Source: Aequorivita xiaoshiensis
GTDB taxonomy: Bacteria; Bacteroidota; Bacteroidia; Flavobacteriales; Flavobacteriaceae
DNA: 64,000 nt
Direction: 5' to 3'
Assembly: GCF_022008395.1 (NCBI RefSeq)
Contig: NZ_JAIRBB010000005.1
Coordinates: forward strand, 62,001 to 126,000
The notes under the pieces are model-generated. The model did no database searches, was not told the DNA's origin, and was given only the letters and a program-made list of their open reading frames with translations. The translations under genes were made by a program, and so were the position numbers. Of the stretch, positions 1-64,000 are shown piece after piece. Position 1 is the first letter of the stretch. The number at the start of each line of letters is the position of its first letter.

Positions 1-238
1 AAAACTGATAGAAACTGGAATTTATAAGTTGGTTCGTCATCCCATTTATACAGGGTTGATTTTAGCTTTTTACGGCTATGCTGTAATCACCGATTCTGGG
101 TATAGATTGCTTATCGCTACAATACTTTTTGTGTTGTTTTATATTAAAAGTTTATATGAAGAAAAGCGGCTTATAGAAAAATTCCCGAACTACACTGATT
201 ATAAAAAACGCTCAGGTCGATTCTTTCCAGGATTATAG
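1..238 (+). CDS. isoprenylcysteine carboxyl methyltransferase family protein (3' end only)
   Basis: The reading frame is open from base 2 to the TAG at 236-238, so this is the C-terminal part of a gene that begins before the window. The visible residues include Leu-Val-Arg-His-Pro-Ile-Tyr-Thr-Gly, the hallmark RHP-x-Y-x-G motif of ICMT/PEMT-type membrane methyltransferases. A hydrophobic helix and the typical closing stretch (E-E-x-x-L, then YxxYKKR-x-x-R-F-F-P) follow. Family members use S-adenosylmethionine to methylate small isoprenoid or lipid acceptors in the inner membrane; the substrate here is unknown. The last two codons overlap the end of the convergent TonB receptor by 6 bp. Confidence 0.85.
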   Translation, partial: KLIETGIYKLVRHPIYTGLILAFYGYAVITDSGYRLLIATILFVLFYIKSLYEEKRLIEKFPNYTDYKKRSGRFFPGL

Positions 239-2584
239 ATTGTATTTCAGCTTGACTCCTCCAAACCAATTTCGAGGCATTCCTGGATAGTAATATCGAG
301 GTTCGCTGTTGCCAAAGCCAGTTGCATTTATCAAAATAGAAGAAGCGTATTTTTCATTCGTAAAGTTATTGATACCGACATTCACTTCTGCAGATAAAGC
401 CTTGGATAGCTCTTTTTTATAAGAAGTCTTAGCGTTTAGGACTGTATATTTTTCTGAATAAAGCAGGTTGGCATCATTCATAGGCATTTCGCCTATATGA
501 AGAAAATTGGTGTTTAAAATGAAGTTGTTAAATCCAAAATTAACTCCTCCATTCACTTTTCTATCTGGTACTCCGGTGAGTTTGTTGCCAGAAAAATCAC
601 GATCACCATCTACAAAATCAATGAATTTATGATTGTTGAATTCCGCATTGATATAGGGTGAAATATAACTAGAATAGCTTAATGGTTGGAAGTATGAGAG
701 TTGTAATTCAATTCCTTTGTGTTCTGTTTTTCCAGCATTTCTACCGATATATTGATCGTCGCCAACACGTTCTGCCACCAACAAATCGTCAATATCTAAA
801 AGGTAGGCGTTTACTTTAAAGTATAGTTTTCTTTTTAAAAGAAATACTTCACTTCCTACTTCGTAATTAAATCCTTTTTCAGGTCCGAGTTCTGGGTTGA
901 TAACACCTTCAGGAGTTAGGGTTTCTTCGATGGAAGGATAATTAAATCCGCGACTGAAATTAAAATAAGCACTTAGGTTTTCACTAAATTGATAAAGCAG
1001 ATTTATATTCGGCGCAAAAATTGGATCGAAGTCTCGGTCTGCACTTTTATTGGCCTCACCTAAATTAAATTCATCATTAAAACTGTAATTTGTTTTATTA
1101 AAATTTAATCCAAACTGTCCCTTAAATTTTTCAGTAAAGGGAATAATTACAGTGGCAAAAATGTTTAGGTTATCTCTTTTTTCAACATTATCACTTAATA
1201 AACTGCCTTCTAAGCTTCCATTGCCATTGTTGTCTTCGTAAAGGTTTTCAATGGTCTTCCAGTTGTATTGATCCTTATAAAATTCACCTCCAAAAGTTAG
1301 ATTTGCTTTGCTTTCCAAGAAACGAAAATCTTTATTGAACACTGTTCTTCCTCCAAAACCATTGGTAAATTCATCTAAAATGTTAAAAGGCCTTGGCTCA
1401 TAATGATCGATATAATTGTAAAATACACTAGTGCTATTAGTAAAGTTATCCGAAAAATGATGCGTAAAACTTAAACCGGTTAATAGAATTTTATTGTCTT
1501 CATACCCTTGTGCCTTTTCCCAAGTAAATGCAGCTTGTGTGGGGTCTTCTTCAAAAGCAGTTTTGCCAATTGAACTAGGTATTTGCGCGTTATAGTCGAT
1601 ATAATTTACTAAAATTGAAACTTCATTTTTGGTATTTAATATATAGTTGGTAGTCAATAGTATTCCATTTCTATTGTATTTATTGTTTTCTCTAAAACCA
1701 TTCGTTTCGAGATGATCGTAATTGACATTCAACGAAAACTTTTCTGTGGAGGTAGCAGCGCTCACATTATTCTTTATTAAGCCATAGGAACCAAAACTCA
1801 GGTTTGATTTTAGAAATGTTTCTCCTACAACAGCTTGTTTTGAATTTAATAAAAGCGTTCCCCCTAGATTGGTACCATATTGAGTAGCCTTTGGCCCTTT
1901 TATAATCTCTAGCGTTTGTAAATCTTCTGGGTCAAACATATCAATGGTAGTTTCCCCAACACCGTTAGTAATAGGTATTCCATTAAAATACGCACGAATT
2001 TTATTACTGCCATAAAGTGTCCGTGACCCAACTCCGCGAATAGTAATTCTATTGATATTTAGCGCACCACTTTGGATAAATACCCCAGGCGTTTCATTGA
2101 TCACCGAAATAAACTCAGTAGGACTATACGCATCGAATTTCTCTGTCTTTATTTTTCCAGTTGGGATTATTATTTCTGCTGATGGCGAGGTTTGCTTTTG
2201 GGTAGTTGTAGTTAAGACAATCTCATCCAAGTTTTCCGATTTTGAAAGTGGAGATAGCTTAAAAGTAGAGTTGTTTTCTGAAATTGTAATTATACTAATA
2301 TAATATTTAGGATGTTCCAATCTTAACTTAATAGGAAGCTGATAATTTTTTGGAAGACTAAAATTCCCTTCGTTATTAGTTTCCGTAAGCTTTTTAGTAT
2401 TCAAGAATACAGACACCCCACCAATAGGTTTATTAGTATCGGAGTAAACAGTGCCTTGAATCTCTTGTGCATTTATTGTGTTGGAAAGAATGGCCAAGAA
2501 AAAAAATGCTATTGAGATAATAGAAAATGATAGGCTTGAATAGCGAGACTTAAAAAATGGGGAGAGTAAATAGGTGTTATTCAT
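233..2584 (-). CDS. TonB-dependent receptor with carboxypeptidase-regulatory-like N-terminal domain
   Basis: A 783-aa outer-membrane active transporter. An N-terminal signal segment ends near Asn-Ala-Gln (about residue 40). It is followed by a CarboxypepD_reg-like beta domain (about 41-115, starting QGTVYSDTNKPIGGVSVF), a plug domain (about 140-245, with RGVGSR and the plug-end motif LEIIKGPKATQYG) and a 22-strand-type barrel to the C terminus. The usual Bacteroidota length for this architecture is 750-850 aa, so it looks complete. The plug resembles ferric-chelate (FecA/CirA-like) receptors more than SusC glycan receptors, and no SusD partner is adjacent; the ligand is an inference only. It is transcribed away from the sorbosone-dehydrogenase-like gene. 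Confidence 0.9.
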   Translation of the reverse strand: MNNTYLLSPFFKSRYSSLSFSIISIAFFFLAILSNTINAQEIQGTVYSDTNKPIGGVSVFLNTKKLTETNNEGNFSLPKNYQLPIKLRLEHPKYYISIITISENNSTFKLSPLSKSENLDEIVLTTTTQKQTSPSAEIIIPTGKIKTEKFDAYSPTEFISVINETPGVFIQSGALNINRITIRGVGSRTLYGSNKIRAYFNGIPITNGVGETTIDMFDPEDLQTLEIIKGPKATQYGTNLGGTLLLNSKQAVVGETFLKSNLSFGSYGLIKNNVSAATSTEKFSLNVNYDHLETNGFRENNKYNRNGILLTTNYILNTKNEVSILVNYIDYNAQIPSSIGKTAFEEDPTQAAFTWEKAQGYEDNKILLTGLSFTHHFSDNFTNSTSVFYNYIDHYEPRPFNILDEFTNGFGGRTVFNKDFRFLESKANLTFGGEFYKDQYNWKTIENLYEDNNGNGSLEGSLLSDNVEKRDNLNIFATVIIPFTEKFKGQFGLNFNKTNYSFNDEFNLGEANKSADRDFDPIFAPNINLLYQFSENLSAYFNFSRGFNYPSIEETLTPEGVINPELGPEKGFNYEVGSEVFLLKRKLYFKVNAYLLDIDDLLVAERVGDDQYIGRNAGKTEHKGIELQLSYFQPLSYSSYISPYINAEFNNHKFIDFVDGDRDFSGNKLTGVPDRKVNGGVNFGFNNFILNTNFLHIGEMPMNDANLLYSEKYTVLNAKTSYKKELSKALSAEVNVGINNFTNEKYASSILINATGFGNSEPRYYYPGMPRNWFGGVKLKYNL

Positions 2585-2786
2585 ATTTAGTGCTTCGAAT
2601 CTATTTAAAAATAAGCAATAAGAAGAGAACTGGCTAATAGAAGCAGAAAGTTTACCGAATTTTTAAATCAGTTGTTTTTATTTAATTTAAAAGAATAACA
2701 ATATGTTAAGAGAAAGCTTTAAGGTTATACAATATCTTCAATGGCACCTACTACTATTCAATATTGAATAGTTTAAATCATAAAAA

Positions 2787-4067
2787 ATGAAAAGGTCTAT
2801 CTCACTTTTAGCTTTACTTTTAGTTCAGTTTTCTGTCTTTTCACAAGAGGAAAAACCATTACCTGAACCTTTTCAAACAAAATCGGTTTCCAACTATTCT
2901 AATGTTATAGGATGGAAAGATGGTGAAACTCCTAAAGGCCCTGAAGGTTTTAAGGTTACGAAATATGCTGATGGTTTTGAAAATCCACGTTGGATGTATG
3001 TATTACCCAATGGCGATGTTTTAGTAGCTGAAAGCAATAGTAATTATAGTCTTTTAAAACGAATAGGTGCCGCGATTATTGGTGCAGGAGGGTCGAACAA
3101 TTTAAAACCCAGTGCCGATAGAATTACATTACTTCGAGATACAAATAATGATGGACTCCCTGATTTTAGAGAAATATTACTAACCAAAAAAGAAGGTTTA
3201 AATCAGCCCTTTGGAATGCTAGTAATAGGGGATTGTTTATATGTAGCAAATACCGACGCACTATTGAGCTTTCCTTATAAAACAGGACAGACAAAAATTA
3301 AGACGAAAGGGCAAAAAGTTGTAGACCTACCGGCTGGGAAAGTGAATCAGCATTGGACTCGTAATATTATAGCTAATGAAGATAATTCTAAAATTTATAT
3401 AGCAGTAGGTAGTGGTGATAATATTGGTGAAAAAGGAATGGAGCATGAGGTGATGAAGGCTAATATATTAGTTGTGAATTCCGACGGTAGCAATCTTAGT
3501 GTATTCGCTTCAGGGCTTAGAAATCCGGTAGGAATGGATTGGGAACCTACAACTCAGACTCTTTGGACTACTGTAAACGAACGGGATGGCTTAGGGGATA
3601 ATTTAGTGCCAGATTATTTAACTTCTGTTCAGGAAGATGGGTATTACGGTTGGCCTTATTCATACTAGGGAAACAATTTTGATCCTAGGATGCCGGTACC
3701 ACCCAATGTTAGACTAAAATCTGCTATAGTTCCAGATATAGATCTTGGTTCACATACTGCTTCTTTGGGGTTAGTGTTTTATACGGCAGATACATTTCCA
3801 GAGAAATACAAAAACGGAGCATTTGTAGTCCAACACGGCTCTTGGAATAGAGATATACTTTCAGGATATAAGGTGATTTTCATTCCATTTAAAAATGGAA
3901 AGCCTTCAGGAAAAGCTGAGGATTTTTTAACAGGTTTTATAGTTGACCCAAAAAAAGATGAGGTGCGCGGCAGACCTGTAGGAGCAGTTGTTTTAGCAGA
4001 TGGATCAATGTTGATTACAGACGATAAAACCCATCATATATGGAGGGTTAGATATACAGGGAAATAG
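2787..4067 (+). pseudogene. sorbosone dehydrogenase-like secreted PQQ/beta-propeller protein, interrupted by an in-frame TAG
   Basis: One continuous frame of 427 codons encodes a signal peptide (residues 1-19, ending SVFSQ) and a six-bladed glucose/sorbosone-dehydrogenase (GSDH) propeller. Recognisable segments are GFENPRWMYVLPNGDVLVAE near the start, SGLRNPVGMDWEP in the middle, and DLGSHTASLGL, HGSWNRD and GRPVGAVVLADGSMLITDD near the end. A single TAG at 3666-3668 splits the frame after GWPYSY; family members usually carry Tyr or Trp there. Both halves keep good family conservation and there is no frameshift, so the lesion is either recent, a sequencing error, or read through. Without readthrough the 293-aa product lacks the last blades. 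Function of intact homologues: periplasmic oxidation of sugars or aldoses, substrate unknown. Confidence 0.8.
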
Positions 4068-4287
4068 CTTGCGAGTAAGAAATATTTAATTGTAAAGACG
4101 ATAAGGTTCAGGAATTCAAAATTTAAAACAGATTCAGCTAAAACTCTCGAAATCTTTAATTTACGTAATTATGCGAAATTAGAGTATTTCAATATTTTAA
4201 AATTGCTCGTATTCTGTTGTAATAAATTATTATGTTAGCGGGTAAATTTTAAAATATTACTAACAATCTAATAATTCCTCTCTTACT

Positions 4288-5583
4288 ATGATTAAAAAAT
4301 CTTTACTATTCGCACTAGTTGCATTTTTATTATTAAATACTTCTCTCCTTACTGCACAATGGCAATCCACAGGTTTTGATAAAAGTACCTGGGTGTTAAG
4401 ACAAGCAGAAAATGGAAACTTAATTGCTGCCGAAGATATTTATCCTGAATTAGGTGGGATTTACATCTCTCAAGATGAAGGAGCGTCATGGACAAAAGCT
4501 ACTGCTACGGATTATGCCTACACATCTTCTCTTGTAAAAGATGAAAGCGTTTATATGGGCGGTGTAGATTGCAATGTCGCTATTTCACACGACAATGGTG
4601 AAACTTGGACCAATGTAAGTTTTAAAGACTTACTTCCTTCTGCCACTGAAAATGATGCCATTTATGCAATGGAATACCACAACGGAAGAGTATATGCTTC
4701 CGTTTTAAGTATGGGGGTTGTTTATAGTGAAGACAATGGTGAAACTTGGCATCTTACCGATCAGGAATCTTTATGGGATGTGGACAATCCTGATAACGGA
4801 GGGCAGTGGACTTATAGTTTAAAATCTTTTAATGGGGAATTATACAATGTAGGTGCCTTTGGAATTTGGAAATACGATGAAACAGCAGATGTCTGGTCAC
4901 AAGTGGACGACTACGGATATGCAGGTAGTTCACTAGTTGTTAACGATACTTTTTATGTGGCATACAATGCAGGTGGAATTCCAGATGCGATTAGATATAC
5001 CACCGACTTCCAGAATTGGGAAACCATGCCAATTCCTGCCGGAATACAAACTACAGTTAGAATTTTAGAATACTACGAAGGCGCGTTCTTTATGGGGCAT
5101 GTGCACGACGCGGTTTACTATACATTAGATCACGGGGAAACTTGGATTGATTATCGCGAAGAATTCCCTGCGTTCTCCCCTGTGCCGGGAGTCGATCTTT
5201 ACGGAGTACCGATGAATTTTGTTTTCAATGGAGAAACTATGTATTGCGGAGTATTTTCTAGCTTTGAAGATGTAGGAGGGGTTTATAAAGCTCCAATTCC
5301 AGCCGAGGTATTAAGTATAAAAGAACTGCCTTCAACATTAAAAGCAATTGTATATCCAAATCCTGCCAGTGATTTTGTTAACCTTCAGCTTCCAAAAGAA
5401 CTGGGTAATAAAGCAACGCTAACAATTACCGATGTTATGAGTAGAGTACAGTACCATAAAGCTATTGATAACGGAATAAATAGCACCTTTACAGTTCCTA
5501 CAAAAAACTGGGCTTCTGGAGTATATCTTTATTATGTTGAAGTAGGAGATTCAAAAACGACTGGCAAGTTTTTGATAAATTAA
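4288..5583 (+). CDS. secreted Asp-box (BNR/sialidase-type) propeller protein with T9SS sorting domain
   Basis: A 431-aa exported protein. The signal peptide ends near residue 23 (SLLTAQ). At least four Asp-box signatures (S/T-x-D-x-G-x-x-W) are visible: SQDEGASW, SHDNGETW, SEDNGETW and TLDHGETW. They mark a beta-propeller of the sialidase/Ycf48 kind. The last ~75 residues (from YPNPASDFVNLQL to GKFLIN) are a type A T9SS C-terminal sorting domain, so the protein is probably secreted across the outer membrane by the gliding-type secretion system and cleaved or anchored. I see no catalytic sialidase residues, so an enzymatic role is not claimed. It is monocistronic, with a terminator just downstream. 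Confidence 0.88.
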   Translation: MIKKSLLFALVAFLLLNTSLLTAQWQSTGFDKSTWVLRQAENGNLIAAEDIYPELGGIYISQDEGASWTKATATDYAYTSSLVKDESVYMGGVDCNVAISHDNGETWTNVSFKDLLPSATENDAIYAMEYHNGRVYASVLSMGVVYSEDNGETWHLTDQESLWDVDNPDNGGQWTYSLKSFNGELYNVGAFGIWKYDETADVWSQVDDYGYAGSSLVVNDTFYVAYNAGGIPDAIRYTTDFQNWETMPIPAGIQTTVRILEYYEGAFFMGHVHDAVYYTLDHGETWIDYREEFPAFSPVPGVDLYGVPMNFVFNGETMYCGVFSSFEDVGGVYKAPIPAEVLSIKELPSTLKAIVYPNPASDFVNLQLPKELGNKATLTITDVMSRVQYHKAIDNGINSTFTVPTKNWASGVYLYYVEVGDSKTTGKFLIN

Positions 5584-5623
5584 TAACTCATATCCTAAAG
5601 CTTTTAGTTATTTACTAACTATT

Positions 5624-5676
5624 AAAAATCACTCTTTTAGATCTAAAATTGGATGTAAGAGAGTGATTTTTTTTAT
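5624..5676 (+). terminator. Rho-independent terminator after the T9SS Asp-box gene
   Basis: A 9-bp perfect inverted repeat (AATCACTCT at 5627-5635 and AGAGTGATT at 5660-5668) is followed by a run of T. The loop is long (24 nt) but contains a further AT-rich pairing. It lies 40 bp after the stop codon of the Asp-box gene. Confidence 0.75.
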
Positions 5677-5731
5677 TACAAAATGGATTTAGAACTTTGG
5701 TTAATTCTATAAAAACTGTACCTTCTATAAT

Positions 5732-7621
5732 TTAGATGTTTCTCCATTCATATTTCACACCTAAGCTAAACCAACGTGTTGGCATTGGCACTGCTCCAGC
5801 CTCATTGTACGATGCGTTAAATACATTGGTCACTTCAGAATATATTAGAAAATCCTGTAGGTGGTAATTCAGTCGAACATCAGCGATATTGTACCCATTA
5901 GCTAACTCGCGCTTTAACCATCTATTTACTAGATTTAAAGAAATGTTTTTGTTTCTATAATTAAGCCCTGCAACAAATTGATGCTTTAAAGACTCTAAGA
6001 TATATTTAGATTGATTGTCGGATGATGTCTCTATAGAAGGGTTCAGGTAATTATAGCTCACTTGGTATCCTATAGACTGATTGTTTCTTAGGGTAAAATC
6101 TTGTTTAAGCCTACCGAATATTCCGTGCATCTTATTTTCACCGAAGTTAGTTGGTGAGTATGGTTCAGAAGAATCATTTCTCATCCAATCGATGAAGTCT
6201 GTAATACTTCTGTAAAAATAGCCCGCTTTTGCCTGAAAATTATTCTTGGCGTATTGAATATTTCCTTCGTAATTCCAAGCATTTTCAGGTTGAAGTAATT
6301 CATTTCCAACATTCCCTGGACGTTGATCTAAATATAAGTCTGTAAATGAAGGAATTCGCTGTCCCGAACCAATACTTGTGGAAACCTTCCAATTATCATT
6401 TATTTGATAGGCCAAATCTATTCCTGGATATAGCTGCCATCCGAAATCGGTATTGTAATTTGCGTAAACTCCAACTGAACCCTGCAATTTTTCACCTATA
6501 CTGCTCTTTAATTCTCCATAAGCTCCGTGGTTATTTCGATTGTGTTGCCCGATATTTGAACTGTTTATCTGTTCTAATCTCGATTCCCAGCCAAACCCAA
6601 AAGTTCCTATCTTAGTTTCAAGACTACTATTAAATTCAAGCATCAAAGCGTTGGTGTAGTGTTGTGAACGAGCTTTGCTTAAATCGTCTTTATAAAAACG
6701 GTAGTCGTCTTCTCCATATCTGTTACTAATACGTGGAGAAAAGCTAAAATTACCAAGTTTATGTTTTGAAGAAATACTAAAAATAGACGATTCTACTAAC
6801 TCCTCTGAATTGACATCGTAAGGAGCAGCGTAAAATCCGTTTGCCCCAAACAAACTCGTAGTGTAACCCGCCATTGCGTGAAGGCTGTTGTTTATGTTAA
6901 TATCATAATTGCCATTGTAAAATAACCGAGTATTTTTTGAACCTGAATTGTAACGCTGTCCGTTGTAATTACTTTGGGAAATAGAGATTAATTGGCTTTG
7001 TTTTTCAGTGCCATAAATTCCTGTAACCTCAATAGATCCACCTCCGTAAATTCCTGAACCATCACCTTCCTCTTTGCTTTTAAAAGAACTTCCTGCTTTC
7101 ACATCTGCAGTGACCGACGAATAATTTTTATTTTTAGTAACGATATTTACAGCTCCAGTAAGGGCATTTATTCCGTATACTCTAGCTGCTGCACCCCTCA
7201 ATACTTCAATATGATCTATCGCACTTATTGGAATAGGAATATTCATCATATTATGAGCTGTTTGGGAATCAAGCATTTTAACTCCGTTTATAAGCACTAG
7301 CGTTTGCTCTGAAGTGCCACCGTCGATAGAAATATCTGTCTGTGTTCCAAACGGGCCACGCTGACGGATATCCACTCCGCTTATATAAGATAAGACTTCA
7401 TTGAGGGATTTGGCTGGAAGCGCTTCAATTTGTTTTTGGGTTATAACTTGAATATCCCTACTTACTTTATTAAAAGGTGTTTCAAGACGATTTCCTCGAA
7501 TAACAATTTCTTCTAAAGTGTTTTGTTGCAGTTTTGAAGCTGCAATACTATCATTCTCCTGAGTAAACCCAGTGATCGAAAATACTGACGTTAATCCTAA
7601 AGCAACTAATGTGTTTTTCAT
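5732..7621 (-). CDS. BtuB-like TonB-dependent receptor
   Basis: A 629-aa outer-membrane receptor of the short, plug-plus-barrel type, without the carboxypeptidase-like N-domain. The signal peptide ends near residue 20 (TGFTQ). The TonB box region is LEEIVIRGNRLETPF. The plug carries IDGGTSEQTLVLINGVKML and the plug-end IEVLRGAAARVYG, which resemble cobalamin (BtuB)-type plugs. The barrel ends with an aromatic-rich C terminus. No cobalamin riboswitch fits in the 86-bp leader. Instead the gene is divergent from a MocR-type regulator and shares its promoter region, suggesting regulation by that protein. The ligand is unresolved; a PLP-related or amino-acid-derived compound is conceivable from the regulator type only. 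Confidence 0.88.
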   Translation of the reverse strand: MKNTLVALGLTSVFSITGFTQENDSIAASKLQQNTLEEIVIRGNRLETPFNKVSRDIQVITQKQIEALPAKSLNEVLSYISGVDIRQRGPFGTQTDISIDGGTSEQTLVLINGVKMLDSQTAHNMMNIPIPISAIDHIEVLRGAAARVYGINALTGAVNIVTKNKNYSSVTADVKAGSSFKSKEEGDGSGIYGGGSIEVTGIYGTEKQSQLISISQSNYNGQRYNSGSKNTRLFYNGNYDININNSLHAMAGYTTSLFGANGFYAAPYDVNSEELVESSIFSISSKHKLGNFSFSPRISNRYGEDDYRFYKDDLSKARSQHYTNALMLEFNSSLETKIGTFGFGWESRLEQINSSNIGQHNRNNHGAYGELKSSIGEKLQGSVGVYANYNTDFGWQLYPGIDLAYQINDNWKVSTSIGSGQRIPSFTDLYLDQRPGNVGNELLQPENAWNYEGNIQYAKNNFQAKAGYFYRSITDFIDWMRNDSSEPYSPTNFGENKMHGIFGRLKQDFTLRNNQSIGYQVSYNYLNPSIETSSDNQSKYILESLKHQFVAGLNYRNKNISLNLVNRWLKRELANGYNIADVRLNYHLQDFLIYSEVTNVFNASYNEAGAVPMPTRWFSLGVKYEWRNI

Positions 7622-7659
7622 AAATATTTTTTAAACTATACTATTTCTAAAATTGGGCG

Positions 7660-7719
7660 CAAAGGTTCGGATTAAACCATTAATTTTGGTAGTCCATATT
7701 GTAAATAATGAGTAGTCCA
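7660..7719. promoter_or_regulatory. divergent promoter region of the TonB receptor and MocR genes with a direct repeat
   Basis: TAATTTTG at 7681-7688 fits the Bacteroidota -7 element TAnnTTTG for the rightward MocR gene (ATG 7708). On the minus strand AACCTTTG (complement of 7660-7667) is a near match for the TonB receptor. The octamer GTAGTCCA occurs at 7689-7696 and again at 7712-7719, exactly 23 bp apart in direct orientation, the second copy lying inside codons 2-4 of the regulator. MocR/GntR regulators such as GabR and PdxR often bind direct repeats, so this is a plausible operator for both genes. Confidence 0.5.
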
Positions 7720-9198
7720 GTTAAAGTTCGATTTCAGTCAATTATAAAAATAGATCGCAGGAGTAAAGAAGCCATCTATATGCAGTTTGCGTATCAGTTT
7801 ATCAATGCAGTAAAACGCAATTATTTAGAAGCTGGAGATAAACTTCCTGGTAGCCGAAAAATAGCAGAAGCGCTACAGCTTCATCGCAAAACAATAGTAG
7901 CCGCTTTTACCGAACTTCAAGAGCAAGGTTGGGTAAAAACGCTTCCTGGCATTGGAACCTTTGTTAAAAACCCTGAAAGTTCTAGAAGTAACGCATTAAA
8001 GCAGAACGCATTTAAGCAACCACCGAAAAAGGCTGATTTTCGGTTCAGGAAAGATTTTATTTTAGATACTCCTTTGGAAGGAAATGTAGAAGAATATTAT
8101 TTCACCGATGGCACACCCGATTATCGAATAATTAATTCGGAAGAACTTGTTCGATTTTATGCTTCTGTTTTAAAACGAAAGAACAAATTGAATCCACATT
8201 CTAATTCGAATGATGAAAATGTATTCTTTAGAAACCAACTAAGCAATTACATAAATCTAACTCGCGGCTTTCATCTTTCAAGGAATTTTCTTCTTCCTGT
8301 TTCTGGCGTGGAGCAAGTACTTTCAATCTTATCGCGATTGTTGATTAATTCAGCCGATATTGTTTTGGTGGAAGAACTCAGTTATTTTCTCCCTAATATG
8401 ATATTTAATCAAGCGGGAGCAAAATTGAAAACCATTCCTTTAGATGGAAATGGAATGGATATAGACTTTATTAAAAATAACTTTAAAGCAGGAGAGATTC
8501 GTTTGGTTTATATAAATACTAGGTGTCAATACCCCACTAGCGTTAACCTTTCTGAAAATCGAAAGTCTCAGTTATTAGAATTGGCAAAAGAGTATAATTT
8601 CATCATTATTGAAGATGACACCGATTTTGAGTTTTCAATGGAGAAAAGTAAAAGTGATACGCTTTTTGCTAAAAACGGTGGAAATTGTGTGATATATATG
8701 GGCAGCTTCGGGAAGTTTTTACAACCTGGATTTCAAATGAATTTCATAATCGGACCACAAGATTTACTAAAAGAAGGAGCGAAGTACCTAAATGTCTTTG
8801 GAAAAACCGATTTAATGAAGCAAAAAGCTTTAGGAGAAATTATCCATCAGGGTGACATTCACAGATATCAAAGAAAATCTAAAAAGATACTTACAGAAAG
8901 AAAAGAATTATTTGCAAACCTTTTAACTTACCACTTCGGAAAAAAAATTGAATTTAAAATTCCAGAGTCGGGTTTAGCTTTTTGGATTGAGTTTAAAGAA
9001 AACATTTCTCTTGTATTGTTACAGAAAGAAGCACGAACAAGAGACTTGTTTATTCCGAGTCTATGCCTCTACCAAAACCGTGATTTAACAGCTTTAAGAT
9101 TGTCTTTTGCACATTTAAACGAATATGAAATGGAAAAAACATTATTAATACTCAAAGATGCTTTTAACGAGGTTTCTATCTCTAAAATAGAACTTTAG
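7708..9198 (+). CDS. MocR-type GntR-family transcriptional regulator with aminotransferase-like domain
   Basis: A 496-aa fusion, the usual MocR length. Residues ~15-85 form a GntR winged helix (LPGSRKIAEALQLHRKTIVAAF, then the wing PGIGTFV). Residues ~125-490 form a fold-type I PLP-binding aminotransferase domain. The PLP-linking lysine is Lys336 in GSFGKFLQPG. The conserved DDYD loop reads EDDTD: the Tyr that sits 31 residues before the lysine (Tyr281/Lys312 in GabR, from memory) is Thr305 here. It is divergent from the BtuB-like TonB receptor, which is the most likely target. Regulators of this type sense PLP or PLP-amino acid adducts rather than acting as enzymes. A weak hairpin at 9214-9236 follows the gene. 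Confidence 0.88.
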   Translation: MSSPVKVRFQSIIKIDRRSKEAIYMQFAYQFINAVKRNYLEAGDKLPGSRKIAEALQLHRKTIVAAFTELQEQGWVKTLPGIGTFVKNPESSRSNALKQNAFKQPPKKADFRFRKDFILDTPLEGNVEEYYFTDGTPDYRIINSEELVRFYASVLKRKNKLNPHSNSNDENVFFRNQLSNYINLTRGFHLSRNFLLPVSGVEQVLSILSRLLINSADIVLVEELSYFLPNMIFNQAGAKLKTIPLDGNGMDIDFIKNNFKAGEIRLVYINTRCQYPTSVNLSENRKSQLLELAKEYNFIIIEDDTDFEFSMEKSKSDTLFAKNGGNCVIYMGSFGKFLQPGFQMNFIIGPQDLLKEGAKYLNVFGKTDLMKQKALGEIIHQGDIHRYQRKSKKILTERKELFANLLTYHFGKKIEFKIPESGLAFWIEFKENISLVLLQKEARTRDLFIPSLCLYQNRDLTALRLSFAHLNEYEMEKTLLILKDAFNEVSISKIEL

Positions 9199-9292
9199 TT
9201 TACATTCTTAATTGCCTATTTTTATTGAAAATAGGCTTTAAACATTAAACCTTACATTTACTAGAATTTAATTCTCAATATTGCAGCACTGA

Positions 9293-10057
9293 ATGTCTAA
9301 GCTTCCAAAACAACATAAATTCCTAGACTTATCCGACTATGGCCGCCCGATAGCTAAAGCCATTGCCAACGCCTTAAAAAACACTTCTATTACTCCAATT
9401 CATGTGACTATAAGTTTTATAATCGCTGGCCTTTTTGGGGTGTATTGCGTGGTTCAAGGCTATTATTGGTTGGCTGCGTTCTTTCTGATTTTAAAATCAA
9501 TTTTAGATGCTGCCGATGGTGAATTAGCTCGAGTAAAAAAACAGCCTTCATATACTGGCCGATATTTAGATTCTGTAGCCGATATTATTTTGAATGCTAT
9601 ACTATTTATAGCTATCGCCTATATTACTAACGCCCCTTGGTATCTATGTGTTCTAGCCTTTTTTGGTTTACAATTGCAAGGCACGCTTTACAATTACTAT
9701 TATGTTATTCTGCGGAATAAACTCAATGGAGATAGCACCAGTAGAGTGTTTGAAAAAAAAACGCCAATAGCCTTAGAAGGAGAGCAGCAGAAATACGTAA
9801 ATATTCTGTTCGCACTATATAAGTTTTGCTATGGAATTTTTGATCAAATTATTTACACGCTTGATCGAAAAGCGAGCCAAAGTAGCTTATTTCCAAATTG
9901 GTTTATGACGGCGATTTCAACCTTCGGTCTCGGTTTTCAATTATTGTTAATAGCACTAATGTTGAATTTAAATCTTAAGGAGTTTATTCTTCCGTTCTTT
10001 TTATTGTACACCATAATGGTTTTCGTTTTTATCGCTATTAGAAAACTGATGTTTTAG
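9293..10057 (+). CDS. CDP-alcohol phosphatidyltransferase family membrane protein
   Basis: A 254-aa integral membrane enzyme. The family signature D-x2-D-G-x2-A-R-x8-G-x3-D-x3-D is perfect, within residues ~70-95 (from DAADGELAR to RYLDSVAD). These residues bind the divalent metal and the CDP-alcohol. About six hydrophobic segments surround it. The reaction class transfers a phosphatidyl or phospho-alcohol group, as in phospholipid or inositol-phosphate lipid synthesis. The acceptor cannot be read from sequence, and the neighbours do not form a lipid operon. It is longer than PgsA/PssA (~190-240 aa) and lacks their specific flanks, so no symbol is given. Confidence 0.88.
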   Translation: MSKLPKQHKFLDLSDYGRPIAKAIANALKNTSITPIHVTISFIIAGLFGVYCVVQGYYWLAAFFLILKSILDAADGELARVKKQPSYTGRYLDSVADIILNAILFIAIAYITNAPWYLCVLAFFGLQLQGTLYNYYYVILRNKLNGDSTSRVFEKKTPIALEGEQQKYVNILFALYKFCYGIFDQIIYTLDRKASQSSLFPNWFMTAISTFGLGFQLLLIALMLNLNLKEFILPFFLLYTIMVFVFIAIRKLMF

Positions 10058-10281
10058 GCAATCTTTTGTTGAAGGAAGGAATTCAAAATATTTTTTACAG
10101 ATCTCTACTTAACGAATTGGTAAATACCGTAAAGCTTTATTCGTATAATATGAAATTTGAAAGTAGACCTATCTTGTTTCAAATTTTTTTTTAGAATTTT
10201 ACTTCTAAAAGTGAAAGTAATAATAAGTGCACATAATTATTTTAATTTTCGATTAATTTGATAATTTAAAAATGTAACGAT

Positions 10282-10770
10282 ATGGGTATTTCCTTATTAT
10301 TTAGTGCCATACAAACTGCCGAAAAGATACTTACAGGAATAGGAGAGGAGCCGGACTTTTCGTTTAGTCCAGATTTTTTATTCAAAATTTTATTAGCTAT
10401 AGTTGCTGGACTATTAATAGGTTTGGAGCGAGAGTATAAAGGAAAAGATGCTGGTTTAAAAACCAATATGTTAGTGGCAGTGGGAGCCTGCGTGTTTGTT
10501 ATCCTATCTTTAGAGTTTCAAGGTGGGAAATTTATAGATCTCACCCGAGTATTAAGTCAGGTAGTTACAGGCATTGGTTTTTTAGGAGCAGGAGTAATTC
10601 TTAAAAAAGGAGGAACAGTACAAGGGTTAACTACAGCGGCTACAATTTGGTGTAGCGCAGCCGCCGGGTGTTTAGCTGCTTTATACTTAGTAACCGATTT
10701 AGTATTACTTACCTTAGCGGTACTGCTTGTAAACTTAATTTTTGGGGTTATTGGTAAAAAAGTAGGTTGA
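10282..10770 (+). CDS. MgtC/SapB family membrane protein
   Basis: A 162-aa protein. It starts with a ~30-residue polar lead, then carries the MgtC core: AGLLIGLEREYKGKDAGLKTNMLVAVGA, GIGFLGAGVILKKGG and VQGLTTAATIWCSAAAG. Four hydrophobic helices are visible. Family members sit in the inner membrane and are linked to low-magnesium and acid stress; the molecular role is not settled. It lacks the C-terminal ACT-like domain of Salmonella MgtC, as is common for the short SapB-type proteins. It is monocistronic. Confidence 0.9.
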   Translation: MGISLLFSAIQTAEKILTGIGEEPDFSFSPDFLFKILLAIVAGLLIGLEREYKGKDAGLKTNMLVAVGACVFVILSLEFQGGKFIDLTRVLSQVVTGIGFLGAGVILKKGGTVQGLTTAATIWCSAAAGCLAALYLVTDLVLLTLAVLLVNLIFGVIGKKVG

Positions 10771-10869
10771 GCTGCCCTTCAAAAATCATTGTCGATATTA
10801 AGACAATCAACCTATAATTATGTGAGTATTCTCCTTATTGCTAAATAAACTCACTTTATATTTTACACC

Positions 10870-11079
10870 CTAATCCTTTTTATATGGTGACTTTTTAATG
10901 CTTTTAGGTTCACTATATCCCACAGGATCGTTTGATTCGGGCACATCTTCGGCATCATCTTTCTCAGGCTTTTTTACGGTATCGGGTTTTGAATTTGGTT
11001 CAGCGGGGGAATCTTGCTTTTCGATGTCTTGTTCATTTTTAACTTTTGGGTCGAGCATTGGTGTTTTTTTATTTTTCAT
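10870..11079 (-). CDS. small, highly charged hypothetical protein
   Basis: A 69-aa product from the internal ATG at 11079 (an upstream in-frame ATG at 11091 would give 73 aa). It is rich in Lys, Asp, Glu, Pro and Ser, with no hydrophobic segment, so it is probably a disordered cytoplasmic protein. Small disordered proteins of this composition are common as lone genes in flavobacteria and usually lack a name. It converges with the MgtC-like gene. The amino-acid use is low-complexity, so the coding call is only moderately secure. The 46-aa gene at 19680-19820 has similar composition. Confidence 0.5.
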   Translation of the reverse strand: MKNKKTPMLDPKVKNEQDIEKQDSPAEPNSKPDTVKKPEKDDAEDVPESNDPVGYSEPKSIKKSPYKKD

Positions 11080-11302
11080 AATTCGAAACATTTATAAGAT
11101 TAATAATTACTTCAAAACCTGTCAAATAAATTTCTTTAAATTGAATTGATGGGTTTGTATATTCAACAATCTATTAAAACTTTTGCGCTTAACAATTCTA
11201 ACTAACATATTTTAACACGGATATAGAGAAGATAGTTAAATTGTTAACTTTTTTGCGAAAAAAAATCTTTTTAGAATGGAATAAAACTCTTTGACTGTAA
11301 GC

Positions 11303-12691
11303 TTAGTCTTGCAATGTTAAAAAACTTCGATCACGAATAACGCGCTTTTTCCAATAACCAGTTTTGAAGTAAGTAAAAGCACCAATAGCTGCTATTATAT
11401 TGGATATCGGGAATGACCACCAAATACCTTCGGGGCCCATTTCGAATGTATACGAAAGCAAATAAGCTAATGGGAATCGCACCAACCACAGACTCATTAT
11501 AGAAATAAACATAGAGGCTTTTGTAAATCCTGAACCGTTAAAGGTACCGTTCATTACCTGCTGTAGTCCGAGAAAGCCAAAACTCAGCGACATTATTTTT
11601 ATAAATAAAGTTCCATCTTGAATTACCTCTGGATCTTCTGGAATAAAAAAGGTTGTTAAAGGTTCGGCAACTAAAAACAATAATAATCCTAATCCAGTAA
11701 AACCAAAAAAAGATACTTTAGCACTTAAAATAGCGGCTTTTTCGGCGCGTTTTATCTTTAGTGCTCCAATGTTTTGTCCCACCAAAGAGGTAGTTGCTAT
11801 TCCTAGTCCAAGCGCAGGAATTACGATAAAACTTAACATACGAGCTCCAATTCCGTAGGCGGCTACTATATCGCTTCCAAAACTCGTAACAATCACCATC
11901 ATAAACGTCATCCCCAAAGCACGAGTAGACTGCTCTATACTTGCTGGAAAACCTATATTAAAAGTTCTTTTTAAGTTCTCCATGTTGAAGTACATAGATG
12001 ATAGCGAAATTTTAATTCCGTGTTTGCCTCTAAAAAGAATAATTAAGCCAATTGTGGAAGCCATAGCCTGAGTAGCTACACTTGCAACGGCAGCACCAGC
12101 TACCCCATATCCGGGAACAAATCCATAACCATATATAAAAAGCGGATCTAAAACGGCGTTTAGAATTACGGTGAACAAAACGATATACACGGGCAACATT
12201 ACATTTCCTATTCCTCGCATGAGGGATTGGAATATGAAAAATAAGAACAGAAAAACAAATCCTAAAGAGGAAACCTTAAAATACTGTATTGAGTCGTCTA
12301 TTATATCAGGACCGGCACCAATTAATTCCATTAAAGGGGCAGCGGCAAAATAACTAATGATTGCTAATACAATAGAAGTTAAAAAAATAAAAAATACACT
12401 TTGAGACGAACTAAAATCTACCTGTCGTTGATTTTCAGCACCTTTGTACCGCGCTACCAATACGGTTCCTGCCAAAGTAAGTCCAGCACCCAGCGAGAGA
12501 ACTAAAAATAGTAAAGGGAAACTTAAACTTACAGCCGCAACAGCATCCGCCCCTAGGCGTCCTAACCAAAAGGTGTCAATTAGCTGATAAGCAGATTGAA
12601 GAATATTGGCAAAAATTATTGGCAGCGCTAAACTTATGAGTGAACTAAGTATTTTCCCTTCTGTTAACTTATTCTTTTTAGTAGCAGTCAT
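11303..12691 (-). CDS. MATE family efflux transporter
   Basis: A 462-aa protein with about twelve membrane helices arranged as two similar six-helix halves. Typical MATE features are LALPIIFANILQSAYQLIDTFWLGRLGADAVAAVS at the start and, in the second half, GFPASIEQSTRALG and LVGQNIGALKIKRAEKAA. MATE pumps export cationic drugs or metabolites in exchange for Na+ or H+ across the inner membrane. Substrate is unknown. It is monocistronic, and no regulator is adjacent. Length and helix pattern are normal for the family. Confidence 0.93.
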   Translation of the reverse strand: MTATKKNKLTEGKILSSLISLALPIIFANILQSAYQLIDTFWLGRLGADAVAAVSLSFPLLFLVLSLGAGLTLAGTVLVARYKGAENQRQVDFSSSQSVFFIFLTSIVLAIISYFAAAPLMELIGAGPDIIDDSIQYFKVSSLGFVFLFLFFIFQSLMRGIGNVMLPVYIVLFTVILNAVLDPLFIYGYGFVPGYGVAGAAVASVATQAMASTIGLIILFRGKHGIKISLSSMYFNMENLKRTFNIGFPASIEQSTRALGMTFMMVIVTSFGSDIVAAYGIGARMLSFIVIPALGLGIATTSLVGQNIGALKIKRAEKAAILSAKVSFFGFTGLGLLLFLVAEPLTTFFIPEDPEVIQDGTLFIKIMSLSFGFLGLQQVMNGTFNGSGFTKASMFISIMSLWLVRFPLAYLLSYTFEMGPEGIWWSFPISNIIAAIGAFTYFKTGYWKKRVIRDRSFLTLQD

Positions 12692-12876
12692 TTTGGCAAA
12701 ATTATAATAACCTTCTCGAAGACATACCTAAATTACTCTTAATACTTATAAGATTACAGTTTGCAAAAAAGAAATTGCTTGTTTCGAATTTCAGAAATTG
12801 AAATCCTAATTAACTGTTTCAATATCGCTAAGCATGAATTCTGTAAACTCGGTTACTGTTGGTGTTTTTCGCTTAA

Positions 12877-13083
12877 TTATTGATTCTCCAATTTAAGAAT
12901 CCTAGATTCGAGTTTAGCATTTGCGTTTTCAAGAGTTAGAATTCTATTTTCTAGCTTTTTAAACGCTTCAAATTTTTTCTCCGTTTTAGTTTCTAGTTGC
13001 TGTATTCTTGCCTCCTTGTTAGGGTTCATATTACAGCCATAAAGTCCTAAAGATATTAAGCTGATAAGAATTGTTTTTTTCAT
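12877..13083 (-). CDS. small coiled-coil lipoprotein
   Basis: A 68-aa predicted lipoprotein. The lipobox L-Y-G-C places the modified cysteine at residue 17, after a short Lys-Lys signal peptide. The mature part is almost entirely a heptad coiled coil, with near-repeats KLENRILTLENAN and KLESRILKLENQ. The organisation recalls Lpp-type small envelope lipoproteins, but there is no sequence evidence of covalent peptidoglycan attachment (no C-terminal Lys-Tyr-Arg-Lys tail). No named family recognised. Confidence 0.7.
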   Translation of the reverse strand: MKKTILISLISLGLYGCNMNPNKEARIQQLETKTEKKFEAFKKLENRILTLENANAKLESRILKLENQ

Positions 13084-13178
13084 AATGCAGGATTTTGATT
13101 TTTTGAATATTATTTATACAGTTTTTCTGGGTAAATACTTATTCTATAATAGTGTTTGTACTCTTGTTAGCAATAACT

Positions 13179-13841
13179 TTATTCGCTAAACGAGTTCGCT
13201 ATCAGCGTACATAATTCCGCATATTCTTTTCCATCATAAACATCTGGGCTATTTCTGCTTATAAAATGGTATCGATCGTCGATTAAGATTTCTAAAATCC
13301 ATTCCTCTCCGTCTAAAACCATATTGGGGTCGTGAGTTTCAATACTCCAAAAATCAATATTTTCAACTTTTTCAATTATTTCTTCCCATTTTTCCAAGGC
13401 TACCTTCTTTGTTTTGTGTTTAATTCTCCTACCTGCTTTATAGCCACCAAGTCCTTTTGTTTTATTGTATGTGATTTTTATCACCTTATCTTTCTTCTCT
13501 AATCTATAGGAATAAGGATTGGACCAAGTGCCTAAATGCGTGAACCTTATAATCTTTTTTTGTTTATTCGTCTTGGTGTATAAGATAGGTTCTCCAAGAC
13601 TATTAAGGTGTTTTGAGTACCATTGGTTAGTGAATTCACTAAGAGAATCATTAGGCCCTGTGTAAATCCACGGATTGATTTCTCCAGATTCTTTTTGTTT
13701 CTCCTCAAACTGCACCTCATCATATGTGGGAAAGTAGTAAGAACCAAACTTGATGGGCTCATATTTAATGTCAGGATATATTATTCTACAGCTAGAAAGT
13801 AATAGGAGAAATATAGAATATTTTAAAATGGAATTTTTCAT
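13179..13841 (-). CDS. hypothetical lipoprotein
   Basis: A 220-aa product with a signal peptide and lipobox (LLLLSSC, Cys at residue 18), so probably a membrane-anchored lipoprotein. The mature part is charged and rich in Lys, Trp and Tyr, with several predicted beta strands and no motif I recognise. It is the first of three same-strand orphan genes, and a small GC-rich hairpin (13871-13882) lies between it and the MepB-like gene. Possibly an immunity or accessory envelope protein, but nothing in the sequence proves that. Confidence 0.7.
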   Translation of the reverse strand: MKNSILKYSIFLLLLSSCRIIYPDIKYEPIKFGSYYFPTYDEVQFEEKQKESGEINPWIYTGPNDSLSEFTNQWYSKHLNSLGEPILYTKTNKQKKIIRFTHLGTWSNPYSYRLEKKDKVIKITYNKTKGLGGYKAGRRIKHKTKKVALEKWEEIIEKVENIDFWSIETHDPNMVLDGEEWILEILIDDRYHFISRNSPDVYDGKEYAELCTLIANSFSE

Positions 13842-13870
13842 TCAAATTATGGGATGCGTATAATATAATT

Positions 13871-13882
13871 GCGCAGCAGCGC
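13871..13882. repeat. GC-rich hairpin between orphan genes
   Basis: GCGC-AGCA-GCGC forms a 4-bp stem with a 4-nt loop, then GGG. It stands out in an AT-rich 56-bp spacer between the MepB-like gene and the downstream lipoprotein gene. A comparable hairpin sits after the next orphan gene at 14575-14589. Confidence 0.45.
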
Positions 13883-13897
13883 GGGTATTAATAGTTG

Positions 13898-14386
13898 TTA
13901 TTTATATAATTCCGACACTTTATTTAAGTCCGTTGAATTATTTATTTCGTAAAAGTAATTTAACTGCCACTTTTGAGTTTTTTTAGCTTGCTTATTTTCT
14001 GCTTTGTCCCAGATAGGATAAACTCTAAACCCTCTTTTTCCGTCTTTTAGTTTTGTTGCTATTATTCCTTTATTAATTAATTCAGATTTTGGAAATACAA
14101 ATTGCCCAAGATTATTTTCCGAATTTACATTTATTACATAAAAGTCAACCTTGTCATTTTCGTTAAAAGGTTCTGTTATTCCATCATTATTTCGTTTCCA
14201 GAAAGTTACAAATTGTCCAATTTTTTTAGGTGTAATTTTAGAACTTCTACAAATAATATTCATTCCGTTAAGTTTGAATTGGCAAGCATCATATTCTTTT
14301 CCTTCTGGTTCTTTTTTTAAGTCCGAAATTTGAAGAGAACATTTGACGTATATTTCTCTTTCAATCTTTTTTAAATTGCTGTTCAT
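13898..14386 (-). CDS. MepB family protein
   Basis: A 162-aa soluble protein. The run EYDACQFKLNGMNIICRSSKITPKKIGQFVTFWKR (residues ~31-66) matches the MepB family, named after the third gene of the Staphylococcus aureus mepRAB multidrug-efflux operon. The biochemical function of the family is unknown. Here there is no MepR or adjacent MATE pump in the same transcription unit, although a MATE gene lies 1.2 kb away on the same strand. It sits in the 12.8-15.2 kb block of unrelated short genes with long spacers, which suggests an accessory insertion. Confidence 0.8.
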   Translation of the reverse strand: MNSNLKKIEREIYVKCSLQISDLKKEPEGKEYDACQFKLNGMNIICRSSKITPKKIGQFVTFWKRNNDGITEPFNENDKVDFYVINVNSENNLGQFVFPKSELINKGIIATKLKDGKRGFRVYPIWDKAENKQAKKTQKWQLNYFYEINNSTDLNKVSELYK

Positions 14387-14574
14387 TTTAATGTTCTCTC
14401 TATTTATTTGTATGGGATTGTTGGGTTTTATTGGGGTATGGTTTGGTAAATGCTAAATCCGAATTTCGTGATGATGCCCTCGAAAGTTTCGGTTCTTAGG
14501 TAGCGGGGTGGTTTATGGCTAAATGATTTTGCGGTGTTTTACTACTATGTATGAACGGGGAATTAGGAGGGGAA

Positions 14575-14589
14575 CGCGATGCAATCGCG
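14575..14589. repeat. perfect GC-rich inverted repeat
   Basis: CGCGAT-GCA-ATCGCG: 6-bp perfect arms around a 3-nt loop, in the 244-bp spacer (14387-14630) that separates the DUF4287/DUF5655 gene from the MepB-like gene. There is no T tract on either side, so it is not a standard terminator. The spacer is otherwise without a plausible ORF and is more GC-rich than its surroundings. Confidence 0.5.
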
Positions 14590-14630
14590 CACTATCGAAG
14601 TAATTAGACAGAAAGGTCGATATAGGTAGT

Positions 14631-15173
14631 TTACATTGATTTTTCGTAAGCTTCTTTAATCCATTTCTTAAGTTCACTGTCAATTTCGTTCGGTTCAGAT
14701 ATTTTTACTCTATGAGTACACATAGTTCCAAATGGTCCCGAATTCTCAAGTCTTTCGGTGGTAGGTTTATCTTTGAGCTTAAAACCTAAATCGATTCTAG
14801 TTTTAGTAGCCGGTTTAATTAATACAAATTGTCTTTTCCGTATAATGCTTACACTTCCTTTTTTTGGGGTTATAGTCACATCGTCCCCTAATGATTTAAT
14901 ATATGTAATGAGTTCCTTATAAATTGGAATTAAATTTTCTTTACCTCTATATTGATTTTCAATAAGATCTTCGGAAGAAGTATTTTCATCCTTAGAAAGC
15001 GTTACGATGGTATTGGCAAATCCGTGAGTTACATTATGCTCAGTTTTTAGAAATTTTACACCTTCTGAATGCTTGGCAAAAGATTTTTCTTTTAAGATTG
15101 CTTTCCATTCGCTTAATGATTTTCCTGTTTTTTCAGGCATATTGTCAATCATTGTTTTGAGAGCTTTGTCCAT
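14631..15173 (-). CDS. DUF4287 and DUF5655 domain protein
   Basis: A 180-aa cytoplasmic protein with two small domains. The N-terminal DUF4287 (residues ~1-60) contains KTGKSLSEWKAILKEK and the ending HNVTHGFANTIV. The C-terminal DUF5655 (~80-178) contains IYKELITYIKSLGDDV and FGTMCTHRVKI. This pairing is common in soil and marine bacteria and is often mobile, but its function is unknown; the C-terminal half resembles DNA-transport or YdhG-like folds only loosely. It is the 5'-most gene of the orphan block, transcribed away from the dinB/dnaE2 operon. Confidence 0.8.
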   Translation of the reverse strand: MDKALKTMIDNMPEKTGKSLSEWKAILKEKSFAKHSEGVKFLKTEHNVTHGFANTIVTLSKDENTSSEDLIENQYRGKENLIPIYKELITYIKSLGDDVTITPKKGSVSIIRKRQFVLIKPATKTRIDLGFKLKDKPTTERLENSGPFGTMCTHRVKISEPNEIDSELKKWIKEAYEKSM

Positions 15174-15390
15174 AGGAATATGTTTTAGATTCTTCGGATT
15201 TTAGTGGGTCATGCTTTCCGGTGAGAGTGATTGCATGATTTGGCTACTAATTTAACCAATTCAAACCAAATAGACACTAGCGAAGTGAGCTGAACGAAAC
15301 AAAATCACAATATATTAAAGCTAACGCTTTATACTACCTCGTTTTCCATTAAATATCACTATATCACTTTTACTGTTAATATCTTTTAAC

Positions 15391-15431
15391 ATGGATTATT
15401 TCCAAATTAATGGAAATAATCCATAGTTTTG
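15391..15431 (+). promoter_or_regulatory. 14-bp perfect palindrome overlapping the promoter of the Y-family polymerase/dnaE2 operon
   Basis: Arms ATGGATTATTTCCA (15391-15404) and TGGAAATAATCCAT (15411-15424) are exact reverse complements around the 6-nt spacer AATTAA. The final T of the right arm is the first base of TAGTTTTG (15424-15431), a full match to the Bacteroidota -7 element TAnnTTTG. The palindrome therefore occupies the -33 to -8 region, where a bound dimeric repressor would block RNA polymerase. The ATG of the polymerase gene lies 37 bp further on. This is a strong candidate for a damage-response operator. Confidence 0.75.
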
Positions 15432-15468
15432 TATTGTTCAATTTATAGTTTTAGCGAGTAGGAAATCA

Positions 15469-16683
15469 ATGGAAAAGTCAATTTTACATTTAGATTTAGA
15501 TACATTTTTTGTTTCGGTAGAGCGACTTTTAGATAGTCGTTTATTGAAACGTCCTGTTCTAGTTGGTGGTATTGGGGATAGAGGAGTGGTTGCTGCTTGT
15601 AGTTACGAAACTAGAGGATTTGGAATACACTCCGGAATGTCGATGAAAATGGCAAGGCAGCTGTGTCCAGAAGCTATTGTTATAAAAGGAAATTCTAGCA
15701 CCTATATGAAATATTCGGATATGGTGACCGAAATTATAAAATCTCAAGTTCCCGTTTTTGAAAAAACTAGTGTAGATGAGTTTTACGCCGACTTAACGGG
15801 TATGGATCGTTTTTTTGGAAACTATAAATTTTCCAAAGAACTCCGACACACTATTATTAAAGAAACAGGCTTGCCAATTTCATTCGGCCTTTCCAAAAAT
15901 AAAGTGGTTTCTAAAGTGGCTACTGGAGAGGCAAAGCCTAATAATCAGATTAAAATTGATTCTGGTTTTGAGAAAGATTTTTTAGCTCCTCTTGCTGTTC
16001 GTAAAATCCCGATGGTGGGAAAAGTTACAAGTCAACAGTTGCGAAACTTGGGAATCCACGAAGTCCGCACCCTTCAGAATATGCCTGTAGAAATGTTGGT
16101 TTCGGTGTTGGGTAAAAACGGAAGACTTATTTGGAATAGAGCCAATGGTATTGATAAAACCCCAGTGGTGCAATATAGCGAACGAAAATCTATATCTACC
16201 GAACGAACCTTTGATAAAGATACCATAGACATTAAAAAACTTGAAGCTAGTTTAACTGCTATGGGGGAGACACTCGCTTATCAATTGCGGTTGGGCAATA
16301 AGCTTACAAGTTGTGTTTCGGTTAAAGTACGGTATTCAGATTTTAGCACTTATAGCAAACAATTAAAAATTCCTTTTACGAGTGCCGATCATATTTTAAT
16401 ACCGCTTATTCACAGTCTCTTTAATAAAATATATCAAAGGCGAATTTTGGTGCGATTAATTGGTGTTAATTTCTCACATCTTACTGGGGGGCATTATCAA
16501 ATAAACTTGTTTGACGACAATTTAAAGAATTTGAATTTATATGCATCACTCGATAAAATTAGAAATCGATTTGGCAGCGGAGCTGTAATGAGAGCTTCTA
16601 CGCTAGATGTAAAATCTATTCGTAGCAATCACAATCCTTTTAATGGCGAACCTCCTTTGTTGTTGGCACATAGAAAGCAATAA
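15469..16683 (+). CDS. dinB: Y-family translesion DNA polymerase (DinB/ImuB-like)
   Basis: A 404-aa error-prone polymerase. Catalytic motifs are present: DLDTFFVSVE (residues ~8-17) and TSVDEFYADLTG (~103-114), supplying the acidic metal-binding residues, and the steric-gate region CSYETRGFGI. Helix-hairpin-helix segments follow (GKVTSQQLRNLGI), then a little-finger domain. Q-I-N-L-F at residues 344-348 matches the beta-clamp-binding motif QxxLF. The stop TAA at 16681 is immediately followed by the ATG of the DnaE2-like polymerase, so the two are co-transcribed and probably translationally coupled. The catalytic residues look intact, unlike classical ImuB. Likely damage-induced via the upstream palindrome. 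Confidence 0.9.
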   Translation: MEKSILHLDLDTFFVSVERLLDSRLLKRPVLVGGIGDRGVVAACSYETRGFGIHSGMSMKMARQLCPEAIVIKGNSSTYMKYSDMVTEIIKSQVPVFEKTSVDEFYADLTGMDRFFGNYKFSKELRHTIIKETGLPISFGLSKNKVVSKVATGEAKPNNQIKIDSGFEKDFLAPLAVRKIPMVGKVTSQQLRNLGIHEVRTLQNMPVEMLVSVLGKNGRLIWNRANGIDKTPVVQYSERKSISTERTFDKDTIDIKKLEASLTAMGETLAYQLRLGNKLTSCVSVKVRYSDFSTYSKQLKIPFTSADHILIPLIHSLFNKIYQRRILVRLIGVNFSHLTGGHYQINLFDDNLKNLNLYASLDKIRNRFGSGAVMRASTLDVKSIRSNHNPFNGEPPLLLAHRKQ

Positions 16684-19671
16684 ATGTATACAAATTGTCA
16701 CAGTTACTATTCATTACGCTACGGTACCATTTCAGAAATTGAGCTTCTGGAATTGGCGCAGCAAAATGATATTGACTCGTTTGCGCTTACCGATATTAAC
16801 TCCACTTCTGCTTGCTTGAGCGTGCTTAAAAATGCTTCAGCATATAATATCAAGGTTTCGGTAGGTGTCGATTTTCGAAATGGAATAAATCAGCAATATG
16901 TTGTAATTGCAAAAAGTAATTTAGGGTTTCAATGCTTAAATGAACATTTAACCGAATACTTACATCAAAAAAAAGACTTTCCTGATTTATGTCCTAGCCT
17001 AAAGGATTGTGCAATTATATATCCATTTGAAAAGGTAATGGAGTTGGAAAAAACTTCATTTAAGGAAAATGAATATATAGGGGTGTCTGTGGTGGGGCTA
17101 AGAAAGCTGAAGTTTTCGAAATATCGGAATTATGAAAATTTAATTATTCAACAAACGGTTACATTTCGCGGGCAAAGAGATTATAACGCTCATAGATTAT
17201 TGAGAGCAATTGGGTTAAACACTTTGTTAAGCAAACTACCTGAAGAAGAACAAGGTTTAAAAACTGATAAGATGTTTTCAAAAGTAGAAATATTAAATCA
17301 CTTTGAAGAATTTCCTCTTGCAATTGAAAACACTAAGAGTCTACTTTCTGAAACAAGTGTAGCTTTCAAATTCAATTCTGAAAGAGAGAATCAGAATCAA
17401 CAGTGTTATTTGGATGATAAAGATGCTGATTTTAATTTTTTGAGAAAATTGGTTTTTGAGAATCTCGAAAAACGATATCCAAATCCTGATCAGGTTGTTT
17501 ATGATAGAATTGAAAAGGAGCTTAAAGCTATTAAGGAGATGGATTTTGTATCCTATTTTTTAATTAATTGGGATTTATTGCAATATGCAAAGTCGAAAAA
17601 TTACCCTTATATAGGTCGTGGAAGTGGTGCTAATAGTGTAGTTGCTTATATTATTGAAATCACAAACGTCGACCCGATTGAGCTCGATCTTTATTTTGAA
17701 CGTTTCATCAATATATATAGGTCTTCACCTCCCGATTTCGATCTAGATTTTTCTTGGCGCGATAGGGATGATATTACACGGTATATCTTTCAGAAATTCC
17801 CAAACACTGCATTAATGGGCACTTATGTTACATTTAAATACCGGGCAGTAGTACGAGAGCTAGGTAAAGTTTTTGGAATTCCAAAACACGAAATAGATGC
17901 ATTTTTACAAAGTGGAAAAACGGCTTCCAAAACGGATGAATATTTTCAACTAATTGTGAAATACGGGAAATTAATAAGTGGGTTTCCAAATTATTTAAGT
18001 GTTCATTCCGGAGGAATTTTAATTACGAATAAACCTATCAACTATTTTGCTGCCACATTTATGCCGCCAAAGGGCTTTCAAACAGTTCAGATTGATATGA
18101 ATATATCTGAAGATGTTGGCATTTTTAAATTTGATATTCTAGCGCAACGAGGACTTTCTAAGATAAAAGAATGTCTGGAAATTATAAAGTACAATCAGCC
18201 TGAAGCAGAAGTAGCAGATATTAATCAGGTTTATCAATTTAAAAATGACCCTAATATCAATGAATTGTTGAAAACTGGAGATTGTATGGGCGTTTTTTAT
18301 GTTGAGTCTCCTGCCATGCGTGTTTTAATGACCAAATTGCGCACGCAAGATTATCTAGGTCTGGTAGCTGCAAGCTCGATTATTAGGCCTGGAGTAACCA
18401 ATGGCGGAATGAAAAATGAATATATAATTAGGCACAAATTCCCCGAAAAGCGAAAGAACGGTCATCCTGTTTTATTAGAAATTCTTCACGAAACTTATGG
18501 GGTAATGGTTTATCAGGAAGATGTTTTAAAAGTAGCGCATTATTTTGCGGGACTGGATTTGGGGGAAGCAGATGTATTGAGAAGAGGGATGAGTGGGAAG
18601 TCTAGATCTAAGGAGGAATTTATCGCTGTTGAGAAAAAGTTTAAGAGTAATTGTCTGCAAAAAGGGTATTCGGAAGAACTAACAATGGAAGTGTGGAATC
18701 AAGTAAGTGCTTTTGCGGGTTACGCTTTTGCTAAGGGCCACTCGGCATCCTATGCTGTAGAAAGTTATCAGAGCTTATATTTAAAGCGATATTTCCCTTT
18801 AGAATTTATGGTTGCCGTGCTTAATAATGGTGGTGGATTTTACTCTATTGAAACCTATGTACAAGAAATAGTTCTACAGGGTGGAATTGTAGAAAAACCA
18901 TGTATAAATAATAGTTTTTATGAAACGATAATTCAAGGTAAAACCATCTACTTGGGATTTGTGTTAATACGCGATTTGGAGGAAAGGGTAGTGGAGAGGA
19001 TATTAAAATCGAGACAATTGTATGGCGATTTTGAGGACTTTGATGATTTTATAGATCGTGTACCTATTGGTATCGAACAATTAATAACATTAATACGAAT
19101 AGACTGTTTTAGGTTTACAGGAAAAGATAAGCATCAAATAATGTGGGAAGCTCATCTTAAATCTTCAAAAAACAAGCTTGATGATACTGCATTATTGTTG
19201 TTTAAGCCTAAGCAAGTAAATTTTACATTGCCAGAAATACTTACCAATCATTTAATTGACGCTTACGATGAATTGGAGTTAATAGGTTTTCCATTAAAGG
19301 GGTATTTCAATTTAATTCAAAAAGACAACCTGCCTAATTGTTTGGCTAAAGACATTCCCTATAATATAGGAAAGCGTATTTCTATTTTTGGTAAGTTGAT
19401 TACCGCCAAGCAGACAGGTACTAGTAAAGGCGATATTATGATTTTCGGGACGTTTATCGATTACGAAGGAGTGATTTTTGATACAGTTCACTTTCCTGAA
19501 ATTGCGCGGAAGTATTCTATAAGAACAAACGGAGTATATTTGATTACAGGAAAGGTAGTTGATGATTTAGACTACTTATCTATTGTTGTAGAAAAAATAA
19601 AATTTCAAAATCTTTTACCAGACCCACGGCAATCTGGAATTGAGAACTCTAGTAAGAATATTATTTTTTAA
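16684..19671 (+). CDS. dnaE2: error-prone DNA polymerase III alpha subunit (DnaE2-like)
   Basis: A 995-aa C-family polymerase, shorter than replicative DnaE (~1160-1500 aa). The N-terminal PHP domain is partly degenerate: the metal-binding H-x-H is replaced by NCHS and TDH by TDI. The polymerase core is intact, with PDFDLDFSWRDRDD supplying the catalytic aspartates, GRGSGANSVVAYI, and YGVMVYQEDVLKVAHYFAG followed by the LRRGMSGK helix. A helix-hairpin-helix and an OB-fold region (ISIFGKLITAKQT) follow. Pairing with a Y-family polymerase is the mutasome arrangement (compare imuA-imuB-dnaE2), which performs induced mutagenesis and lesion bypass. No imuA/recA-like or S24/LexA gene is present beside it. 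Confidence 0.9.
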   Translation: MYTNCHSYYSLRYGTISEIELLELAQQNDIDSFALTDINSTSACLSVLKNASAYNIKVSVGVDFRNGINQQYVVIAKSNLGFQCLNEHLTEYLHQKKDFPDLCPSLKDCAIIYPFEKVMELEKTSFKENEYIGVSVVGLRKLKFSKYRNYENLIIQQTVTFRGQRDYNAHRLLRAIGLNTLLSKLPEEEQGLKTDKMFSKVEILNHFEEFPLAIENTKSLLSETSVAFKFNSERENQNQQCYLDDKDADFNFLRKLVFENLEKRYPNPDQVVYDRIEKELKAIKEMDFVSYFLINWDLLQYAKSKNYPYIGRGSGANSVVAYIIEITNVDPIELDLYFERFINIYRSSPPDFDLDFSWRDRDDITRYIFQKFPNTALMGTYVTFKYRAVVRELGKVFGIPKHEIDAFLQSGKTASKTDEYFQLIVKYGKLISGFPNYLSVHSGGILITNKPINYFAATFMPPKGFQTVQIDMNISEDVGIFKFDILAQRGLSKIKECLEIIKYNQPEAEVADINQVYQFKNDPNINELLKTGDCMGVFYVESPAMRVLMTKLRTQDYLGLVAASSIIRPGVTNGGMKNEYIIRHKFPEKRKNGHPVLLEILHETYGVMVYQEDVLKVAHYFAGLDLGEADVLRRGMSGKSRSKEEFIAVEKKFKSNCLQKGYSEELTMEVWNQVSAFAGYAFAKGHSASYAVESYQSLYLKRYFPLEFMVAVLNNGGGFYSIETYVQEIVLQGGIVEKPCINNSFYETIIQGKTIYLGFVLIRDLEERVVERILKSRQLYGDFEDFDDFIDRVPIGIEQLITLIRIDCFRFTGKDKHQIMWEAHLKSSKNKLDDTALLLFKPKQVNFTLPEILTNHLIDAYDELELIGFPLKGYFNLIQKDNLPNCLAKDIPYNIGKRISIFGKLITAKQTGTSKGDIMIFGTFIDYEGVIFDTVHFPEIARKYSIRTNGVYLITGKVVDDLDYLSIVVEKIKFQNLLPDPRQSGIENSSKNIIF

Positions 19672-19679
19672 CAGTTTAA

Positions 19680-19820
19680 CTATTCTTCTGAATCGTTTTT
19701 CGTATTACCAATTTTCCCTGCTCTCTTATCTTTTCGATATTCTCTTTCTTGCGTAGCATTATTTTTTTCAGGATCTACAGGTCGTTGTTCGGGGCGGGTA
19801 TTATTTTCTTTATCATCCAT
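19680..19820 (-). CDS. small charged hypothetical protein (46 aa)
   Basis: ATG at 19820 to TAG at 19680-19682 encodes 46 residues beginning MDDKENNTRPEQRPVDPEKN. It is hydrophilic, with abundant Asn, Asp, Glu, Arg and Lys and no hydrophobic run. It converges with dnaE2, with an 8-bp gap. Short disordered proteins of this style recur in flavobacterial genomes. The frame has an AT-rich leader consistent with a gene, but the evidence for translation is compositional only. Confidence 0.45.
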   Translation of the reverse strand: MDDKENNTRPEQRPVDPEKNNATQEREYRKDKRAGKIGNTKNDSEE

Positions 19821-20244
19821 AATTTTAGATTTAGGTTTTTAAGTATTAGATATTCAAAGCATCAATTTTACCTATAAAGTATAAAATTATAAAATTAAGT
19901 CTATAAGACCAATAGAGATTAAACTTCCAAATTTTATTAAAATCCAAAAATATTTCCAATTACAAGGTTTGAGAAAATTATAAAAAAGAAGCTGTCTAAA
20001 AGCTACGAAATAAATGATTTGTCAGGTCGAGCGCAGACGAGATCTAGTTAGTTATCAGCAACTAAAAGTATTCGACTGTGCTCGAAGCCACGACCATAGT
20101 CGCTTTAGGATAGTCTTTTATCCATAGAAATAATTAATTTTCTAATGCTTTATAATATCAAACTTAAGATAAGGAGTGGGGGACATTAGAGATCCCGAAT
20201 TAACTATCTCGGTCAGATAATTTAATAATTACCATCAAACTACA
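19821..20244. other. 424-bp gene-free stretch
   Basis: No credible ORF. It contains the AT-rich leader of the 46-aa gene, the inverted-repeat element described at 19984-20125, and a ~110-bp tail before the end of the GNAT gene in which I see nothing specific. Confidence 0.6.
19984..20125. repeat. degenerate flavobacterial inverted-repeat (REP/MITE-like) element, copy 1
   Basis: Imperfect outer arms (AAGAAGCTGTCTAAAAGC near 19987 and GCTTTAGGATAGTCTTTT near 20102) enclose inner complementary GC-rich segments (GGTCGAGCGCAGACGAG near 20024 and TTCGACTGTGCTCGAAG near 20071). The left arm resembles that of the element at 56744-56878 (12 of 16 bases). It has no ORF and sits between convergent or tandem gene ends. 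From memory, elements of this GAGGCTGTCTAAAAG type are widespread in Bacteroidota intergenic regions. Confidence 0.6.
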
Positions 20245-20562
20245 TTATAGTTTATCATAACCCTTAAACTTAGGACTTACTAAATGTTTCCATTCTGGAT
20301 TTTTCTTTATATAGGCGAATACATAAGGACAAAAAGGAAGCAGTACAATATTATTTTCATCCAGATAATGCAATGTTTTTTCTACAACGGCAGCTGCAGC
20401 ACCTTTCCCAGCAAGTTCTGGATCGGTTTCAGTGTGTATTAATGCGATTTTGTCACCAGGTTCTTTATAATCGATAAAAGCAAAGTGCCCGTCAATCTCA
20501 ATTTCAAAGCGTTTTTTCTCTTCGTTTTTTACTAAAGGAATGTTGGTATATTCAGTTTTCAT
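20245..20562 (-). CDS. GNAT-like N-acetyltransferase (YjdJ/Gcn5-related short form)
   Basis: A 105-aa short acetyltransferase of the YjdJ type. Visible core: the strand GHFAFIDY; IALIHTETDPELAGKGAAAAVVEKTLHYLD, which is the acetyl-CoA pyrophosphate loop equivalent (normally R/Q-G-x-G-x-A, here AGKGAAAA); and LLPFCPYVFAYIKKNPEW at the end. Family length is 90-110 aa. The acceptor is unknown. It starts 23 bp after the stop of the TRIC-channel gene on the same strand and may be co-transcribed with it. Confidence 0.87.
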   Translation of the reverse strand: MKTEYTNIPLVKNEEKKRFEIEIDGHFAFIDYKEPGDKIALIHTETDPELAGKGAAAAVVEKTLHYLDENNIVLLPFCPYVFAYIKKNPEWKHLVSPKFKGYDKL

Positions 20563-20585
20563 AATTCTATCTTTTATTGATTAGG

Positions 20586-21197
20586 CTATTTTTTTAGTTG
20601 TACTGTAGGTAAGGTTATGTGATATCTTTTTGAAAGACTACGGATTACAAAAACTACCAACCCAGTAATTACATATACATAAGTATTGGGAAGTACGTTT
20701 AAAAGTGAAAAAAACACAATTCCTCCGGCAATACTTGCAGTTGCATAAATTTCTTTTACAAAAATTACAGGAATTTTATTCAAAAACGTATCTCGAATAA
20801 CCCCACCAAAACACGCCGTCATTGTTCCAATGGCAATACATATAAGTACAGAGTAACCCGCGTCCATTGCTTTTTCAATACCAATTAGCGTAAATGCAGA
20901 AAGGCCAATAGTGTCAAAAAAGGCAATAGATTCACTCATATAAATCAATCTATTTCTGAAAATTACCGCGAGAATTACCGTCCCAATAATAATATAAACA
21001 TAAGTCATATTGTGTAGCCAGACAATAGGAGCGCTAATGAGTAAATCTCTTAAAGTTCCACCTCCAATTGCGGTTACAAAGGCAATTGTAAATATTCCAA
21101 AAAGATCCATATCCTTTCGTATAGCTGGTATAACCGCAGAGAGAGCGAACGCAGCCGTTCCAATCATATCAAAAACATAAAGAACATTTATATCCAT
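20586..21197 (-). CDS. trimeric intracellular cation (TRIC) channel family protein (UPF0126/YicG-like)
   Basis: A 203-aa inner-membrane protein with about seven hydrophobic helices forming two repeated halves. Each half carries a glycine-rich motif: AFVTAIGGGTLRDLLI in the first and GTMTACFGGVIRDTFLN in the second. These are the signature kinked helices of the bacterial TRIC/UPF0126 family, K+-permeable trimeric channels. It lies directly upstream of the GNAT gene. Length is normal. Confidence 0.92.
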   Translation of the reverse strand: MDINVLYVFDMIGTAAFALSAVIPAIRKDMDLFGIFTIAFVTAIGGGTLRDLLISAPIVWLHNMTYVYIIIGTVILAVIFRNRLIYMSESIAFFDTIGLSAFTLIGIEKAMDAGYSVLICIAIGTMTACFGGVIRDTFLNKIPVIFVKEIYATASIAGGIVFFSLLNVLPNTYVYVITGLVVFVIRSLSKRYHITLPTVQLKK

Positions 21198-21313
21198 ATT
21201 TTTTGTTTCGTTTTAGATGTAAAATCGATCTTTCAATATTGTTTTCGTGTAACCGATATATTTACCATCTAAGAATTAGGATAGTAAATAGTCTTTATCT
21301 TTTCTACAAGAGA

Positions 21314-22231
21314 TTAATTTTTCTTCAAGTTAAATTGTAACTTCTCCTTATCCCATTTAGCGAGATTGGCAGCGGTGTTATAACTGCTTTGAAGAAATTC
21401 CATTAATACTTCTGAGGGGTTGTCTGCTTTTTGAACGTCTTCATATTTTAAAATAAACTCTCCAAGTTCCTTATGAAAGTACGCGCTGTTAGGTTTCAAA
21501 GTAGCTTCCTTAAAACCATCTGGTGCAGGATAGATATAGCTGTAAAACGCAGCAAATGGGGTTCCTTCGCTGCCAGGCCAAAACCCGCAGTTCATTATTT
21601 CGTGTGAATATGCCTCCTGTGTTACCCAATCTGGGAGATTAGGAAAACCTCCAGGATGTAAAGGCGCTTCTTTCCCTGAGAATCGTGAAACCACTAAATC
21701 AAAACTGCCCCAAAAAAACATTACTTCACTGCTTTTGCCTAAAAATTGTGAGCGATACTCATAAAAAACTCGGTTCACTTTCAACAAGGCCATATGCAAA
21801 TTGATAGCAACTTCTTCATTATAAGTGCCACCATGGTTTTCGTGGAAATGAAGCGGGTCTTCCATTTCGTTGGGAAGGGTGTTTATTTTAACGTCAATTT
21901 CAATATCGTTCAGATAGTTTATAAGCTCATTGTAACAACTAGAAACTTTAAGAGTTTTTAGGTCAAAACTTTTCTTTTCATTTTCACTGGAAACTATAGT
22001 TAACTGATGTTCTAAAAAATTTAGACTTATCTCAATTTGTTTGTTTTCGGCAAAAATAGGCCCGCTAGTTAGGCCGTGAGTTGTAATTTCTAGAGTGGTG
22101 TGCCAAGAATGATTTATCCAAGGGTTGAGTTCCAATTTAATTTTTCCTATTATCTGGGTCCATAAGTGAAGTGTCTCATAGGTTTCTTTTCCTTTATCAA
22201 AAGATAATTTAGGCCAATTTTCATTTTTCAT
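21314..22231 (-). CDS. DUF5996 family protein
   Basis: A 305-aa cytoplasmic protein. The opening WPKLSFDKGKETYETLHLWTQIIGKIKLELNPWINHSWHTTLE and the middle segment RVFYEYRSQFLGKSSEVMFFWGSFDLVVSRFSG are typical of DUF5996. The family's function is unknown; its length and architecture are complete here. It is monocistronic, with the 648-bp gene-free region on its 5' side. Confidence 0.88.
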   Translation of the reverse strand: MKNENWPKLSFDKGKETYETLHLWTQIIGKIKLELNPWINHSWHTTLEITTHGLTSGPIFAENKQIEISLNFLEHQLTIVSSENEKKSFDLKTLKVSSCYNELINYLNDIEIDVKINTLPNEMEDPLHFHENHGGTYNEEVAINLHMALLKVNRVFYEYRSQFLGKSSEVMFFWGSFDLVVSRFSGKEAPLHPGGFPNLPDWVTQEAYSHEIMNCGFWPGSEGTPFAAFYSYIYPAPDGFKEATLKPNSAYFHKELGEFILKYEDVQKADNPSEVLMEFLQSSYNTAANLAKWDKEKLQFNLKKN

Positions 22232-22879
22232 AGATTTATTTTTAAATAATTAGGCAAACGAATTTAGAGTCTATAAGTTAATCAATATGTGTAGGCTGAC
22301 CAAAATATACTATTAAACTCTTTCTTAAATTTTTGATTTGCCCTTAAAAAATAAGAGACAATGGTTTTCGTGTTTAGGGTTTTATAAATTTAAATATTTC
22401 TTAAATGCAAGGTCACTTTTCGCTTGCACAGATTTAATCCAATCCAATTTTTATTTTTTCGAAACCCAAAACATTCTCCTATTTCAAAATTTGAAACATT
22501 AGGTATTGGGAAATAATTAAAACATGGCTACTGTAAACCAATTAAATTTTGTGAATTAGCTTCAATTTTTAGTAAAGCCAACTCCAAATACAAGGGTTTG
22601 GATTCTAGTAATTTGCTTCTTAAATTATTCGAATTTTAATAACTACCTGACTATCGTAGATATGGTAATTTTAAAAACCAATAATCTTTAATTCTGTTAA
22701 ACCTTTGAGAATTAGTAATTACATGATTGTTAGTATTTTTATATTAGTGCTAACTTTATGATAAGAAGTTTTATTAACCTTAAAAATTAAAATCGGCAAG
22801 GTAATCATGATTCAGGCTGACGTTACCAATAGCTCAGACAATCGACAATATGATTGAGATATTTTAAAATACATAAATT
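22232..22879. other. 648-bp gene-free stretch
   Basis: The longest non-coding run in the window, very AT-rich, with stops in all frames. It must contain the promoter of the DUF5996 gene at its left end and of the 95-aa gene at its right end. I see no tRNA, strong hairpin, repeat array or decayed protein frame that I can name. Confidence 0.6.
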
Positions 22880-23167
22880 ATGAATTCAGAACAATTAAAA
22901 ACAACCGACAACCATACAACCATTAGAAATTGGGTTGAAGAGCGAGAAGGTGTGCCTGCTATGACAGAAGGAATACCTAATAAGTCTATGGCAGGGCAAA
23001 TGTTAAGAATCAATTTTCACGAGAATAAAGAATTTTTAAACAATATTTCTTGGGATGTTTTTTTTGAAATTTTTGATGAAAATAATTTTGAATTGCTGTA
23101 CGATGAAAGAATCATCGATGGGAAAAAAAGTAATTACTACCAATTTGTCAGAAAGGGTGAATTGTAA
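22880..23167 (+). CDS. conserved hypothetical protein, small, IRNWVEER-type
   Basis: A 95-aa acidic soluble protein. The pattern T-T-I-R-N-W-V-E-E-R-E-G-x-P-A (residues ~14-28), followed by a LRINF strand and ISWDVFFEIFDENNFELLY, recurs in a widespread family. Members are usually left as hypothetical and sometimes mislabelled as glucan branching enzyme. Nothing here supports such an enzyme. It is followed by a strong bidirectional terminator shared with the convergent tRNA gene. Confidence 0.75.
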   Translation: MNSEQLKTTDNHTTIRNWVEEREGVPAMTEGIPNKSMAGQMLRINFHENKEFLNNISWDVFFEIFDENNFELLYDERIIDGKKSNYYQFVRKGEL

Positions 23168-23195
23168 TACTTTCTGCTATGAATTCGAAAACCTA

Positions 23196-23229
23196 AAAAC
23201 CCTGTAAACCATATGATTTACAGGGTTTT
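23196..23229. terminator. bidirectional Rho-independent terminator
   Basis: Perfect 13-bp arms, AAAACCCTGTAAA (23196-23208) and TTTACAGGGTTTT (23217-23229), with an 8-nt loop. It lies between the 95-aa gene (+) and tRNA-Pro (-) and can end both transcripts. Confidence 0.85.
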
Positions 23230-23252
23230 GGTGTTATTTGGTGTTTTTTCTT

Positions 23253-23328
23253 GTCGAGATGACAGGATTTGAACCTGCGACCCCACGCCCCCCAGACGTG
23301 TACGCTACCAGACTGCGCTACATCTCGA
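23253..23328 (-). tRNA. tRNA-Pro(GGG)
   Basis: The minus strand folds as a cloverleaf. A 7-bp acceptor stem TCGAGAT/ATCTCGA is followed by a D arm containing AGTCTGGTA. The anticodon stem is CACGT/GCGTG with the 7-nt loop CTGGGGG (anticodon GGG at 23291-23293, U33 present), and the T arm contains GGTTCAAATCC. CCA is not encoded. It reads Pro CCC/CCU codons. Confidence 0.95.
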
Positions 23329-23563
23329 TAATTAGAGCACAAAAATACCCAAAATCCAAATCTTTACAAGAGGGGAGGTTTAAATTCCGTAAAACACTCA
23401 ACCTAATTCAACCTTTTTAAATTGAAAAGGAGTTTTAATGTCATTTTATTTCAGGCACAATAGTAGTTTCCAATACTCAGATAACAAATCTTAATAAAAA
23501 TTAAACGTCTTTTCCTTTAAAAGTTGCTATTTTTACCGTTCGAAAATTATTGAAGAGAATATC

Positions 23564-24535
23564 ATGAGCGAAACTATTGAAAGAATTAAATGCCTTATCA
23601 TTGGGTCTGGGCCGGCAGGTTATACGGCAGCGATTTATGCTGCACGCGCAGACTTGAAACCTGTTGTTTACACTGGGATGGAACCAGGTGGACAGCTAAC
23701 TACAACTACAGAAGTTGATAACTTCCCAGGATATCCTGAAGGTATTGATGGACCTACTATGATGGTGCAGCTACAACAACAAGCTGAGCGTTTTGGAACT
23801 GAAGTTAGAATTGGAATGGTTACTAACGTAGAGTTTAGTGATAAAGTTGGAGGAATTCATAAAATTACTGTAGATAATAGCACTCAATTAGAAGCAGAAA
23901 CAGTTATTATTTCAACTGGTGCTACAGCTAAATATTTAGGTCTTCCAAGTGAACAAAAATTACGCGGGGGTGGAGTATCTGCTTGCGCAGTTTGTGATGG
24001 GTTTTTCTACAAAGGACAAGACGTTGCAATTGTAGGAGCTGGTGATACTGCTGCTGAAGAAGCTACTTACTTATCTAATATTTGTAATAAAGTTACAATG
24101 CTTGTTCGCAAGGACTATATGCGTGCTTCAAAAGCGATGCAACACAGGGTAAACAACACTAAAAACCTTGAAGTACTATATAATACTGAAGTAGACGAGG
24201 TACTAGGAGATTCTGTGGTTGAGGGATTAAGAATAGTAAATAATCAAACAGGAGAGAAATCTGATATAGAAATTACAGGTTTGTTTATTGCAATCGGACA
24301 TAAACCTAACACCGACATATTTAAAGGACAAATTGATATGGATGAGACGGGTTACATCATCACTAAAGGAAAAACTACTAAGACAAATATCCCTGGAGTT
24401 TTTGCCAGTGGAGATGTACAAGATAAAGACTATCGCCAAGCAGTAACAGCTGCTGGAACTGGTTGTATGGCCGCGTTAGATGCAGAACGTTATCTTGCAA
24501 CAATTGAAACAGAATCTGAAGTTACTGCAGAGTAA
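23564..24535 (+). CDS. trxB: thioredoxin-disulfide reductase
   Basis: A 323-aa flavoenzyme that reduces thioredoxin with NADPH. The FAD-binding GSGPAGYTAAIYAARA lies at ~14-29. The redox-active pair is Cys141-Ala-Val-Cys144 in CAVCDGFF, and the NADPH-binding motif GAGDTAAEEA lies near residue 162. The C-terminal FAD motif ends GVFASGDVQDKDYRQAVTAAGTGCMAALDAERYL. Length is standard. It is monocistronic with its own terminator. It supports the thioredoxin and peroxiredoxin genes at 43-45 kb. Confidence 0.97.
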   Translation: MSETIERIKCLIIGSGPAGYTAAIYAARADLKPVVYTGMEPGGQLTTTTEVDNFPGYPEGIDGPTMMVQLQQQAERFGTEVRIGMVTNVEFSDKVGGIHKITVDNSTQLEAETVIISTGATAKYLGLPSEQKLRGGGVSACAVCDGFFYKGQDVAIVGAGDTAAEEATYLSNICNKVTMLVRKDYMRASKAMQHRVNNTKNLEVLYNTEVDEVLGDSVVEGLRIVNNQTGEKSDIEITGLFIAIGHKPNTDIFKGQIDMDETGYIITKGKTTKTNIPGVFASGDVQDKDYRQAVTAAGTGCMAALDAERYLATIETESEVTAE

Positions 24536-24555
24536 TTTACAGAATAGATTAATAT

Positions 24556-24584
24556 AAAAATGCCGCAAATGTTGCGGCATTTTT
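24556..24584. terminator. Rho-independent terminator after trxB
   Basis: AAAAATGCCGCAA (24556-24568) and TTGCGGCATTTTT (24572-24584) are perfect 13-bp arms with a 3-nt loop and flanking A/T runs. It can serve trxB (+) and the convergent lipoprotein gene (-). Confidence 0.9.
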
Positions 24585-24607
24585 ATTTATAATGATAAGC
24601 AAACTAT

Positions 24608-25039
24608 TTAAATTTTAGTAAAAGTTAAGAGTTCAGTATCTCCATCCCCACCACTTATATCTGAAAGTTCTATTTTTACATTACTCACCGAAACAATATC
24701 CCAGTCGTCATTTAATTCGTCAAAAGGTTCCATTTCACTGAACTGAAGCACCAACTCTTCCCCACTGTTAGATGAGCTTTGATATGCCCAAGTTCCTGGC
24801 TCGGTTAAAATATCATTTTTAGCGGTTACGGTACCATCTTCATTAAATGTAAATGAAAAACTTTGGAAATCGGACGTGTGATCTGAGGTGCCGTCTACCA
24901 TTTTAGTTATTTTCCATTTTCCTTGCGGAAGCGTGGTTTTAATGTTTTCAAATTCATCTGTTTTTACGTTCCCTGCATCATCATCAGAATTACAAGAAAA
25001 TAATGTTACTACCGCTAATATTAAAAGGAGTTTTTTCAT
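24608..25039 (-). CDS. lipocalin-like hypothetical lipoprotein
   Basis: A 143-aa lipoprotein with lipobox L-F-S-C (Cys at residue 16) followed by the export-type NSDDD. The mature domain begins GKWKITKMVDGT and has the alternating strands FSFTFNEDGTVTA and GTWAYQ typical of lipocalin-like/DUF5004-type small beta barrels in Bacteroidota. The acidic residues directly after Cys agree with the lipoprotein surface-export signal of this phylum. Ligand and role are unknown. It is separated from the DUF2807 gene by a terminator, so a separate unit. Confidence 0.75.
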   Translation of the reverse strand: MKKLLLILAVVTLFSCNSDDDAGNVKTDEFENIKTTLPQGKWKITKMVDGTSDHTSDFQSFSFTFNEDGTVTAKNDILTEPGTWAYQSSSNSGEELVLQFSEMEPFDELNDDWDIVSVSNVKIELSDISGGDGDTELLTFTKI

Positions 25040-25103
25040 AATTATCGTTTTTGCAAATTTCGATTTTTATGAATAATGAACGCTTAAAATTGTATTAAAT
25101 TTT

Positions 25104-25141
25104 AAAAACCTAACAAATTCTTATGAAAATGTTAGGTTTTT
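25104..25141 (-). terminator. Rho-independent terminator of the PadR-PspC-DUF2807 operon
   Basis: AAAAACCTAACA (25104-25115) and TGTTAGGTTTTT (25130-25141) form 12-bp perfect arms with a 14-nt loop, 27 bp past the stop of the DUF2807 gene in the direction of transcription. Confidence 0.8.
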
Positions 25142-25167
25142 GATTATAATGTGTTGTTTTCCAATTC

Positions 25168-25887
25168 TTATATCTTTTTCACACTACCTGAATAACTTTT
25201 ATTACTTTCTATTGAAGATGGGTTGCCGTGGTAGTTAATTTCACCTCCGCTACTTACATTCGTTTTTAAATTTTCTCGAACATTAACAATTACTTCAGCG
25301 CCGCTTGACGCTTCAGCTTCACAGTTAATTACTAATAGTTTCTTCGCATTCAATTCACTGCCGCTAGAAGCATCAGCATTTAAGAAGGAAGCTTTTCCGG
25401 AAACTTCCATATCTGCTCCACTACTAGTTTTAGCATTTACCTCCTGAGCGAATACTTCTACATTTAAGTCGGCGCCACTACTGCTTTTTAAGGTGAGGTT
25501 TTGACTTTTAATAACGGAATTTCCAACTACATTTGCACCGCTGCTAGCTTCAATAGTATTTAACTCTTTAAAAGTAACGTATACTTTTTTAGCTTTAGAA
25601 CTTCTGATATTTTCTGAAGTGGTAATGTGAAGTTTTCCATTTTCAATATCGGTTTCAATATACTGATGAAGATTTTCATCGGCTTCTACTACAATTTTGT
25701 ATTCACTACCTTCAGTAAGGTAAACATCCAAGCCAGCGCTGCCGCGAACTTCTTCAAAATTTTCTGAAACACTACGTTCTTTAGTTACAATATTTCCATT
25801 TCCTTTTTCACCAATATCGATATTAAAATTACATGCGCTTAATAGCACTGCAATTCCAAAAAGGGTGATTATTTTTGATATTTTCAT
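25168..25887 (-). CDS. head GIN domain lipoprotein (DUF2807)
   Basis: A 239-aa lipoprotein with lipobox L-L-S-A-C (Cys at residue 19). The mature part is a right-handed beta-helix-like DUF2807 (head GIN) domain, with repeated ladders of the form T/S-S-S-G-A-D/E (ASSGANVVG, SSSGADLN, TSSGADMEVSG, ASSGSELNA, ASSGAEVIV). Family members lie at the cell surface and have been called putative autotransporter adhesins. It follows the PspC gene by 50 bp on the same strand and is the last gene of this operon. Confidence 0.9.
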   Translation of the reverse strand: MKISKIITLFGIAVLLSACNFNIDIGEKGNGNIVTKERSVSENFEEVRGSAGLDVYLTEGSEYKIVVEADENLHQYIETDIENGKLHITTSENIRSSKAKKVYVTFKELNTIEASSGANVVGNSVIKSQNLTLKSSSGADLNVEVFAQEVNAKTSSGADMEVSGKASFLNADASSGSELNAKKLLVINCEAEASSGAEVIVNVRENLKTNVSSGGEINYHGNPSSIESNKSYSGSVKKI

Positions 25888-25937
25888 AATTGATTAGTTT
25901 AATTGTTTAAATAAGAAATAGACGTTGTATTAGACTG

Positions 25938-27632
25938 TTAAATGTTTTTGAAATCTTCTTTTACCTCTTCCTCCCAGTTCTTTTTAGGGGCTGAAACAGA
26001 GTCCATTTCAATATTTATGATTTTAGTTGAATCGGTAGCATTCTTAGATTCTTCAAGTGATTGACAGTCCAAGCATTCAAATGAATCTTTTAATACTCTG
26101 AAATAATGTTCATCATTACTCCATTGTTTTATCTCGTTTAACTCTGTATTGTATTTTATGTAAGAATGAATTGTTTCATCTGGATTTATTACAGTTCCTT
26201 CAGGTAGATAAATAGTTATATCAATTTCTTGATCACGAAATTTATTTGCCGTATCTGTAGTAAAATAACCATCAAGAATTAAAGTGTTATTTTCAACAGT
26301 ATAATTATATGAAATGGCTTCGGCTCGCTTTTTTGCATTCAGGTGATTACTACCTTCTGCAGCTTTTTCGATAACTATTTTACCAATTGTATCTTTTGAA
26401 GTTTTAATGTTTAAAGAAATATCAGTCGAATAGATAATCTGCTTCTCATTCTCATCGTACTTTAATTCCCAATCGCTATCCTGCCTAACTTCATAACTGA
26501 AAGCTTTATTAGCTCGCATTGATATCTGTAAGGTATCGTCTGTTTTAATTAATAGGGCTTGCTCTTGAATAAAATTACCATCATACGCTTTTTCGGTTGC
26601 CTGCTTGATGCCGATTACTGCCAATCCAATTATCGACAATGCCCAAACTACAATAAGTAGTATTTTAACTGTTGAATTCATGGATTTTAAGTTGCTTATC
26701 AACAACTTTAATCCCAAAACAAAGAGTGCAAAAAACGGTATCCCTATAGCGAGTAATGATAATAGTGCTACTAGCCACATTAATCCATTTGTAGTGTCGA
26801 CCATTGTAATGTATTCCGTTATTTCATTATTACCCCAATAATCGATAGACCCGAAGGTAAAAAATCCAATTATTAAGCTGATAAGTGTGAATAATGAAAT
26901 TATGATTATCATAATTCCGATAAACTTTACGAATACTTTAAAAAGACCGACGAATACGTTTCCCAAGGAATCGAAGAAACCCGTGGTACCTGTTTTTATC
27001 TTATTTCCATATTTGTCGTAATCGACGTTTTTTACGCGATCTGTCACATTATCAAAACCCTCTTTAAACTTTCTTTCGATGTTCGAAATGTTCACTGGCT
27101 CGCCTTTCATTTTCAGCTTATCAGACGTTGTGACCGCCGCAGGAACTAATATCCACAATAAAATATATACTAATATTGGAGATCCTAAGCCTGCAACCAC
27201 CAACAGAACCCACAGTAGTCTAATCCATATAGGGTCTATTCCTATATAATGACCTATACCTGAGGATACCCCCGATATAAACTTATTGTCTATATCTCGA
27301 AATAGTTGTTTGCGTGTATTGCTATTGCTGTATGAAGCATCGGAATTTGCATCTTCAAATATCTCATCGTCAACCTCATAATCTTCAGGCTGTCCCATAA
27401 TAGCAATTACTTCATCTAGCGTTTGTTGCGTAATAACCTGAGTTTGATTCTTGACTTTTTCAAGGAAAAGTTCTCCGATACGTGCTTCAATATCCTGCAT
27501 TATTTCTTCTCTTCCATCAGCACCTTTTAGCGACTTTCTAATGGCGTCTAGGTAGCGTGAAAGCTTCTCAAAGGCATCTTCATCTATATAAAAAGAAGTG
27601 CCTGCCAAATTTATGTTTACTGTCTTGTTCAT
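25938..27632 (-). CDS. PspC domain-containing membrane protein
   Basis: A 564-aa protein. Residues ~1-100 form a cytoplasmic acidic helical region ending in MGQPEDYEVDDE. The PspC domain lies at ~108-165 (FISGVSSGIGHYIGIDPIWIRLLWVLLVVAGLGSPILVYILLWILVP). Three to four further membrane helices (~225-335) precede a ~220-residue C-terminal soluble, beta-rich domain. PspC proteins act in envelope-stress responses with PspA/LiaF-like partners. Its ATG overlaps the TGA of the PadR gene by 4 bp, so translation is coupled. The long C-terminal domain distinguishes this Bacteroidota form from proteobacterial PspC (~120 aa). Confidence 0.9.
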   Translation of the reverse strand: MNKTVNINLAGTSFYIDEDAFEKLSRYLDAIRKSLKGADGREEIMQDIEARIGELFLEKVKNQTQVITQQTLDEVIAIMGQPEDYEVDDEIFEDANSDASYSNSNTRKQLFRDIDNKFISGVSSGIGHYIGIDPIWIRLLWVLLVVAGLGSPILVYILLWILVPAAVTTSDKLKMKGEPVNISNIERKFKEGFDNVTDRVKNVDYDKYGNKIKTGTTGFFDSLGNVFVGLFKVFVKFIGIMIIIISLFTLISLIIGFFTFGSIDYWGNNEITEYITMVDTTNGLMWLVALLSLLAIGIPFFALFVLGLKLLISNLKSMNSTVKILLIVVWALSIIGLAVIGIKQATEKAYDGNFIQEQALLIKTDDTLQISMRANKAFSYEVRQDSDWELKYDENEKQIIYSTDISLNIKTSKDTIGKIVIEKAAEGSNHLNAKKRAEAISYNYTVENNTLILDGYFTTDTANKFRDQEIDITIYLPEGTVINPDETIHSYIKYNTELNEIKQWSNDEHYFRVLKDSFECLDCQSLEESKNATDSTKIINIEMDSVSAPKKNWEEEVKEDFKNI

Positions 27633-27967
27633 TTTTTGTTTTTTTCGCTGGTTACTATGGTTACGGCCTGTTGCAGTTCGCTCCAGGTGTTGCTCAATTC
27701 GGTTAAAAATAATTTACCTTTTTCGGTAAGGCTATAATACTTACGTGGTGGTCCGCCGGTAGATTCTTCCCAGCGATAAGCAAGTAATCCAGCATTTTTA
27801 AGCCTTGTGAGCAGCGGATATATTGTACCTTCCACGACAAGCATTTTTGCGTCTTTTAAGGTTTCAAGAATATCTGAAGTATAGGCCTCGCCGTCCTTTA
27901 GGATGGATAGGATACAAAACTCCAAAACCCCTTTTCGCATCTGCGCTTTTGTGTTTTCGATTTTCAT
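27629..27967 (-). CDS. PadR family transcriptional regulator
   Basis: A 112-aa winged-helix repressor with the classical PadR pattern: QMRKGVLEFCILSILKDGEAYTSDILETLKDA, then VEGTIYPLLTRLKNAGLLAYRWEESTGGPPRKYYSLTEKGK. It is encoded between a 59-aa small gene (3-bp gap) and the PspC gene (4-bp overlap). In Bacteroidota and Firmicutes, PadR genes of this size commonly repress their own operon; a palindrome at the operon promoter (28662-28674) is a candidate site. The ligand, if any, is unknown. Confidence 0.93.
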   Translation of the reverse strand: MKIENTKAQMRKGVLEFCILSILKDGEAYTSDILETLKDAKMLVVEGTIYPLLTRLKNAGLLAYRWEESTGGPPRKYYSLTEKGKLFLTELSNTWSELQQAVTIVTSEKNKK

Positions 27968-27970
27968 TTC

Positions 27971-28150
27971 TTAATTATTTGTTTTGTGTAACTCATGTTC
28001 GTTATTGATGATTATTGAATAGGGGAGTGCGCTTGTTTGTTCTTGGCATTGTTGATTAGTCAAAGCCACATCATACTCCTTATGTATTGGCGTACTAATT
28101 CCCAAAAATAGAATCGTAGCAGCCAAAAGAAAATTAACTATTGTGCTCAT
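27971..28150 (-). CDS. small membrane or secreted protein (59 aa) in the PadR-PspC operon
   Basis: ATG at 28150 to TAA at 27971-27973 encodes 59 residues. The start MSTIVNFLLAATILFLGIST forms a hydrophobic segment, and the rest is a polar tail with one Cys. It overlaps the end of the DUF4870 gene by 17 bp and stops 3 bp before the PadR ATG. That tight packing on the same strand is the main evidence that it is real. The hydrophobic segment could be a membrane anchor or signal peptide. No family recognised. Confidence 0.65.
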   Translation of the reverse strand: MSTIVNFLLAATILFLGISTPIHKEYDVALTNQQCQEQTSALPYSIIINNEHELHKTNN

Positions 28151-28634
28151 CTTGATGTATTTTTTGGCTGTTAGTTTTTATAAATGGAATGTTAAGTGGG
28201 TACTTATATAATTGTCCGCGTGAAGCGTGAATAGAAGCGTTGATTACAGCGTAAATTTCAAAAACGAATAATGCCAGAAACATTATTATTACAAGGCTAA
28301 CCAATAAGAGATATCCAGATAAATTTTGAATGTTGTTGATGGAAAACATGCCGTCATTAAGATTGATGCTTTCTGCTAACGAAATAATATCTGAAGCAAA
28401 GATTATAATTAAAGGCAGACATAAAAGTCCTATTAGTATAGTATATAATAAAGTGCTTAACTGAAAATTGATGGCTTGTTTACCATGATCATCTATAAAC
28501 GCTTGTTCCTTATTAAAAGTCCATATTAATAAAGGAGCTATAAAGTTCGCAAAAGGGAAAAAGTATTTTAAAAATGTTGATAGGTGTATAAAAACACTCG
28601 TATTTTTTTGATTTTCTGTTATTGTAGTTTCCAT
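28134..28634 (-). CDS. DUF4870 domain-containing membrane protein
   Basis: A 166-aa protein with about three to four membrane helices. DUF4870 features are visible: the N-terminal FIHLSTFLKYFFPFANFIAPLLIWTFNK, DDHGKQAINFQLS (the conserved H-x-x-x-A-x-N-F-Q), then two long hydrophobic segments and the short NAS-x-A-x-R-G-x-x-Y-x-Y-P tail. First gene of the operon DUF4870 - 59 aa - PadR - PspC - DUF2807. Function unknown; its co-occurrence with PadR and PspC points to envelope stress. Confidence 0.88.
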   Translation of the reverse strand: METTITENQKNTSVFIHLSTFLKYFFPFANFIAPLLIWTFNKEQAFIDDHGKQAINFQLSTLLYTILIGLLCLPLIIIFASDIISLAESINLNDGMFSINNIQNLSGYLLLVSLVIIMFLALFVFEIYAVINASIHASRGQLYKYPLNIPFIKTNSQKIHQDEHNS

Positions 28635-28997
28635 AGCTTGACATTGTCTTATGCAAATATATGTCTAAAAGACAGTAGTATGTTACGCATAGTACTATAA
28701 TTAACATTTTTTTAACAGTAGTGGATGTGATTTTTAAACGTTTAAATAAATTAATTATGTTGGTGGATATTAGGGTTTTGAAATATTATAGTTGCCTTGA
28801 AGCTTGTGTTTCTAGGTGTTCATCAAATGTTGAGGAGATAAAGTAACTTAAATAGAATAATTGAAGTAAGGTGGTAAAATTCATAGATAGCAATAAATAG
28901 ATCTACACGATATTTTCAACGGATAAAAAACTTGTTTTTAATTTTACAGAACTATAAAACTATTTTTATCAATATATTCGTGTAAAATATTCTTCTG
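28635..28997. other. 363-bp intergenic region with divergent promoters
   Basis: Holds the leftward promoter of the PadR-PspC operon (see the entry at 28654-28674) and, at the right end, the leader of the DUF4442 gene. Between about 28720 and 28980 I see no ORF, repeat or strong hairpin. Confidence 0.6.
28654..28674 (-). promoter_or_regulatory. promoter and PadR-like palindrome of the DUF4870-PadR-PspC operon
   Basis: On the minus strand TATATTTG (complement of 28654-28661) is a perfect TAnnTTTG -7 element, 20 bp ahead of the DUF4870 ATG. Directly upstream is the palindrome TGTCT-AAA-AGACA (28662-28674), in the spacer between the -33 and -7 elements. A second imperfect palindrome (AGTATG...CATAGT) lies at about 28677-28692. 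PadR sites often contain ATGT/ACAT half-sites, and ATGT begins at 28661. Confidence 0.5.
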
Positions 28998-29450
28998 ATG
29001 AAACTAAGTCCGAGTAAAATCAATTCATTTTTATTATTCAAGCTTCCTTCTGCTTACTTTACAGGTGTACGAGTAAAATCGATTACAGATACTACATGTG
29101 TCACCTCTGTAAAACACCGATGGATAAATCAAAATCCCTTTAATTCAATGTTTTGGGCTGTTCAAGGTATAGCTGCCGAATTGAGTACTGGAGCAATGGT
29201 GATGGATAAAATTAAAAAAAGCAACAAAGGGATTTCTATGTTAGTGCTAAATAATAAAGCTACTTTCACCAAGAAAGCAAAGGGTAGAATTATGTTTCAT
29301 TGTAATGATGGGGATAAAATAGATGACGCAATTAAAAAAACGATTGCTACAGGTGATGGTCAAACTATTTGGATGAAATCTGAAGGAAAAGACTCGAAGG
29401 GAGATACGGTTTCTATATTTGAATTTGAGTGGACGCTAAAAGTAAAATGA
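28998..29450 (+). CDS. DUF4442 domain hotdog-fold protein
   Basis: A 150-aa protein of the DUF4442 branch of hotdog-fold thioesterase-like proteins. The opening FKLPSAYFTGVRVKSI and the central RWINQNPFNSMFWAVQGIAAELSTGAMVM correspond to the core helix wrapped by the sheet. Hotdog enzymes usually hydrolyse acyl-CoA thioesters, but the substrate and activity of DUF4442 members are not established. It stands alone between a divergent operon and a small conserved gene. Confidence 0.85.
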   Translation: MKLSPSKINSFLLFKLPSAYFTGVRVKSITDTTCVTSVKHRWINQNPFNSMFWAVQGIAAELSTGAMVMDKIKKSNKGISMLVLNNKATFTKKAKGRIMFHCNDGDKIDDAIKKTIATGDGQTIWMKSEGKDSKGDTVSIFEFEWTLKVK

Positions 29451-29639
29451 TTTAATCTCCCGAATAGTAAAGGGTTAGCCTTGGTAATTTTGAGTTAACA
29501 AATCTTTAACAGTGTTAATCTCCTATAGAAACAATTTTAGATGACTTATAATTCTTATATTTAGTTTGAATTTAAAAATAAACCCTTCGCGTATTGATTA
29601 AACTTCTACCTAATCTAATTTATTAAATTTTAATTAGCT

Positions 29640-29837
29640 ATGGCAAGAGCAATGTTTGATTATACCAAAGCTGTACTTGCAAAAGTCAGTTTTGATGTCA
29701 ATTTGTTCTGCAAAGAATTGAAAAAAGCGTTAACCCGTTTACTTCCTTATGAAATTGAGGAATTAAAATTGTGGATTGATTCGCTTATCAAGCAGAACCC
29801 CCAACTCGATAAATGTTTAATGTATTTAAATACATGA
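29640..29837 (+). CDS. conserved small hypothetical protein (65 aa)
   Basis: A 65-aa, mostly helical protein (MARAMFDYTKAVLAKVSFD, then LFCKELKKALTRLLPYEIEELKLWIDS). The sequence pattern is one I recognise as widespread and well conserved in Bacteroidota, with no known function. It is monocistronic, with a strong terminator right after it, consistent with an abundant short transcript. Confidence 0.82.
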   Translation: MARAMFDYTKAVLAKVSFDVNLFCKELKKALTRLLPYEIEELKLWIDSLIKQNPQLDKCLMYLNT

Positions 29838-29840
29838 AAA

Positions 29841-29873
29841 AATAAATCCCTCTTAATTTAAGAGGGATTTATT
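29841..29873. terminator. bidirectional Rho-independent terminator
   Basis: AATAAATCCCTCTTAA (29841-29856) and TTAAGAGGGATTTATT (29858-29873) are perfect 16-bp arms. It lies between the 65-aa gene (+) and the S41 protease gene (-). Confidence 0.88.
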
Positions 29874-29893
29874 ACATTACTACATCTATAATT

Positions 29894-31288
29894 TTAATTT
29901 CCAATCATCTTACCATACATAGGTGAGCAAACATTCCCATCGGTAAATTCATTTAATTCAATCTCATTTTTTTGAAGTGGCGCAGGTCTTCCTGCTATAT
30001 CTTGCAATGCTTGGGCTAATAAAGGTTCATCAATATCGCCAAGTTGCCCTAGATTTAAATAATTTTCTTTTAAATAAATATCTGGAGCCAATCCATCTAT
30101 AAAGTCGGTATGGCCGTTTTTATTTGCAGTTTTAAACACTAGTGGAAGCATGCAATACGTATGGCTAGGGTCTGAAAGTTGTTTACTAAAGCTGGGCGCC
30201 GGAGCGTCGTAAAGTAAAAACGAAGCTTGGAATTTTCCAGTAGTAGTATCGCCAATTTGTACAGTGTTTATATATGGATCAAGTCCGTTTAAAACCAATT
30301 CACTTGCCGAAGCAGAACGTTTCGTTGTAAGGATATACACTTTGTTTAGATTTAAACTATTAGTACTAGAGCCATTACTGATTTGGTTGTCGAATAAGCC
30401 ATTTTCAGCTCTTTCTTCTTGTCTGTCTTCATTCCAGAACTCCTGATAAAACAATTCACCGTTAAATTGACCTGTAATCATGCTAGCTAGATCTGTTGCA
30501 GTTTCTACAGATCCACCACCGTTGTAACGTAAGTCTAAAACTAAATCGGTAACTCCTTCGGCTTGAAATTCACCAAAAGCATTATTAAGTTCTACATCAT
30601 AATTCCTTGTAAACGAATTATACATTAAATAACCAATTTTGCGCCCATTAACGTCTAAGGTTTTTGCTATATGTACTGGGTTTTCAGTGTATTGGTTTTT
30701 TGTTAATTGAACAGTTTCTCCGGTTGGTAAAAATTCGGTTCCATTATAAGTTGCTAAGCCAATGGTATAACTTTCACTTGATAATAATTCTTGGTAGTTG
30801 TTGTCATTTAGTTGTTGTCCATCAATTGTTGTGAAGATATCTCCTCTCGTTAACTCCTTGTCTTCGGCATCCGTATTAGGAAGAACATAACGTACATATC
30901 CAAATACATTGTTGCTGTCATCGGGATAATAAACTAAGCCGTATTCCATACCATTGCTCAAGGAAATTCCGTTTAAAGCATTTTCGATAACATTGTAGTC
31001 ATCAAATAGATTACTGAATCGATCTTGCGACGATTTTAAATAGGCGAACAGAGATTCAGGAGAGTCGTAGGTTTTTAAAAAATTATTTTTCTCAGCATTA
31101 TTTGCAAAGGCGTCATTCGCTAATTCTGGTGTATCCTCTTTATAGAGGTAGTAATAATTAAGTCCACGATATACAAAATTTTGAATATCTAGCGTAGTAG
31201 CCGTTTGTAAGGTATCATCCATATCCTTAAAACAGGAAGCTAAAAGAAACGAACTCATTAGGACTGCAGCAAAATGTTTTATTTTCAT
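29894..31288 (-). CDS. S41 family C-terminal-processing peptidase, lipoprotein
   Basis: A 464-aa lipoprotein protease (lipobox L-L-A-S-C, Cys at residue 19). A PDZ-like segment (~125-180) includes the loop NTDAEDKELTRGDIFTTIDG. The tail-specific protease domain has LVLDLRYNGGGSVETATDLAS, then SASASELVLNGLDPY (catalytic Ser) and GDTTTGK (catalytic Lys). The catalytic pair therefore looks intact. Homologues degrade or trim envelope proteins at their C termini. It is monocistronic, with the ECF sigma operon divergent from it. Confidence 0.93.
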   Translation of the reverse strand: MKIKHFAAVLMSSFLLASCFKDMDDTLQTATTLDIQNFVYRGLNYYYLYKEDTPELANDAFANNAEKNNFLKTYDSPESLFAYLKSSQDRFSNLFDDYNVIENALNGISLSNGMEYGLVYYPDDSNNVFGYVRYVLPNTDAEDKELTRGDIFTTIDGQQLNDNNYQELLSSESYTIGLATYNGTEFLPTGETVQLTKNQYTENPVHIAKTLDVNGRKIGYLMYNSFTRNYDVELNNAFGEFQAEGVTDLVLDLRYNGGGSVETATDLASMITGQFNGELFYQEFWNEDRQEERAENGLFDNQISNGSSTNSLNLNKVYILTTKRSASASELVLNGLDPYINTVQIGDTTTGKFQASFLLYDAPAPSFSKQLSDPSHTYCMLPLVFKTANKNGHTDFIDGLAPDIYLKENYLNLGQLGDIDEPLLAQALQDIAGRPAPLQKNEIELNEFTDGNVCSPMYGKMIGN

Positions 31289-31481
31289 AAAAAAGGTTTA
31301 TAGGCGTAGTGTTATAAAAACTAATAAATTAAGAATTATATTGTAATGATAAAAATAAACATTTAGGACCGATGTTTATAAAATGGTATGTAATGTTTTA
31401 ATAAATCATCATTAAATTAAAGTAACATTTTTTCAATTGACTCGTCTTTTAAATAGAGCACCAAAATACTAAGCGTAGATT

Positions 31482-31988
31482 ATGAATCAGGTAGAATTTT
31501 TAGAAATCGTTTCCCCTTTTAAGGATAAGCTCTATCGCTTAGCTAAAAGAATTTTGATTTCTAATGATGAAGCTGAAGATGCGGTACAAGAAGTGTATTT
31601 AAAATTGTGGAAAGCAAAGACAAATATTAAAAATTATGGCAATGTTGAGGCTTTCGCAATGACGATGACAAAGAATTTTTGTTTGGATAGGTTGAAGTCG
31701 AAACAAGCTTCAAATTTGAAGTTAGTGCACACCAATTTTCCTACAAGTGGAAATATTGAGCGTAACTTAGAAGCAAATGAAGGTGTAGCTATGGTTTTGA
31801 AAATTCTTGAAGATCTACCAGAACAAGAGCGAATTGTTATTCAGTTACGCGATGTTGAGCAACTTGAATTTTCAGAAATAGCGAAGATATTGGACAGCAA
31901 CGAAACAGCAATTAGGGTAGCATTATCCCGAGCTCGAAAAAAGGTTAGAAATTTGATGATTAAAAAATATAACTATGGAATTGGCTAA
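31482..31988 (+). CDS. ECF-type RNA polymerase sigma factor
   Basis: A 168-aa sigma-70-family extracytoplasmic-function factor. Region 2 carries DEAEDAVQEVYLKLWKAK and the following FAMTMTKNFCLDRLKSK. Region 4 carries LPEQERIVIQLRDVEQLEFSEIAKILDSNETAIRVALSRARKKVR, the helix-turn-helix that reads the -35 element. Regions 1 and 3 are absent, as expected. Its last 14 bp overlap the anti-sigma-like gene, so the two are translationally coupled. It probably drives its own four-gene operon, although no matching promoter could be confirmed by eye. Confidence 0.93.
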   Translation: MNQVEFLEIVSPFKDKLYRLAKRILISNDEAEDAVQEVYLKLWKAKTNIKNYGNVEAFAMTMTKNFCLDRLKSKQASNLKLVHTNFPTSGNIERNLEANEGVAMVLKILEDLPEQERIVIQLRDVEQLEFSEIAKILDSNETAIRVALSRARKKVRNLMIKKYNYGIG

Positions 31989-32415
31989 GATAGAACAGTT
32001 ACTTGATGCCTATTTTGAAGGTGAAACAAATTTAAAAGATGAGAAAATTCTTAGAGATTATTTTCTCAATGAAAATGTGCCAACACATTTGCTTCAATAC
32101 AAACCGATTTTTGTAGGTATAGAGGCAGCTCATAAGGAGCGTTTTCAGCAAGAGATTAATTTGCCAAAACCTGAAACAGCGGCATTTACAAACTTGAAAT
32201 ATATAGCTGTAGCAATATTGGTTTTATCCTTTTTGGTTGGAGGAGTTTATTTTTCTCAATCCAATGAGTTAACACCTGAAGAAAAAGAAGCTTTAGCTGC
32301 TTTTGAAGAGAGTAAAAAAGCAATGTTGCTTCTTTCACAAAATCTTAATAAAGGCGCAGAGCGACTTACGTTAGTAAATCAATTTGGCAATGCAAAAGAT
32401 AAAGTATTTGAATAA
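31975..32415 (+). CDS. anti-sigma factor-like membrane protein
   Basis: A 146-aa protein with a single membrane helix (~81-101, YIAVAILVLSFLVGGVYF). The N-terminal cytoplasmic helical part (IEQLLDAYFEGETNLKDEKILRDYF) resembles the zinc-free anti-sigma N-domains of Bacteroidota. The periplasmic tail is short. Its ATG lies inside the 3' end of the sigma factor gene. Sequestration of the sigma factor at the membrane is inferred from position and topology. Confidence 0.78.
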   Translation: MELAKIEQLLDAYFEGETNLKDEKILRDYFLNENVPTHLLQYKPIFVGIEAAHKERFQQEINLPKPETAAFTNLKYIAVAILVLSFLVGGVYFSQSNELTPEEKEALAAFEESKKAMLLLSQNLNKGAERLTLVNQFGNAKDKVFE

Positions 32416-32456
32416 ACGATAAACAATTTGAAACAACAATCGAAAATAAATATACT

Positions 32457-32996
32457 ATGAAAAAAACAGCAATATTAATAGCGCTAGTTATTGCGCCATT
32501 TATTTCGGGAGCTCAAAATGCATTCGACTTTTTAGAGGATGAGAAAAATGTTACATCTGTAATTGTAACTAAAAACATGTTTAAATTATTGAGTAAAATG
32601 GATTTAGACTCAAGCGATCCAGAAGCTCAGGCGTATTTAAAAATGGTTAACGATTTAGACTATATTAAAATCTATACCACCGAAAATCCAGCAACGGCAA
32701 AAAAGATGAATGAAACTGTTGCGAAGTACATAAGTAGCTCAAAAAATCTAGGTGAGCTTATGCGTGTAAAAGATGAAGGAACAAATGTGAAATTCTATAG
32801 CAAAGAAGGACAAAATGAAAACTATGTTAGCGAACTTCTAATGAACCTTGACGGAGTGGTAGATGGCAAACCTACTACTGTAATTATGAGTATAACTGGA
32901 AATATCGATTTAAAAAGAATTTCAAAACTTACGCAGGATTTAAAAGTTCCTGGAAGTGAATTATTGAAAGATCTTGATAAAGCTAAAAAACAATAA
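32457..32996 (+). CDS. DUF4252 domain-containing exported protein
   Basis: A 179-aa protein with a cleavable signal peptide (residues 1-19, ending SGAQ) and a DUF4252 domain: FLEDEKNVTSVIVTKNMFKLL and DLDYIKIYTTENPATAKKMNETV. In Bacteroidota, DUF4252 genes commonly follow ECF sigma/anti-sigma pairs, as here, and function is unknown. The next gene is a second DUF4252 protein that begins one base after this stop. Confidence 0.88.
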   Translation: MKKTAILIALVIAPFISGAQNAFDFLEDEKNVTSVIVTKNMFKLLSKMDLDSSDPEAQAYLKMVNDLDYIKIYTTENPATAKKMNETVAKYISSSKNLGELMRVKDEGTNVKFYSKEGQNENYVSELLMNLDGVVDGKPTTVIMSITGNIDLKRISKLTQDLKVPGSELLKDLDKAKKQ

Positions 32997-32997
32997 T

Positions 32998-33537
32998 ATG
33001 AAATATCTTAAATATTCACTATCTATAATTTTGGTTGCCTTAACTCTGGTTTCGTGCTCGGAAAAATCACTTCAGAAATACTTTGTAGAAAAGCAAGACG
33101 ATGAACTTTTTGTAAAGATGGATCTTGCAGCAAGTTTATTACAAGGAAAGGAGAACACTTTTACCGATGAAGAGAAAAAGACTTTAAGTACAATTAAGAA
33201 AGTAAATATTGTAGCGTATCCCTTATCTAGTGGTGATTCTGTAAATTATGAAAGTGAACGTATTGAGGTTAAACAAATTCTTCGCCAAGATCAATATAAG
33301 GAGCTTGCGAGATTTAATAACGATCAGTGGGATGCAACTATAAAATTTACTGGGGAAGAAGATGCTATTAATGAATTAATTGTTTTTGCAAGCGACGACA
33401 ATCGTGGATTTGCGGTTTTGAGAATTCTAGGGGATGATATGCGTCCGGATGAAATTTTTAAACTTGTGAAAGGAGCTGATAAAAATGATTTAGACTTTTC
33501 GAAGTTTAGCGGTTTAGGTGAAATATTTAAAGACTAA
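32998..33537 (+). CDS. DUF4252 domain-containing lipoprotein
   Basis: A 179-aa lipoprotein. The start chosen is the ATG at 32998, because it places a clean signal peptide with lipobox L-V-S-C (Cys at residue 19) at the N terminus; an upstream in-frame start would lie inside the preceding gene. The mature part (FVEKQDDELFVKMDLAASLL, then IKKVNIVAYPLS) is DUF4252-like but diverged from its neighbour. The tandem suggests an old duplication, with one soluble and one membrane-anchored partner. Confidence 0.85.
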   Translation: MKYLKYSLSIILVALTLVSCSEKSLQKYFVEKQDDELFVKMDLAASLLQGKENTFTDEEKKTLSTIKKVNIVAYPLSSGDSVNYESERIEVKQILRQDQYKELARFNNDQWDATIKFTGEEDAINELIVFASDDNRGFAVLRILGDDMRPDEIFKLVKGADKNDLDFSKFSGLGEIFKD

Positions 33538-33559
33538 TTTTCAGTAGGTTGATAAAGCT

Positions 33560-33595
33560 AAAAAGGCTTCATCGCAATTGTGATGAAGCCTTTTT
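33560..33595. terminator. bidirectional terminator between the ECF operon and purB
   Basis: AAAAAGGCTTCATC (33560-33573) and GATGAAGCCTTTTT (33582-33595) form perfect 14-bp arms with an 8-nt loop. Confidence 0.9.
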
Positions 33596-33613
33596 ACTTT
33601 TATAAGTAGAATA

Positions 33614-34957
33614 TTAAATTCCAGTATAGTTACTTGGAGTAATTTGTCTCATCTCTTCTTTAACGCTTTCAGGAACATCTAAGGTTTCTATAAAGTTGGC
33701 CATAGAATCTTTATTTATTTGTTCGTTGGTACGTGTCAATCCTTTTAATGCCTCATAAGGGTTGGGGTACCCCTCACGTCTTAAAATTGTTTGAATCGCT
33801 TCAGCTACTACAGCCCAATTGTTTTCTAAATCCTGTTTAAACTTAGGTTCGTTCAGTAATAACTTATTTAGACCCTTAAGTGTAGATTTAAATGCGATAA
33901 AAGTATGTCCTAAAGGAACGCCAACATTGCGCAACACAGTGCTGTCGGTCAAGTCACGCTGAAGTCTACTAACAGGTAATTTAGCTGCAAGGTGTTCAAA
34001 AATTGCGTTTGCAATTCCTAAGTTTCCTTCGCTATTTTCAAAATCGATTGGGTTTACTTTATGTGGCATTGCGCTACTTCCCACTTCACCTTCTTTAATT
34101 TTTTGTTTGAAGTAATCCATAGATACATAAGTCCAGATGTCTCTGTCCAAATCGATAATTATGGTATTAATTCGCTTTAAACAATCAAATAGCCCAGCCA
34201 TATGGTCATAGTGCTCAATTTGAGTGGTTGGGAAAGAATGGTGTAAGCCAAGAGTATCTTGAACCAATTTTTTTCCAAAAGAAAGCCAATCTGTATTTGG
34301 GTATGCTACTTTATGAGCATTGTAATTTCCTGTAGCACCACCAAATTTAGCGGCGTTTTTAATATTCTTTAGAATTTCGAACTGCTCTTCAATTCGAACA
34401 ACAAAAACATCTAGTTCTTTTCCTAAGCGAGTAGGTGAAGCTGCTTGTCCATGAGTCCGGGCAAGCATAGGCACATCTGCCCATTCTTTAGCTAGTTTTT
34501 TAAGGTTGTCTAACAATTCATTTAAAAGTGGAGTATAGGCCTCTACAATCGCATCTTTAATAGAAAGCGGAATAGCAGTGTTGTTTATATCTTGAGAGGT
34601 TAGTCCAAAATGAATAAACTCTTTATATTCTTGAAGGTTTAGATTATCAAATTTTTCTTTTATAAAATATTCAACAGCTTTTACATCGTGGTTTGTTACT
34701 TTCTCTGTCTCCTTAATTTTTAGGGCATCTTCAACCGAAAAATCTTTATAAAGGGCACGAAGTTTATTAAAAAGAGATCTATCAAAATCTTTTAGTTGCG
34801 GTAGATCTAATTCAACTAACGCGATAAAATATTCAATTTCAATAAGTACGCGATAACGAATCAGCGCCTCTTCTGAGAAATAAGGAATAAGACTAGATGT
34901 TTGATTGGTATATCTACCGTCTATAGGTGAAATAGCTTGTAGTGCCTTGAAATTCAT
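33614..34957 (-). CDS. purB: adenylosuccinate lyase
   Basis: A 447-aa enzyme from the ATG at 34957, catalysing two fumarate-releasing steps in purine synthesis (SAICAR and adenylosuccinate cleavage). The family signature SSAMPHKVNPIDFENSEGN lies near residue 290, and HDVKAVEY and TSQDINNTA supply active-site residues. An upstream in-frame ATG at 34996 is rejected, because the TATATTTG -7 element (complement of 34979-34986) lies between the two and transcription would start downstream of it. The N terminus MNFKALQAISPIDGRY is standard. Confidence 0.97.
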   Translation of the reverse strand: MNFKALQAISPIDGRYTNQTSSLIPYFSEEALIRYRVLIEIEYFIALVELDLPQLKDFDRSLFNKLRALYKDFSVEDALKIKETEKVTNHDVKAVEYFIKEKFDNLNLQEYKEFIHFGLTSQDINNTAIPLSIKDAIVEAYTPLLNELLDNLKKLAKEWADVPMLARTHGQAASPTRLGKELDVFVVRIEEQFEILKNIKNAAKFGGATGNYNAHKVAYPNTDWLSFGKKLVQDTLGLHHSFPTTQIEHYDHMAGLFDCLKRINTIIIDLDRDIWTYVSMDYFKQKIKEGEVGSSAMPHKVNPIDFENSEGNLGIANAIFEHLAAKLPVSRLQRDLTDSTVLRNVGVPLGHTFIAFKSTLKGLNKLLLNEPKFKQDLENNWAVVAEAIQTILRREGYPNPYEALKGLTRTNEQINKDSMANFIETLDVPESVKEEMRQITPSNYTGI

Positions 34958-34978
34958 AGGTTCAAAAAATTTAAGTTG

Positions 34979-34986
34979 CAAATATA
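34979..34986 (-). promoter_or_regulatory. -7 promoter element of purB
   Basis: TATATTTG on the minus strand matches TAnnTTTG. It lies about 22 bp upstream of the purB ATG at 34957 and fixes that start codon. Confidence 0.55.
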
Positions 34987-35083
34987 CAAAATGCAAGCAT
35001 GTTTTTGGTGTGAGATTATCTATTAAGATTCTTTAAATTAAAGGATAAAAGTTCACTTGGCTGTTATTTATATAAATAAAAGA

Positions 35084-35111
35084 CTCCGATTCAGTTTTTT
35101 ACGAATCGGAG
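35084..35111 (-). terminator. possible terminator after the acyl-CoA carboxylase gene
   Basis: CTCCGATTC (35084-35092) and GAATCGGAG (35103-35111) are 9-bp perfect arms with a 10-nt T-rich loop, 44 bp beyond the stop of the carboxylase gene. The trailing T run is weak. Confidence 0.55.
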
Positions 35112-35154
35112 CCATAATGTTTGTAAAGTTTATTACTGTAATTAAACTAGACTT

Positions 35155-36798
35155 TTACACTTGAAGAACTCCAAGATTAAATGGTTTTGTAATAGGTGAG
35201 TGGTCTGCTGCTTCAATTCCCATAGAAATCCATTTTCTTGTATCTAAAGGATCGATTACAGCATCTGTCCACAATCTCGCAGCTGCGTAATAAGGAGAAA
35301 TTTGCTTGTCGTAACGCGCTTTTATTTTATCGTAAAGCTCTTTTTCTACTTCTTCTGTAATTTCTTTTCCTTGTTTTTTTAGTGAAGCGGTTTCAATTTG
35401 TAAAAGTACTTTTGCTGCACTATTACCACTCATTACTGCTAATTCAGCACTAGGCCAAGCAACAATTAATCGAGGGTCGTAAGCTTTTCCACACATGGCG
35501 TAGTTTCCTGCACCGTAACTATTTCCTATTACTATGGTAAACTTAGGAACAACACTGTTACTTACAGCATTAACCATTTTGGCGCCATCTTTAATAATTC
35601 CGCCATGTTCGCTTTTACTACCAACCATAAATCCTGTTACGTCTTGTAAGAAAACTAATGGAATTTTCTTTTGGTTGCAGTTAGCGATAAAACGAGTTGC
35701 TTTATCTGCACTATCACTATATATAACTCCACCAAACTGCATTTCGCTAGGTTTAGTTTTAGCTTTTGTAGTTTTCACCAAAGTTCGTTGGTTAGCCACT
35801 ATACCTACTGCCCAACCATCAATTCTTGCGTATCCGGTTAAGATGGTTTGTCCGTAGCCTTCTTTGTATTCTTGAAATTCACTATCGTCTACAAGACGTT
35901 TAATGATTTCACGCATATCGTATTGTTCACTTCTAGACTTAGGTAAAATACCGTATATATCTTGAGGGTTTTCTTTTGGTTTTACAGCTTTTTCGCGATT
36001 AAATCCAGCTTTTTCAAAAGAACCAATTTTAGACATAATATTTTTAATAGTGTCTAAAGCTTCTTTATCATCTTTCATCTTGTAATCTGTAACTCCACTA
36101 ATTTCACAGTGAGTAGTAGCACCACCCAAAGTTTCGTTATCGATGCTTTCGCCTATAGCAGCTTTTACAAGATAACTTCCTGCCAAAAAGATACTACCTG
36201 TTTTATCCACGATTAAAGCTTCATCACTCATAATTGGAAGGTAAGCACCACCAGCAACGCAACTTCCCATAACAGCAGAAATTTGAGTAATACCCATGCT
36301 ACTCATTACTGCATTGTTTCTAAATATACGGCCGAAATGCTCTTTGTCTGGAAAAATTTCATCTTGCATTGGTAGGAATACTCCTGCACTATCCACTAAG
36401 TAAATGATAGGAAGTCTGTTTTCTATTGCAATTTCTTGTGCGCGTAAGTTTTTCTTAGCTGTAATAGGGAACCAAGCTCCAGCTTTTACAGTTGCATCAT
36501 TGGCAACAACTATACATTGTTTTTTCTTTACATAACCAATTTTCACAACTACTCCAGCACTTGGTGCGCCGCCGTATTCCTCGTACATTTCATCACCAAC
36601 AAATGCACCAATTTCTATACTTGGGCTGTTTTGGTCTAGGAGGTAATCAATACGTTCGCGGGCAGTCAACTTACCTTGAGCGTGTTGTTTTTCTATTCTT
36701 TTTTTACCCCCACCAAGCTTAACTTTGGCAAGTTTATTTTTTAAATCTGAAACCAGTAGTTTATTGTGGTCTTCGTTTTTATTGAAGTCTAAATCCAT
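35155..36798 (-). CDS. acyl-CoA carboxylase beta (carboxyltransferase) subunit
   Basis: A 547-aa biotin-dependent carboxyltransferase. The N-terminal crotonase-like half contains IYLVDSAGVFLPMQDEIFPDKEHFGRIF and MGSCVAGGAYLPIMSDEALIV. The C-terminal half contains IPLVFLQDVTGFMVGSKSEHGGIIKDGAKMVNAVS and GNSYGAGNYAMCGKAYDPR. These patterns are closest, by eye, to 3-methylcrotonyl-CoA carboxylase beta subunits (leucine breakdown), but propionyl-CoA carboxylase cannot be excluded. The alpha/biotin subunit is not in this window. It is monocistronic. Confidence 0.92.
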   Translation of the reverse strand: MDLDFNKNEDHNKLLVSDLKNKLAKVKLGGGKKRIEKQHAQGKLTARERIDYLLDQNSPSIEIGAFVGDEMYEEYGGAPSAGVVVKIGYVKKKQCIVVANDATVKAGAWFPITAKKNLRAQEIAIENRLPIIYLVDSAGVFLPMQDEIFPDKEHFGRIFRNNAVMSSMGITQISAVMGSCVAGGAYLPIMSDEALIVDKTGSIFLAGSYLVKAAIGESIDNETLGGATTHCEISGVTDYKMKDDKEALDTIKNIMSKIGSFEKAGFNREKAVKPKENPQDIYGILPKSRSEQYDMREIIKRLVDDSEFQEYKEGYGQTILTGYARIDGWAVGIVANQRTLVKTTKAKTKPSEMQFGGVIYSDSADKATRFIANCNQKKIPLVFLQDVTGFMVGSKSEHGGIIKDGAKMVNAVSNSVVPKFTIVIGNSYGAGNYAMCGKAYDPRLIVAWPSAELAVMSGNSAAKVLLQIETASLKKQGKEITEEVEKELYDKIKARYDKQISPYYAAARLWTDAVIDPLDTRKWISMGIEAADHSPITKPFNLGVLQV

Positions 36799-36942
36799 TA
36801 TTAATTGGTGTTTTGGCTAAAATACAAAATGCCTTTAAAATGTTTTGAATACTCTGAAAACTTTATTTTGAAGTAATTTAATGAAAACGAACTTTAAAAT
36901 AGGTGGACAGCTCTATTTGTTGGTTTCATGTAAATGAAAGGT

Positions 36943-38091
36943 TTAGTATGAAACGTATTCTTTGATTTCTAAACCGTAACCAATCATTCCTACACGTTTC
37001 GTTTGTTCGCTATTTGAAATCAAACGAATTTTATGAATACCTAAATCATGAAGAATCTGTGCGCCAATTCCGAAATCTTTGTTGTCCATTTCAATTCTTG
37101 GAGCTTTAGCAATTTCATTTGGCTTTTGTTTTTCTTTTAAATCCTTCAAACGGCTTAAAAGGTTTAAAGATTGGCTTTGCTGATTGATAAATACAATAGC
37201 ACCTTTCCCTTCCTTGTTAATCACGTTAAACATGTCATCCAATTTCTGCTCTGCATTGTTGGTTAAGGTTCCTAGAATATCACTGTTAACTAAGGTAGCA
37301 TTTACTCTAACCAAAACAGGTTCGTTTTCTTTCCAGTTTCCTTTGGTAAGTGCAATATGTATTTGATCGTTTGTTGTTTGTTTGTAAGCTCTAAGTCTAA
37401 ATTCTCCAAACTTAGTATTGATTTTAAAATCTTCTTTTTTCTCAATTAAAGAATCGTGTTCCATTCGGTACTTCACTAAATCTTCAATAGAAATAAGTTT
37501 TAAGTCAAATTTTTTAGCAACTTCCATAAGTTGAGGAAGTCTTGCCATTGTACCATCTTCATTTAAGATTTCAACTAAAATCCCTGCAGGTTTTAAGCCA
37601 GCAAGTCTAGCTAAATCTATAGCAGCTTCGGTGTGACCTGTTCTTCTTAATACACCACCTTCTTTAGCGCGTAATGGAAAAATATGTCCGGGCCTACCTA
37701 AATCGTGACTCTTAGTATTTTCATCTACTAAAGCTTTGATGGTTTTTGCTCTGTCGTGAACCGAAATTCCTGTAGTACAACCATGGCCAATTAAATCTAC
37801 AGATACTGTAAATTGAGTATGATGCAAAACAGTGTTGTTTTCAACCATCATGTTCAATTCAAGTTCGTTACATCTTTCTTCAGTTAAAGATGCGCAAATA
37901 AGCCCTCTACCGTGAGTGGCCATAAAATTTATCATTTCTGGCGATACCATTTCGGCAGCGGCAATAAAATCACCTTCATTTTCTCTGTTCTCATCATCAA
38001 CAACAATAATTATTTTACCCTTGCGGATATCCTCAATGGCTTCTTCTATAGTGTTGAGTTGAATGGAATTTTCTTTATTTGTAGAAATCAT
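36943..38091 (-). CDS. ribB: 3,4-dihydroxy-2-butanone 4-phosphate synthase fused to a degenerate GTP cyclohydrolase II domain
   Basis: A 382-aa fusion. The N-terminal DHBP synthase (~10-210) looks active: DDENRENEGDF, ATHGRGLICASLT, GHGCTTGISVHDRA and LRRTGHTEAAIDLARLAG are conserved, making the four-carbon unit of riboflavin from ribulose 5-phosphate. The C-terminal RibA-like domain (~220-380) has lost the zinc-binding cysteines. Where GTP cyclohydrolase II has E-C-x5-12-R-C-D-C-G, this protein reads NATLVNSDILGTLTNNAEQK, and the substrate-binding H-R-Q-E-G-R is INQQSQS. GTP cyclohydrolase II activity is therefore unlikely. It is the last gene of the ftsK-lolA-lptF cluster, after a 114-bp gap. 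Confidence 0.93.
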   Translation of the reverse strand: MISTNKENSIQLNTIEEAIEDIRKGKIIIVVDDENRENEGDFIAAAEMVSPEMINFMATHGRGLICASLTEERCNELELNMMVENNTVLHHTQFTVSVDLIGHGCTTGISVHDRAKTIKALVDENTKSHDLGRPGHIFPLRAKEGGVLRRTGHTEAAIDLARLAGLKPAGILVEILNEDGTMARLPQLMEVAKKFDLKLISIEDLVKYRMEHDSLIEKKEDFKINTKFGEFRLRAYKQTTNDQIHIALTKGNWKENEPVLVRVNATLVNSDILGTLTNNAEQKLDDMFNVINKEGKGAIVFINQQSQSLNLLSRLKDLKEKQKPNEIAKAPRIEMDNKDFGIGAQILHDLGIHKIRLISNSEQTKRVGMIGYGLEIKEYVSY

Positions 38092-38205
38092 AGCTTAAAA
38101 TTGTGAGTGCAAAGATAATGGAAACGCCCATAACTAAACATGAGAAAGAGGTATTCTTTATTCGGATTAAAAATGATGTGAATCCTAACGAAACTGGTTG
38201 AAAAC

Positions 38206-39645
38206 CTACTTCTTTTTCTTAACAAGATTGAACAAACGTCCAATCCGTTGAATAAATGAATCGAAGTCGAATATCCCTTGATCAGTAGTAGCTCTATAGG
38301 TTAGCCATATGCTTAATGGGAACATAATTGCGGTACTTAACCAAGTAGCAATAAATGGGTGCATCGTTCCATCTTCAGCACTATTTTTAGCAAAAATACC
38401 AATAAAATGATAGGTTAAAAATAGCAGAATAGCTACAACCATCGGCAGTCCCATTCCACCTTTTCGGATAATAGCACCAAGCGGAGCACCTACAAAGAAG
38501 AGAATGATACAGGCGAATCCTAAAACATATTTTTCGTGTAAGGCTATTTCTGTTTTATTAAGTCGCTTTGTTTTGTTCCTGAATTCAACCTTTTTCGCGT
38601 CTATCGCTTGAACAGTGCCTTTGGCATTGTTTAAAGCTAATTTTATAATTTGATGTTGATGAGTAGGATTGTAAATTTCTAATATGCTATTAATAGCAGG
38701 AGGAACAGAAGAGTCGTCAACCTTAATATCATTGAATTTTTCAATTCCACTGCGGTAGTACATATTTTTAGTGTACGATTCAATATCCTTTGAATAACTC
38801 TTAGAAAGCGAATCTATTTCAACTCTTAATTCGCTACTGTTATACATATTCTGGTTGTCGATATTGTTGTCTTTATCAATATCTTTTTCATTCAACTCGG
38901 TAAGGTCAATATTTATTGAGTATTCTTCAAAGTAGCTTTTAGCAAAAGGTTGTCTCTTTTTGGTGGCAGGTTTTTTTGATTGAATTTCTTCGTAATAGTT
39001 TCCTTCCTTCAGAATTAAGGAAAGTGTGTTACTTCCTTCTTCACTTGCTAACTCACCCTTATTTGCAATAATAACAGTAAAGTTACCCGTAGGTCTATCT
39101 TCATTTTTCTTATGTATTACAACATCTTCTAAAAATTGACCACGGTCACCAGTTTTCTTTTCCACCTTTATGTTAAACAAATCTCCAATCTGACTAAATT
39201 GTCCTTCAGCAATAACCATAGATGGTTTAAACTGAGAAATATTTCGTCTTAAATTTTGCCATTTATATTCGGAATAAGGTATAACATTGTTAGCGAAGAA
39301 AAATGCAGTAATAGCAAGAATTCCTATAAAACCTATTACACTTCCCATAGCTCGCTGCAGAGAAATCCCAGTAGATTTCATGGCGGCAAACTCATACTTT
39401 TCAGCAAAACTCCCAAAAACCATTAAGGAAGTTACCAAAACAGTAAGTGGGAGCACTAAGGGTATTAATCGTGGAGATACAAACCAAAGAAACTTCATTA
39501 CAATCCAAAAGTCAAGGTCTTTACCTGCAAGTTCGGAAATGTAGAGCCAAATGGTTTGTAGTACAAAAATGAACATTAAAATAATGAAGACGCTTATAAA
39601 CGTCTTCAAAAATGTTACTAATATGTACCTGTCAAGTATCTTCAC
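38206..39645 (-). CDS. LptF/LptG family permease
   Basis: A 479-aa inner-membrane protein of the YjgP/YjgQ family, part of the LPS-export ABC transporter. Three N-terminal helices (~10-125, starting LDRYILVTFLKTFISVFIILMFIFVLQTIW) are followed by a large periplasmic beta-jellyroll region (~130-370) and three C-terminal helices (~385-460, including GAPLGAIIRKGGMGLPMVVAILLFLTYHF). The long charged insertion around residues 225-300 is larger than in E. coli LptF (366 aa) but common in Bacteroidota. It lies 10 bp downstream of lolA on the same strand. Confidence 0.92.
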   Translation of the reverse strand: MKILDRYILVTFLKTFISVFIILMFIFVLQTIWLYISELAGKDLDFWIVMKFLWFVSPRLIPLVLPLTVLVTSLMVFGSFAEKYEFAAMKSTGISLQRAMGSVIGFIGILAITAFFFANNVIPYSEYKWQNLRRNISQFKPSMVIAEGQFSQIGDLFNIKVEKKTGDRGQFLEDVVIHKKNEDRPTGNFTVIIANKGELASEEGSNTLSLILKEGNYYEEIQSKKPATKKRQPFAKSYFEEYSINIDLTELNEKDIDKDNNIDNQNMYNSSELRVEIDSLSKSYSKDIESYTKNMYYRSGIEKFNDIKVDDSSVPPAINSILEIYNPTHQHQIIKLALNNAKGTVQAIDAKKVEFRNKTKRLNKTEIALHEKYVLGFACIILFFVGAPLGAIIRKGGMGLPMVVAILLFLTYHFIGIFAKNSAEDGTMHPFIATWLSTAIMFPLSIWLTYRATTDQGIFDFDSFIQRIGRLFNLVKKKK

Positions 39646-39655
39646 TTATAAGGGC

Positions 39656-40294
39656 TTATAGGTTGTTGATGTAGTAGCCGTCTTTTTTGTATTTAGCCTC
39701 GTCAAAAGTAAATAAGGTTTTTGAAACAGGTAGGTTTGTCTTAAAAGAATTTACTGTAAGGGTGTATTTTGTTCCTTGATTGTCTGTTTGTATCAATTTG
39801 TAGATGTGTTTTGTCTGTACATCAATCCCCAACAGAATATTTTTAATTTCCGCATTAGAGTCGATTGGCATCAACTTTACATATTGAATTTTTCTTCCTT
39901 TTACATTTTGAACAATATCCATTTTATAAGTGTAACCATTTTCGTAAAAAGTCAACATTTTTGAAGGAGTAACTTCCTTGTCATCTTTCGGGTTGTAAGA
40001 AGAAATAGTTACTTCTTCATCTTCAGGAACGATAGTGTATATTTTCTTACCGTCAAAAATTCGAGTTGTCCCCAACATATTCAAAACGTATTTATCTCCT
40101 TGAAGTGTTACGTCACCACGAGTATCTTGATTTACATTTTCTTTTGAATTGTTTAAGTTGTATTTGAAGTCTATCGCTATGTTATCATAGCTTTTCACTT
40201 TTTCAGAAACCTCTTTAAGTAAAGATTTAGCGTCCTGTGCTTGTGTGAATGTAGTGATAAAAAGAGCTATTAGAATAATGCTTAATTTTTTCAT
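39656..40294 (-). CDS. lolA: outer-membrane lipoprotein carrier protein LolA family
   Basis: A 212-aa periplasmic chaperone with signal peptide 1-19 (TFTQAQ). The LolA half-barrel is recognisable by LLKEVSEKVKSYDNIAIDFKY, GDVTLQGDKYVLNMLGTTRIFDGKKIYTIVPEDEEVTI and the late LLGIDVQTKHIYKLIQTDNQGTKYTLTVNSFK. It carries lipoproteins from the inner to the outer membrane. It is 1 bp from ftsK and 10 bp from the LptF-like gene, so it belongs to one envelope/division operon. Confidence 0.9.
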   Translation of the reverse strand: MKKLSIILIALFITTFTQAQDAKSLLKEVSEKVKSYDNIAIDFKYNLNNSKENVNQDTRGDVTLQGDKYVLNMLGTTRIFDGKKIYTIVPEDEEVTISSYNPKDDKEVTPSKMLTFYENGYTYKMDIVQNVKGRKIQYVKLMPIDSNAEIKNILLGIDVQTKHIYKLIQTDNQGTKYTLTVNSFKTNLPVSKTLFTFDEAKYKKDGYYINNL

Positions 40295-40295
40295 T

Positions 40296-42677
40296 TTAGA
40301 TATTTTTTGTTTCGTTTTCTAATAATTGATTTAATGCGTCAATAGTTGGAACTAAAACTGATCGTGCTTTGCTGCCTTCAAAAGGGCCAACAATTCCAGC
40401 CGCTTCTAATTGATCTATAATTCTACCAGCTCTGTTGTACCCTAACTTTAGCTTTCGCTGTAGTAATGAGGCGGAACCTTGCTGTGCAATTACAAGAACT
40501 TCGGCTGCTTCACGGAACAGTTTATCGCGATCCTTTATGTCATTATCAAGAGTTGTGCCACCTTCCTCTCCCACGTACTCAGGAAGTAGGTGTGCATCTG
40601 GAAATGCTTTTTGCGAACCGATAAAATCTGTAATATCATCTACTTCTGGTGTATCAACAAATGCACACTGTAAACGAGTTAGCTCATTACCTTGAGTGTA
40701 CAACATATCGCCACGCCCAATAAGCTGATCGGCTCCAGAATTATCTAGAATGGTACGGGAGTCTATTTTACTTGTTACTCTAAAAGCAATTCTCGCAGGG
40801 AAGTTTGCTTTAATAATACCAGTAATAACATTTACAGATGGTCGTTGTGTAGCTACAATTAAGTGAATTCCAACGGCACGAGCTAATTGGGCAAGTCGAG
40901 CGATAGGAGTTTCAACTTCTTTTCCTGCAGTCATAATCAAATCTGCAAACTCATCGATTACTAATACGATATACGGTAAAAATCTATGCCCGTCATTAGG
41001 GTTTAGTTTTCTGTTTTTGAATTTAGTATTGTACTCTTTAATGTTACGCACCATTGCATCCTTCAGCAAATCGTAACGAGCATCCATTTCAATACAAAGT
41101 GAATTTAATGTATTGATAACCTTAGTTGTATCGGTAATAATTGCATCTTCTGAATCTGGAAGCTTCGCTAAAAAGTGACGTTCAATTTTGTTGAATAGGG
41201 TAAGCTCAACCTTTTTTGGATCTACTAATACAAATTTTACTTCAGCTGGATGCTTCTTATATAAAAGGGAGGTAAGAATTGCGTTAAGTCCAACCGATTT
41301 ACCTTGCCCTGTAGCCCCTGCCATAAGCAAGTGAGGCATTTTTGCTAAGTCAACTACAAAAGTTTCGTTGCTAATTGTCTTTCCGAAAGCAATTGGCAAT
41401 TCCATTTCAGCATTTTGAAATTTTGCCGATCCAATTACAGAACGCATTGAAACTATTTTAGGGTTTTTATTAGGAACTTCAATACCTATAGTACCGCGTC
41501 CTGGAATAGGAGCAATAATTCTAATTCCTAAGGCAGAAAGTGAAAGAGCAATATCGTCCTCTAAGTTTTTAATTTTAGAAATTCGAACTCCAGCATCAGG
41601 TACAATTTCATAAAGCGTTACAGTTGGTCCAACAGTAGCTTTAATATTTGCAATACCTATTTTATAATTATTTAGCGTTTCTACAATTCTATTCTTGTTT
41701 TCTTCAAGTTCTTCTTGGTCTATGGTAATTGCTCCGCCTATAGTATGGTCGCGTAATAACTCAAGCGTTGGAAACCTGTATTTGCTCAATTCCAATCTTG
41801 GGTCGAATTCCCCATAGTCTTTTACAAGCTTTTCACTTAAAGTGTCTACCTCTTCTTCTTCAGCTGCTTGTTCGACCTCCATTTCAACATCTCCTTCTGT
41901 TTCAGATTTTAAAATAAGTTTTTCTTTAGAAGGTGAGGGTGGAGTAGGAGTTGGTTTTTCAACAACCTCAAAAGTTTCCTCTTCTGTGGGTTCTGACACT
42001 TCTTCTGTATTAGAAGTATTTGTGTTTTTGCCTTCTTCAGAAATCTTCGCTTTTGGCGTAGTTTCGGTTGATTTGAATTCTGAAATTACCTCATTTTTAG
42101 ACTTTTTAATTGCGCCAATTACTTTTTCAGGAGTAAGTTTAAGACGAACAACTAAATAGATGATAGCAATAAATGTCATCACTAATATAGTTCCTATTAA
42201 TCCTAAGTAATCTTGCAAATAATCGTTTGCCTCGAAACCAATAATTCCACTAAAGAGTGTTGTTTTTTCATTAAAGAAACCGAAGAAAACGGAGAACCAT
42301 AACATTAATAATAATCCCCAAAACCAGAATCTTAGCAGTTGTTTTTTGGCAAAATCAAAGAAGTAATATATCCCTGTAAGACCAATGAGAATGGCTAGGA
42401 AATAGGCAGCTATCCCAAAACCGTCATAAATAAAAAAGTGAGCTATGTTAGCTCCAAACTTATTTAATAAGTTTTCTGTTTGAAGTTCACGTTCGTTAAA
42501 TATACCAATTTCGCTTTGATCAATTTTCCAAGTAAAGAAATACGAGGTAAATGAAATTAAAAGAGCAACCCCTAACAAAAATAAAAAGCTACCTAAAATT
42601 ATTTTCTGTTGTTTAGATAACTTAAAACTTATTTTTTTACGAGGTGTCTTGGTGGTTTTTTTCTTTTTCTTGGCCAT
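40296..42677 (-). CDS. ftsK: DNA translocase FtsK
   Basis: A 793-aa septal DNA pump. Four N-terminal membrane helices (~25-175) follow a Lys-rich start. An acidic Pro/Glu linker (~200-280) leads to the RecA-like motor (~310-680), with Walker A GATGQGKSVGLN near 450 and Walker B PYIVLVIDEFADLI near 565. A C-terminal gamma winged-helix domain (~715-785; SASLLQRKLKLGYNRAGRIIDQLEAAGIVG) recognises KOPS-type sequences. It coordinates chromosome dimer resolution and division at the septum. First gene of the ftsK-lolA-lptF cluster. Confidence 0.97.
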   Translation of the reverse strand: MAKKKKKTTKTPRKKISFKLSKQQKIILGSFLFLLGVALLISFTSYFFTWKIDQSEIGIFNERELQTENLLNKFGANIAHFFIYDGFGIAAYFLAILIGLTGIYYFFDFAKKQLLRFWFWGLLLMLWFSVFFGFFNEKTTLFSGIIGFEANDYLQDYLGLIGTILVMTFIAIIYLVVRLKLTPEKVIGAIKKSKNEVISEFKSTETTPKAKISEEGKNTNTSNTEEVSEPTEEETFEVVEKPTPTPPSPSKEKLILKSETEGDVEMEVEQAAEEEEVDTLSEKLVKDYGEFDPRLELSKYRFPTLELLRDHTIGGAITIDQEELEENKNRIVETLNNYKIGIANIKATVGPTVTLYEIVPDAGVRISKIKNLEDDIALSLSALGIRIIAPIPGRGTIGIEVPNKNPKIVSMRSVIGSAKFQNAEMELPIAFGKTISNETFVVDLAKMPHLLMAGATGQGKSVGLNAILTSLLYKKHPAEVKFVLVDPKKVELTLFNKIERHFLAKLPDSEDAIITDTTKVINTLNSLCIEMDARYDLLKDAMVRNIKEYNTKFKNRKLNPNDGHRFLPYIVLVIDEFADLIMTAGKEVETPIARLAQLARAVGIHLIVATQRPSVNVITGIIKANFPARIAFRVTSKIDSRTILDNSGADQLIGRGDMLYTQGNELTRLQCAFVDTPEVDDITDFIGSQKAFPDAHLLPEYVGEEGGTTLDNDIKDRDKLFREAAEVLVIAQQGSASLLQRKLKLGYNRAGRIIDQLEAAGIVGPFEGSKARSVLVPTIDALNQLLENETKNI

Positions 42678-42837
42678 TAATGGAACAGTTGTCTTTATTG
42701 CAAAAATACAAATATAGAACTTGTAATTTTTAAAAAGTAAACTTCAAATTTTAAAATCGTTTTTAAATATTAAGGATTAGAAGTTTATACTTTTTGCGAG
42801 TATAAACTTCTAAAATAAAGGAAATTAATCTGAATTT

Positions 42838-43197
42838 TTAAAATTTCGGTATATAAATAATACACCCTATAATTACAGCCGTAATTGCGGCAAAGAATAC
42901 TGCACCCGCAGCAATATCTTTTATAAAGCCAATTTTGGTGTGAAAATTAGGGTGAATAAAATCTGCGATTCCTTCAATTGCTGAATTTAGCCCCTCTAAA
43001 CCTAAAACTAATCCTATCGCAAAAACTTGAAACATCCACTCCGTAGTGGAAATTTCAAAATAGAAACCTGCAATAGTCATTAATACCCCTATTGTAGCTT
43101 GAACTTGGATGCTTGGTTCGGTGCGAAGCAATAAACAAGCACCTTTTATAGCATAACCAGCTCCTTTAAGGCGTTTACCTAAAAAGGTTTGCCACAT
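42838..43197 (-). CDS. dgkA: diacylglycerol kinase family protein
   Basis: A 119-aa membrane protein with three helices, the DgkA/undecaprenol-kinase fold. Signature: GLVLGLEGLNSAIEGIADFIHPNFHTKIGFIKDIAAGAVF, in which the Glu and Asn residues (E-x-x-N-S-A-I-E) bind ATP-metal and GFIKDIAAGAV is invariant. It phosphorylates diacylglycerol or undecaprenol. The start ATG overlaps the tpx stop by one base (TAATG), so the two are coupled. The first ~25 residues, KRLKGAGYAIKGACLLLRTEPS, form the usual amphipathic helix. Confidence 0.93.
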   Translation of the reverse strand: MWQTFLGKRLKGAGYAIKGACLLLRTEPSIQVQATIGVLMTIAGFYFEISTTEWMFQVFAIGLVLGLEGLNSAIEGIADFIHPNFHTKIGFIKDIAAGAVFFAAITAVIIGCIIYIPKF

Positions 43198-43697
43198 TAT
43201 AAAAGTGTTTTTAGTGCAGAAAGATAATCTGGTTCTTCTCCAATTTCTGGAACTAGTTGACTATGGATTACTTTTCCTTTTTCATCTACAACAACAACCG
43301 CTCTTGAAAGAAGACCTTTTAAAGCGCCAGTAGTCATTTCTACTCCATATTTCTTTCCAAACTCTCCAGTGCGAAAGTCTGATAGGTTGTTAACGTTTCT
43401 CAATTCTTCTTCACTTACAAAACGCTTATGAGCGAATGGAAGGTCTTTTGAAATGCACAACACCTTTGTGTTGTCTAATCCTGTAGCTTTTTCGTTGAAC
43501 TTTCTTACTGAGGTAGCACAAACGTTAGTATCAATACTCGGGAAGATGTTCATTACAACTCGGGATCCTTTGTAGTCTGATAACTTCTTAGCGCTTAAAT
43601 CTTCTGAAGTTAATTCAAAATCTGGAGCCGAATCTCCAACTTGTGGTAGACTTCCAATTGTTTCGATGTCCTTTCCACCTAATTTTATATGTGCCAT
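43197..43697 (-). CDS. tpx: thiol peroxidase (atypical 2-Cys peroxiredoxin)
   Basis: A 166-aa peroxidase of the Tpx type. The peroxidatic cysteine lies in SIDTNVCATSVRKFN (near residue 60) and the resolving cysteine in VLCISKDLPFAHKRFV (near residue 94), the spacing typical of Tpx. It reduces hydroperoxides with electrons from thioredoxin. The start MAHIKLGGKDIETIG is standard. It is the first gene of a two-gene unit with dgkA. Confidence 0.96.
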   Translation of the reverse strand: MAHIKLGGKDIETIGSLPQVGDSAPDFELTSEDLSAKKLSDYKGSRVVMNIFPSIDTNVCATSVRKFNEKATGLDNTKVLCISKDLPFAHKRFVSEEELRNVNNLSDFRTGEFGKKYGVEMTTGALKGLLSRAVVVVDEKGKVIHSQLVPEIGEEPDYLSALKTLL

Positions 43698-43828
43698 AGT
43701 ATTTCTTTTAAATGAGGGATAAAGATAAGAATTCGTTTTCTGTTAATCTATCAACAAGTTCTTAAAGAAAAGAGTTTTTTAATCGATTGTTAAATTTGGT
43801 GTGTTTACTATGCTATATACAAAAGAAA

Positions 43829-43855
43829 AGGCCGTCCAAAAATATAGACGGCCTT
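43829..43855. terminator. terminator of the prx-trx-DUF6952 operon
   Basis: AAGGCCGTC (43829-43837) and GACGGCCTT (43847-43855), perfect 9-bp arms with a 9-nt loop, 24 bp after the stop of the DUF6952 gene in its direction of transcription. Confidence 0.78.
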
Positions 43856-43878
43856 AATTGGAATTCTAAACTGTAAAG

Positions 43879-44127
43879 TTATCGGTCTATAGAGCCTATT
43901 ACTTTTTGTGCAAATGCATTAGCAGCTTCGCGCTCAGGCATTCCATCTTCAATCATTTTATGAACTTCTACTGCACCACATAGGTTAGTGATAAGCTCTC
44001 CAATAACGTCCAATTCTTCATCTGTAATCCTATTGTATTCGCTAAACGATTCTAAAACTTCAATACAGCTTTCAATCTGTTCTGATGAATTGTTTCGCTG
44101 AATATGTCTAATTACCGGTAACTTCAT
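43879..44127 (-). CDS. DUF6952 family protein
   Basis: An 82-aa helical, acidic protein (VIRHIQRNNSSEQIESCIEVLESFSEY, NRITDEELDVIGELITNLCGAVEVHKM). The family occurs in Bacteroidota directly after thioredoxin genes and has no known activity. Its start overlaps the end of the thioredoxin gene by 20 bp, indicating tight coupling. Two cysteines at ~21 and ~51 could take part in redox chemistry, but this is a guess. Confidence 0.85.
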   Translation of the reverse strand: MKLPVIRHIQRNNSSEQIESCIEVLESFSEYNRITDEELDVIGELITNLCGAVEVHKMIEDGMPEREAANAFAQKVIGSIDR

Positions 44128-44422
44128 CTATAAGACTCTTTAAAGGTTCAACTTTATTCGTTTGAACTTGGTTTACTAATTCGCCATTTTTGAAAGTTGC
44201 GAAAGTTGGTAAATTATTCACATTAGCCATCTTTCTGCTTTCAGGAAACTTCTCAGCATCTACCATAACGAATTTGTAACCTTCAGTTTCTGTCGCCAAT
44301 TTTTTAAATTTTGGCTTCATCAATCTACAATTGCCACACCATCCTGCAGAATATTGAACTATCACGTTCTTTTCTTCAGAAACAAATTGCTGCAGGCTAT
44401 CATCTTTTAGCTCTACTACCAT
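44108..44422 (-). CDS. thioredoxin family protein with CGNC active site
   Basis: A 104-aa thioredoxin-fold protein. The active site reads YSAGWCGNCRLMKPKF (residues ~24-39), so the C-x-x-C is CGNC rather than the classical CGPC. The cis-proline loop is NLPTFATFKNG. It is placed between an AhpC-like peroxiredoxin (3-bp gap) and DUF6952, so it is probably the dedicated reductant of that peroxiredoxin, recharged by the TrxB at 23.6 kb. The changed dipeptide should alter its redox potential. Confidence 0.93.
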   Translation of the reverse strand: MVVELKDDSLQQFVSEEKNVIVQYSAGWCGNCRLMKPKFKKLATETEGYKFVMVDAEKFPESRKMANVNNLPTFATFKNGELVNQVQTNKVEPLKSLIDEVTGN

Positions 44423-44425
44423 ATC

Positions 44426-45061
44426 TTAATTTCTTAAATATGTAGCAACTCCTTCGCGGTTAGCGACCATTGCTTCTTTACCTTCTTCCCAGTTTGCTGG
44501 ACATACTTCACCATTTTTCTGAACGTGAGTATAAGCATCAACTAATCTTAGGTATTCGTTTACATTTCTACCAAGTGGCATATCGTTTACACTTTCGTGG
44601 AAAACTTTTCCTTCCTCATCGATTAGGTAAGTTGCACGGTAAGTTACGTTATCACCTTCTACTGTGTAAAGACCAGTTTCTTCATCGAACTTTTCGTTTT
44701 TGATATCAAGAATACCTAAAGCGTTAGATAGGTTACGATTAGTATCTGCAAGTAATGGGTAAGTAACACCTTCAATTCCACCTTCATCTTTTGGAGTGTT
44801 TAACCAAGCAAAATGTACTTCTGGAGTATCACAAGATGCACCAATTACCATTGTGTTTTTATCTTCAAATTGTTTTAGCGCTTCCTGGAAAGAGTGAATC
44901 TCAGTTGGGCAAACAAACGTAAAGTCTTTTGGATACCAGAAAAGTAATACTTTTTTGTTGTTCTTTTTTGCTTCTTCTAGTACATTTAACTTAAAAGTAT
45001 CTCCCATTTCGTTCATTGCGTCTACTGCGATGTTTGGGAAATTTTTTCCTACTAATGACAT
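44426..45061 (-). CDS. AhpC/Prx1-type peroxiredoxin
   Basis: A 211-aa typical 2-Cys peroxiredoxin. The peroxidatic Cys lies in PKDFTFVCPTEIHSF near residue 50 and the resolving Cys in VCPANWEEG near residue 187. RATYLIDEEGKVFHESVNDMPLGRNVNEYLRLVDA is the usual late segment. It detoxifies H2O2 and organic peroxides. First gene of the operon with the CGNC thioredoxin and DUF6952. No AhpF is nearby, consistent with thioredoxin being the electron donor. Confidence 0.96.
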   Translation of the reverse strand: MSLVGKNFPNIAVDAMNEMGDTFKLNVLEEAKKNNKKVLLFWYPKDFTFVCPTEIHSFQEALKQFEDKNTMVIGASCDTPEVHFAWLNTPKDEGGIEGVTYPLLADTNRNLSNALGILDIKNEKFDEETGLYTVEGDNVTYRATYLIDEEGKVFHESVNDMPLGRNVNEYLRLVDAYTHVQKNGEVCPANWEEGKEAMVANREGVATYLRN

Positions 45062-45212
45062 AATTTTATTGTTTATTAAGGTTAATAATTTTCTTTTACA
45101 AAGATAAGAACTACCTTAATATTTAATAGAAATACTCAATGGATTAATTTATAATCCGATAGGTTTTGTCGATAGGTTAAAATTTTAACAATAAGAAAAA
45201 GCTATGAGTGAA

Positions 45213-46706
45213 TTAAGCGGTTTCTGTTGTAGCTAACTGTCTGATTTTAATTCTGAATGCTGCAAAAAGCAAAGTAGTAAATGGACTCAGCCAGTTGAAA
45301 ATAGCATATCCTGCATAATGAAGCGTGTCCACACCTAAAACTTCACTATGGTATGCACCACAAGTATTCCAAGGGATTAATACAGAAGTTACAGTACCAC
45401 TATCCTCGAGAGTTCTAGATAAGTTTTCTGGTGCAAGACCTTTATCTTTAAATGCTTGAGCATACATTTTGCCAGGAACAACAATTGCTAAATATTGATC
45501 ACTTGCTGTTAGGTTTATAGCCAAACAGCTTGCAACAGTACTTGCAAAAAGTCCGAAGGTAGTGTGAAACAACTTCAACAACGCTCTACTAATTGCGGAT
45601 AACGCACCAATGGCATCCATAATTCCCCCAAATGTCATAGCACAAATAATTAACCATACTGTGTTTAACATGCCAGACATTCCTTTGGCTGAAAATAAAT
45701 CTTCTAAAGATTCATTGTCTGTAGCAATAGAACTGTCAACGGTTATTGCGTTCATTATTCCTTTATAGCCAGATTCAAAAGTTAAAGAAGTTCCTCCTCC
45801 AACAGACGCTACAATGTCTGGTTGAAAAATTAATGCGGCTACCCCTCCAAGCAAGGAACCAATTAATAGGGCAATAAGTGGAGATGTTTTTTTAACAATC
45901 ATAATAATTACTGCGATTGGAACTACAAACAACCACGGACTTACGTTTATAGACTTTTCTACAGACGTTAAAATAGCTTGTGTATCTGCTGTTCCGGAAG
46001 TATCAATATTAAATCCTAATATTATAAATACAATTAAAGTTACAGTTAATGTAGGAACGGTAGTATAGAGCATATATCTAATATGAGTAAACAAATCTGT
46101 TCCTGCCATAGCAGGAGCTAGGTTGGTAGTATCACTTAAAGGTGAAATTTTATCTCCAAAATAAGATCCAGAAAGAATTGCCCCAGCCGTCATTCCCAGT
46201 GGAATGTTCATAGCATCTGCAATACCTATCAAGGCAATACCTACCGTTGCAGACGTTGTCCAACTACTTCCAGTTGCCACCGAAATAATGGCACATATTA
46301 TAATACAAGAAGCTAGGAATATAGTCGGGTTTAATATCTGTAGTCCATAATAAATCATTGTTGGGATTATCCCGCTAATTAACCAAGTTCCTGCCAATGC
46401 TCCAACCATTAATAAAATTAAAATAGCCCCAGCAGTCGATTTAATGTTGGAAGCCACTTCTTCTATCATTTGGTCGAACTTAACTTTGTTGAAGAAACCA
46501 ACAATCGCAGCCACAGCTCCTCCCATTAAGAGTATAAACTGGTTACTTCCACTTAGAGCATCATCACCATAAGCTACAGATACATTGTAGAAAAGCATTA
46601 TTATTAATGCAAATACGGGTATTAAAGCCTCCCATATATTTAATTCAAAATTTTCAACAACGTCTTCTTTTTTGGGGTCGGTAGGCTTAGTGTCTTGGTT
46701 TTGCAT
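45213..46706 (-). CDS. nhaC: NhaC-type Na+/H+ antiporter
   Basis: A 497-aa protein from the ATG at 46706, with about 11-12 membrane helices of the NhaC family (TC 2.A.35). Hallmarks: ATGSSWTTSATVGIALIGIADAMNIPLGMTAGAILSGSYFGDKISPLSDTTNLAPAMAG, and late DSGTVTSVLIPWNTCGAYHSEVLGV. It exchanges Na+ (or malate/lactate-linked ions in some relatives) for H+ across the inner membrane. The longer frame to 46760 is rejected, because it adds a basic, AT-rich leader typical of upstream non-coding sequence. Confidence 0.93.
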   Translation of the reverse strand: MQNQDTKPTDPKKEDVVENFELNIWEALIPVFALIIMLFYNVSVAYGDDALSGSNQFILLMGGAVAAIVGFFNKVKFDQMIEEVASNIKSTAGAILILLMVGALAGTWLISGIIPTMIYYGLQILNPTIFLASCIIICAIISVATGSSWTTSATVGIALIGIADAMNIPLGMTAGAILSGSYFGDKISPLSDTTNLAPAMAGTDLFTHIRYMLYTTVPTLTVTLIVFIILGFNIDTSGTADTQAILTSVEKSINVSPWLFVVPIAVIIMIVKKTSPLIALLIGSLLGGVAALIFQPDIVASVGGGTSLTFESGYKGIMNAITVDSSIATDNESLEDLFSAKGMSGMLNTVWLIICAMTFGGIMDAIGALSAISRALLKLFHTTFGLFASTVASCLAINLTASDQYLAIVVPGKMYAQAFKDKGLAPENLSRTLEDSGTVTSVLIPWNTCGAYHSEVLGVDTLHYAGYAIFNWLSPFTTLLFAAFRIKIRQLATTETA

Positions 46707-46765
46707 GGTGTGATTTATTTTTAGGAATGTAATGTTACGATTTTGAAAAAACTTACGCAAATTAA

Positions 46766-46794
46766 AAAAGGGAACAGATTGTCTGTTCCCTTTT
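46766..46794. terminator. terminator after the Cys/Met PLP-enzyme gene
   Basis: AAAAGGGAACAGA (46766-46778) and TCTGTTCCCTTTT (46782-46794), 13-bp perfect arms with a 3-nt loop. Confidence 0.9.
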
Positions 46795-46817
46795 CAAAAT
46801 TATAAACAAATAAGATT

Positions 46818-48020
46818 TTACTTTAATATTCCAACTTTAACCATACACTCACGCATCATAGTGTAGGTGCGTTCAATGTCGTTATCTAAACCTATGCTAA
46901 AACGAATTAATCCATCGCTTAACCCCATTTCTTTTTGTTCGTCTTCTGGAATTTCAGAAGAAGTAGAAGATCCAGGAGCGCTAAACAATGTTTTATAAAA
47001 TCCTAGACTTACAGCTAAATAACCAAGATTGCGCTCTTGCATTAACTCCATTAATTCATTCGCTTTATCAATGCTGCCAGCGTCAACTGTTAGCATTCCA
47101 CCATAGCCGTATTCTTTGTTCATCATTTTAGTAAAAAGCTCGTGTCCTGAATGCGATTTTAAACCTGGATATACGGTTTTTAAGCCGTCAGCTTCAAATT
47201 TTTCAGCCAAATACAAAGCGTTTTCGCTATGTTGCTTGATTCTTATATGAAGTGTTCTCAGGTTTTTTAAAATTGAAGCAGCACGAAAACTATCCATTGC
47301 AGGACCTAGAAGCATATTTGCACCGTCGTTTACATTTCGTAAACTATCGATAAATTCTTGAGTACCACAAGTAACGCCACCCATGGTATCACTACTTCCA
47401 TTTATGAATTTTGTTAAACTGTGAAGTACAACATCGGCTCCTAGTTTTGCTGGAGAAAGGCTTAATGGTGAAAAAGTGTTATCTACTAATAGTTGAAGGT
47501 TGTGTTTTTTTGCAATTTTTGATAGTCCTTCAATATCGGCAACTTCCAACAATGGGTTGCTCACTGTTTCGCAGTAAAGAACTTTAGTGTTTTCAGTAAT
47601 TGCAGCCTCAACCTGATCAAGTTTAGTAATATCTACAAAAGAAGTTTCAATATTTAGTCTCGGTGCAAAGTTTTTAAGAAATGCATAAGTCCCACCGTAA
47701 ATTGTACGACTAGCAACTATATGGTCTCCAGCTTTACACAGTTGTAGTAATGCAGGGGTGATAGCACCCATTCCGCTTGCAGCAACATTTGCTGTTTCTG
47801 TGCCTTCCATTGCAGCAAGTGCTTGCCCTAGGTATAAGTTTGATGGACTCGTGTGTCGCGAATAAAGATAGCATCCGTCTGCATTTCCTTCAAAGGTATC
47901 GAACATAGTTTTTGCTGAAAGAAATGTGTATGTAGATGAATCTGATATAGAGGGGTTAACGCCTCCAAATTCTCCAAAGTATTGTAAATCTTGAATTTTA
48001 TCTGCTGGTTTAAATGCCAT
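46818..48020 (-). CDS. Cys/Met metabolism PLP-dependent enzyme (methionine gamma-lyase / cystathionine gamma-synthase family)
   Basis: A 400-aa fold-type I trans-sulfuration enzyme. YSRHTSPSNLYLG is the substrate/phosphate loop, ASGMGAITPALLQL follows, and the PLP-Lys lies in LHSLTKFINGSSD near residue 208. Methionine gamma-lyases carry a Cys in the loop where this protein has Gly (RTIYGGTYAFL), so lyase activity on methionine is uncertain. Possible reactions are Met or Cys breakdown, or gamma-replacement. NhaC lies downstream in the same direction, but a terminator separates them. Confidence 0.85.
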   Translation of the reverse strand: MAFKPADKIQDLQYFGEFGGVNPSISDSSTYTFLSAKTMFDTFEGNADGCYLYSRHTSPSNLYLGQALAAMEGTETANVAASGMGAITPALLQLCKAGDHIVASRTIYGGTYAFLKNFAPRLNIETSFVDITKLDQVEAAITENTKVLYCETVSNPLLEVADIEGLSKIAKKHNLQLLVDNTFSPLSLSPAKLGADVVLHSLTKFINGSSDTMGGVTCGTQEFIDSLRNVNDGANMLLGPAMDSFRAASILKNLRTLHIRIKQHSENALYLAEKFEADGLKTVYPGLKSHSGHELFTKMMNKEYGYGGMLTVDAGSIDKANELMELMQERNLGYLAVSLGFYKTLFSAPGSSTSSEIPEDEQKEMGLSDGLIRFSIGLDNDIERTYTMMRECMVKVGILK

Positions 48021-48153
48021 GATTGTCTTTTTATTGTTGTTTCACAAATTTGCGAAAATTTATAGGAGTGGTCAAATTATAAAAGCAATTACTTTTTAAT
48101 GATAAAACTTTAACTTTTAAACCGCTAAACTTTTAAACTATTAAGCAGTATTG

Positions 48154-48161
48154 TACCTTTG
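48154..48161 (+). promoter_or_regulatory. -7 promoter element of lpdA
   Basis: TACCTTTG matches TAnnTTTG. Transcription should start near 48168, which rules out the upstream in-frame TTG at 48159 and supports the ATG at 48189. Confidence 0.6.
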
Positions 48162-48188
48162 CATCTTCAAATAAAAAACACATACAAG

Positions 48189-49592
48189 ATGTCAAAATAT
48201 GATGTAGCAGTAATAGGTTCTGGTCCTGGTGGCTATGTAGCAGCAATTCGTTGCGCACAATTGGGTATGAAAACCGCAATTATAGAAAAGTACGATGTAT
48301 TAGGAGGTACTTGCCTTAACGTTGGCTGTATTCCTAGTAAAGCCTTATTAGACTCTTCACATCACTACGAAGATGCTATGAAGCACTTCGAAGATCACGG
48401 AATTGAAATTCCTGGCGATATTAAGCTTAATTTCAAAAAAATGATCGAGCGCAAAGCCTCTGTTGTAGATCAAACTACCAAAGGGATCGTGTATTTGATG
48501 GATAAAAATAAAATCGATGTTTATACGGGAATGGGATCTTTTAAAGACGCTACTCATATCGATATAACTAAGGGTAAGAAAACCGAAACCATCGAAGCAA
48601 AAAATACAATTATTGCTACTGGAAGTAAACCTTCAACGCTACCTTTTATTAAGTTAGATAAAGATAGAGTAATTACTTCAACGGAAGCATTAAGCTTAAA
48701 GGAAGTGCCAAAGCACCTAGTGGTGATTGGTGGTGGAGTAATTGGTCTAGAATTAGGCCAAGTTTATCGACGTTTAGGTGCAGAAGTTTCTGTTATTGAG
48801 TATATGGACAGAATTATTCCTACAATGGATGCTGCCCAAAGTAAAGAGCTTACAAAGGCAATGAAGAAACAAGGGGTTAAGTTTTACCTTTCTCATAAAG
48901 TTTCTGATGTTTCTAAAAAAGGAAAAGAAGTTGTAATTACTGCAACCGATAAGAAAGATAAAGAAGTTACCTTTAAAGGTGATTACTGCTTAGTTTGTGT
49001 AGGAAGAAAACCTTATACAGATGGATTAAAAGCTGAAAACGCTGGGGTAAAAGTTACTGAGCGTGGGATGATAGATGTAAACGACCAACTTCAAACAAAC
49101 ATTAGCAACATTTACGCTATTGGTGATGTTGTTAGAGGTGCAATGTTAGCTCATAAAGCTTCAGAAGAAGGAACCTTAGTGGCTGAAATTATAGCGGGTC
49201 AAAAACCACATATCAATTACAACTTAATCCCAGGTGTAGTTTATACCTGGCCGGAAGTTGCTTCTGTAGGTAAAACAGAAGAGCAGCTAAAAGAAGCTAA
49301 AGTTGAATACAAAGCTGGGCAATTCCCAATGCGTGCCTTAGGAAGAAGCCGTGCTAGTGGTGATATTGATGGTTTTGTGAAAATTCTATCAGATAAAAAT
49401 ACAGATGAGGTATTAGGTGTACATATGGTAGGAGCCAGAGTGGCCGATTTAATTGCTGAAGCTGTAGTAGCTATGGAATTCCGCGCTAGTGCAGAAGATA
49501 TTGCTAGAATGAGTCACGCACACCCAACGTATGCCGAAGCAGTAAAAGAAGCTGCACTTGCCGCGACTGATGACAGAGCTATTCACGTTTAG
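48189..49592 (+). CDS. lpdA: dihydrolipoyl dehydrogenase (E3)
   Basis: A 467-aa flavoenzyme that re-oxidises dihydrolipoamide in the pyruvate, 2-oxoglutarate and branched-chain dehydrogenase complexes. The FAD motif is GSGPGGYVAA (10-19). The redox disulfide is Cys42/Cys47 in GGTCLNVGCIPSKA. The NAD motif is VIGGGVIGLELGQVYRRLG, and the catalytic His-Glu lies in SHAHPTYAEAVKEAA near the C terminus. The start was chosen by the promoter position and the standard N terminus MSKYDVAVIG. No E1/E2 genes are nearby, so it is unlinked. Confidence 0.97.
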   Translation: MSKYDVAVIGSGPGGYVAAIRCAQLGMKTAIIEKYDVLGGTCLNVGCIPSKALLDSSHHYEDAMKHFEDHGIEIPGDIKLNFKKMIERKASVVDQTTKGIVYLMDKNKIDVYTGMGSFKDATHIDITKGKKTETIEAKNTIIATGSKPSTLPFIKLDKDRVITSTEALSLKEVPKHLVVIGGGVIGLELGQVYRRLGAEVSVIEYMDRIIPTMDAAQSKELTKAMKKQGVKFYLSHKVSDVSKKGKEVVITATDKKDKEVTFKGDYCLVCVGRKPYTDGLKAENAGVKVTERGMIDVNDQLQTNISNIYAIGDVVRGAMLAHKASEEGTLVAEIIAGQKPHINYNLIPGVVYTWPEVASVGKTEEQLKEAKVEYKAGQFPMRALGRSRASGDIDGFVKILSDKNTDEVLGVHMVGARVADLIAEAVVAMEFRASAEDIARMSHAHPTYAEAVKEAALAATDDRAIHV

Positions 49593-49628
49593 AAAAAGTG
49601 GATATCGATAAATGGTGAGTAACCATAA

Positions 49629-49662
49629 AAAAAAGCATCTTGAAATATTTCAAGATGCTTTT
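49629..49662. terminator. bidirectional terminator between lpdA and sodC
   Basis: AAAAGCATCTTGAAA and its exact complement TTTCAAGATGCTTTT flank a 2-nt centre, with long A and T runs outside; it serves both convergent genes. Confidence 0.9.
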
Positions 49663-49686
49663 TTGCTTTATATGACTTATTGTGGA

Positions 49687-50271
49687 TTATTCAATAATTC
49701 CTCCACAAGAAACACGTCCACCAGCATCACCTGTTGGTTGTGAAACAAAATCGTCTTCACCATCGTGAACAATAATAGCTTTCCCAACAATGTTTTTGTT
49801 TTCATCATCACATCCAATACACCATTCGTCAGTTTCCATAGAAATTTTTGCCATCCCATTAGCATCAGCAACCATATTTCCTATATCACCTTTATGGTAG
49901 CCTTCGGCATCTCCCCACTTACCGTGTCTTTGATGAGTTGGGTTCCAGTGACCTCCAGTTGAAGTTCCATCATCTGCACTACAGTCTGCTTTTTCGTGAA
50001 TATGAATGGCGTGAGTACCTTCAGTTAAACCTTCAAATTTTGCGTCCATTTTTACTACTCCATTTTCTTCAGTAAAGACAACCTGACCAATAGCATTACT
50101 TCCACTTTTAGACTCCATCATTACCGATAGCGTTTTTGGAGCTTCCTTTACTTCTTCCACTTCAACCGATTCGGTTAATTCCTCTAAAGAATCAGCATCT
50201 TTTTTTTCGTTTTTACAGCCTACAAAAGCTATCATTGCTGAAGCTGTAAGTAATAGTCCTAATTTTTTCAT
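49687..50271 (-). CDS. sodC: Cu/Zn superoxide dismutase, lipoprotein
   Basis: A 194-aa envelope superoxide dismutase. The lipobox A-F-V-G-C (Cys at residue 19) is followed by an acidic linker. Metal ligands are visible: THAIHIHEKADCS (two Cu His), GGHWNPTHQRHG (bridging and Zn His), GYHKGDIGN (Zn site, with D) and IIVHDGEDDF (Cu His). The disulfide partner is in GGRVSCGGIIE. An extra WCIGCDDE segment adds two cysteines between the Zn loop and the last Cu His, which is not standard. It removes superoxide in the periplasm or at the surface. Confidence 0.93.
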   Translation of the reverse strand: MKKLGLLLTASAMIAFVGCKNEKKDADSLEELTESVEVEEVKEAPKTLSVMMESKSGSNAIGQVVFTEENGVVKMDAKFEGLTEGTHAIHIHEKADCSADDGTSTGGHWNPTHQRHGKWGDAEGYHKGDIGNMVADANGMAKISMETDEWCIGCDDENKNIVGKAIIVHDGEDDFVSQPTGDAGGRVSCGGIIE

Positions 50272-50402
50272 TTAAAAAGTTTTTTAGTTTGTGTTGATTA
50301 TTAATTAATCATTAAAGGTAAGATTTCGCCATCCTACAAACAAGATTTTAAAAAAATCTTAGCAGTTTTTATGAATAACGGAATTCTACTAATATTTAAG
50401 CA

Positions 50403-51617
50403 TTATTCTACAAGTTTAGTAATAATTTGTGTTTTGCTATGAAGCGTTTTATGAACAGGGCATTTATCTGCAATTTGCATCAATTTCGTTTTTTGCTCAT
50501 CGGTTAGATTCCCTACCAATTTAATTTCACGCTTAAAAGTGTCAATTTTTGAAGAATCTTTTTCGCATTCTTGACAATCTATAGCGTGTTCTTTTGAGTA
50601 GTCTATATGCACGGAAACATTGCCTACATCCCAATTTTTTCTTCTCGCATACATATGTATTGTCATAACTGTACAAGCAGCAAGTCCTGCAGATAAAAAT
50701 TCGTAAGGCGAAGGACCGAAGTTGTTTCCGCCGAAAGATTTTGGTTCATCTGCTATTAAATAATGATCGCCAACTTTTAAATTGGTGGTAAACTTCTCGT
50801 CTTGTCCTAAACTAGCAGCAACCTTACTTTTACTCCTTATTTCTTTGGCAGAAGGTATTTCTACATATCGCGAAGCCCATCCAGCAATAACTTCACCTAC
50901 ATACTTAGAATCTTCTTTTTTCGAAAGTAAATGATCTACGCCATCTAATGACACAAAGCTTTTAGGATGATGAGCGGCGATGTAAATTTTTTCAGCATTT
51001 TTAATACCAACTGTGTTATCTTGTGGAGAATGTAAAATTAACAATGCTTTTCTAAGATCACTTACAACATCTTTTAAAGTGTTGTTTTCTAGATCGTCTA
51101 GAAATTGTTTTTTTATGGTGAAATCTACACCGCCTAAATTAACTTTAGCTTTTCCATTTCTAGTTATTTCTTGTTCGCTATCCTTTAATAAATGCATAAC
51201 GTGCGATGGATCACTTGGCGAATTGATAACTGCAACAGCTTTTATAGATTCAAGTTTAGAAGCCGCAAAAATGGCCGCAGCTCCACCAAGCGAATGGCCA
51301 ATGATAAGCGTAGGGGCTTGATAATTGTTTTCTAAGAAGTTGGCTGCTTCTATAAGATCGTCAACGTTTCCTGAAAAGTTGGTATTCTCAAAATCTCCTT
51401 CGCTTTCACCTAAACCTGTGAAATCAAATCGCAACACTCCGAATCCTTCATTCGTTAGTGCCCGACCAACATTTTTTACAGCAGTTAAGTTTTTGGTGCA
51501 CGTAAAACAATGCGCAAATATTACAAAGTTATGAGGCTTCTGATCTAATGGTAGTTCTAAACGACCTGCTAATTGCTCTTCATCTTTATTAGTAAAAGAT
51601 ACCTTATGGATATTCAT
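50403..51617 (-). CDS. bifunctional alpha/beta-hydrolase / OsmC family protein
   Basis: A 404-aa fusion. N-terminal alpha/beta-hydrolase (~1-255): oxyanion/strand region NFVIFAHCFTCTKN, nucleophile elbow GHSLGGAA (Ser near 110), and late Asp/His DGVDHLLSKKEDSKYVG. C-terminal OsmC domain (~270-404), with the peroxidatic and resolving cysteines in SAGLAACTVMTIHMYA and ADKCPVHKTLHSKTQI. OsmC proteins reduce organic hydroperoxides. The same fusion is known in other Bacteroidota and Proteobacteria, perhaps linking an ester or peroxide hydrolase to peroxide reduction. Both halves look complete. Confidence 0.93.
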   Translation of the reverse strand: MNIHKVSFTNKDEEQLAGRLELPLDQKPHNFVIFAHCFTCTKNLTAVKNVGRALTNEGFGVLRFDFTGLGESEGDFENTNFSGNVDDLIEAANFLENNYQAPTLIIGHSLGGAAAIFAASKLESIKAVAVINSPSDPSHVMHLLKDSEQEITRNGKAKVNLGGVDFTIKKQFLDDLENNTLKDVVSDLRKALLILHSPQDNTVGIKNAEKIYIAAHHPKSFVSLDGVDHLLSKKEDSKYVGEVIAGWASRYVEIPSAKEIRSKSKVAASLGQDEKFTTNLKVGDHYLIADEPKSFGGNNFGPSPYEFLSAGLAACTVMTIHMYARRKNWDVGNVSVHIDYSKEHAIDCQECEKDSSKIDTFKREIKLVGNLTDEQKTKLMQIADKCPVHKTLHSKTQIITKLVE

Positions 51618-51794
51618 AAAAATCGTTTTTGATTAAAGTACAAATTGTAAAAATATGTAACTTTAAAATTAAGTATTTTATAAAGGAAAAACAGAAGTTT
51701 CCATAAATTAATTCAACAGCGTTCATTAATAGTTTTAATGCTAGTTTAACGTTTACCTGTTTTATTTAAATAACAAATCTGTTACATTTATAAG

Positions 51795-52916
51795 ATGAAC
51801 AAAAAAGTATTTAAAAGCGGATTTGTCTTCACCAAGCACACGCCCAAAGAGCTGTCTCCTTTCGAAAAGCTCTTAGATGTATTCCAAGAATTAATAACGC
51901 ATACTTCTGGGGATGTTGATGAAGCTTTAGAGTGGTTAAAGCAATTGGATGACGAATATAAACTAACTACCGATGACTACACCCTGAATGATTTTGTGGA
52001 GGATCTTAAAAAGAAAGGTTATTTACGCGAAGAAATTAAAGTGGATGGGAAAGGAGGTTTAGCAATTACCGATAAAACTGAAAGAGCGCTTCGAAAGAGA
52101 GCTTTAGAGCAAATCTTTGGAAAACTGCGAAAAAGTGGCGCTGGAAACCACCGCACCAAACAAACAGGGAGAGGAGATGAGCAAGCAGGAGAATTTCGCT
52201 CCTATCGATTTGGAGACTCATTAGAACAGATTTCAATGACCGAGAGCTTTAAAAATGCTCAGATTAATCACGGTTTGGGTGAATTTACACTGTCTGAAAA
52301 CGATTTGGTTGTTGAAGAAACGATGTACAAAACCCAAATGAGTACTGTATTAATGATAGACATAAGTCATAGTATGATTCTTTACGGAGAAGATAGAATC
52401 ACCCCCGCTAAAAAAGTGGCAATGGCTTTATCCGAATTTATAACAACCCGTTACCCAAAAGATACTTTGGATATTTTAGTATTCGGAAATGATGCTTGGC
52501 CAATTCAAATTAAAGATTTGCCTTATTTAAATGTAGGTCCTTACCATACAAATACAGTTGCTGGATTGCAATTGGCAATGGATTTGTTGCGAAGAAAAAG
52601 AAATACTAATAAACAGATATTTATGATAACTGACGGAAAACCAAGCTGTGTACGACTTCCCGATGGGCGTTATTACAAAAATAGCAATGGTTTAGATAGG
52701 TATATCGTTAATAAATGTTACGCAATGGCATCTCAGGCTAGGAAACTTCACATTCCAATAACAACCTTTATGATTGCTGAGGATCCCTATTTAATGCAGT
52801 TTATTGAACATTTTACAGCAGCAAACCAAGGGAAGGCATTTTACACAGGATTGAAAGGATTAGGAGAAATGATTTTTAGTGATTATGAATCTAATAGAAG
52901 AAAAAGAATAAGATAA
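51795..52916 (+). CDS. VWA domain-containing protein
   Basis: A 373-aa protein with a C-terminal von Willebrand factor A domain (~175-365). The MIDAS metal-binding residues are intact: DISHSM (D-x-S-x-S), a Thr in HTNTVAGLQLAMDLL, and the Asp of MITDGKPSC. The N-terminal ~165 residues are helical and contain a Gly/Arg-rich charged stretch (RKSGAGNHRTKQTGRGDEQ). A AAA+ partner gene begins 67 bp downstream. VWA/AAA+ pairs (MoxR, CoxE, Mg-chelatase style) act as metal-dependent or folding chaperones for a client, which is unknown here. Confidence 0.9.
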   Translation: MNKKVFKSGFVFTKHTPKELSPFEKLLDVFQELITHTSGDVDEALEWLKQLDDEYKLTTDDYTLNDFVEDLKKKGYLREEIKVDGKGGLAITDKTERALRKRALEQIFGKLRKSGAGNHRTKQTGRGDEQAGEFRSYRFGDSLEQISMTESFKNAQINHGLGEFTLSENDLVVEETMYKTQMSTVLMIDISHSMILYGEDRITPAKKVAMALSEFITTRYPKDTLDILVFGNDAWPIQIKDLPYLNVGPYHTNTVAGLQLAMDLLRRKRNTNKQIFMITDGKPSCVRLPDGRYYKNSNGLDRYIVNKCYAMASQARKLHIPITTFMIAEDPYLMQFIEHFTAANQGKAFYTGLKGLGEMIFSDYESNRRKRIR

Positions 52917-52983
52917 AAAGGCTATTTCCAAGAAGTAGAATTGAAAGCACCTAGTTGGTTTAAAAATTTAAGAAAGAACAGAT

Positions 52984-54453
52984 ATGAATATAGATATTAC
53001 TAAAATAAAGACATTAGGCGACCTTCAAAAGTCAGGTTATGAATCAAAATCTGTAAAGGAAGAATTACGCAGAAACCTTCTTCAAAAAATTATGAAGAAA
53101 GAAAGTCCGTTTGTGGGAATTCACGGATATGAATTGACAGTAATTCCAGCATTGGAACGAGCTATACTGTCTAAACACAATATTAATCTTCTTGGATTAC
53201 GCGGACAAGCGAAAACGCGGTTAGCGCGACAAATGGTTGGGCTATTAGACGAGTATATACCTATTGTGGAAGGTAGCGAAGTAAATGACGATCCTTATAG
53301 CCCAATATCTCGATATGCTAAAAATTTAATTGAAGAAGAAGGGGATAATACTCCTATAAATTGGTTGCATCGAGATAAACGTTTTTTTGAAAAACTTGCC
53401 ACACCTGATGTTACTGTAGCTGATATTATTGGCGATGTGGATCCTATTAAAGCGGCTAATTTAAAACTAAACTATGCCGATGATCGAGTAATTCATTTTG
53501 GAATGATCCCGCGAAGTAATCGATGCATTTTTGTTATTAATGAATTGCCAGATTTGCAACCGCGAATTCAAGTAGCATTATTTAATATTCTTCAAGAAGG
53601 AGATGTTCAAATTAGAGGTTTTGCCTTGCGATTACCATTAGATATACAATTTGTATTTACGGCAAATCCAGAAGATTATACCAACCGTGGAAGTATTGTT
53701 ACACCATTAAAAGATAGAATTGGTTCCCAAATTCTCACACATTATCCAGAAAGTATAAGAACAGCTCGTGCAATTACTGAACAAGAGACCGATCAAGCTA
53801 CTAAAGAAAAGTCTAATGTTTATGTTCCCGATCTAGCCAAGGATATTTTAGAACAAATAAGCTTTGAAGCACGAGAGAATAATTATATAGATGTAAAAAG
53901 TGGTGTAAGTGCAAGATTGAGTATTACTGCCTTCGAAAACTTATTGAGCACTGCCGAAAGAAGAGCATTACATAACGGAATGCAAAAGACTTCTATAAGG
54001 TTGGGTGACTTTATAGGAGTTATCCCTGCAATTACAGGTAAGATTGAATTGGTGTATGAAGGAGAACAGGAAGGAGTAAATCAAGTTGCGCAGCAGTTAA
54101 TAGTTGATGCAGTTGACACAACTTTTAAAGAGCGTTTTCCAAAAATTGAAAAGCTCACCAAAGAAGGAGATGACGATCCGTATTCTAAAATTGTTTCTTG
54201 GTTTTTTGAAGAAAGTGATTTTGAACTATTGGACTCTTACTCCGATGAAGAATACAGAATGGAACTTGATAGGATAACTCCTTTACAGGATTTAATAGAT
54301 AAACATCAGCCTGATACTTTAAAAGAGGATATTTATTTTTTAAAAGAAGTAATACTATGGGGGCTGGCAGCCAATAACAAGTTAAGTAAATTTAGTATTG
54401 GCAACGGACTTCATTTTAAAGATGTTTATGGTGGTTATATAAGTGGGCTATAG
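52984..54453 (+). CDS. AAA+ ATPase of the magnesium-chelatase/MoxR type
   Basis: A 489-aa AAA+ protein. Walker A is GLRGQAKTRLAR (near residues 71-82). The Walker B position reads CIFVINELPDLQP, so the usual D-E is N-E. The sensor-1 region is FTANPEDYTNRGSIVTPLKDRIGSQI, and QVALFNILQEGDVQIRG is the typical Mg-chelatase/MoxR insert helix. A ~200-residue C-terminal helical domain follows. Paired with the upstream VWA gene. ATP hydrolysis is plausible but should be tested given the Walker B change. Length exceeds MoxR (~330 aa) but fits ChlI-like relatives in Bacteroidota. Confidence 0.9.
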   Translation: MNIDITKIKTLGDLQKSGYESKSVKEELRRNLLQKIMKKESPFVGIHGYELTVIPALERAILSKHNINLLGLRGQAKTRLARQMVGLLDEYIPIVEGSEVNDDPYSPISRYAKNLIEEEGDNTPINWLHRDKRFFEKLATPDVTVADIIGDVDPIKAANLKLNYADDRVIHFGMIPRSNRCIFVINELPDLQPRIQVALFNILQEGDVQIRGFALRLPLDIQFVFTANPEDYTNRGSIVTPLKDRIGSQILTHYPESIRTARAITEQETDQATKEKSNVYVPDLAKDILEQISFEARENNYIDVKSGVSARLSITAFENLLSTAERRALHNGMQKTSIRLGDFIGVIPAITGKIELVYEGEQEGVNQVAQQLIVDAVDTTFKERFPKIEKLTKEGDDDPYSKIVSWFFEESDFELLDSYSDEEYRMELDRITPLQDLIDKHQPDTLKEDIYFLKEVILWGLAANNKLSKFSIGNGLHFKDVYGGYISGL

Positions 54454-54466
54454 CTTATAATTAAAC

Positions 54467-54492
54467 AAGGCTGTCAAAATTTTGACAGCCTT
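54467..54492. terminator. terminator between the AAA+ and LysM genes
   Basis: AAGGCTGTCAAAA (54467-54479) and TTTTGACAGCCTT (54480-54492) form a perfect 26-bp palindrome between convergent genes. Confidence 0.85.
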
Positions 54493-54524
54493 ATTAAATC
54501 AGTATTTATAAATTCTTATAGGTA

Positions 54525-54902
54525 TTACAAGTTTGGAATTACTAGCTCATCGCCTGGATGAATAAGGTCTGCAGACTTTAACTTACCTTTATTCGCTTCG
54601 TAAATAGCGTTGTACTTGTTTGCATCACCATAATATTTCTTAGCAATCTTACTTAAAGATTCGCCACTTTGCACAGTGTGATGTGCAAAAACAGAACTAT
54701 CCGCAACCTTAATGTCAGCCATAATATCTGTAGGGTTTTCACCACCAATTCGCTTAATTTCATCCCAAATTAAGTTTTTGTCGTATTGAGTCTTTGCAGT
54801 ACCCCAAACTTTTAGTTGACCATTTTCCTCTTTTACATCACCCTCTTGGATGTTAAGTTTTTCTCCTAAATCCAGAACACTCTGGTATTTCGACTTAATC
54901 AT
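54525..54902 (-). CDS. BON-like and LysM domain protein
   Basis: A 125-aa protein with no signal peptide. The N-terminal ~60 residues (VLDLGEKLNIQEGDVKEENGQLKVWGTAKTQYDKNLIWDEIK) look like a BON-type alpha/beta fold. Residues ~74-125 form a LysM domain (HHTVQSGESLSKIAKKYYGDANKYNAIYEANK, PGDELVIP) that binds peptidoglycan or related glycans. The architecture matches E. coli Kbp/YgaU, a potassium-binding LysM protein, although it is slightly shorter (149 aa in E. coli). Cytoplasmic or periplasmic location is unsettled. Confidence 0.88.
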   Translation of the reverse strand: MIKSKYQSVLDLGEKLNIQEGDVKEENGQLKVWGTAKTQYDKNLIWDEIKRIGGENPTDIMADIKVADSSVFAHHTVQSGESLSKIAKKYYGDANKYNAIYEANKGKLKSADLIHPGDELVIPNL

Positions 54903-55061
54903 TTTTTATAGTTTTAGTGTTAATTTCTATAAAGATACAATTTTACCCAAAATTAAATTTAACGTTTAGAAAAATTTAAGACAAAAATGTAACTATTTCA
55001 TTATCAGCTAAATTTAACTAAATGTTAATGATAATTGGTAAAAACTTCACAGTTTGAACGA

Positions 55062-55069
55062 TACCTTTG
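55062..55069 (+). promoter_or_regulatory. -7 promoter element of the fasciclin-domain gene
   Basis: TACCTTTG matches TAnnTTTG. It lies 25 bp before the ATG at 55094, so that ATG (not the in-frame one at 55067) is the start. Confidence 0.6.
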
Positions 55070-55093
55070 ATACAAACTAAAAAACACACTATT

Positions 55094-55726
55094 ATGAAGT
55101 TTAAACAAATTGTACTATCAATTGCAGCCGTAGGAATATTATTGGTTGGTTGTAATGATTCGAAAAAGAAAGAAGCCGAAGCTCAAGCTCAGGCGGAAGA
55201 ATTGAGAATGGAACGTGAAGCCGACTCAATATTGAAGTTAGAAGATGAGAAAATGGCTAGAATGGAAGATATGGAAGCAAATTCTATTTCGGCTAGAGCA
55301 ATGGGTAACGACAATTTATCCACTTTAGTTAGTGCTCTTCAAACTGCCGATTTAACCGATACCTTTAAAAGTAAAGGCGAATACACAGTATTTGCACCTA
55401 CCAATGATGCATTTGATAAAGTTTCTAAAGCAACTTTAGATAATTTGATGAAACCAGAAAACAAAGAAAAACTGCAAAGTTTGCTTAAGTATCACGTGCT
55501 TCAAGGTAAATTGCCTTCAGTGGATGTTTTAGCAAAAATTAATAATGCTAATAACAAATTGGATGTTACTACCTTAAATGGAGAGATTCTTACTTTATCG
55601 GAAAAGAATGGTAAAGTGATTATTAAAGATGCTAAGGGAAATGTTGCAACTGTTACCAATGTAGATATCGATGCCTCCAATGGAGTAATTCATACCTTAG
55701 ATAAAGTTTTGATGCCAAAAATGTAA
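55094..55726 (+). CDS. fasciclin (FAS1) domain lipoprotein
   Basis: A 210-aa lipoprotein. The start ATG at 55094 follows a clear -7 element. Lipobox L-V-G-C (Cys at residue 20), then NDSKKK and a ~35-residue charged, probably coiled-coil stretch rich in Glu, Ala and Met. The FAS1 domain occupies ~75-210: LSTLVSALQTADLTDTFKSKGEYTVFAPTNDAFDKVSKATLDNLM, the H-box YHVLQGKL, and ASNGVIHTLDKVLMPK. FAS1 proteins mediate adhesion. It is monocistronic with a terminator after it. Confidence 0.92.
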   Translation: MKFKQIVLSIAAVGILLVGCNDSKKKEAEAQAQAEELRMEREADSILKLEDEKMARMEDMEANSISARAMGNDNLSTLVSALQTADLTDTFKSKGEYTVFAPTNDAFDKVSKATLDNLMKPENKEKLQSLLKYHVLQGKLPSVDVLAKINNANNKLDVTTLNGEILTLSEKNGKVIIKDAKGNVATVTNVDIDASNGVIHTLDKVLMPKM

Positions 55727-55748
55727 ATCATCTTATTTCCTATTATTA

Positions 55749-55774
55749 AAAACCTCTGAAAAGAGGTTTTTTTT
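55749..55774. terminator. terminator between the FAS1 and ABC genes
   Basis: AAAACCTCT (55749-55757) and AGAGGTTTT (55762-55770) with a 4-nt loop, then more T residues. Confidence 0.85.
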
Positions 55775-55790
55775 ATGTCTATTCTTTTCC

Positions 55791-56444
55791 TTAATAAGCC
55801 CAAGCATATAAGTCGTCCTTAGAATTTATGGAGTGTAAAATACTATCTTTTATGATCATGTTTTTAGAAGTAATAGCTAATACATCTTCATAATAATGGT
55901 CAGTAATTATTATACCCTTAGTAGAACTAATATTTTGAAGGAGATCTTGAATTTCTATTTTATATAATGGCTCAATCATTGAAAAAGGTTCATCAAGCAT
56001 TATAAAAGGATGATCTAAATTACTTACTAGCAATACTTCTAAATACCTAATCTGACCCTGGGAGAGTGTTCCAATATTTTGAGCAGCAATTTTTGCTATT
56101 AATGGATTGTAAAATATAACATCTTGCTTTTCCTCTTCAAAAAAATAGATTGGGATTATATCACGTACTTTTAAATTCTTAGGTAAAAATGAGTGTTGAG
56201 GTAAATATGCAATCCTTTTTTCTGATATATTTTTTGATGGATAAAACTTTTTATCGTCAATTGTAATTTCGACAAAACCTTTTTTTAAGGTTCCAAAAAT
56301 CATTTTTAATAAGGTAGACTTGCCACACCCATTACGACCGAATATACCTAAGATTTCACCGGTCTCTAATGAGAAAGAAATTTCATTTAAAACTTCTTTA
56401 TTACCAAAACTAATAGATGCTTTATGTAATTTGAAGATCGCCAA
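55791..56444 (-). CDS. ABC transporter ATP-binding protein
   Basis: A 217-aa ABC ATPase. Walker A is GIFGRNGCGKSTLLKMIFG (near residues 34-52), the Q-loop is AYLPQHSFLPK, the signature is TLSQGQIRYLE (LSQGQ instead of LSGGQ), Walker B is HPFIMLDEPFSMIEP, and the H-loop is IIITDHYYEDV. All catalytic elements look competent. It shares 23 bp with the upstream 102-aa membrane gene, so the two form one transcript and likely one exporter. Strong A+T bias in codon use compared with neighbours. Substrate unknown. Confidence 0.92.
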   Translation of the reverse strand: MAIFKLHKASISFGNKEVLNEISFSLETGEILGIFGRNGCGKSTLLKMIFGTLKKGFVEITIDDKKFYPSKNISEKRIAYLPQHSFLPKNLKVRDIIPIYFFEEEKQDVIFYNPLIAKIAAQNIGTLSQGQIRYLEVLLVSNLDHPFIMLDEPFSMIEPLYKIEIQDLLQNISSTKGIIITDHYYEDVLAITSKNMIIKDSILHSINSKDDLYAWAY

Positions 56445-56730
56445 AAAGGAAAAATATTATAAAAATGAAAAAAGAAAATATAGGAATACCAAGAAATAAA
56501 TTTATAATAAATGAGGTTTGAAATAATTTCAATTTACTTATTCCTAAGTTAAAGTAGAAATAATAGTTTTTATTATAGAAAACATTGAATCCTAAAAAAC
56601 CTATAAGCAAGCCAACAGTAGTAAATATTAAAAACCCGCAAACTATCCCAACAAAGAGAAGACTTAATATGGAAAATGCCGCTATAAACGGAAATATACT
56701 TTTATAAAATTGCCAATAGGCTCGATACAT
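56422..56730 (-). CDS. small hydrophobic membrane partner of the ABC ATPase
   Basis: A 102-aa hydrophobic protein with about three membrane helices (~14-30, ~32-50, ~74-98). The Phe/Ile/Leu-rich sequence and the short Lys-bearing loop KNYYFYFNLGISKLKLFQ are the only landmarks, and I recognise no permease family. Its last codons overlap the ABC ATPase gene. Classical ABC permeases have five or six helices per subunit, so this may be a short self-associating permease, or the second half of a split one. An inverted-repeat element lies directly upstream. Confidence 0.75.
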   Translation of the reverse strand: MYRAYWQFYKSIFPFIAAFSILSLLFVGIVCGFLIFTTVGLLIGFLGFNVFYNKNYYFYFNLGISKLKLFQTSFIINLFLGIPIFSFFIFIIFFLFGDLQIT

Positions 56731-56743
56731 ATAAAATTATTAA

Positions 56744-56878
56744 AAGGAGGCTATCCAAAATGCAACTCTCGCTATTGGTTCGAGCGCATTCGAGAACTTT
56801 AAACTGTTGACTTCCTATTCGGTCTCTATTGGGTTGGGTCTGATACCCCATTTATTTTACCTTATAGATAGCCTCCTT
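56744..56878. repeat. flavobacterial inverted-repeat (MITE-like) element, copy 2
   Basis: Perfect 12-bp outer arms AAGGAGGCTATC (56744-56755) and GATAGCCTCCTT (56867-56878) enclose ~111 bp with a central GC-rich stretch (GGTTCGAGCGCATTCGAGAAC, near 56778-56798). No ORF inside. The left arm is similar to that of the element at 19984-20125. It fills the whole spacer between the ABC module and the amidohydrolase gene. Confidence 0.7.
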
Positions 56879-56884
56879 AGTTCT

Positions 56885-59800
56885 TTAATGACAAGTACAA
56901 CCGCCATCCATAAAACCTTGGGTTTTTTGATGCCAAGGGAATGCTTGATTGTAACCATCTAACTCCCAGAAAAAAGGTAGGCGTTCTTTAGGATTGTTAC
57001 CTATTTCATTCATAGTTTCAGTATCGTACAATCTGCCATTTATCATAACCATATTTATAGATAAGGTGTTTTCGATAGCTTCTAATGGATTTTTATCCAT
57101 CACAATCAAATCTGCTAGTTTACCAACCTTTAATGAGCCTATATCTTTACCTGCACCAATATATTCAGCAGAGTTAATAGTAGCGGCTTTTAAAGTTTCA
57201 AGATTGCTAAGTCCACCTTGATTAATCATCCAGGTTTCCCAGTGTGCTCCAAGACCTTGTAATTGACCGTGAGCCCCCATATTTACTTTTACGCCTGCTT
57301 CACTTAAATCTTTAACGGTTTCAGAAACTAGAATGTGCCCGTTTTGGTACTCTTCCTGTGGAACTTTAATTCTATGACGAGAACGACTGTCTATAACGCC
57401 ACGCGGAGTAAAGTTGAGTAGTTTTTCATTTTCCCAAACATTGTCTCTTTCATAAAAATACATTTCTCCATTCATCCCACCATAGTTTACAATAAGAGTA
57501 GGAGTGTAGCCAGTATTGCTTCTGCTCCATACTTCTCTAATATCTTTATAAATTGGTGCAATAGGAATGTTGTGTTCTATTCCCGTGTGTCCGTCAATAA
57601 CTTGAGTTATGTTATGATAAAAGGTTGAACCTCCTTCAGGCACCACGTTAATCCCCATTTCACGCGCTGCTTGTAAAACTTGCTGACGTTGATCGCGACG
57701 CGGTTGATTATAACTCTTTACACTTTTAGCACCAAAGGCTTTTGTGCGGCGAATACTGCTTCTAGCATCTTCTAAATTATTTATCACCGCCTTAAAGTCG
57801 CCATCGCCACCGTATAAAATAAAACCAGTAGAATATAATCTCGGTCCTACCAATTGGCCGCTCTTTTGAAGTTCAGATAGTGTAAATACCGTTTCTGTAT
57901 TCGCCGAAGGGTCATGTGCTGTAGTTACACCAAAGGCTAAATTGGCCATAAACGACCATTTTTGTTGCGTAGGCAATCCATATCGGAAAGCACCAACGTG
58001 AGCGTGTGCATCTACCATTCCTGGCATAATGGTTTTTCCTTCAGCAGCATAAATCTTTGTACCTGATGGAATAGAAACTTTATCTGCAGCTCCTACAGCT
58101 TCAATTTTATTACCATTAATTAATATAGTTCCGTTTTCAATTACCTTATCGCCCTCCATAGTAATAATTCTCGCATTTGTGAATGCAATGCGACCATTTG
58201 GAATATCTACAGGAGCTTCTAAATTAATTTTAGTTCCCGTGAGCGTTACTTCTGGTATTTCATCTGGTGAACCTGGCAAAAAGGTGAATCTGTTTTTTAA
58301 TTCATTACTAAAATATTCATCTCCCAGTGTCCACATTACATTCTTGCTGTTTGCCGACCAATGAATGTTTATACCCGCATCTTTTGCAAGTTGTGAAACA
58401 GGTAATGCTTTTGTTTTGTCATCTAAGTCGATTGTTTGTCCGTTAAGCACTAAAGGCGCAACATATAACTTATGAAGATTTGTAAAAGCAACCCATTTAT
58501 TGTCTGGGCTTGGAACTAATCTGTTTGCATATTTTGAGGTAATATGCGTTTTTTCTTCGTTTCCATTCAGGTTTACGCTAATTAGTTTCTTCTCTATGCT
58601 CCCAAAGTATGTGCCGCCCGTTTGTAAGAAAATACGTTTTCCATCTACGCTAAACACTGGGTAATCACCTTTGTCGGTAACAAAAGTTTCATTACCTCCA
58701 TTAGCATTCATTATATAAATCCCTTCTTTCTTTGTGTGAGTAAAACCTTGATCGGTATTTCCACTTTCTTTTTTAAAAATAATTTGTGTTCCGTTGGAAG
58801 AGAAAGAAGGCATTCGGTAAATTCCTTTGTTTGAAGTAAGTTTTACAGGGGTCCCGCCGTTTACAGAAACCTTGTAAATAGCTCCTTTATCAACGTCGTT
58901 CCAGGTAACGTAAATTATTTCAGTGCCATTAGGAGAGAAGGTAGGTTCGAATTCAAAATTGGTACTATTTGTTAAACGTTGAGGTTTTCCATTAGGTAAT
59001 TCTTTTTTGTATAAATGTCCTAAAGCACTAAAAACAATATGTTTTCCATCCGGTGAAGTAACCGTATGACGGATCATTTTTGGGGTGAATTTTTCGTTTT
59101 CAATGCTATTGTCAAAATGAACAGTTTCGGCTAAATCTATTTTTACATTAGCTGTAAAAGGGATATTAGTAACCTCTAATGAATTAACATCAATCTTATT
59201 AATTTTTCCACCACTCCAAAAGATGATTTCGTTATTATTTGGCATCCAATTAAAGTTTGGATAGACTCCAAAAATTGCCCAAGCTTCTTGCTGATCTTTA
59301 TTCAGCTTATCGTAGATAGGGAATTCTTCTCCGGTTTCTAAGTTGTGGATAAATAAAACACTTTTAGTACGTACTCTTTTTACGAAAGCTAATTTCTTAC
59401 CATCGGGAGAAACTGTTGGTCTTGCGGCTCCCCCAGGTCCACCAGTGATAGTTTCGGTTTCTCCTGTTTCAAACTCGTAGCGTTTTATAACATATATCTG
59501 ACTGTTTGGATCTTTGTTATATTGAAAATATCCGCCAGGGTACACATCCTCACTGTAGTACAAATACTTTCCGTCTGAAGATACGAAGGGTTCGTTTACG
59601 TCTTGTTGGTCATTTTTTCTTTTGGTAAGTTGAATGCCAGAGCCTCCTGTTTTGTGGTATTGCCACATCTCTCCAGCTCCTAAACTTCTTCCTGATGTAA
59701 AGTGTTTTCTAGCAATTAAATAATTTCCATCTGCACTCCAAACGGCATTGTTAAGTAGTCTAAAATTTTCTTTAGTAATTTGTTTAGCCTCGCTGCCATC

Positions 59801-60175
59801 AACATTCATTACCCAAATATTATCACCACCACCAGCATCGCTGGTAAATGAAATTTTTGTCCCATCTGGACTGAATCTCGGCTGAATTTCAAAAGGAATT
59901 CCAGTTCTAATAGCTTTTGCTGTACCTCCAGTTATTGGCAGCGTATAAATATCGCCCACCATATCAAAAACTATAGTTTGCCCGTCGGGGCTAACATCAA
60001 TATTCATCCAAGTTCCTTCATCGGTAGTAAAGGAATGTGTTTTGTAGTTAAAATCTTTACCGGGATTTGCAACTTCCCATTTTGCTTCGGATTTTTCACT
60101 GTCTTTTTTCTTTTTCTTCTGTGCCGTAAGCGTTAGTGAAAATGTAAAAATTAGGAGTGTTGAAAGTAGTTTCAT
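56885..60175 (-). CDS. secreted PD40 beta-propeller / amidohydrolase fusion protein
   Basis: A ~1096-aa exported protein. Signal peptide (MKLLSTLLIFTFSLTLTAQ from the ATG at 60175), then Lys/Ser-rich linker. Residues ~40-600 carry repeated PD40/TolB-like blades (SPDGQTIVF, SPDGTKISF, SPDGKKLAF, SPNGTEIIYV, SVDGKRIF). Residues ~650-1085 form an amidohydrolase domain with MVDAHAHVG (metal-binding H-x-H), a Lys/His segment, HNIPIAPIY and a terminal NMGAHGQL. The C terminus is Cys-Thr-Cys-His. Such fusions are attributed to peptide or amide hydrolysis; the substrate is unknown. The inverted-repeat element lies downstream. Confidence 0.9.
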   Translation of the reverse strand: MKLLSTLLIFTFSLTLTAQKKKKKDSEKSEAKWEVANPGKDFNYKTHSFTTDEGTWMNIDVSPDGQTIVFDMVGDIYTLPITGGTAKAIRTGIPFEIQPRFSPDGTKISFTSDAGGGDNIWVMNVDGSEAKQITKENFRLLNNAVWSADGNYLIARKHFTSGRSLGAGEMWQYHKTGGSGIQLTKRKNDQQDVNEPFVSSDGKYLYYSEDVYPGGYFQYNKDPNSQIYVIKRYEFETGETETITGGPGGAARPTVSPDGKKLAFVKRVRTKSVLFIHNLETGEEFPIYDKLNKDQQEAWAIFGVYPNFNWMPNNNEIIFWSGGKINKIDVNSLEVTNIPFTANVKIDLAETVHFDNSIENEKFTPKMIRHTVTSPDGKHIVFSALGHLYKKELPNGKPQRLTNSTNFEFEPTFSPNGTEIIYVTWNDVDKGAIYKVSVNGGTPVKLTSNKGIYRMPSFSSNGTQIIFKKESGNTDQGFTHTKKEGIYIMNANGGNETFVTDKGDYPVFSVDGKRIFLQTGGTYFGSIEKKLISVNLNGNEEKTHITSKYANRLVPSPDNKWVAFTNLHKLYVAPLVLNGQTIDLDDKTKALPVSQLAKDAGINIHWSANSKNVMWTLGDEYFSNELKNRFTFLPGSPDEIPEVTLTGTKINLEAPVDIPNGRIAFTNARIITMEGDKVIENGTILINGNKIEAVGAADKVSIPSGTKIYAAEGKTIMPGMVDAHAHVGAFRYGLPTQQKWSFMANLAFGVTTAHDPSANTETVFTLSELQKSGQLVGPRLYSTGFILYGGDGDFKAVINNLEDARSSIRRTKAFGAKSVKSYNQPRRDQRQQVLQAAREMGINVVPEGGSTFYHNITQVIDGHTGIEHNIPIAPIYKDIREVWSRSNTGYTPTLIVNYGGMNGEMYFYERDNVWENEKLLNFTPRGVIDSRSRHRIKVPQEEYQNGHILVSETVKDLSEAGVKVNMGAHGQLQGLGAHWETWMINQGGLSNLETLKAATINSAEYIGAGKDIGSLKVGKLADLIVMDKNPLEAIENTLSINMVMINGRLYDTETMNEIGNNPKERLPFFWELDGYNQAFPWHQKTQGFMDGGCTCH

Positions 60176-60219
60176 ATTCAATGTTTATAAATTTCGGTGT
60201 AATTTTAAATGGGTGTATG

Positions 60220-61842
60220 TTATTCAATTATTTCAGTAATAACATAAAAATCTTTTTTGATTTCAGCAGTTTCAATGAATGATGAAAATTCTTTTGTTTT
60301 CCATTCCGAAGTAGGTTTTATCCATTCTTCTTTTCCATTAATAATAGCAATTACAGGCATCTTAAAGTTTTTAAGGATGTCGGTGTAGCGAAATTTCAAC
60401 TTGTTGTCTTCAACCTTATATTCCAACTTAGGAATCATAGTTGTTCTTAGGTATTGGTTAAAAAACACATTGAGATCTAAACCACTTTTCTGCATGATAT
60501 AATCTTCAACCTGTTTGCTGCTTACAGTTTGGTGATAAAAACCTTTATTCAACCCAATAAGGATTTGTCGCCACTTTTCATCATTATCAATTAGTTGTCT
60601 AATGGTGTGAAGCATATTTGCTCCTTTGTAATACTTATCGCTGCTACCTGAATGGCTAACATTATAATTTCCAATTATTGGAATGTCATTTAGAATACTA
60701 CGGCGAAGTCCAACAACATATTCTGAAGATGCTTTTTTTCCGAAGTGATAATCGAGATAGATATTTTCAGAATAGCAGGTAAATCCTTCATGAACCCACA
60801 TGTCTGCCACATCCTTATTCGTAATATTATTAGCAAACCATTCGTGACCACTTTCGTGAATTATTATAAAATCGAATTTCATTCCCCATCCCGATCTAGA
60901 TAAGTCGCGACCCAAGTATCCATTTTCAAATCCATTGCCATAGGTAACACTACTTTGATGCTCCATTCCTAAATATGGTGCTTCCACAAGTTTGTATCCA
61001 TCTTCGTAAAAAGGGTAGGGGCCAAACCAGTGTTCAAACGCTTCCATCATCATTGGGGCTTGTTTAAATTGTTCTTTGGCTTTTTCCTCATTTTCTCTTA
61101 ATACATAATAATCCATATCTAAAGTGCCATTTAAACCTTGATACTTTTCACCCCAGTGTACATAATCCCCAATATTTATATTCACTCCGTAGGCATTAAT
61201 CGGGTTTACAACCTCCCAAACCCAAGTTTTTGTAGTGTCGCTTTCAGTTACTTTAATAAGTCTTCCATTGCTCACATCCATTAAATGTTTTGGAGTGGTA
61301 ACCGAAATTCTCATGCCATTATCAGGTTCTTCAGAAGGGTGGTCTTTTAACGGCCACCAAACACTAGCGCCAATTCCTTGATTAGCAGTGGCGATAAAGT
61401 GGTTGCCATTACTGTCTTTGGTCCAAGTAAATCCACCATCCCAAGGCGCACGTCGAGCTACAGTTGGTTTTCCAGAAAAGTAAATGGTGATTTTATTCTG
61501 CTTACCTTTTTTCTGCTTCTTTTTCAGTTTTAAAAAATGCGCATTTCCATCTGAAGTGAATGATATTTGTTCATTGTTTTGAAGAATTTTGTCAATTTTC
61601 ATCGGAGCCTGCAAGTCGATTTGCATAATGTTGTTGCGCTCTAAAACTTCATAAGTTATGGTATTACTACCTTCGATAGATTTTTCTGAAGGGTTTACGG
61701 AAACTTTTAAATCGTAATGTGTAACATTCCACCAAGCTCTTTCAGGTGTAATGCTACCTCTAAGTGTATCTGCACGTGAAAATTCTTGTGCAATGGAAAC
61801 AAAATTAATGCTTAGGAATAGTAGTAAGAAAAGATTTTTCAT
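60220..61842 (-). CDS. M1 family metallopeptidase
   Basis: A 540-aa secreted zinc aminopeptidase from the ATG at 61842 (signal peptide to about residue 19, VSIAQ). Zinc-site H-E-x-x-H is IIHESGHEWFAN (near residue 330), with the third ligand Glu in MWVHEGFTCYSENIYL. The substrate-binding exopeptidase motif reads LGMEHQS in place of GAMEN, as in many Bacteroidota M1 proteins. An N-terminal beta domain (~25-200) precedes the catalytic domain. It probably trims oligopeptides in the periplasm or medium. It lies directly upstream of the PD40-amidohydrolase gene, possibly co-transcribed. Confidence 0.93.
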   Translation of the reverse strand: MKNLFLLLFLSINFVSIAQEFSRADTLRGSITPERAWWNVTHYDLKVSVNPSEKSIEGSNTITYEVLERNNIMQIDLQAPMKIDKILQNNEQISFTSDGNAHFLKLKKKQKKGKQNKITIYFSGKPTVARRAPWDGGFTWTKDSNGNHFIATANQGIGASVWWPLKDHPSEEPDNGMRISVTTPKHLMDVSNGRLIKVTESDTTKTWVWEVVNPINAYGVNINIGDYVHWGEKYQGLNGTLDMDYYVLRENEEKAKEQFKQAPMMMEAFEHWFGPYPFYEDGYKLVEAPYLGMEHQSSVTYGNGFENGYLGRDLSRSGWGMKFDFIIIHESGHEWFANNITNKDVADMWVHEGFTCYSENIYLDYHFGKKASSEYVVGLRRSILNDIPIIGNYNVSHSGSSDKYYKGANMLHTIRQLIDNDEKWRQILIGLNKGFYHQTVSSKQVEDYIMQKSGLDLNVFFNQYLRTTMIPKLEYKVEDNKLKFRYTDILKNFKMPVIAIINGKEEWIKPTSEWKTKEFSSFIETAEIKKDFYVITEIIE

Positions 61843-62100
61843 TGAGGAGAAATTTTTGTCTAAAAATACCAAAAAAAAGACTTGAAGCTATTATAAATAC
61901 TGAAAAGTAGCTGAGTTCTATAAAAGAGAAATTATTCAATTAGTTCAATTGAAATATTCGGTTTTGCTCGAAAATCTCAAGCTGTCTGAAACTTTAAGGC
62001 AAAAGAATTCATTCCAAGACTGTAATTCTGAAGAGTTTTCTCTCTATTTTGTACTCTAAGTAAGAAGATTAAACTTTTAGTACAAAACTGATTCTAAATT

Positions 62101-62967
62101 TTACTTCTCTTCAACCACAAGGGCTATTTTTTTTCCATTCGGACTAATTGCCATTCTAGTTATATTTTTTATTCCGTAGTCTTCAAGTGATGCTACACGA
62201 TTCCACTCTGGTTCACCCAAAGTGTCATACATATATAGTTTATTACCGCTACCAACAAGAATCTGAGTTTCGTTAATCCAAACGTAATCTTGAATGCCAA
62301 TAGGCAGTTCACTAACAAAATAATTTTCCTTTGAATTCATATCGAGCATATAGATATCTAAATTTCCCTCATCATTATTCAAGGAATAGCTCATATAAGA
62401 GGTTTTTGGGATTCTTTGAAGCGTTCTTCCTGCGTTTCGAAATAAAGTATCAACAGTTCTAGTAGTTAAATTAATCATGACTAAATCCAATTTGTCATCA
62501 GCTAGAACTGTGGCAAGTATTAGTTCGTCATTATAAAATGCAAAATAAGCTACTTCTAAATCCTCTATAATTTCTGAAGATTTTCCAGTTTCTGAATCAT
62601 ATCTATACAGGCGTTGTTTTCCGTCTTTGTCCAATCTTACTGCTGCGATATCATCGCTGGATGGAAATTTTTGTGGCGAATATTCGCCTCCCTCGGTTTT
62701 TTGATTGACCCAAGTTTTAATTTTTGAATTTAAATTGTATTCTGAAATATCTGTTTGTCCATTGTTGTTTCCAGCAAAGACCAAGGTTTCATTTGAAATA
62801 AAAGAAGGCTGATTGTCGTAACCTTCATTATTTGAAACATTACGGGCATTTAGCAGTTCCATACCCGAATAGGAAGGTGAAATATCGAAAATATAAACTT
62901 CAGTATTTTGTTGCGCAAAACTTAATTGAAGTGTAAATAAAGTAAGAAGGAAAAGAATCTTTTTCAT
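62101..62967 (-). CDS. secreted PD40/TolB-like beta-propeller protein
   Basis: A 288-aa exported protein with signal peptide 1-18 (QLSFAQ). Repeated blades of the PD40 kind follow: ISNETLVFAGNNNGQTDISEYNL, KDGKQRLYRYDSETGKSSEI, NDEGNLDIYMLDMNSKE, and the last MAISPNGKKIALVVEEK. There is no catalytic domain, so it is a short, probably binding, propeller. It is transcribed opposite to the cysteine desulfurase and in the same direction as the M1 peptidase, with a 258-bp gap. Confidence 0.82.
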   Translation of the reverse strand: MKKILFLLTLFTLQLSFAQQNTEVYIFDISPSYSGMELLNARNVSNNEGYDNQPSFISNETLVFAGNNNGQTDISEYNLNSKIKTWVNQKTEGGEYSPQKFPSSDDIAAVRLDKDGKQRLYRYDSETGKSSEIIEDLEVAYFAFYNDELILATVLADDKLDLVMINLTTRTVDTLFRNAGRTLQRIPKTSYMSYSLNNDEGNLDIYMLDMNSKENYFVSELPIGIQDYVWINETQILVGSGNKLYMYDTLGEPEWNRVASLEDYGIKNITRMAISPNGKKIALVVEEK

Positions 62968-63173
62968 GGTAAATCATTTTTCCTCAAAAATAGCAAACTC
63001 TACGCCATAATCTACAAGAAGTATTTTTTTGGAAAACTTAAAGCTTGTTTTATCTTTTCGTTTTAATAAGCTTGAAAACTGTTTAAATATGTATTTTTGC
63101 AAGCTGAAAATAATAAATAAGACTTCAGGTGGTTTCCACTTGTTTGAAAGCGAATGTTTTAAATAATTTCTAG

Positions 63174-64000
63174 ATGAAAAAGGTATATTTTGATAGCGCT
63201 GCAACCACTCAGCTTAGAGATGAAGTGATTGATTGTATTTGTGAGGTTTTAAAAACTGAATACGGGAATCCTTCATCGACCCATTCGTACGGTAGATCTT
63301 CAAAATCGCTGTTAGAAAATGCTAGGAAAGAAATTGCTAAGCTACTGAATGTTACTACAAGCGAAATTATTTTTACTTCTGGGGGTACCGAAGCGGATAA
63401 CTTAATACTCAATGGAGCTGTTCGTGATCTAGGCGTTAAACGCATAATTTCTAGCAGAATTGAACATCACGCTGTTTTACATACTTTAGATTGGCTTCAA
63501 GAAAAATACGGTATTACAATAGAATTCGTAAACTTAGACCATTGCGGGCATGTAGATTACAAGCATTTAGAGAAGTTATTGTCTGATACCTCCGAAAAAA
63601 CTTTAGTGAGCTTAATGCACGTTAATAATGAGGTGGGTAATCTTCTGGATTTAAAAACGACTGCTGAGCTTTGTAAGAAATACGATACACTTTTCCATAG
63701 TGATACAGTACAATCTGTAGGACATTTTGAACTTGACTTTAAAGACATTCCAGTTGATTTTGCTGCTGCTGCCGCACATAAATTTCACGGACCAAAGGGA
63801 GCAGGGTTTGCTTTTATTCGTAAAAATTCAGGTTTAAAGCCATTAATTCACGGTGGTGCTCAAGAGAGAGGACTTAGAGCAGGAACTGAAGCAGTGTATG
63901 CAATTGCAGGAATGGCTGAAGCCTTAAAATTATCTTATCATAAATTAGAAAAGGAACGCAAATACATTAGCGAGTTAAAGCAATACTTTAAAACACAACT
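63174..64000 (+). CDS. cysteine desulfurase, 5' part (runs off the right edge)
   Basis: ATG at 63174; the frame stays open to the end of the window (275 codons). This is a PLP-dependent cysteine desulfurase of the IscS/NifS type: N-terminal KKVYFDSAATTQLRDEV and YGNPSSTHSYGR, ARKEIAKLLNV, FTSGGTEADNLIL, the His loop SSRIEHHAVLHTLD, VNNEVGN, HSDTVQSVGHFELD, and the PLP-lysine in AAAHKFHGPKGAGF. It releases sulfur from cysteine for Fe-S clusters or tRNA thiolation. The catalytic Cys loop and C terminus lie outside. The gene is divergent from the PD40 protein; its Fe-S partners would be downstream. Confidence 0.93.
   Translation, partial: MKKVYFDSAATTQLRDEVIDCICEVLKTEYGNPSSTHSYGRSSKSLLENARKEIAKLLNVTTSEIIFTSGGTEADNLILNGAVRDLGVKRIISSRIEHHAVLHTLDWLQEKYGITIEFVNLDHCGHVDYKHLEKLLSDTSEKTLVSLMHVNNEVGNLLDLKTTAELCKKYDTLFHSDTVQSVGHFELDFKDIPVDFAAAAAHKFHGPKGAGFAFIRKNSGLKPLIHGGAQERGLRAGTEAVYAIAGMAEALKLSYHKLEKERKYISELKQYFKTQ

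What the first reader, a model, noticed from the sequence alone, without database searches (positions are those of the whole stretch)
15391..15431. Perfect 14-bp palindrome overlapping the promoter of a Y-family polymerase/dnaE2 mutagenesis operon
Arms ATGGATTATTTCCA and TGGAAATAATCCAT are exact complements around 6 nt and run straight into the -7 element TAGTTTTG, so a dimer bound there would occlude the promoter. Classical LexA boxes are not described for Bacteroidota to my knowledge, and this block has no adjacent S24/LexA gene, which other flavobacteria often carry next to such operons. This may be the operator of an unlinked SOS-type repressor.
Basis: partly seen in the sequence, partly recalled or inferred. 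Interest (0 to 1): 0.75.

Follow-up and report, generated by a model that had tools for sequence, protein, structure and literature searches.

The report
Twin SOS boxes before mutagenesis genes
The palindrome is a pair of binding sites for an already described DNA-damage repressor of this bacterial group, set a fixed 19 bases apart in front of two error-prone polymerase genes, so it is mostly known biology with a tidy spacing rule that may be new.

Summary
The perfect 14-bp inverted repeat is real but is better read as two GGA-N5-TCC boxes (15393-15403, 15412-15422), 19 bp apart. GGA-N5-TCC is the published box of the Flavobacteriaceae "non-canonical LexA", an S24 repressor (PMC8565304). The genome has one S24 gene, on another contig, with HTH_3, A-G site and Ser/Lys, and boxes in its own promoter. 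Other pairs precede published regulon genes. The exact mirror is not required: the sister species breaks it, and 4 of 32 orthologous pairs show it (3.5 on re-pairing). The 19-bp step is kept: 22 of 23 multi-box orthologous promoters have it, and 72 of the 75 AT-spaced pairs listed (of 92) in 148 family genomes lie at 18-23 bp. This suggests cooperative, CI-like binding of two dimers. Some Saprospiraceae keep the step with GTA-type boxes. No binding or expression was tested.

The parts
15391..15424 (.).
   Evidence: 0 in 30 dinucleotide shuffles of the window
15393..15403 (.). SOS box 1, GGATTATTTCC (GGA-N5-TCC), distal to the gene
   Evidence: sequence; pair kept in orthologous promoters
15412..15422 (.). 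SOS box 2, GGAAATAATCC (GGA-N5-TCC), 19 bp downstream of box 1
15424..15431 (+). Probable -7 element TAGTTTTG (TAnnTTTG), starting 1 nt after box 2; 12 of 23 orthologous 19-bp pairs have TAnnTTTG at this very offset
15469..16683 (+). Y-family DNA polymerase (DinB/ImuB type, 404 aa)
   Evidence: PF00817, PF11799, PF11798; over the NCBIfam cut-off for one DNA polymerase IV model, NF002677
16684..19671 (+). DnaE-type polymerase III alpha, probably DnaE2 (995 aa), directly after the Y-family gene
   Evidence: PF07733, PF17657, PF14579, PF02811; over the cut-off of TIGR00594; 'DnaE2' is inferred from the operon

Best explanation
The palindrome is a two-box SOS operator of the published Bacteroidetes non-canonical LexA system. 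The unlinked S24 repressor encoded on contig C11 (255 aa) binds each GGA-N5-TCC box as a dimer. Two dimers sit 19 bp apart, about 1.8 helical turns, probably touching each other as CI-type repressors do. They cover the DNA just upstream of, and abutting, the -7 element, so RNA polymerase is kept off the dinB/imuB-dnaE2 promoter. After DNA damage, RecA filaments would trigger self-cleavage of the repressor at A105-G106, the boxes empty, and the error-prone polymerases are made. Shown here: the boxes, their conservation and spacing, the single unlinked repressor gene with its domains and cleavage residues, boxes at published regulon genes, and co-occurrence of repressor and boxes. Inferred from the published relatives: binding, repression, cleavage, induction. 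Inferred from spacing alone: cooperativity.
For: Each arm contains a whole GGA-N5-TCC box, the motif bound in EMSA by the Salegentibacter agarivorans regulator, whose predicted targets (recA excepted) are induced by mitomycin C (PMC8565304, sections read). One S24 gene in the genome: PF00717 + PF01381; A105, G106, S144 and K183 invariant in 29 aligned proteins. Boxes in its own promoter region: two exact and two with one mismatch, steps 22, 20 and 19 bp (read). Other own-genome pairs: exonuclease/GIY-YIG (19 bp), PA0069-type radical SAM (21 bp), UDG-linked radical SAM (19 bp, one mismatch), gene types that the paper lists. Orthologous promoters: 27 of 81 hold the box, 23 hold two or more, 22 of these 23 have a 19-bp step. 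Co-occurrence: of 59 relatives, 30 of 31 with a close S24 orthologue hold an AT-spaced pair, 0 of 28 without one do; by genus 4 of 4 against 0 of 24.
Against: No binding or expression data for this organism. 54 of 81 orthologous promoters show no exact GGA-N5-TCC within 300 bp (L071 has no upstream DNA, L085 254 bp), so the operator is not general to this polymerase. Of 23 searched named genomes without an exact box before the polymerase, 6 still hold a close S24 orthologue: L041, L055, L057 and L062 (Saprospiraceae) have diverged boxes, L056 only degenerate ones, and L022 stays unexplained. One relative with a close S24 orthologue, G159, has no listed pair. recA of this genome has no box in the 300 bp read, though S. 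agarivorans recA was not induced either. Single AT-spaced boxes are close to background: 55 against 44 for the reversed control. Pair searches with a free N5 were noisy (129 of 149 genomes matched, with frequent control matches); I turned to AT-only spacers after seeing that. The repressor model is of moderate confidence (pLDDT 71). Identity to the S. agarivorans protein was not measured.
Confidence: 0.92

Rival explanations
1. The 34-bp perfect palindrome is itself the functional unit: one large dyad-symmetric site for a single regulator complex, or a cruciform/hairpin.
For: Exact 14-bp arms; strong predicted hairpin, z -6.2. Acinetobacter UmuDAb has a large palindromic operator for which two binding sites are proposed (PMC11332147, abstract read). 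Spacer bases match in mirror sense more than in direct sense: 0.57 against 0.49 in the polymerase group and 0.84 against 0.21 in the exonuclease group.
Against: Sister species A. sinensis (L018) breaks the mirror while keeping both boxes and the 19-bp step. Exact mirrors are 4 of 32 orthologous pairs against 3.5 expected on re-pairing and 0 of 5 dnaE2 pairs; that test cannot see a mirror common to a whole group, and the exonuclease pairs come almost wholly from one genus. Each half is a complete published box. The -7 element lies downstream, so the hairpin would not be in the transcript of this promoter.
Confidence: 0.05
2. The 19-bp step is set by promoter geometry (one box per promoter element), not by contact between repressor dimers.
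For: In 12 of 23 orthologous pairs TAnnTTTG starts at the same offset after box 2.
Against: In the other 11 of 23 it does not, and in the two Aquimarina promoters the match lies 19-20 bp further on, yet the step stays 19 bp. The same step occurs before exonuclease and stand-alone dnaE2 genes and in arrays of three or more boxes.
Confidence: 0.3
3. Another regulator, not the C11 S24 protein, uses these boxes here.
For: No direct binding data; some relatives encode several S24 proteins.
Against: Only one PF00717 match in this genome, its own promoter holds the boxes, and close S24 orthologues track the boxes.
Confidence: 0.04

Closest known systems
Bacteroidetes non-canonical LexA, GGA-N5-TCC group (Sanchez-Osuna et al. 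2021, PMC8565304; abstract, sections 12-16 and searched passages read)
   Same: Same box, same kind of repressor (HTH_3 + S24, A-G site, Ser/Lys), same target genes, box in the repressor's own promoter; the paper also notes two or more boxes in several promoters.
   Different: The main text has no 'cooperativ' and no remark on a fixed step between boxes among the passages found, and no mention of Saprospiraceae, Dyadobacter or Aequorivita. Its supplement, including Table S5 on multiple sites, was not seen.
Phage lambda CI operators (OR1-OR3), recalled
   Same: Arrays of short palindromic boxes about two turns apart; S24-fold C-terminal domain; the model matches LexA and lambda repressor structures.
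   Different: Steps here are 18-23 bp with 19 commonest; lambda's are about 23-24 bp (recalled). Cooperativity is not shown here.
Acinetobacter UmuDAb-DdrR operator (PMC11332147, abstract read)
   Same: Error-prone polymerase genes repressed through a large palindrome modelled as two binding sites.
   Different: Different repressor (UmuD-derived), a co-repressor (DdrR), and a central core that matters more than the arms.
Canonical LexA SOS box
   Same: Works alike: damage-cleaved S24 repressor on palindromic boxes at promoters of translesion polymerases.
   Different: No LexA winged-helix domain found in the repressor; different box.

Membership tests
Bacteroidetes non-canonical LexA regulon, GGA-N5-TCC group | GGA-N5-TCC box upstream of a DinB/UmuC-type polymerase gene | tested here: met
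   Two exact boxes starting 76 and 57 bp before the start codon
Bacteroidetes non-canonical LexA regulon, GGA-N5-TCC group | Repressor with HTH_3 (PF01381) N-terminus and S24 (PF00717) C-terminus | tested here: met
   P0001: both above Pfam cut-offs
Bacteroidetes non-canonical LexA regulon, GGA-N5-TCC group | A-G cleavage bond and Ser/Lys dyad | tested here: met
   A105, G106, S144, K183 invariant in 29 aligned proteins; which Ser and Lys form the dyad is inferred from their place in the S24 domain; function not assayed
Bacteroidetes non-canonical LexA regulon, GGA-N5-TCC group | Extra C-terminal helix | tested here: inconclusive
   Helix 233-254 in the model, but that stretch has pLDDT 45-65; paper's description
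Bacteroidetes non-canonical LexA regulon, GGA-N5-TCC group | Box in the repressor's own promoter | tested here: met
   GGATATATTCC and further boxes between the S24 and radical SAM genes
Bacteroidetes non-canonical LexA regulon, GGA-N5-TCC group | Published regulon genes carry boxes | tested here: met
   rSAM_link_UDG, PA0069-type radical SAM, exonuclease/GIY-YIG; recA not
Bacteroidetes non-canonical LexA regulon, GGA-N5-TCC group | Sequence grouping with S. agarivorans WP_075324850.1 | not tested
Bacteroidetes non-canonical LexA regulon, GGA-N5-TCC group | Specific binding, RecA-dependent cleavage, induction by DNA damage | not testable with these tools
   Needs EMSA, cleavage assay, RT-qPCR
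Canonical LexA | LexA winged-helix DNA-binding domain (PF01726) | tested here: not met
   P0001 matches HTH_3, HTH_19 and Peptidase_S24 only, at E up to 0.001

The most novel reading that the evidence does not exclude
The SOS operators of this repressor family are phase-locked, lambda-OR-like arrays: what separates a regulated promoter from the many stray GGA-N5-TCC sites is the 18-23 bp register (19 bp at polymerase and exonuclease promoters, 21 at PA0069-type radical SAM, mostly 18 plus 22-23 at the repressor's own promoter), read by cooperative dimers. The register has outlived a change of the box itself (GGA to GTA in Saprospiraceae), which goes with a change of the recognition helix from ADIERG to TEYERG.
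Probability: 0.5. Interest if true: 0.55.

Novelty: new member of a known kind. Interest (0 to 1): 0.38.

Why it matters
It places the mutagenesis operon of this flavobacterium under a described damage response and gives simple tests. If the register is the real specificity rule, SOS regulons of Bacteroidota can be predicted with far fewer false sites than with the single 6-base box: in this genome the AT-spaced single box is near background (55 against 44 for the control), while a search for the exact 19-bp pair at up to 1 mismatch gave 5 places, 3 of them at regulon promoters, against 0 for the control. The GGA-to-GTA shift offers a case of operator and repressor perhaps changing together.

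Tried and rejected
One large palindrome as the required unit: rejected because the exact mirror between the two N5 spacers is no commoner than on re-pairing (polymerase group 4 of 32, null mean 3.5; exonuclease group 6 of 15, null 5.8; dnaE2 group 0 of 5) and is broken in A. sinensis. Against this: position by position the spacers do match better in mirror than in direct sense (0.57 against 0.49; exonuclease group 0.84 against 0.21), and the re-pairing test cannot see a mirror shared by a whole group.

A different shared motif in orthologous promoters that lack GGA-N5-TCC: in 53 such promoters, perfect 4+4 dyads with N5 stood out over simple shuffles for TTTT (12), CAAA (6), TGAC (4) and GCTA (3) half-sites. 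TGACACAATGTCA-like sites (L074, L075, L082, L097) and GCTATATTATAGC (L086-L088) sit at similar places in what may be close relatives; not followed further. CTAA-N5-TTAG was found in 1 of 81 (L051). The diverged GTA-type boxes came from a mismatch scan of the 19-bp pair.

Single boxes as further regulon members: 53 of the 72 TGGA-N5-TCCA sites of the genome were read (the listing stops early): 48 were called inside reading frames and 5 not (the window's two, L014, L109, and L120 at a contig end without a gene call). One of the 48, in the S24 promoter, was called inside only because of over-long open frames; one search shows it lies between the genes. Nineteen further AT-spaced boxes, one in each of 19 of the 20 stretches, all lie in reading frames of 95 codons or more; the remaining boxes of the 55 were not all read.

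Pair search with free N5 in 149 family genomes: 129 matched, many places look like coding noise and the control often matched too, so later surveys used AT-only spacers, a choice made after seeing that output. In those the control matched once in 59 relatives (G195) and never in 148. Two listed pairs of relatives at 36 bp lie inside reading frames.

Sequence search of solved structures with the repressor: no match at E up to 0.001; the fold search then matched LexA and CI structures.

The by-genome association of repressor and boxes is dominated by one genus (28 of 59 genomes), so the by-genus count (4 of 4 against 0 of 24) is the fairer one.

Full report
OBSERVATION. The inverted repeat is exactly as described: arms 15391-15404 and 15411-15424, 14 nt, fully complementary, 6 nt apart. 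TAGTTTTG follows at 15424-15431, sharing one base with the right arm. Repeats of this size did not arise in 30 dinucleotide shuffles of the window, although the real window has six, the other five looking by eye like terminator hairpins. The genes behind it are a Y-family polymerase and a DnaE-type polymerase. The window is contig C54:62001-126000 of an 83-contig, 3.06-Mb genome; the nearest named relative by the Y-family protein is Aequorivita sinensis, 100% identical.

WHAT IT IS. Each arm contains a complete GGA-N5-TCC site: GGATTATTTCC at 15393-15403 and GGAAATAATCC at 15412-15422, first bases 19 bp apart. GGA-N5-TCC is the box of the Flavobacteriaceae branch of the non-canonical LexA proteins of Bacteroidetes (PMC8565304; abstract, sections 12-16 and searched passages read). 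That paper finds the box before DinB genes, often with the DNA polymerase III alpha gene in one operon, shows binding by EMSA and induction by mitomycin C (not of recA) in Salegentibacter agarivorans, and names SplB-type and UDG-linked radical SAM genes, a GIY-YIG/exonuclease gene and the repressor gene itself as further members.

THE REPRESSOR. The genome has one match to Peptidase_S24, on contig C11. Its product P0001 (255 aa) has HTH_3 and Peptidase_S24 above their cut-offs and no canonical LexA DNA-binding domain. In an alignment of 29 proteins from the fetched loci A105, G106, S144 and K183 are invariant. An AlphaFold2 model (mean pLDDT 71) has a helical N-terminus, an S24 domain and a low-confidence C-terminal helix 233-254, the last being a feature the paper reports. 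Fold search matches LexA and lambda/186 repressors; a sequence search of solved structures found nothing.

THE REST OF THE REGULON HERE. Between the S24 gene and a divergent radical SAM gene (TIGR03916, rSAM_link_UDG) lie GGATATATTCC and GGAAATAATCC plus two boxes with one mismatch, at steps of 22, 20 and 19 bp. A 19-bp pair precedes an exonuclease/GIY-YIG gene and a 21-bp pair precedes a PA0069-family radical SAM gene. recA has no box in the 300 bp read. Searched with the exact 19-bp spacing and up to one mismatch, the genome gives five places, three of them at these promoters and two elsewhere, against none for the reversed control. The single AT-spaced box is near background: 55 against 44, and 19 of 19 further boxes read lie in reading frames.

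CONSERVATION. Of 81 promoters (window plus the 80 best orthologous loci; L071 has no upstream DNA and L085 254 bp), 27 have GGA-N5-TCC within 300 bp, 23 have at least two, and 22 of these 23 have a 19-bp step; steps between neighbours were 19 (23 times), 22 (5), 23 (2), 41 and 133. These come from Flavobacteriaceae, Saprospiraceae, Dyadobacter and others. The 8-nt linker between boxes varies widely while its length does not. In relatives, AT-spaced pairs sort by gene: exonuclease 19 bp in 18 of 18; PA0069-type radical SAM 21 bp in 9 of 10; polymerase genes 19 bp in 18 of 25 (one of the 18, L250, is really before a UmuD-like gene), the other seven being one at 23 and six at 38-41, which in the loci read span a middle box with a non-AT spacer; the S24 gap 18-23 bp in 13 of 17, eight of them 23, and 40-41 bp in four. 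Eleven further 19-bp pairs include stand-alone dnaE2 genes. The pairs are not independent: most genomes are of one genus. In a draw of 148 genomes from the family, nearly all of different genera, 41 have an AT-spaced pair, 92 forward matches in all and none for the control; of the 75 pairs listed (33 genomes), 35 are at 19 bp and 72 at 18-23 bp, although 11-41 bp was allowed. The exact mirror between the two boxes is not required, though some mirror tendency exists.

REPRESSOR AND BOXES TOGETHER. I searched 22 of the 26 named genomes with a box before the polymerase (not those of L027, L028, L029, L046): all 22 hold a close S24 orthologue, E 2e-63 or better. Of 23 searched without an exact box, 17 hold none or only a distant one and 6 a close one. 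In 59 relatives, 30 of 31 with a close orthologue have an AT-spaced pair and 0 of 28 without; by genus 4 of 4 against 0 of 24.

A DIVERGED BRANCH. In 20 of the 80 loci a close S24 gene lies divergently just upstream of the polymerase gene. In some Saprospiraceae among them the boxes read GTA-N5-TAC or mixed forms at 19-bp steps: L062 at -105, -86, -67 and L041 at -81, -62, -43, with similar boxes near the S24 start in L055 and L057; L044 has mixed boxes at steps of 20, 20 and 19, L056 only degenerate ones, and L038 and L040 keep GGA pairs. The S24 proteins of L041, L055, L056, L057 and L062 (rows L195, L188, L193, L189, L187) have TEYERG where 20 other proteins of the alignment have ADIERG, VDIERG or VDLERG (19 of these from genomes where GGA boxes were seen, and L176 from the genome of L022); L192 and L194, from L044 and L035, are in between. 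This is one clade, so it is a lead and not proof of co-evolution.

MECHANISM. Most likely two repressor dimers fill the two boxes, probably helping each other, and block the promoter until RecA-stimulated self-cleavage removes them. Boxes, spacing, repressor and regulon are shown by sequence; binding, cleavage and induction are carried over from the published relatives; cooperativity is inferred from spacing. The alternative that spacing is set by promoter geometry remains open: TAnnTTTG begins at the same offset in 12 of 23 pairs.

NOVELTY. The system is known. I found no 'cooperativ' and no remark on a step between boxes in the passages of PMC8565304 that I searched, and no other paper with the motif string in the held library. 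The rows listed by searches (some lists were cut) show by title no later study of this operator; of these papers only the abstract of PMC11332147 was opened besides PMC8565304. The supplement of PMC8565304 was not readable here, and most subscription papers are not in the library. Hence: new member of a known kind, with an architectural rule that may be new.

Noticed in passing
L062, L041, L044, L055, L057 (S24-polymerase gaps): Saprospiraceae boxes read GTA-N5-TAC or mixed forms at 19-bp (partly 20-bp) steps; the proteins of L041, L055, L057, L062 (and L056) have recognition-helix residues TEYERG instead of ADIERG.
   Followed up: partly
G018, G026, G037, G050, G075, G086, G102, G103, G120: Triple operators with steps of 18 and 22-23 bp recur across genera; in the loci where the genes were checked (L167, L171) such arrays lie between the S24 gene and the UDG-linked radical SAM gene, and resemble a lambda OR layout.
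   Followed up: partly
L142, L161, L164, L231, L252: Stand-alone dnaE2-like genes in same-genus genomes start within about 10 bp of the nearer box of a 19-bp pair.
   Followed up: no
L250:1013-1044: A 19-bp box pair precedes a 124-aa UmuD-like gene (PF00717).
   Followed up: no
window 24554, 29841, 33559, 42777, 49629: Five other inverted repeats with arms of 14 bp or more that look by eye like terminators.
   Followed up: no
window, both strands: TAnnTTTG is rarer than chance: 64 matches against 98.5 expected, as if selected against outside promoters.
   Followed up: no
L022 5298-5936: A distant S24 gene (27% identity) sits divergently beside a polymerase gene without GGA boxes, while a close S24 orthologue lies elsewhere in that genome (G220).
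   Followed up: no
L074, L075, L082, L097 (about -160 to -170); L086, L087, L088 (about -35): Other perfect dyads recur before orthologous polymerase genes that lack GGA boxes: TGACACAATGTCA-like and GCTATATTATAGC; they may be clade-limited or coding.
   Followed up: no
G000:C11:636999-637787: recA of this genome lacks a GGA-N5-TCC box in the 300 bp upstream, so recA may lie outside this regulon here.
   Followed up: partly
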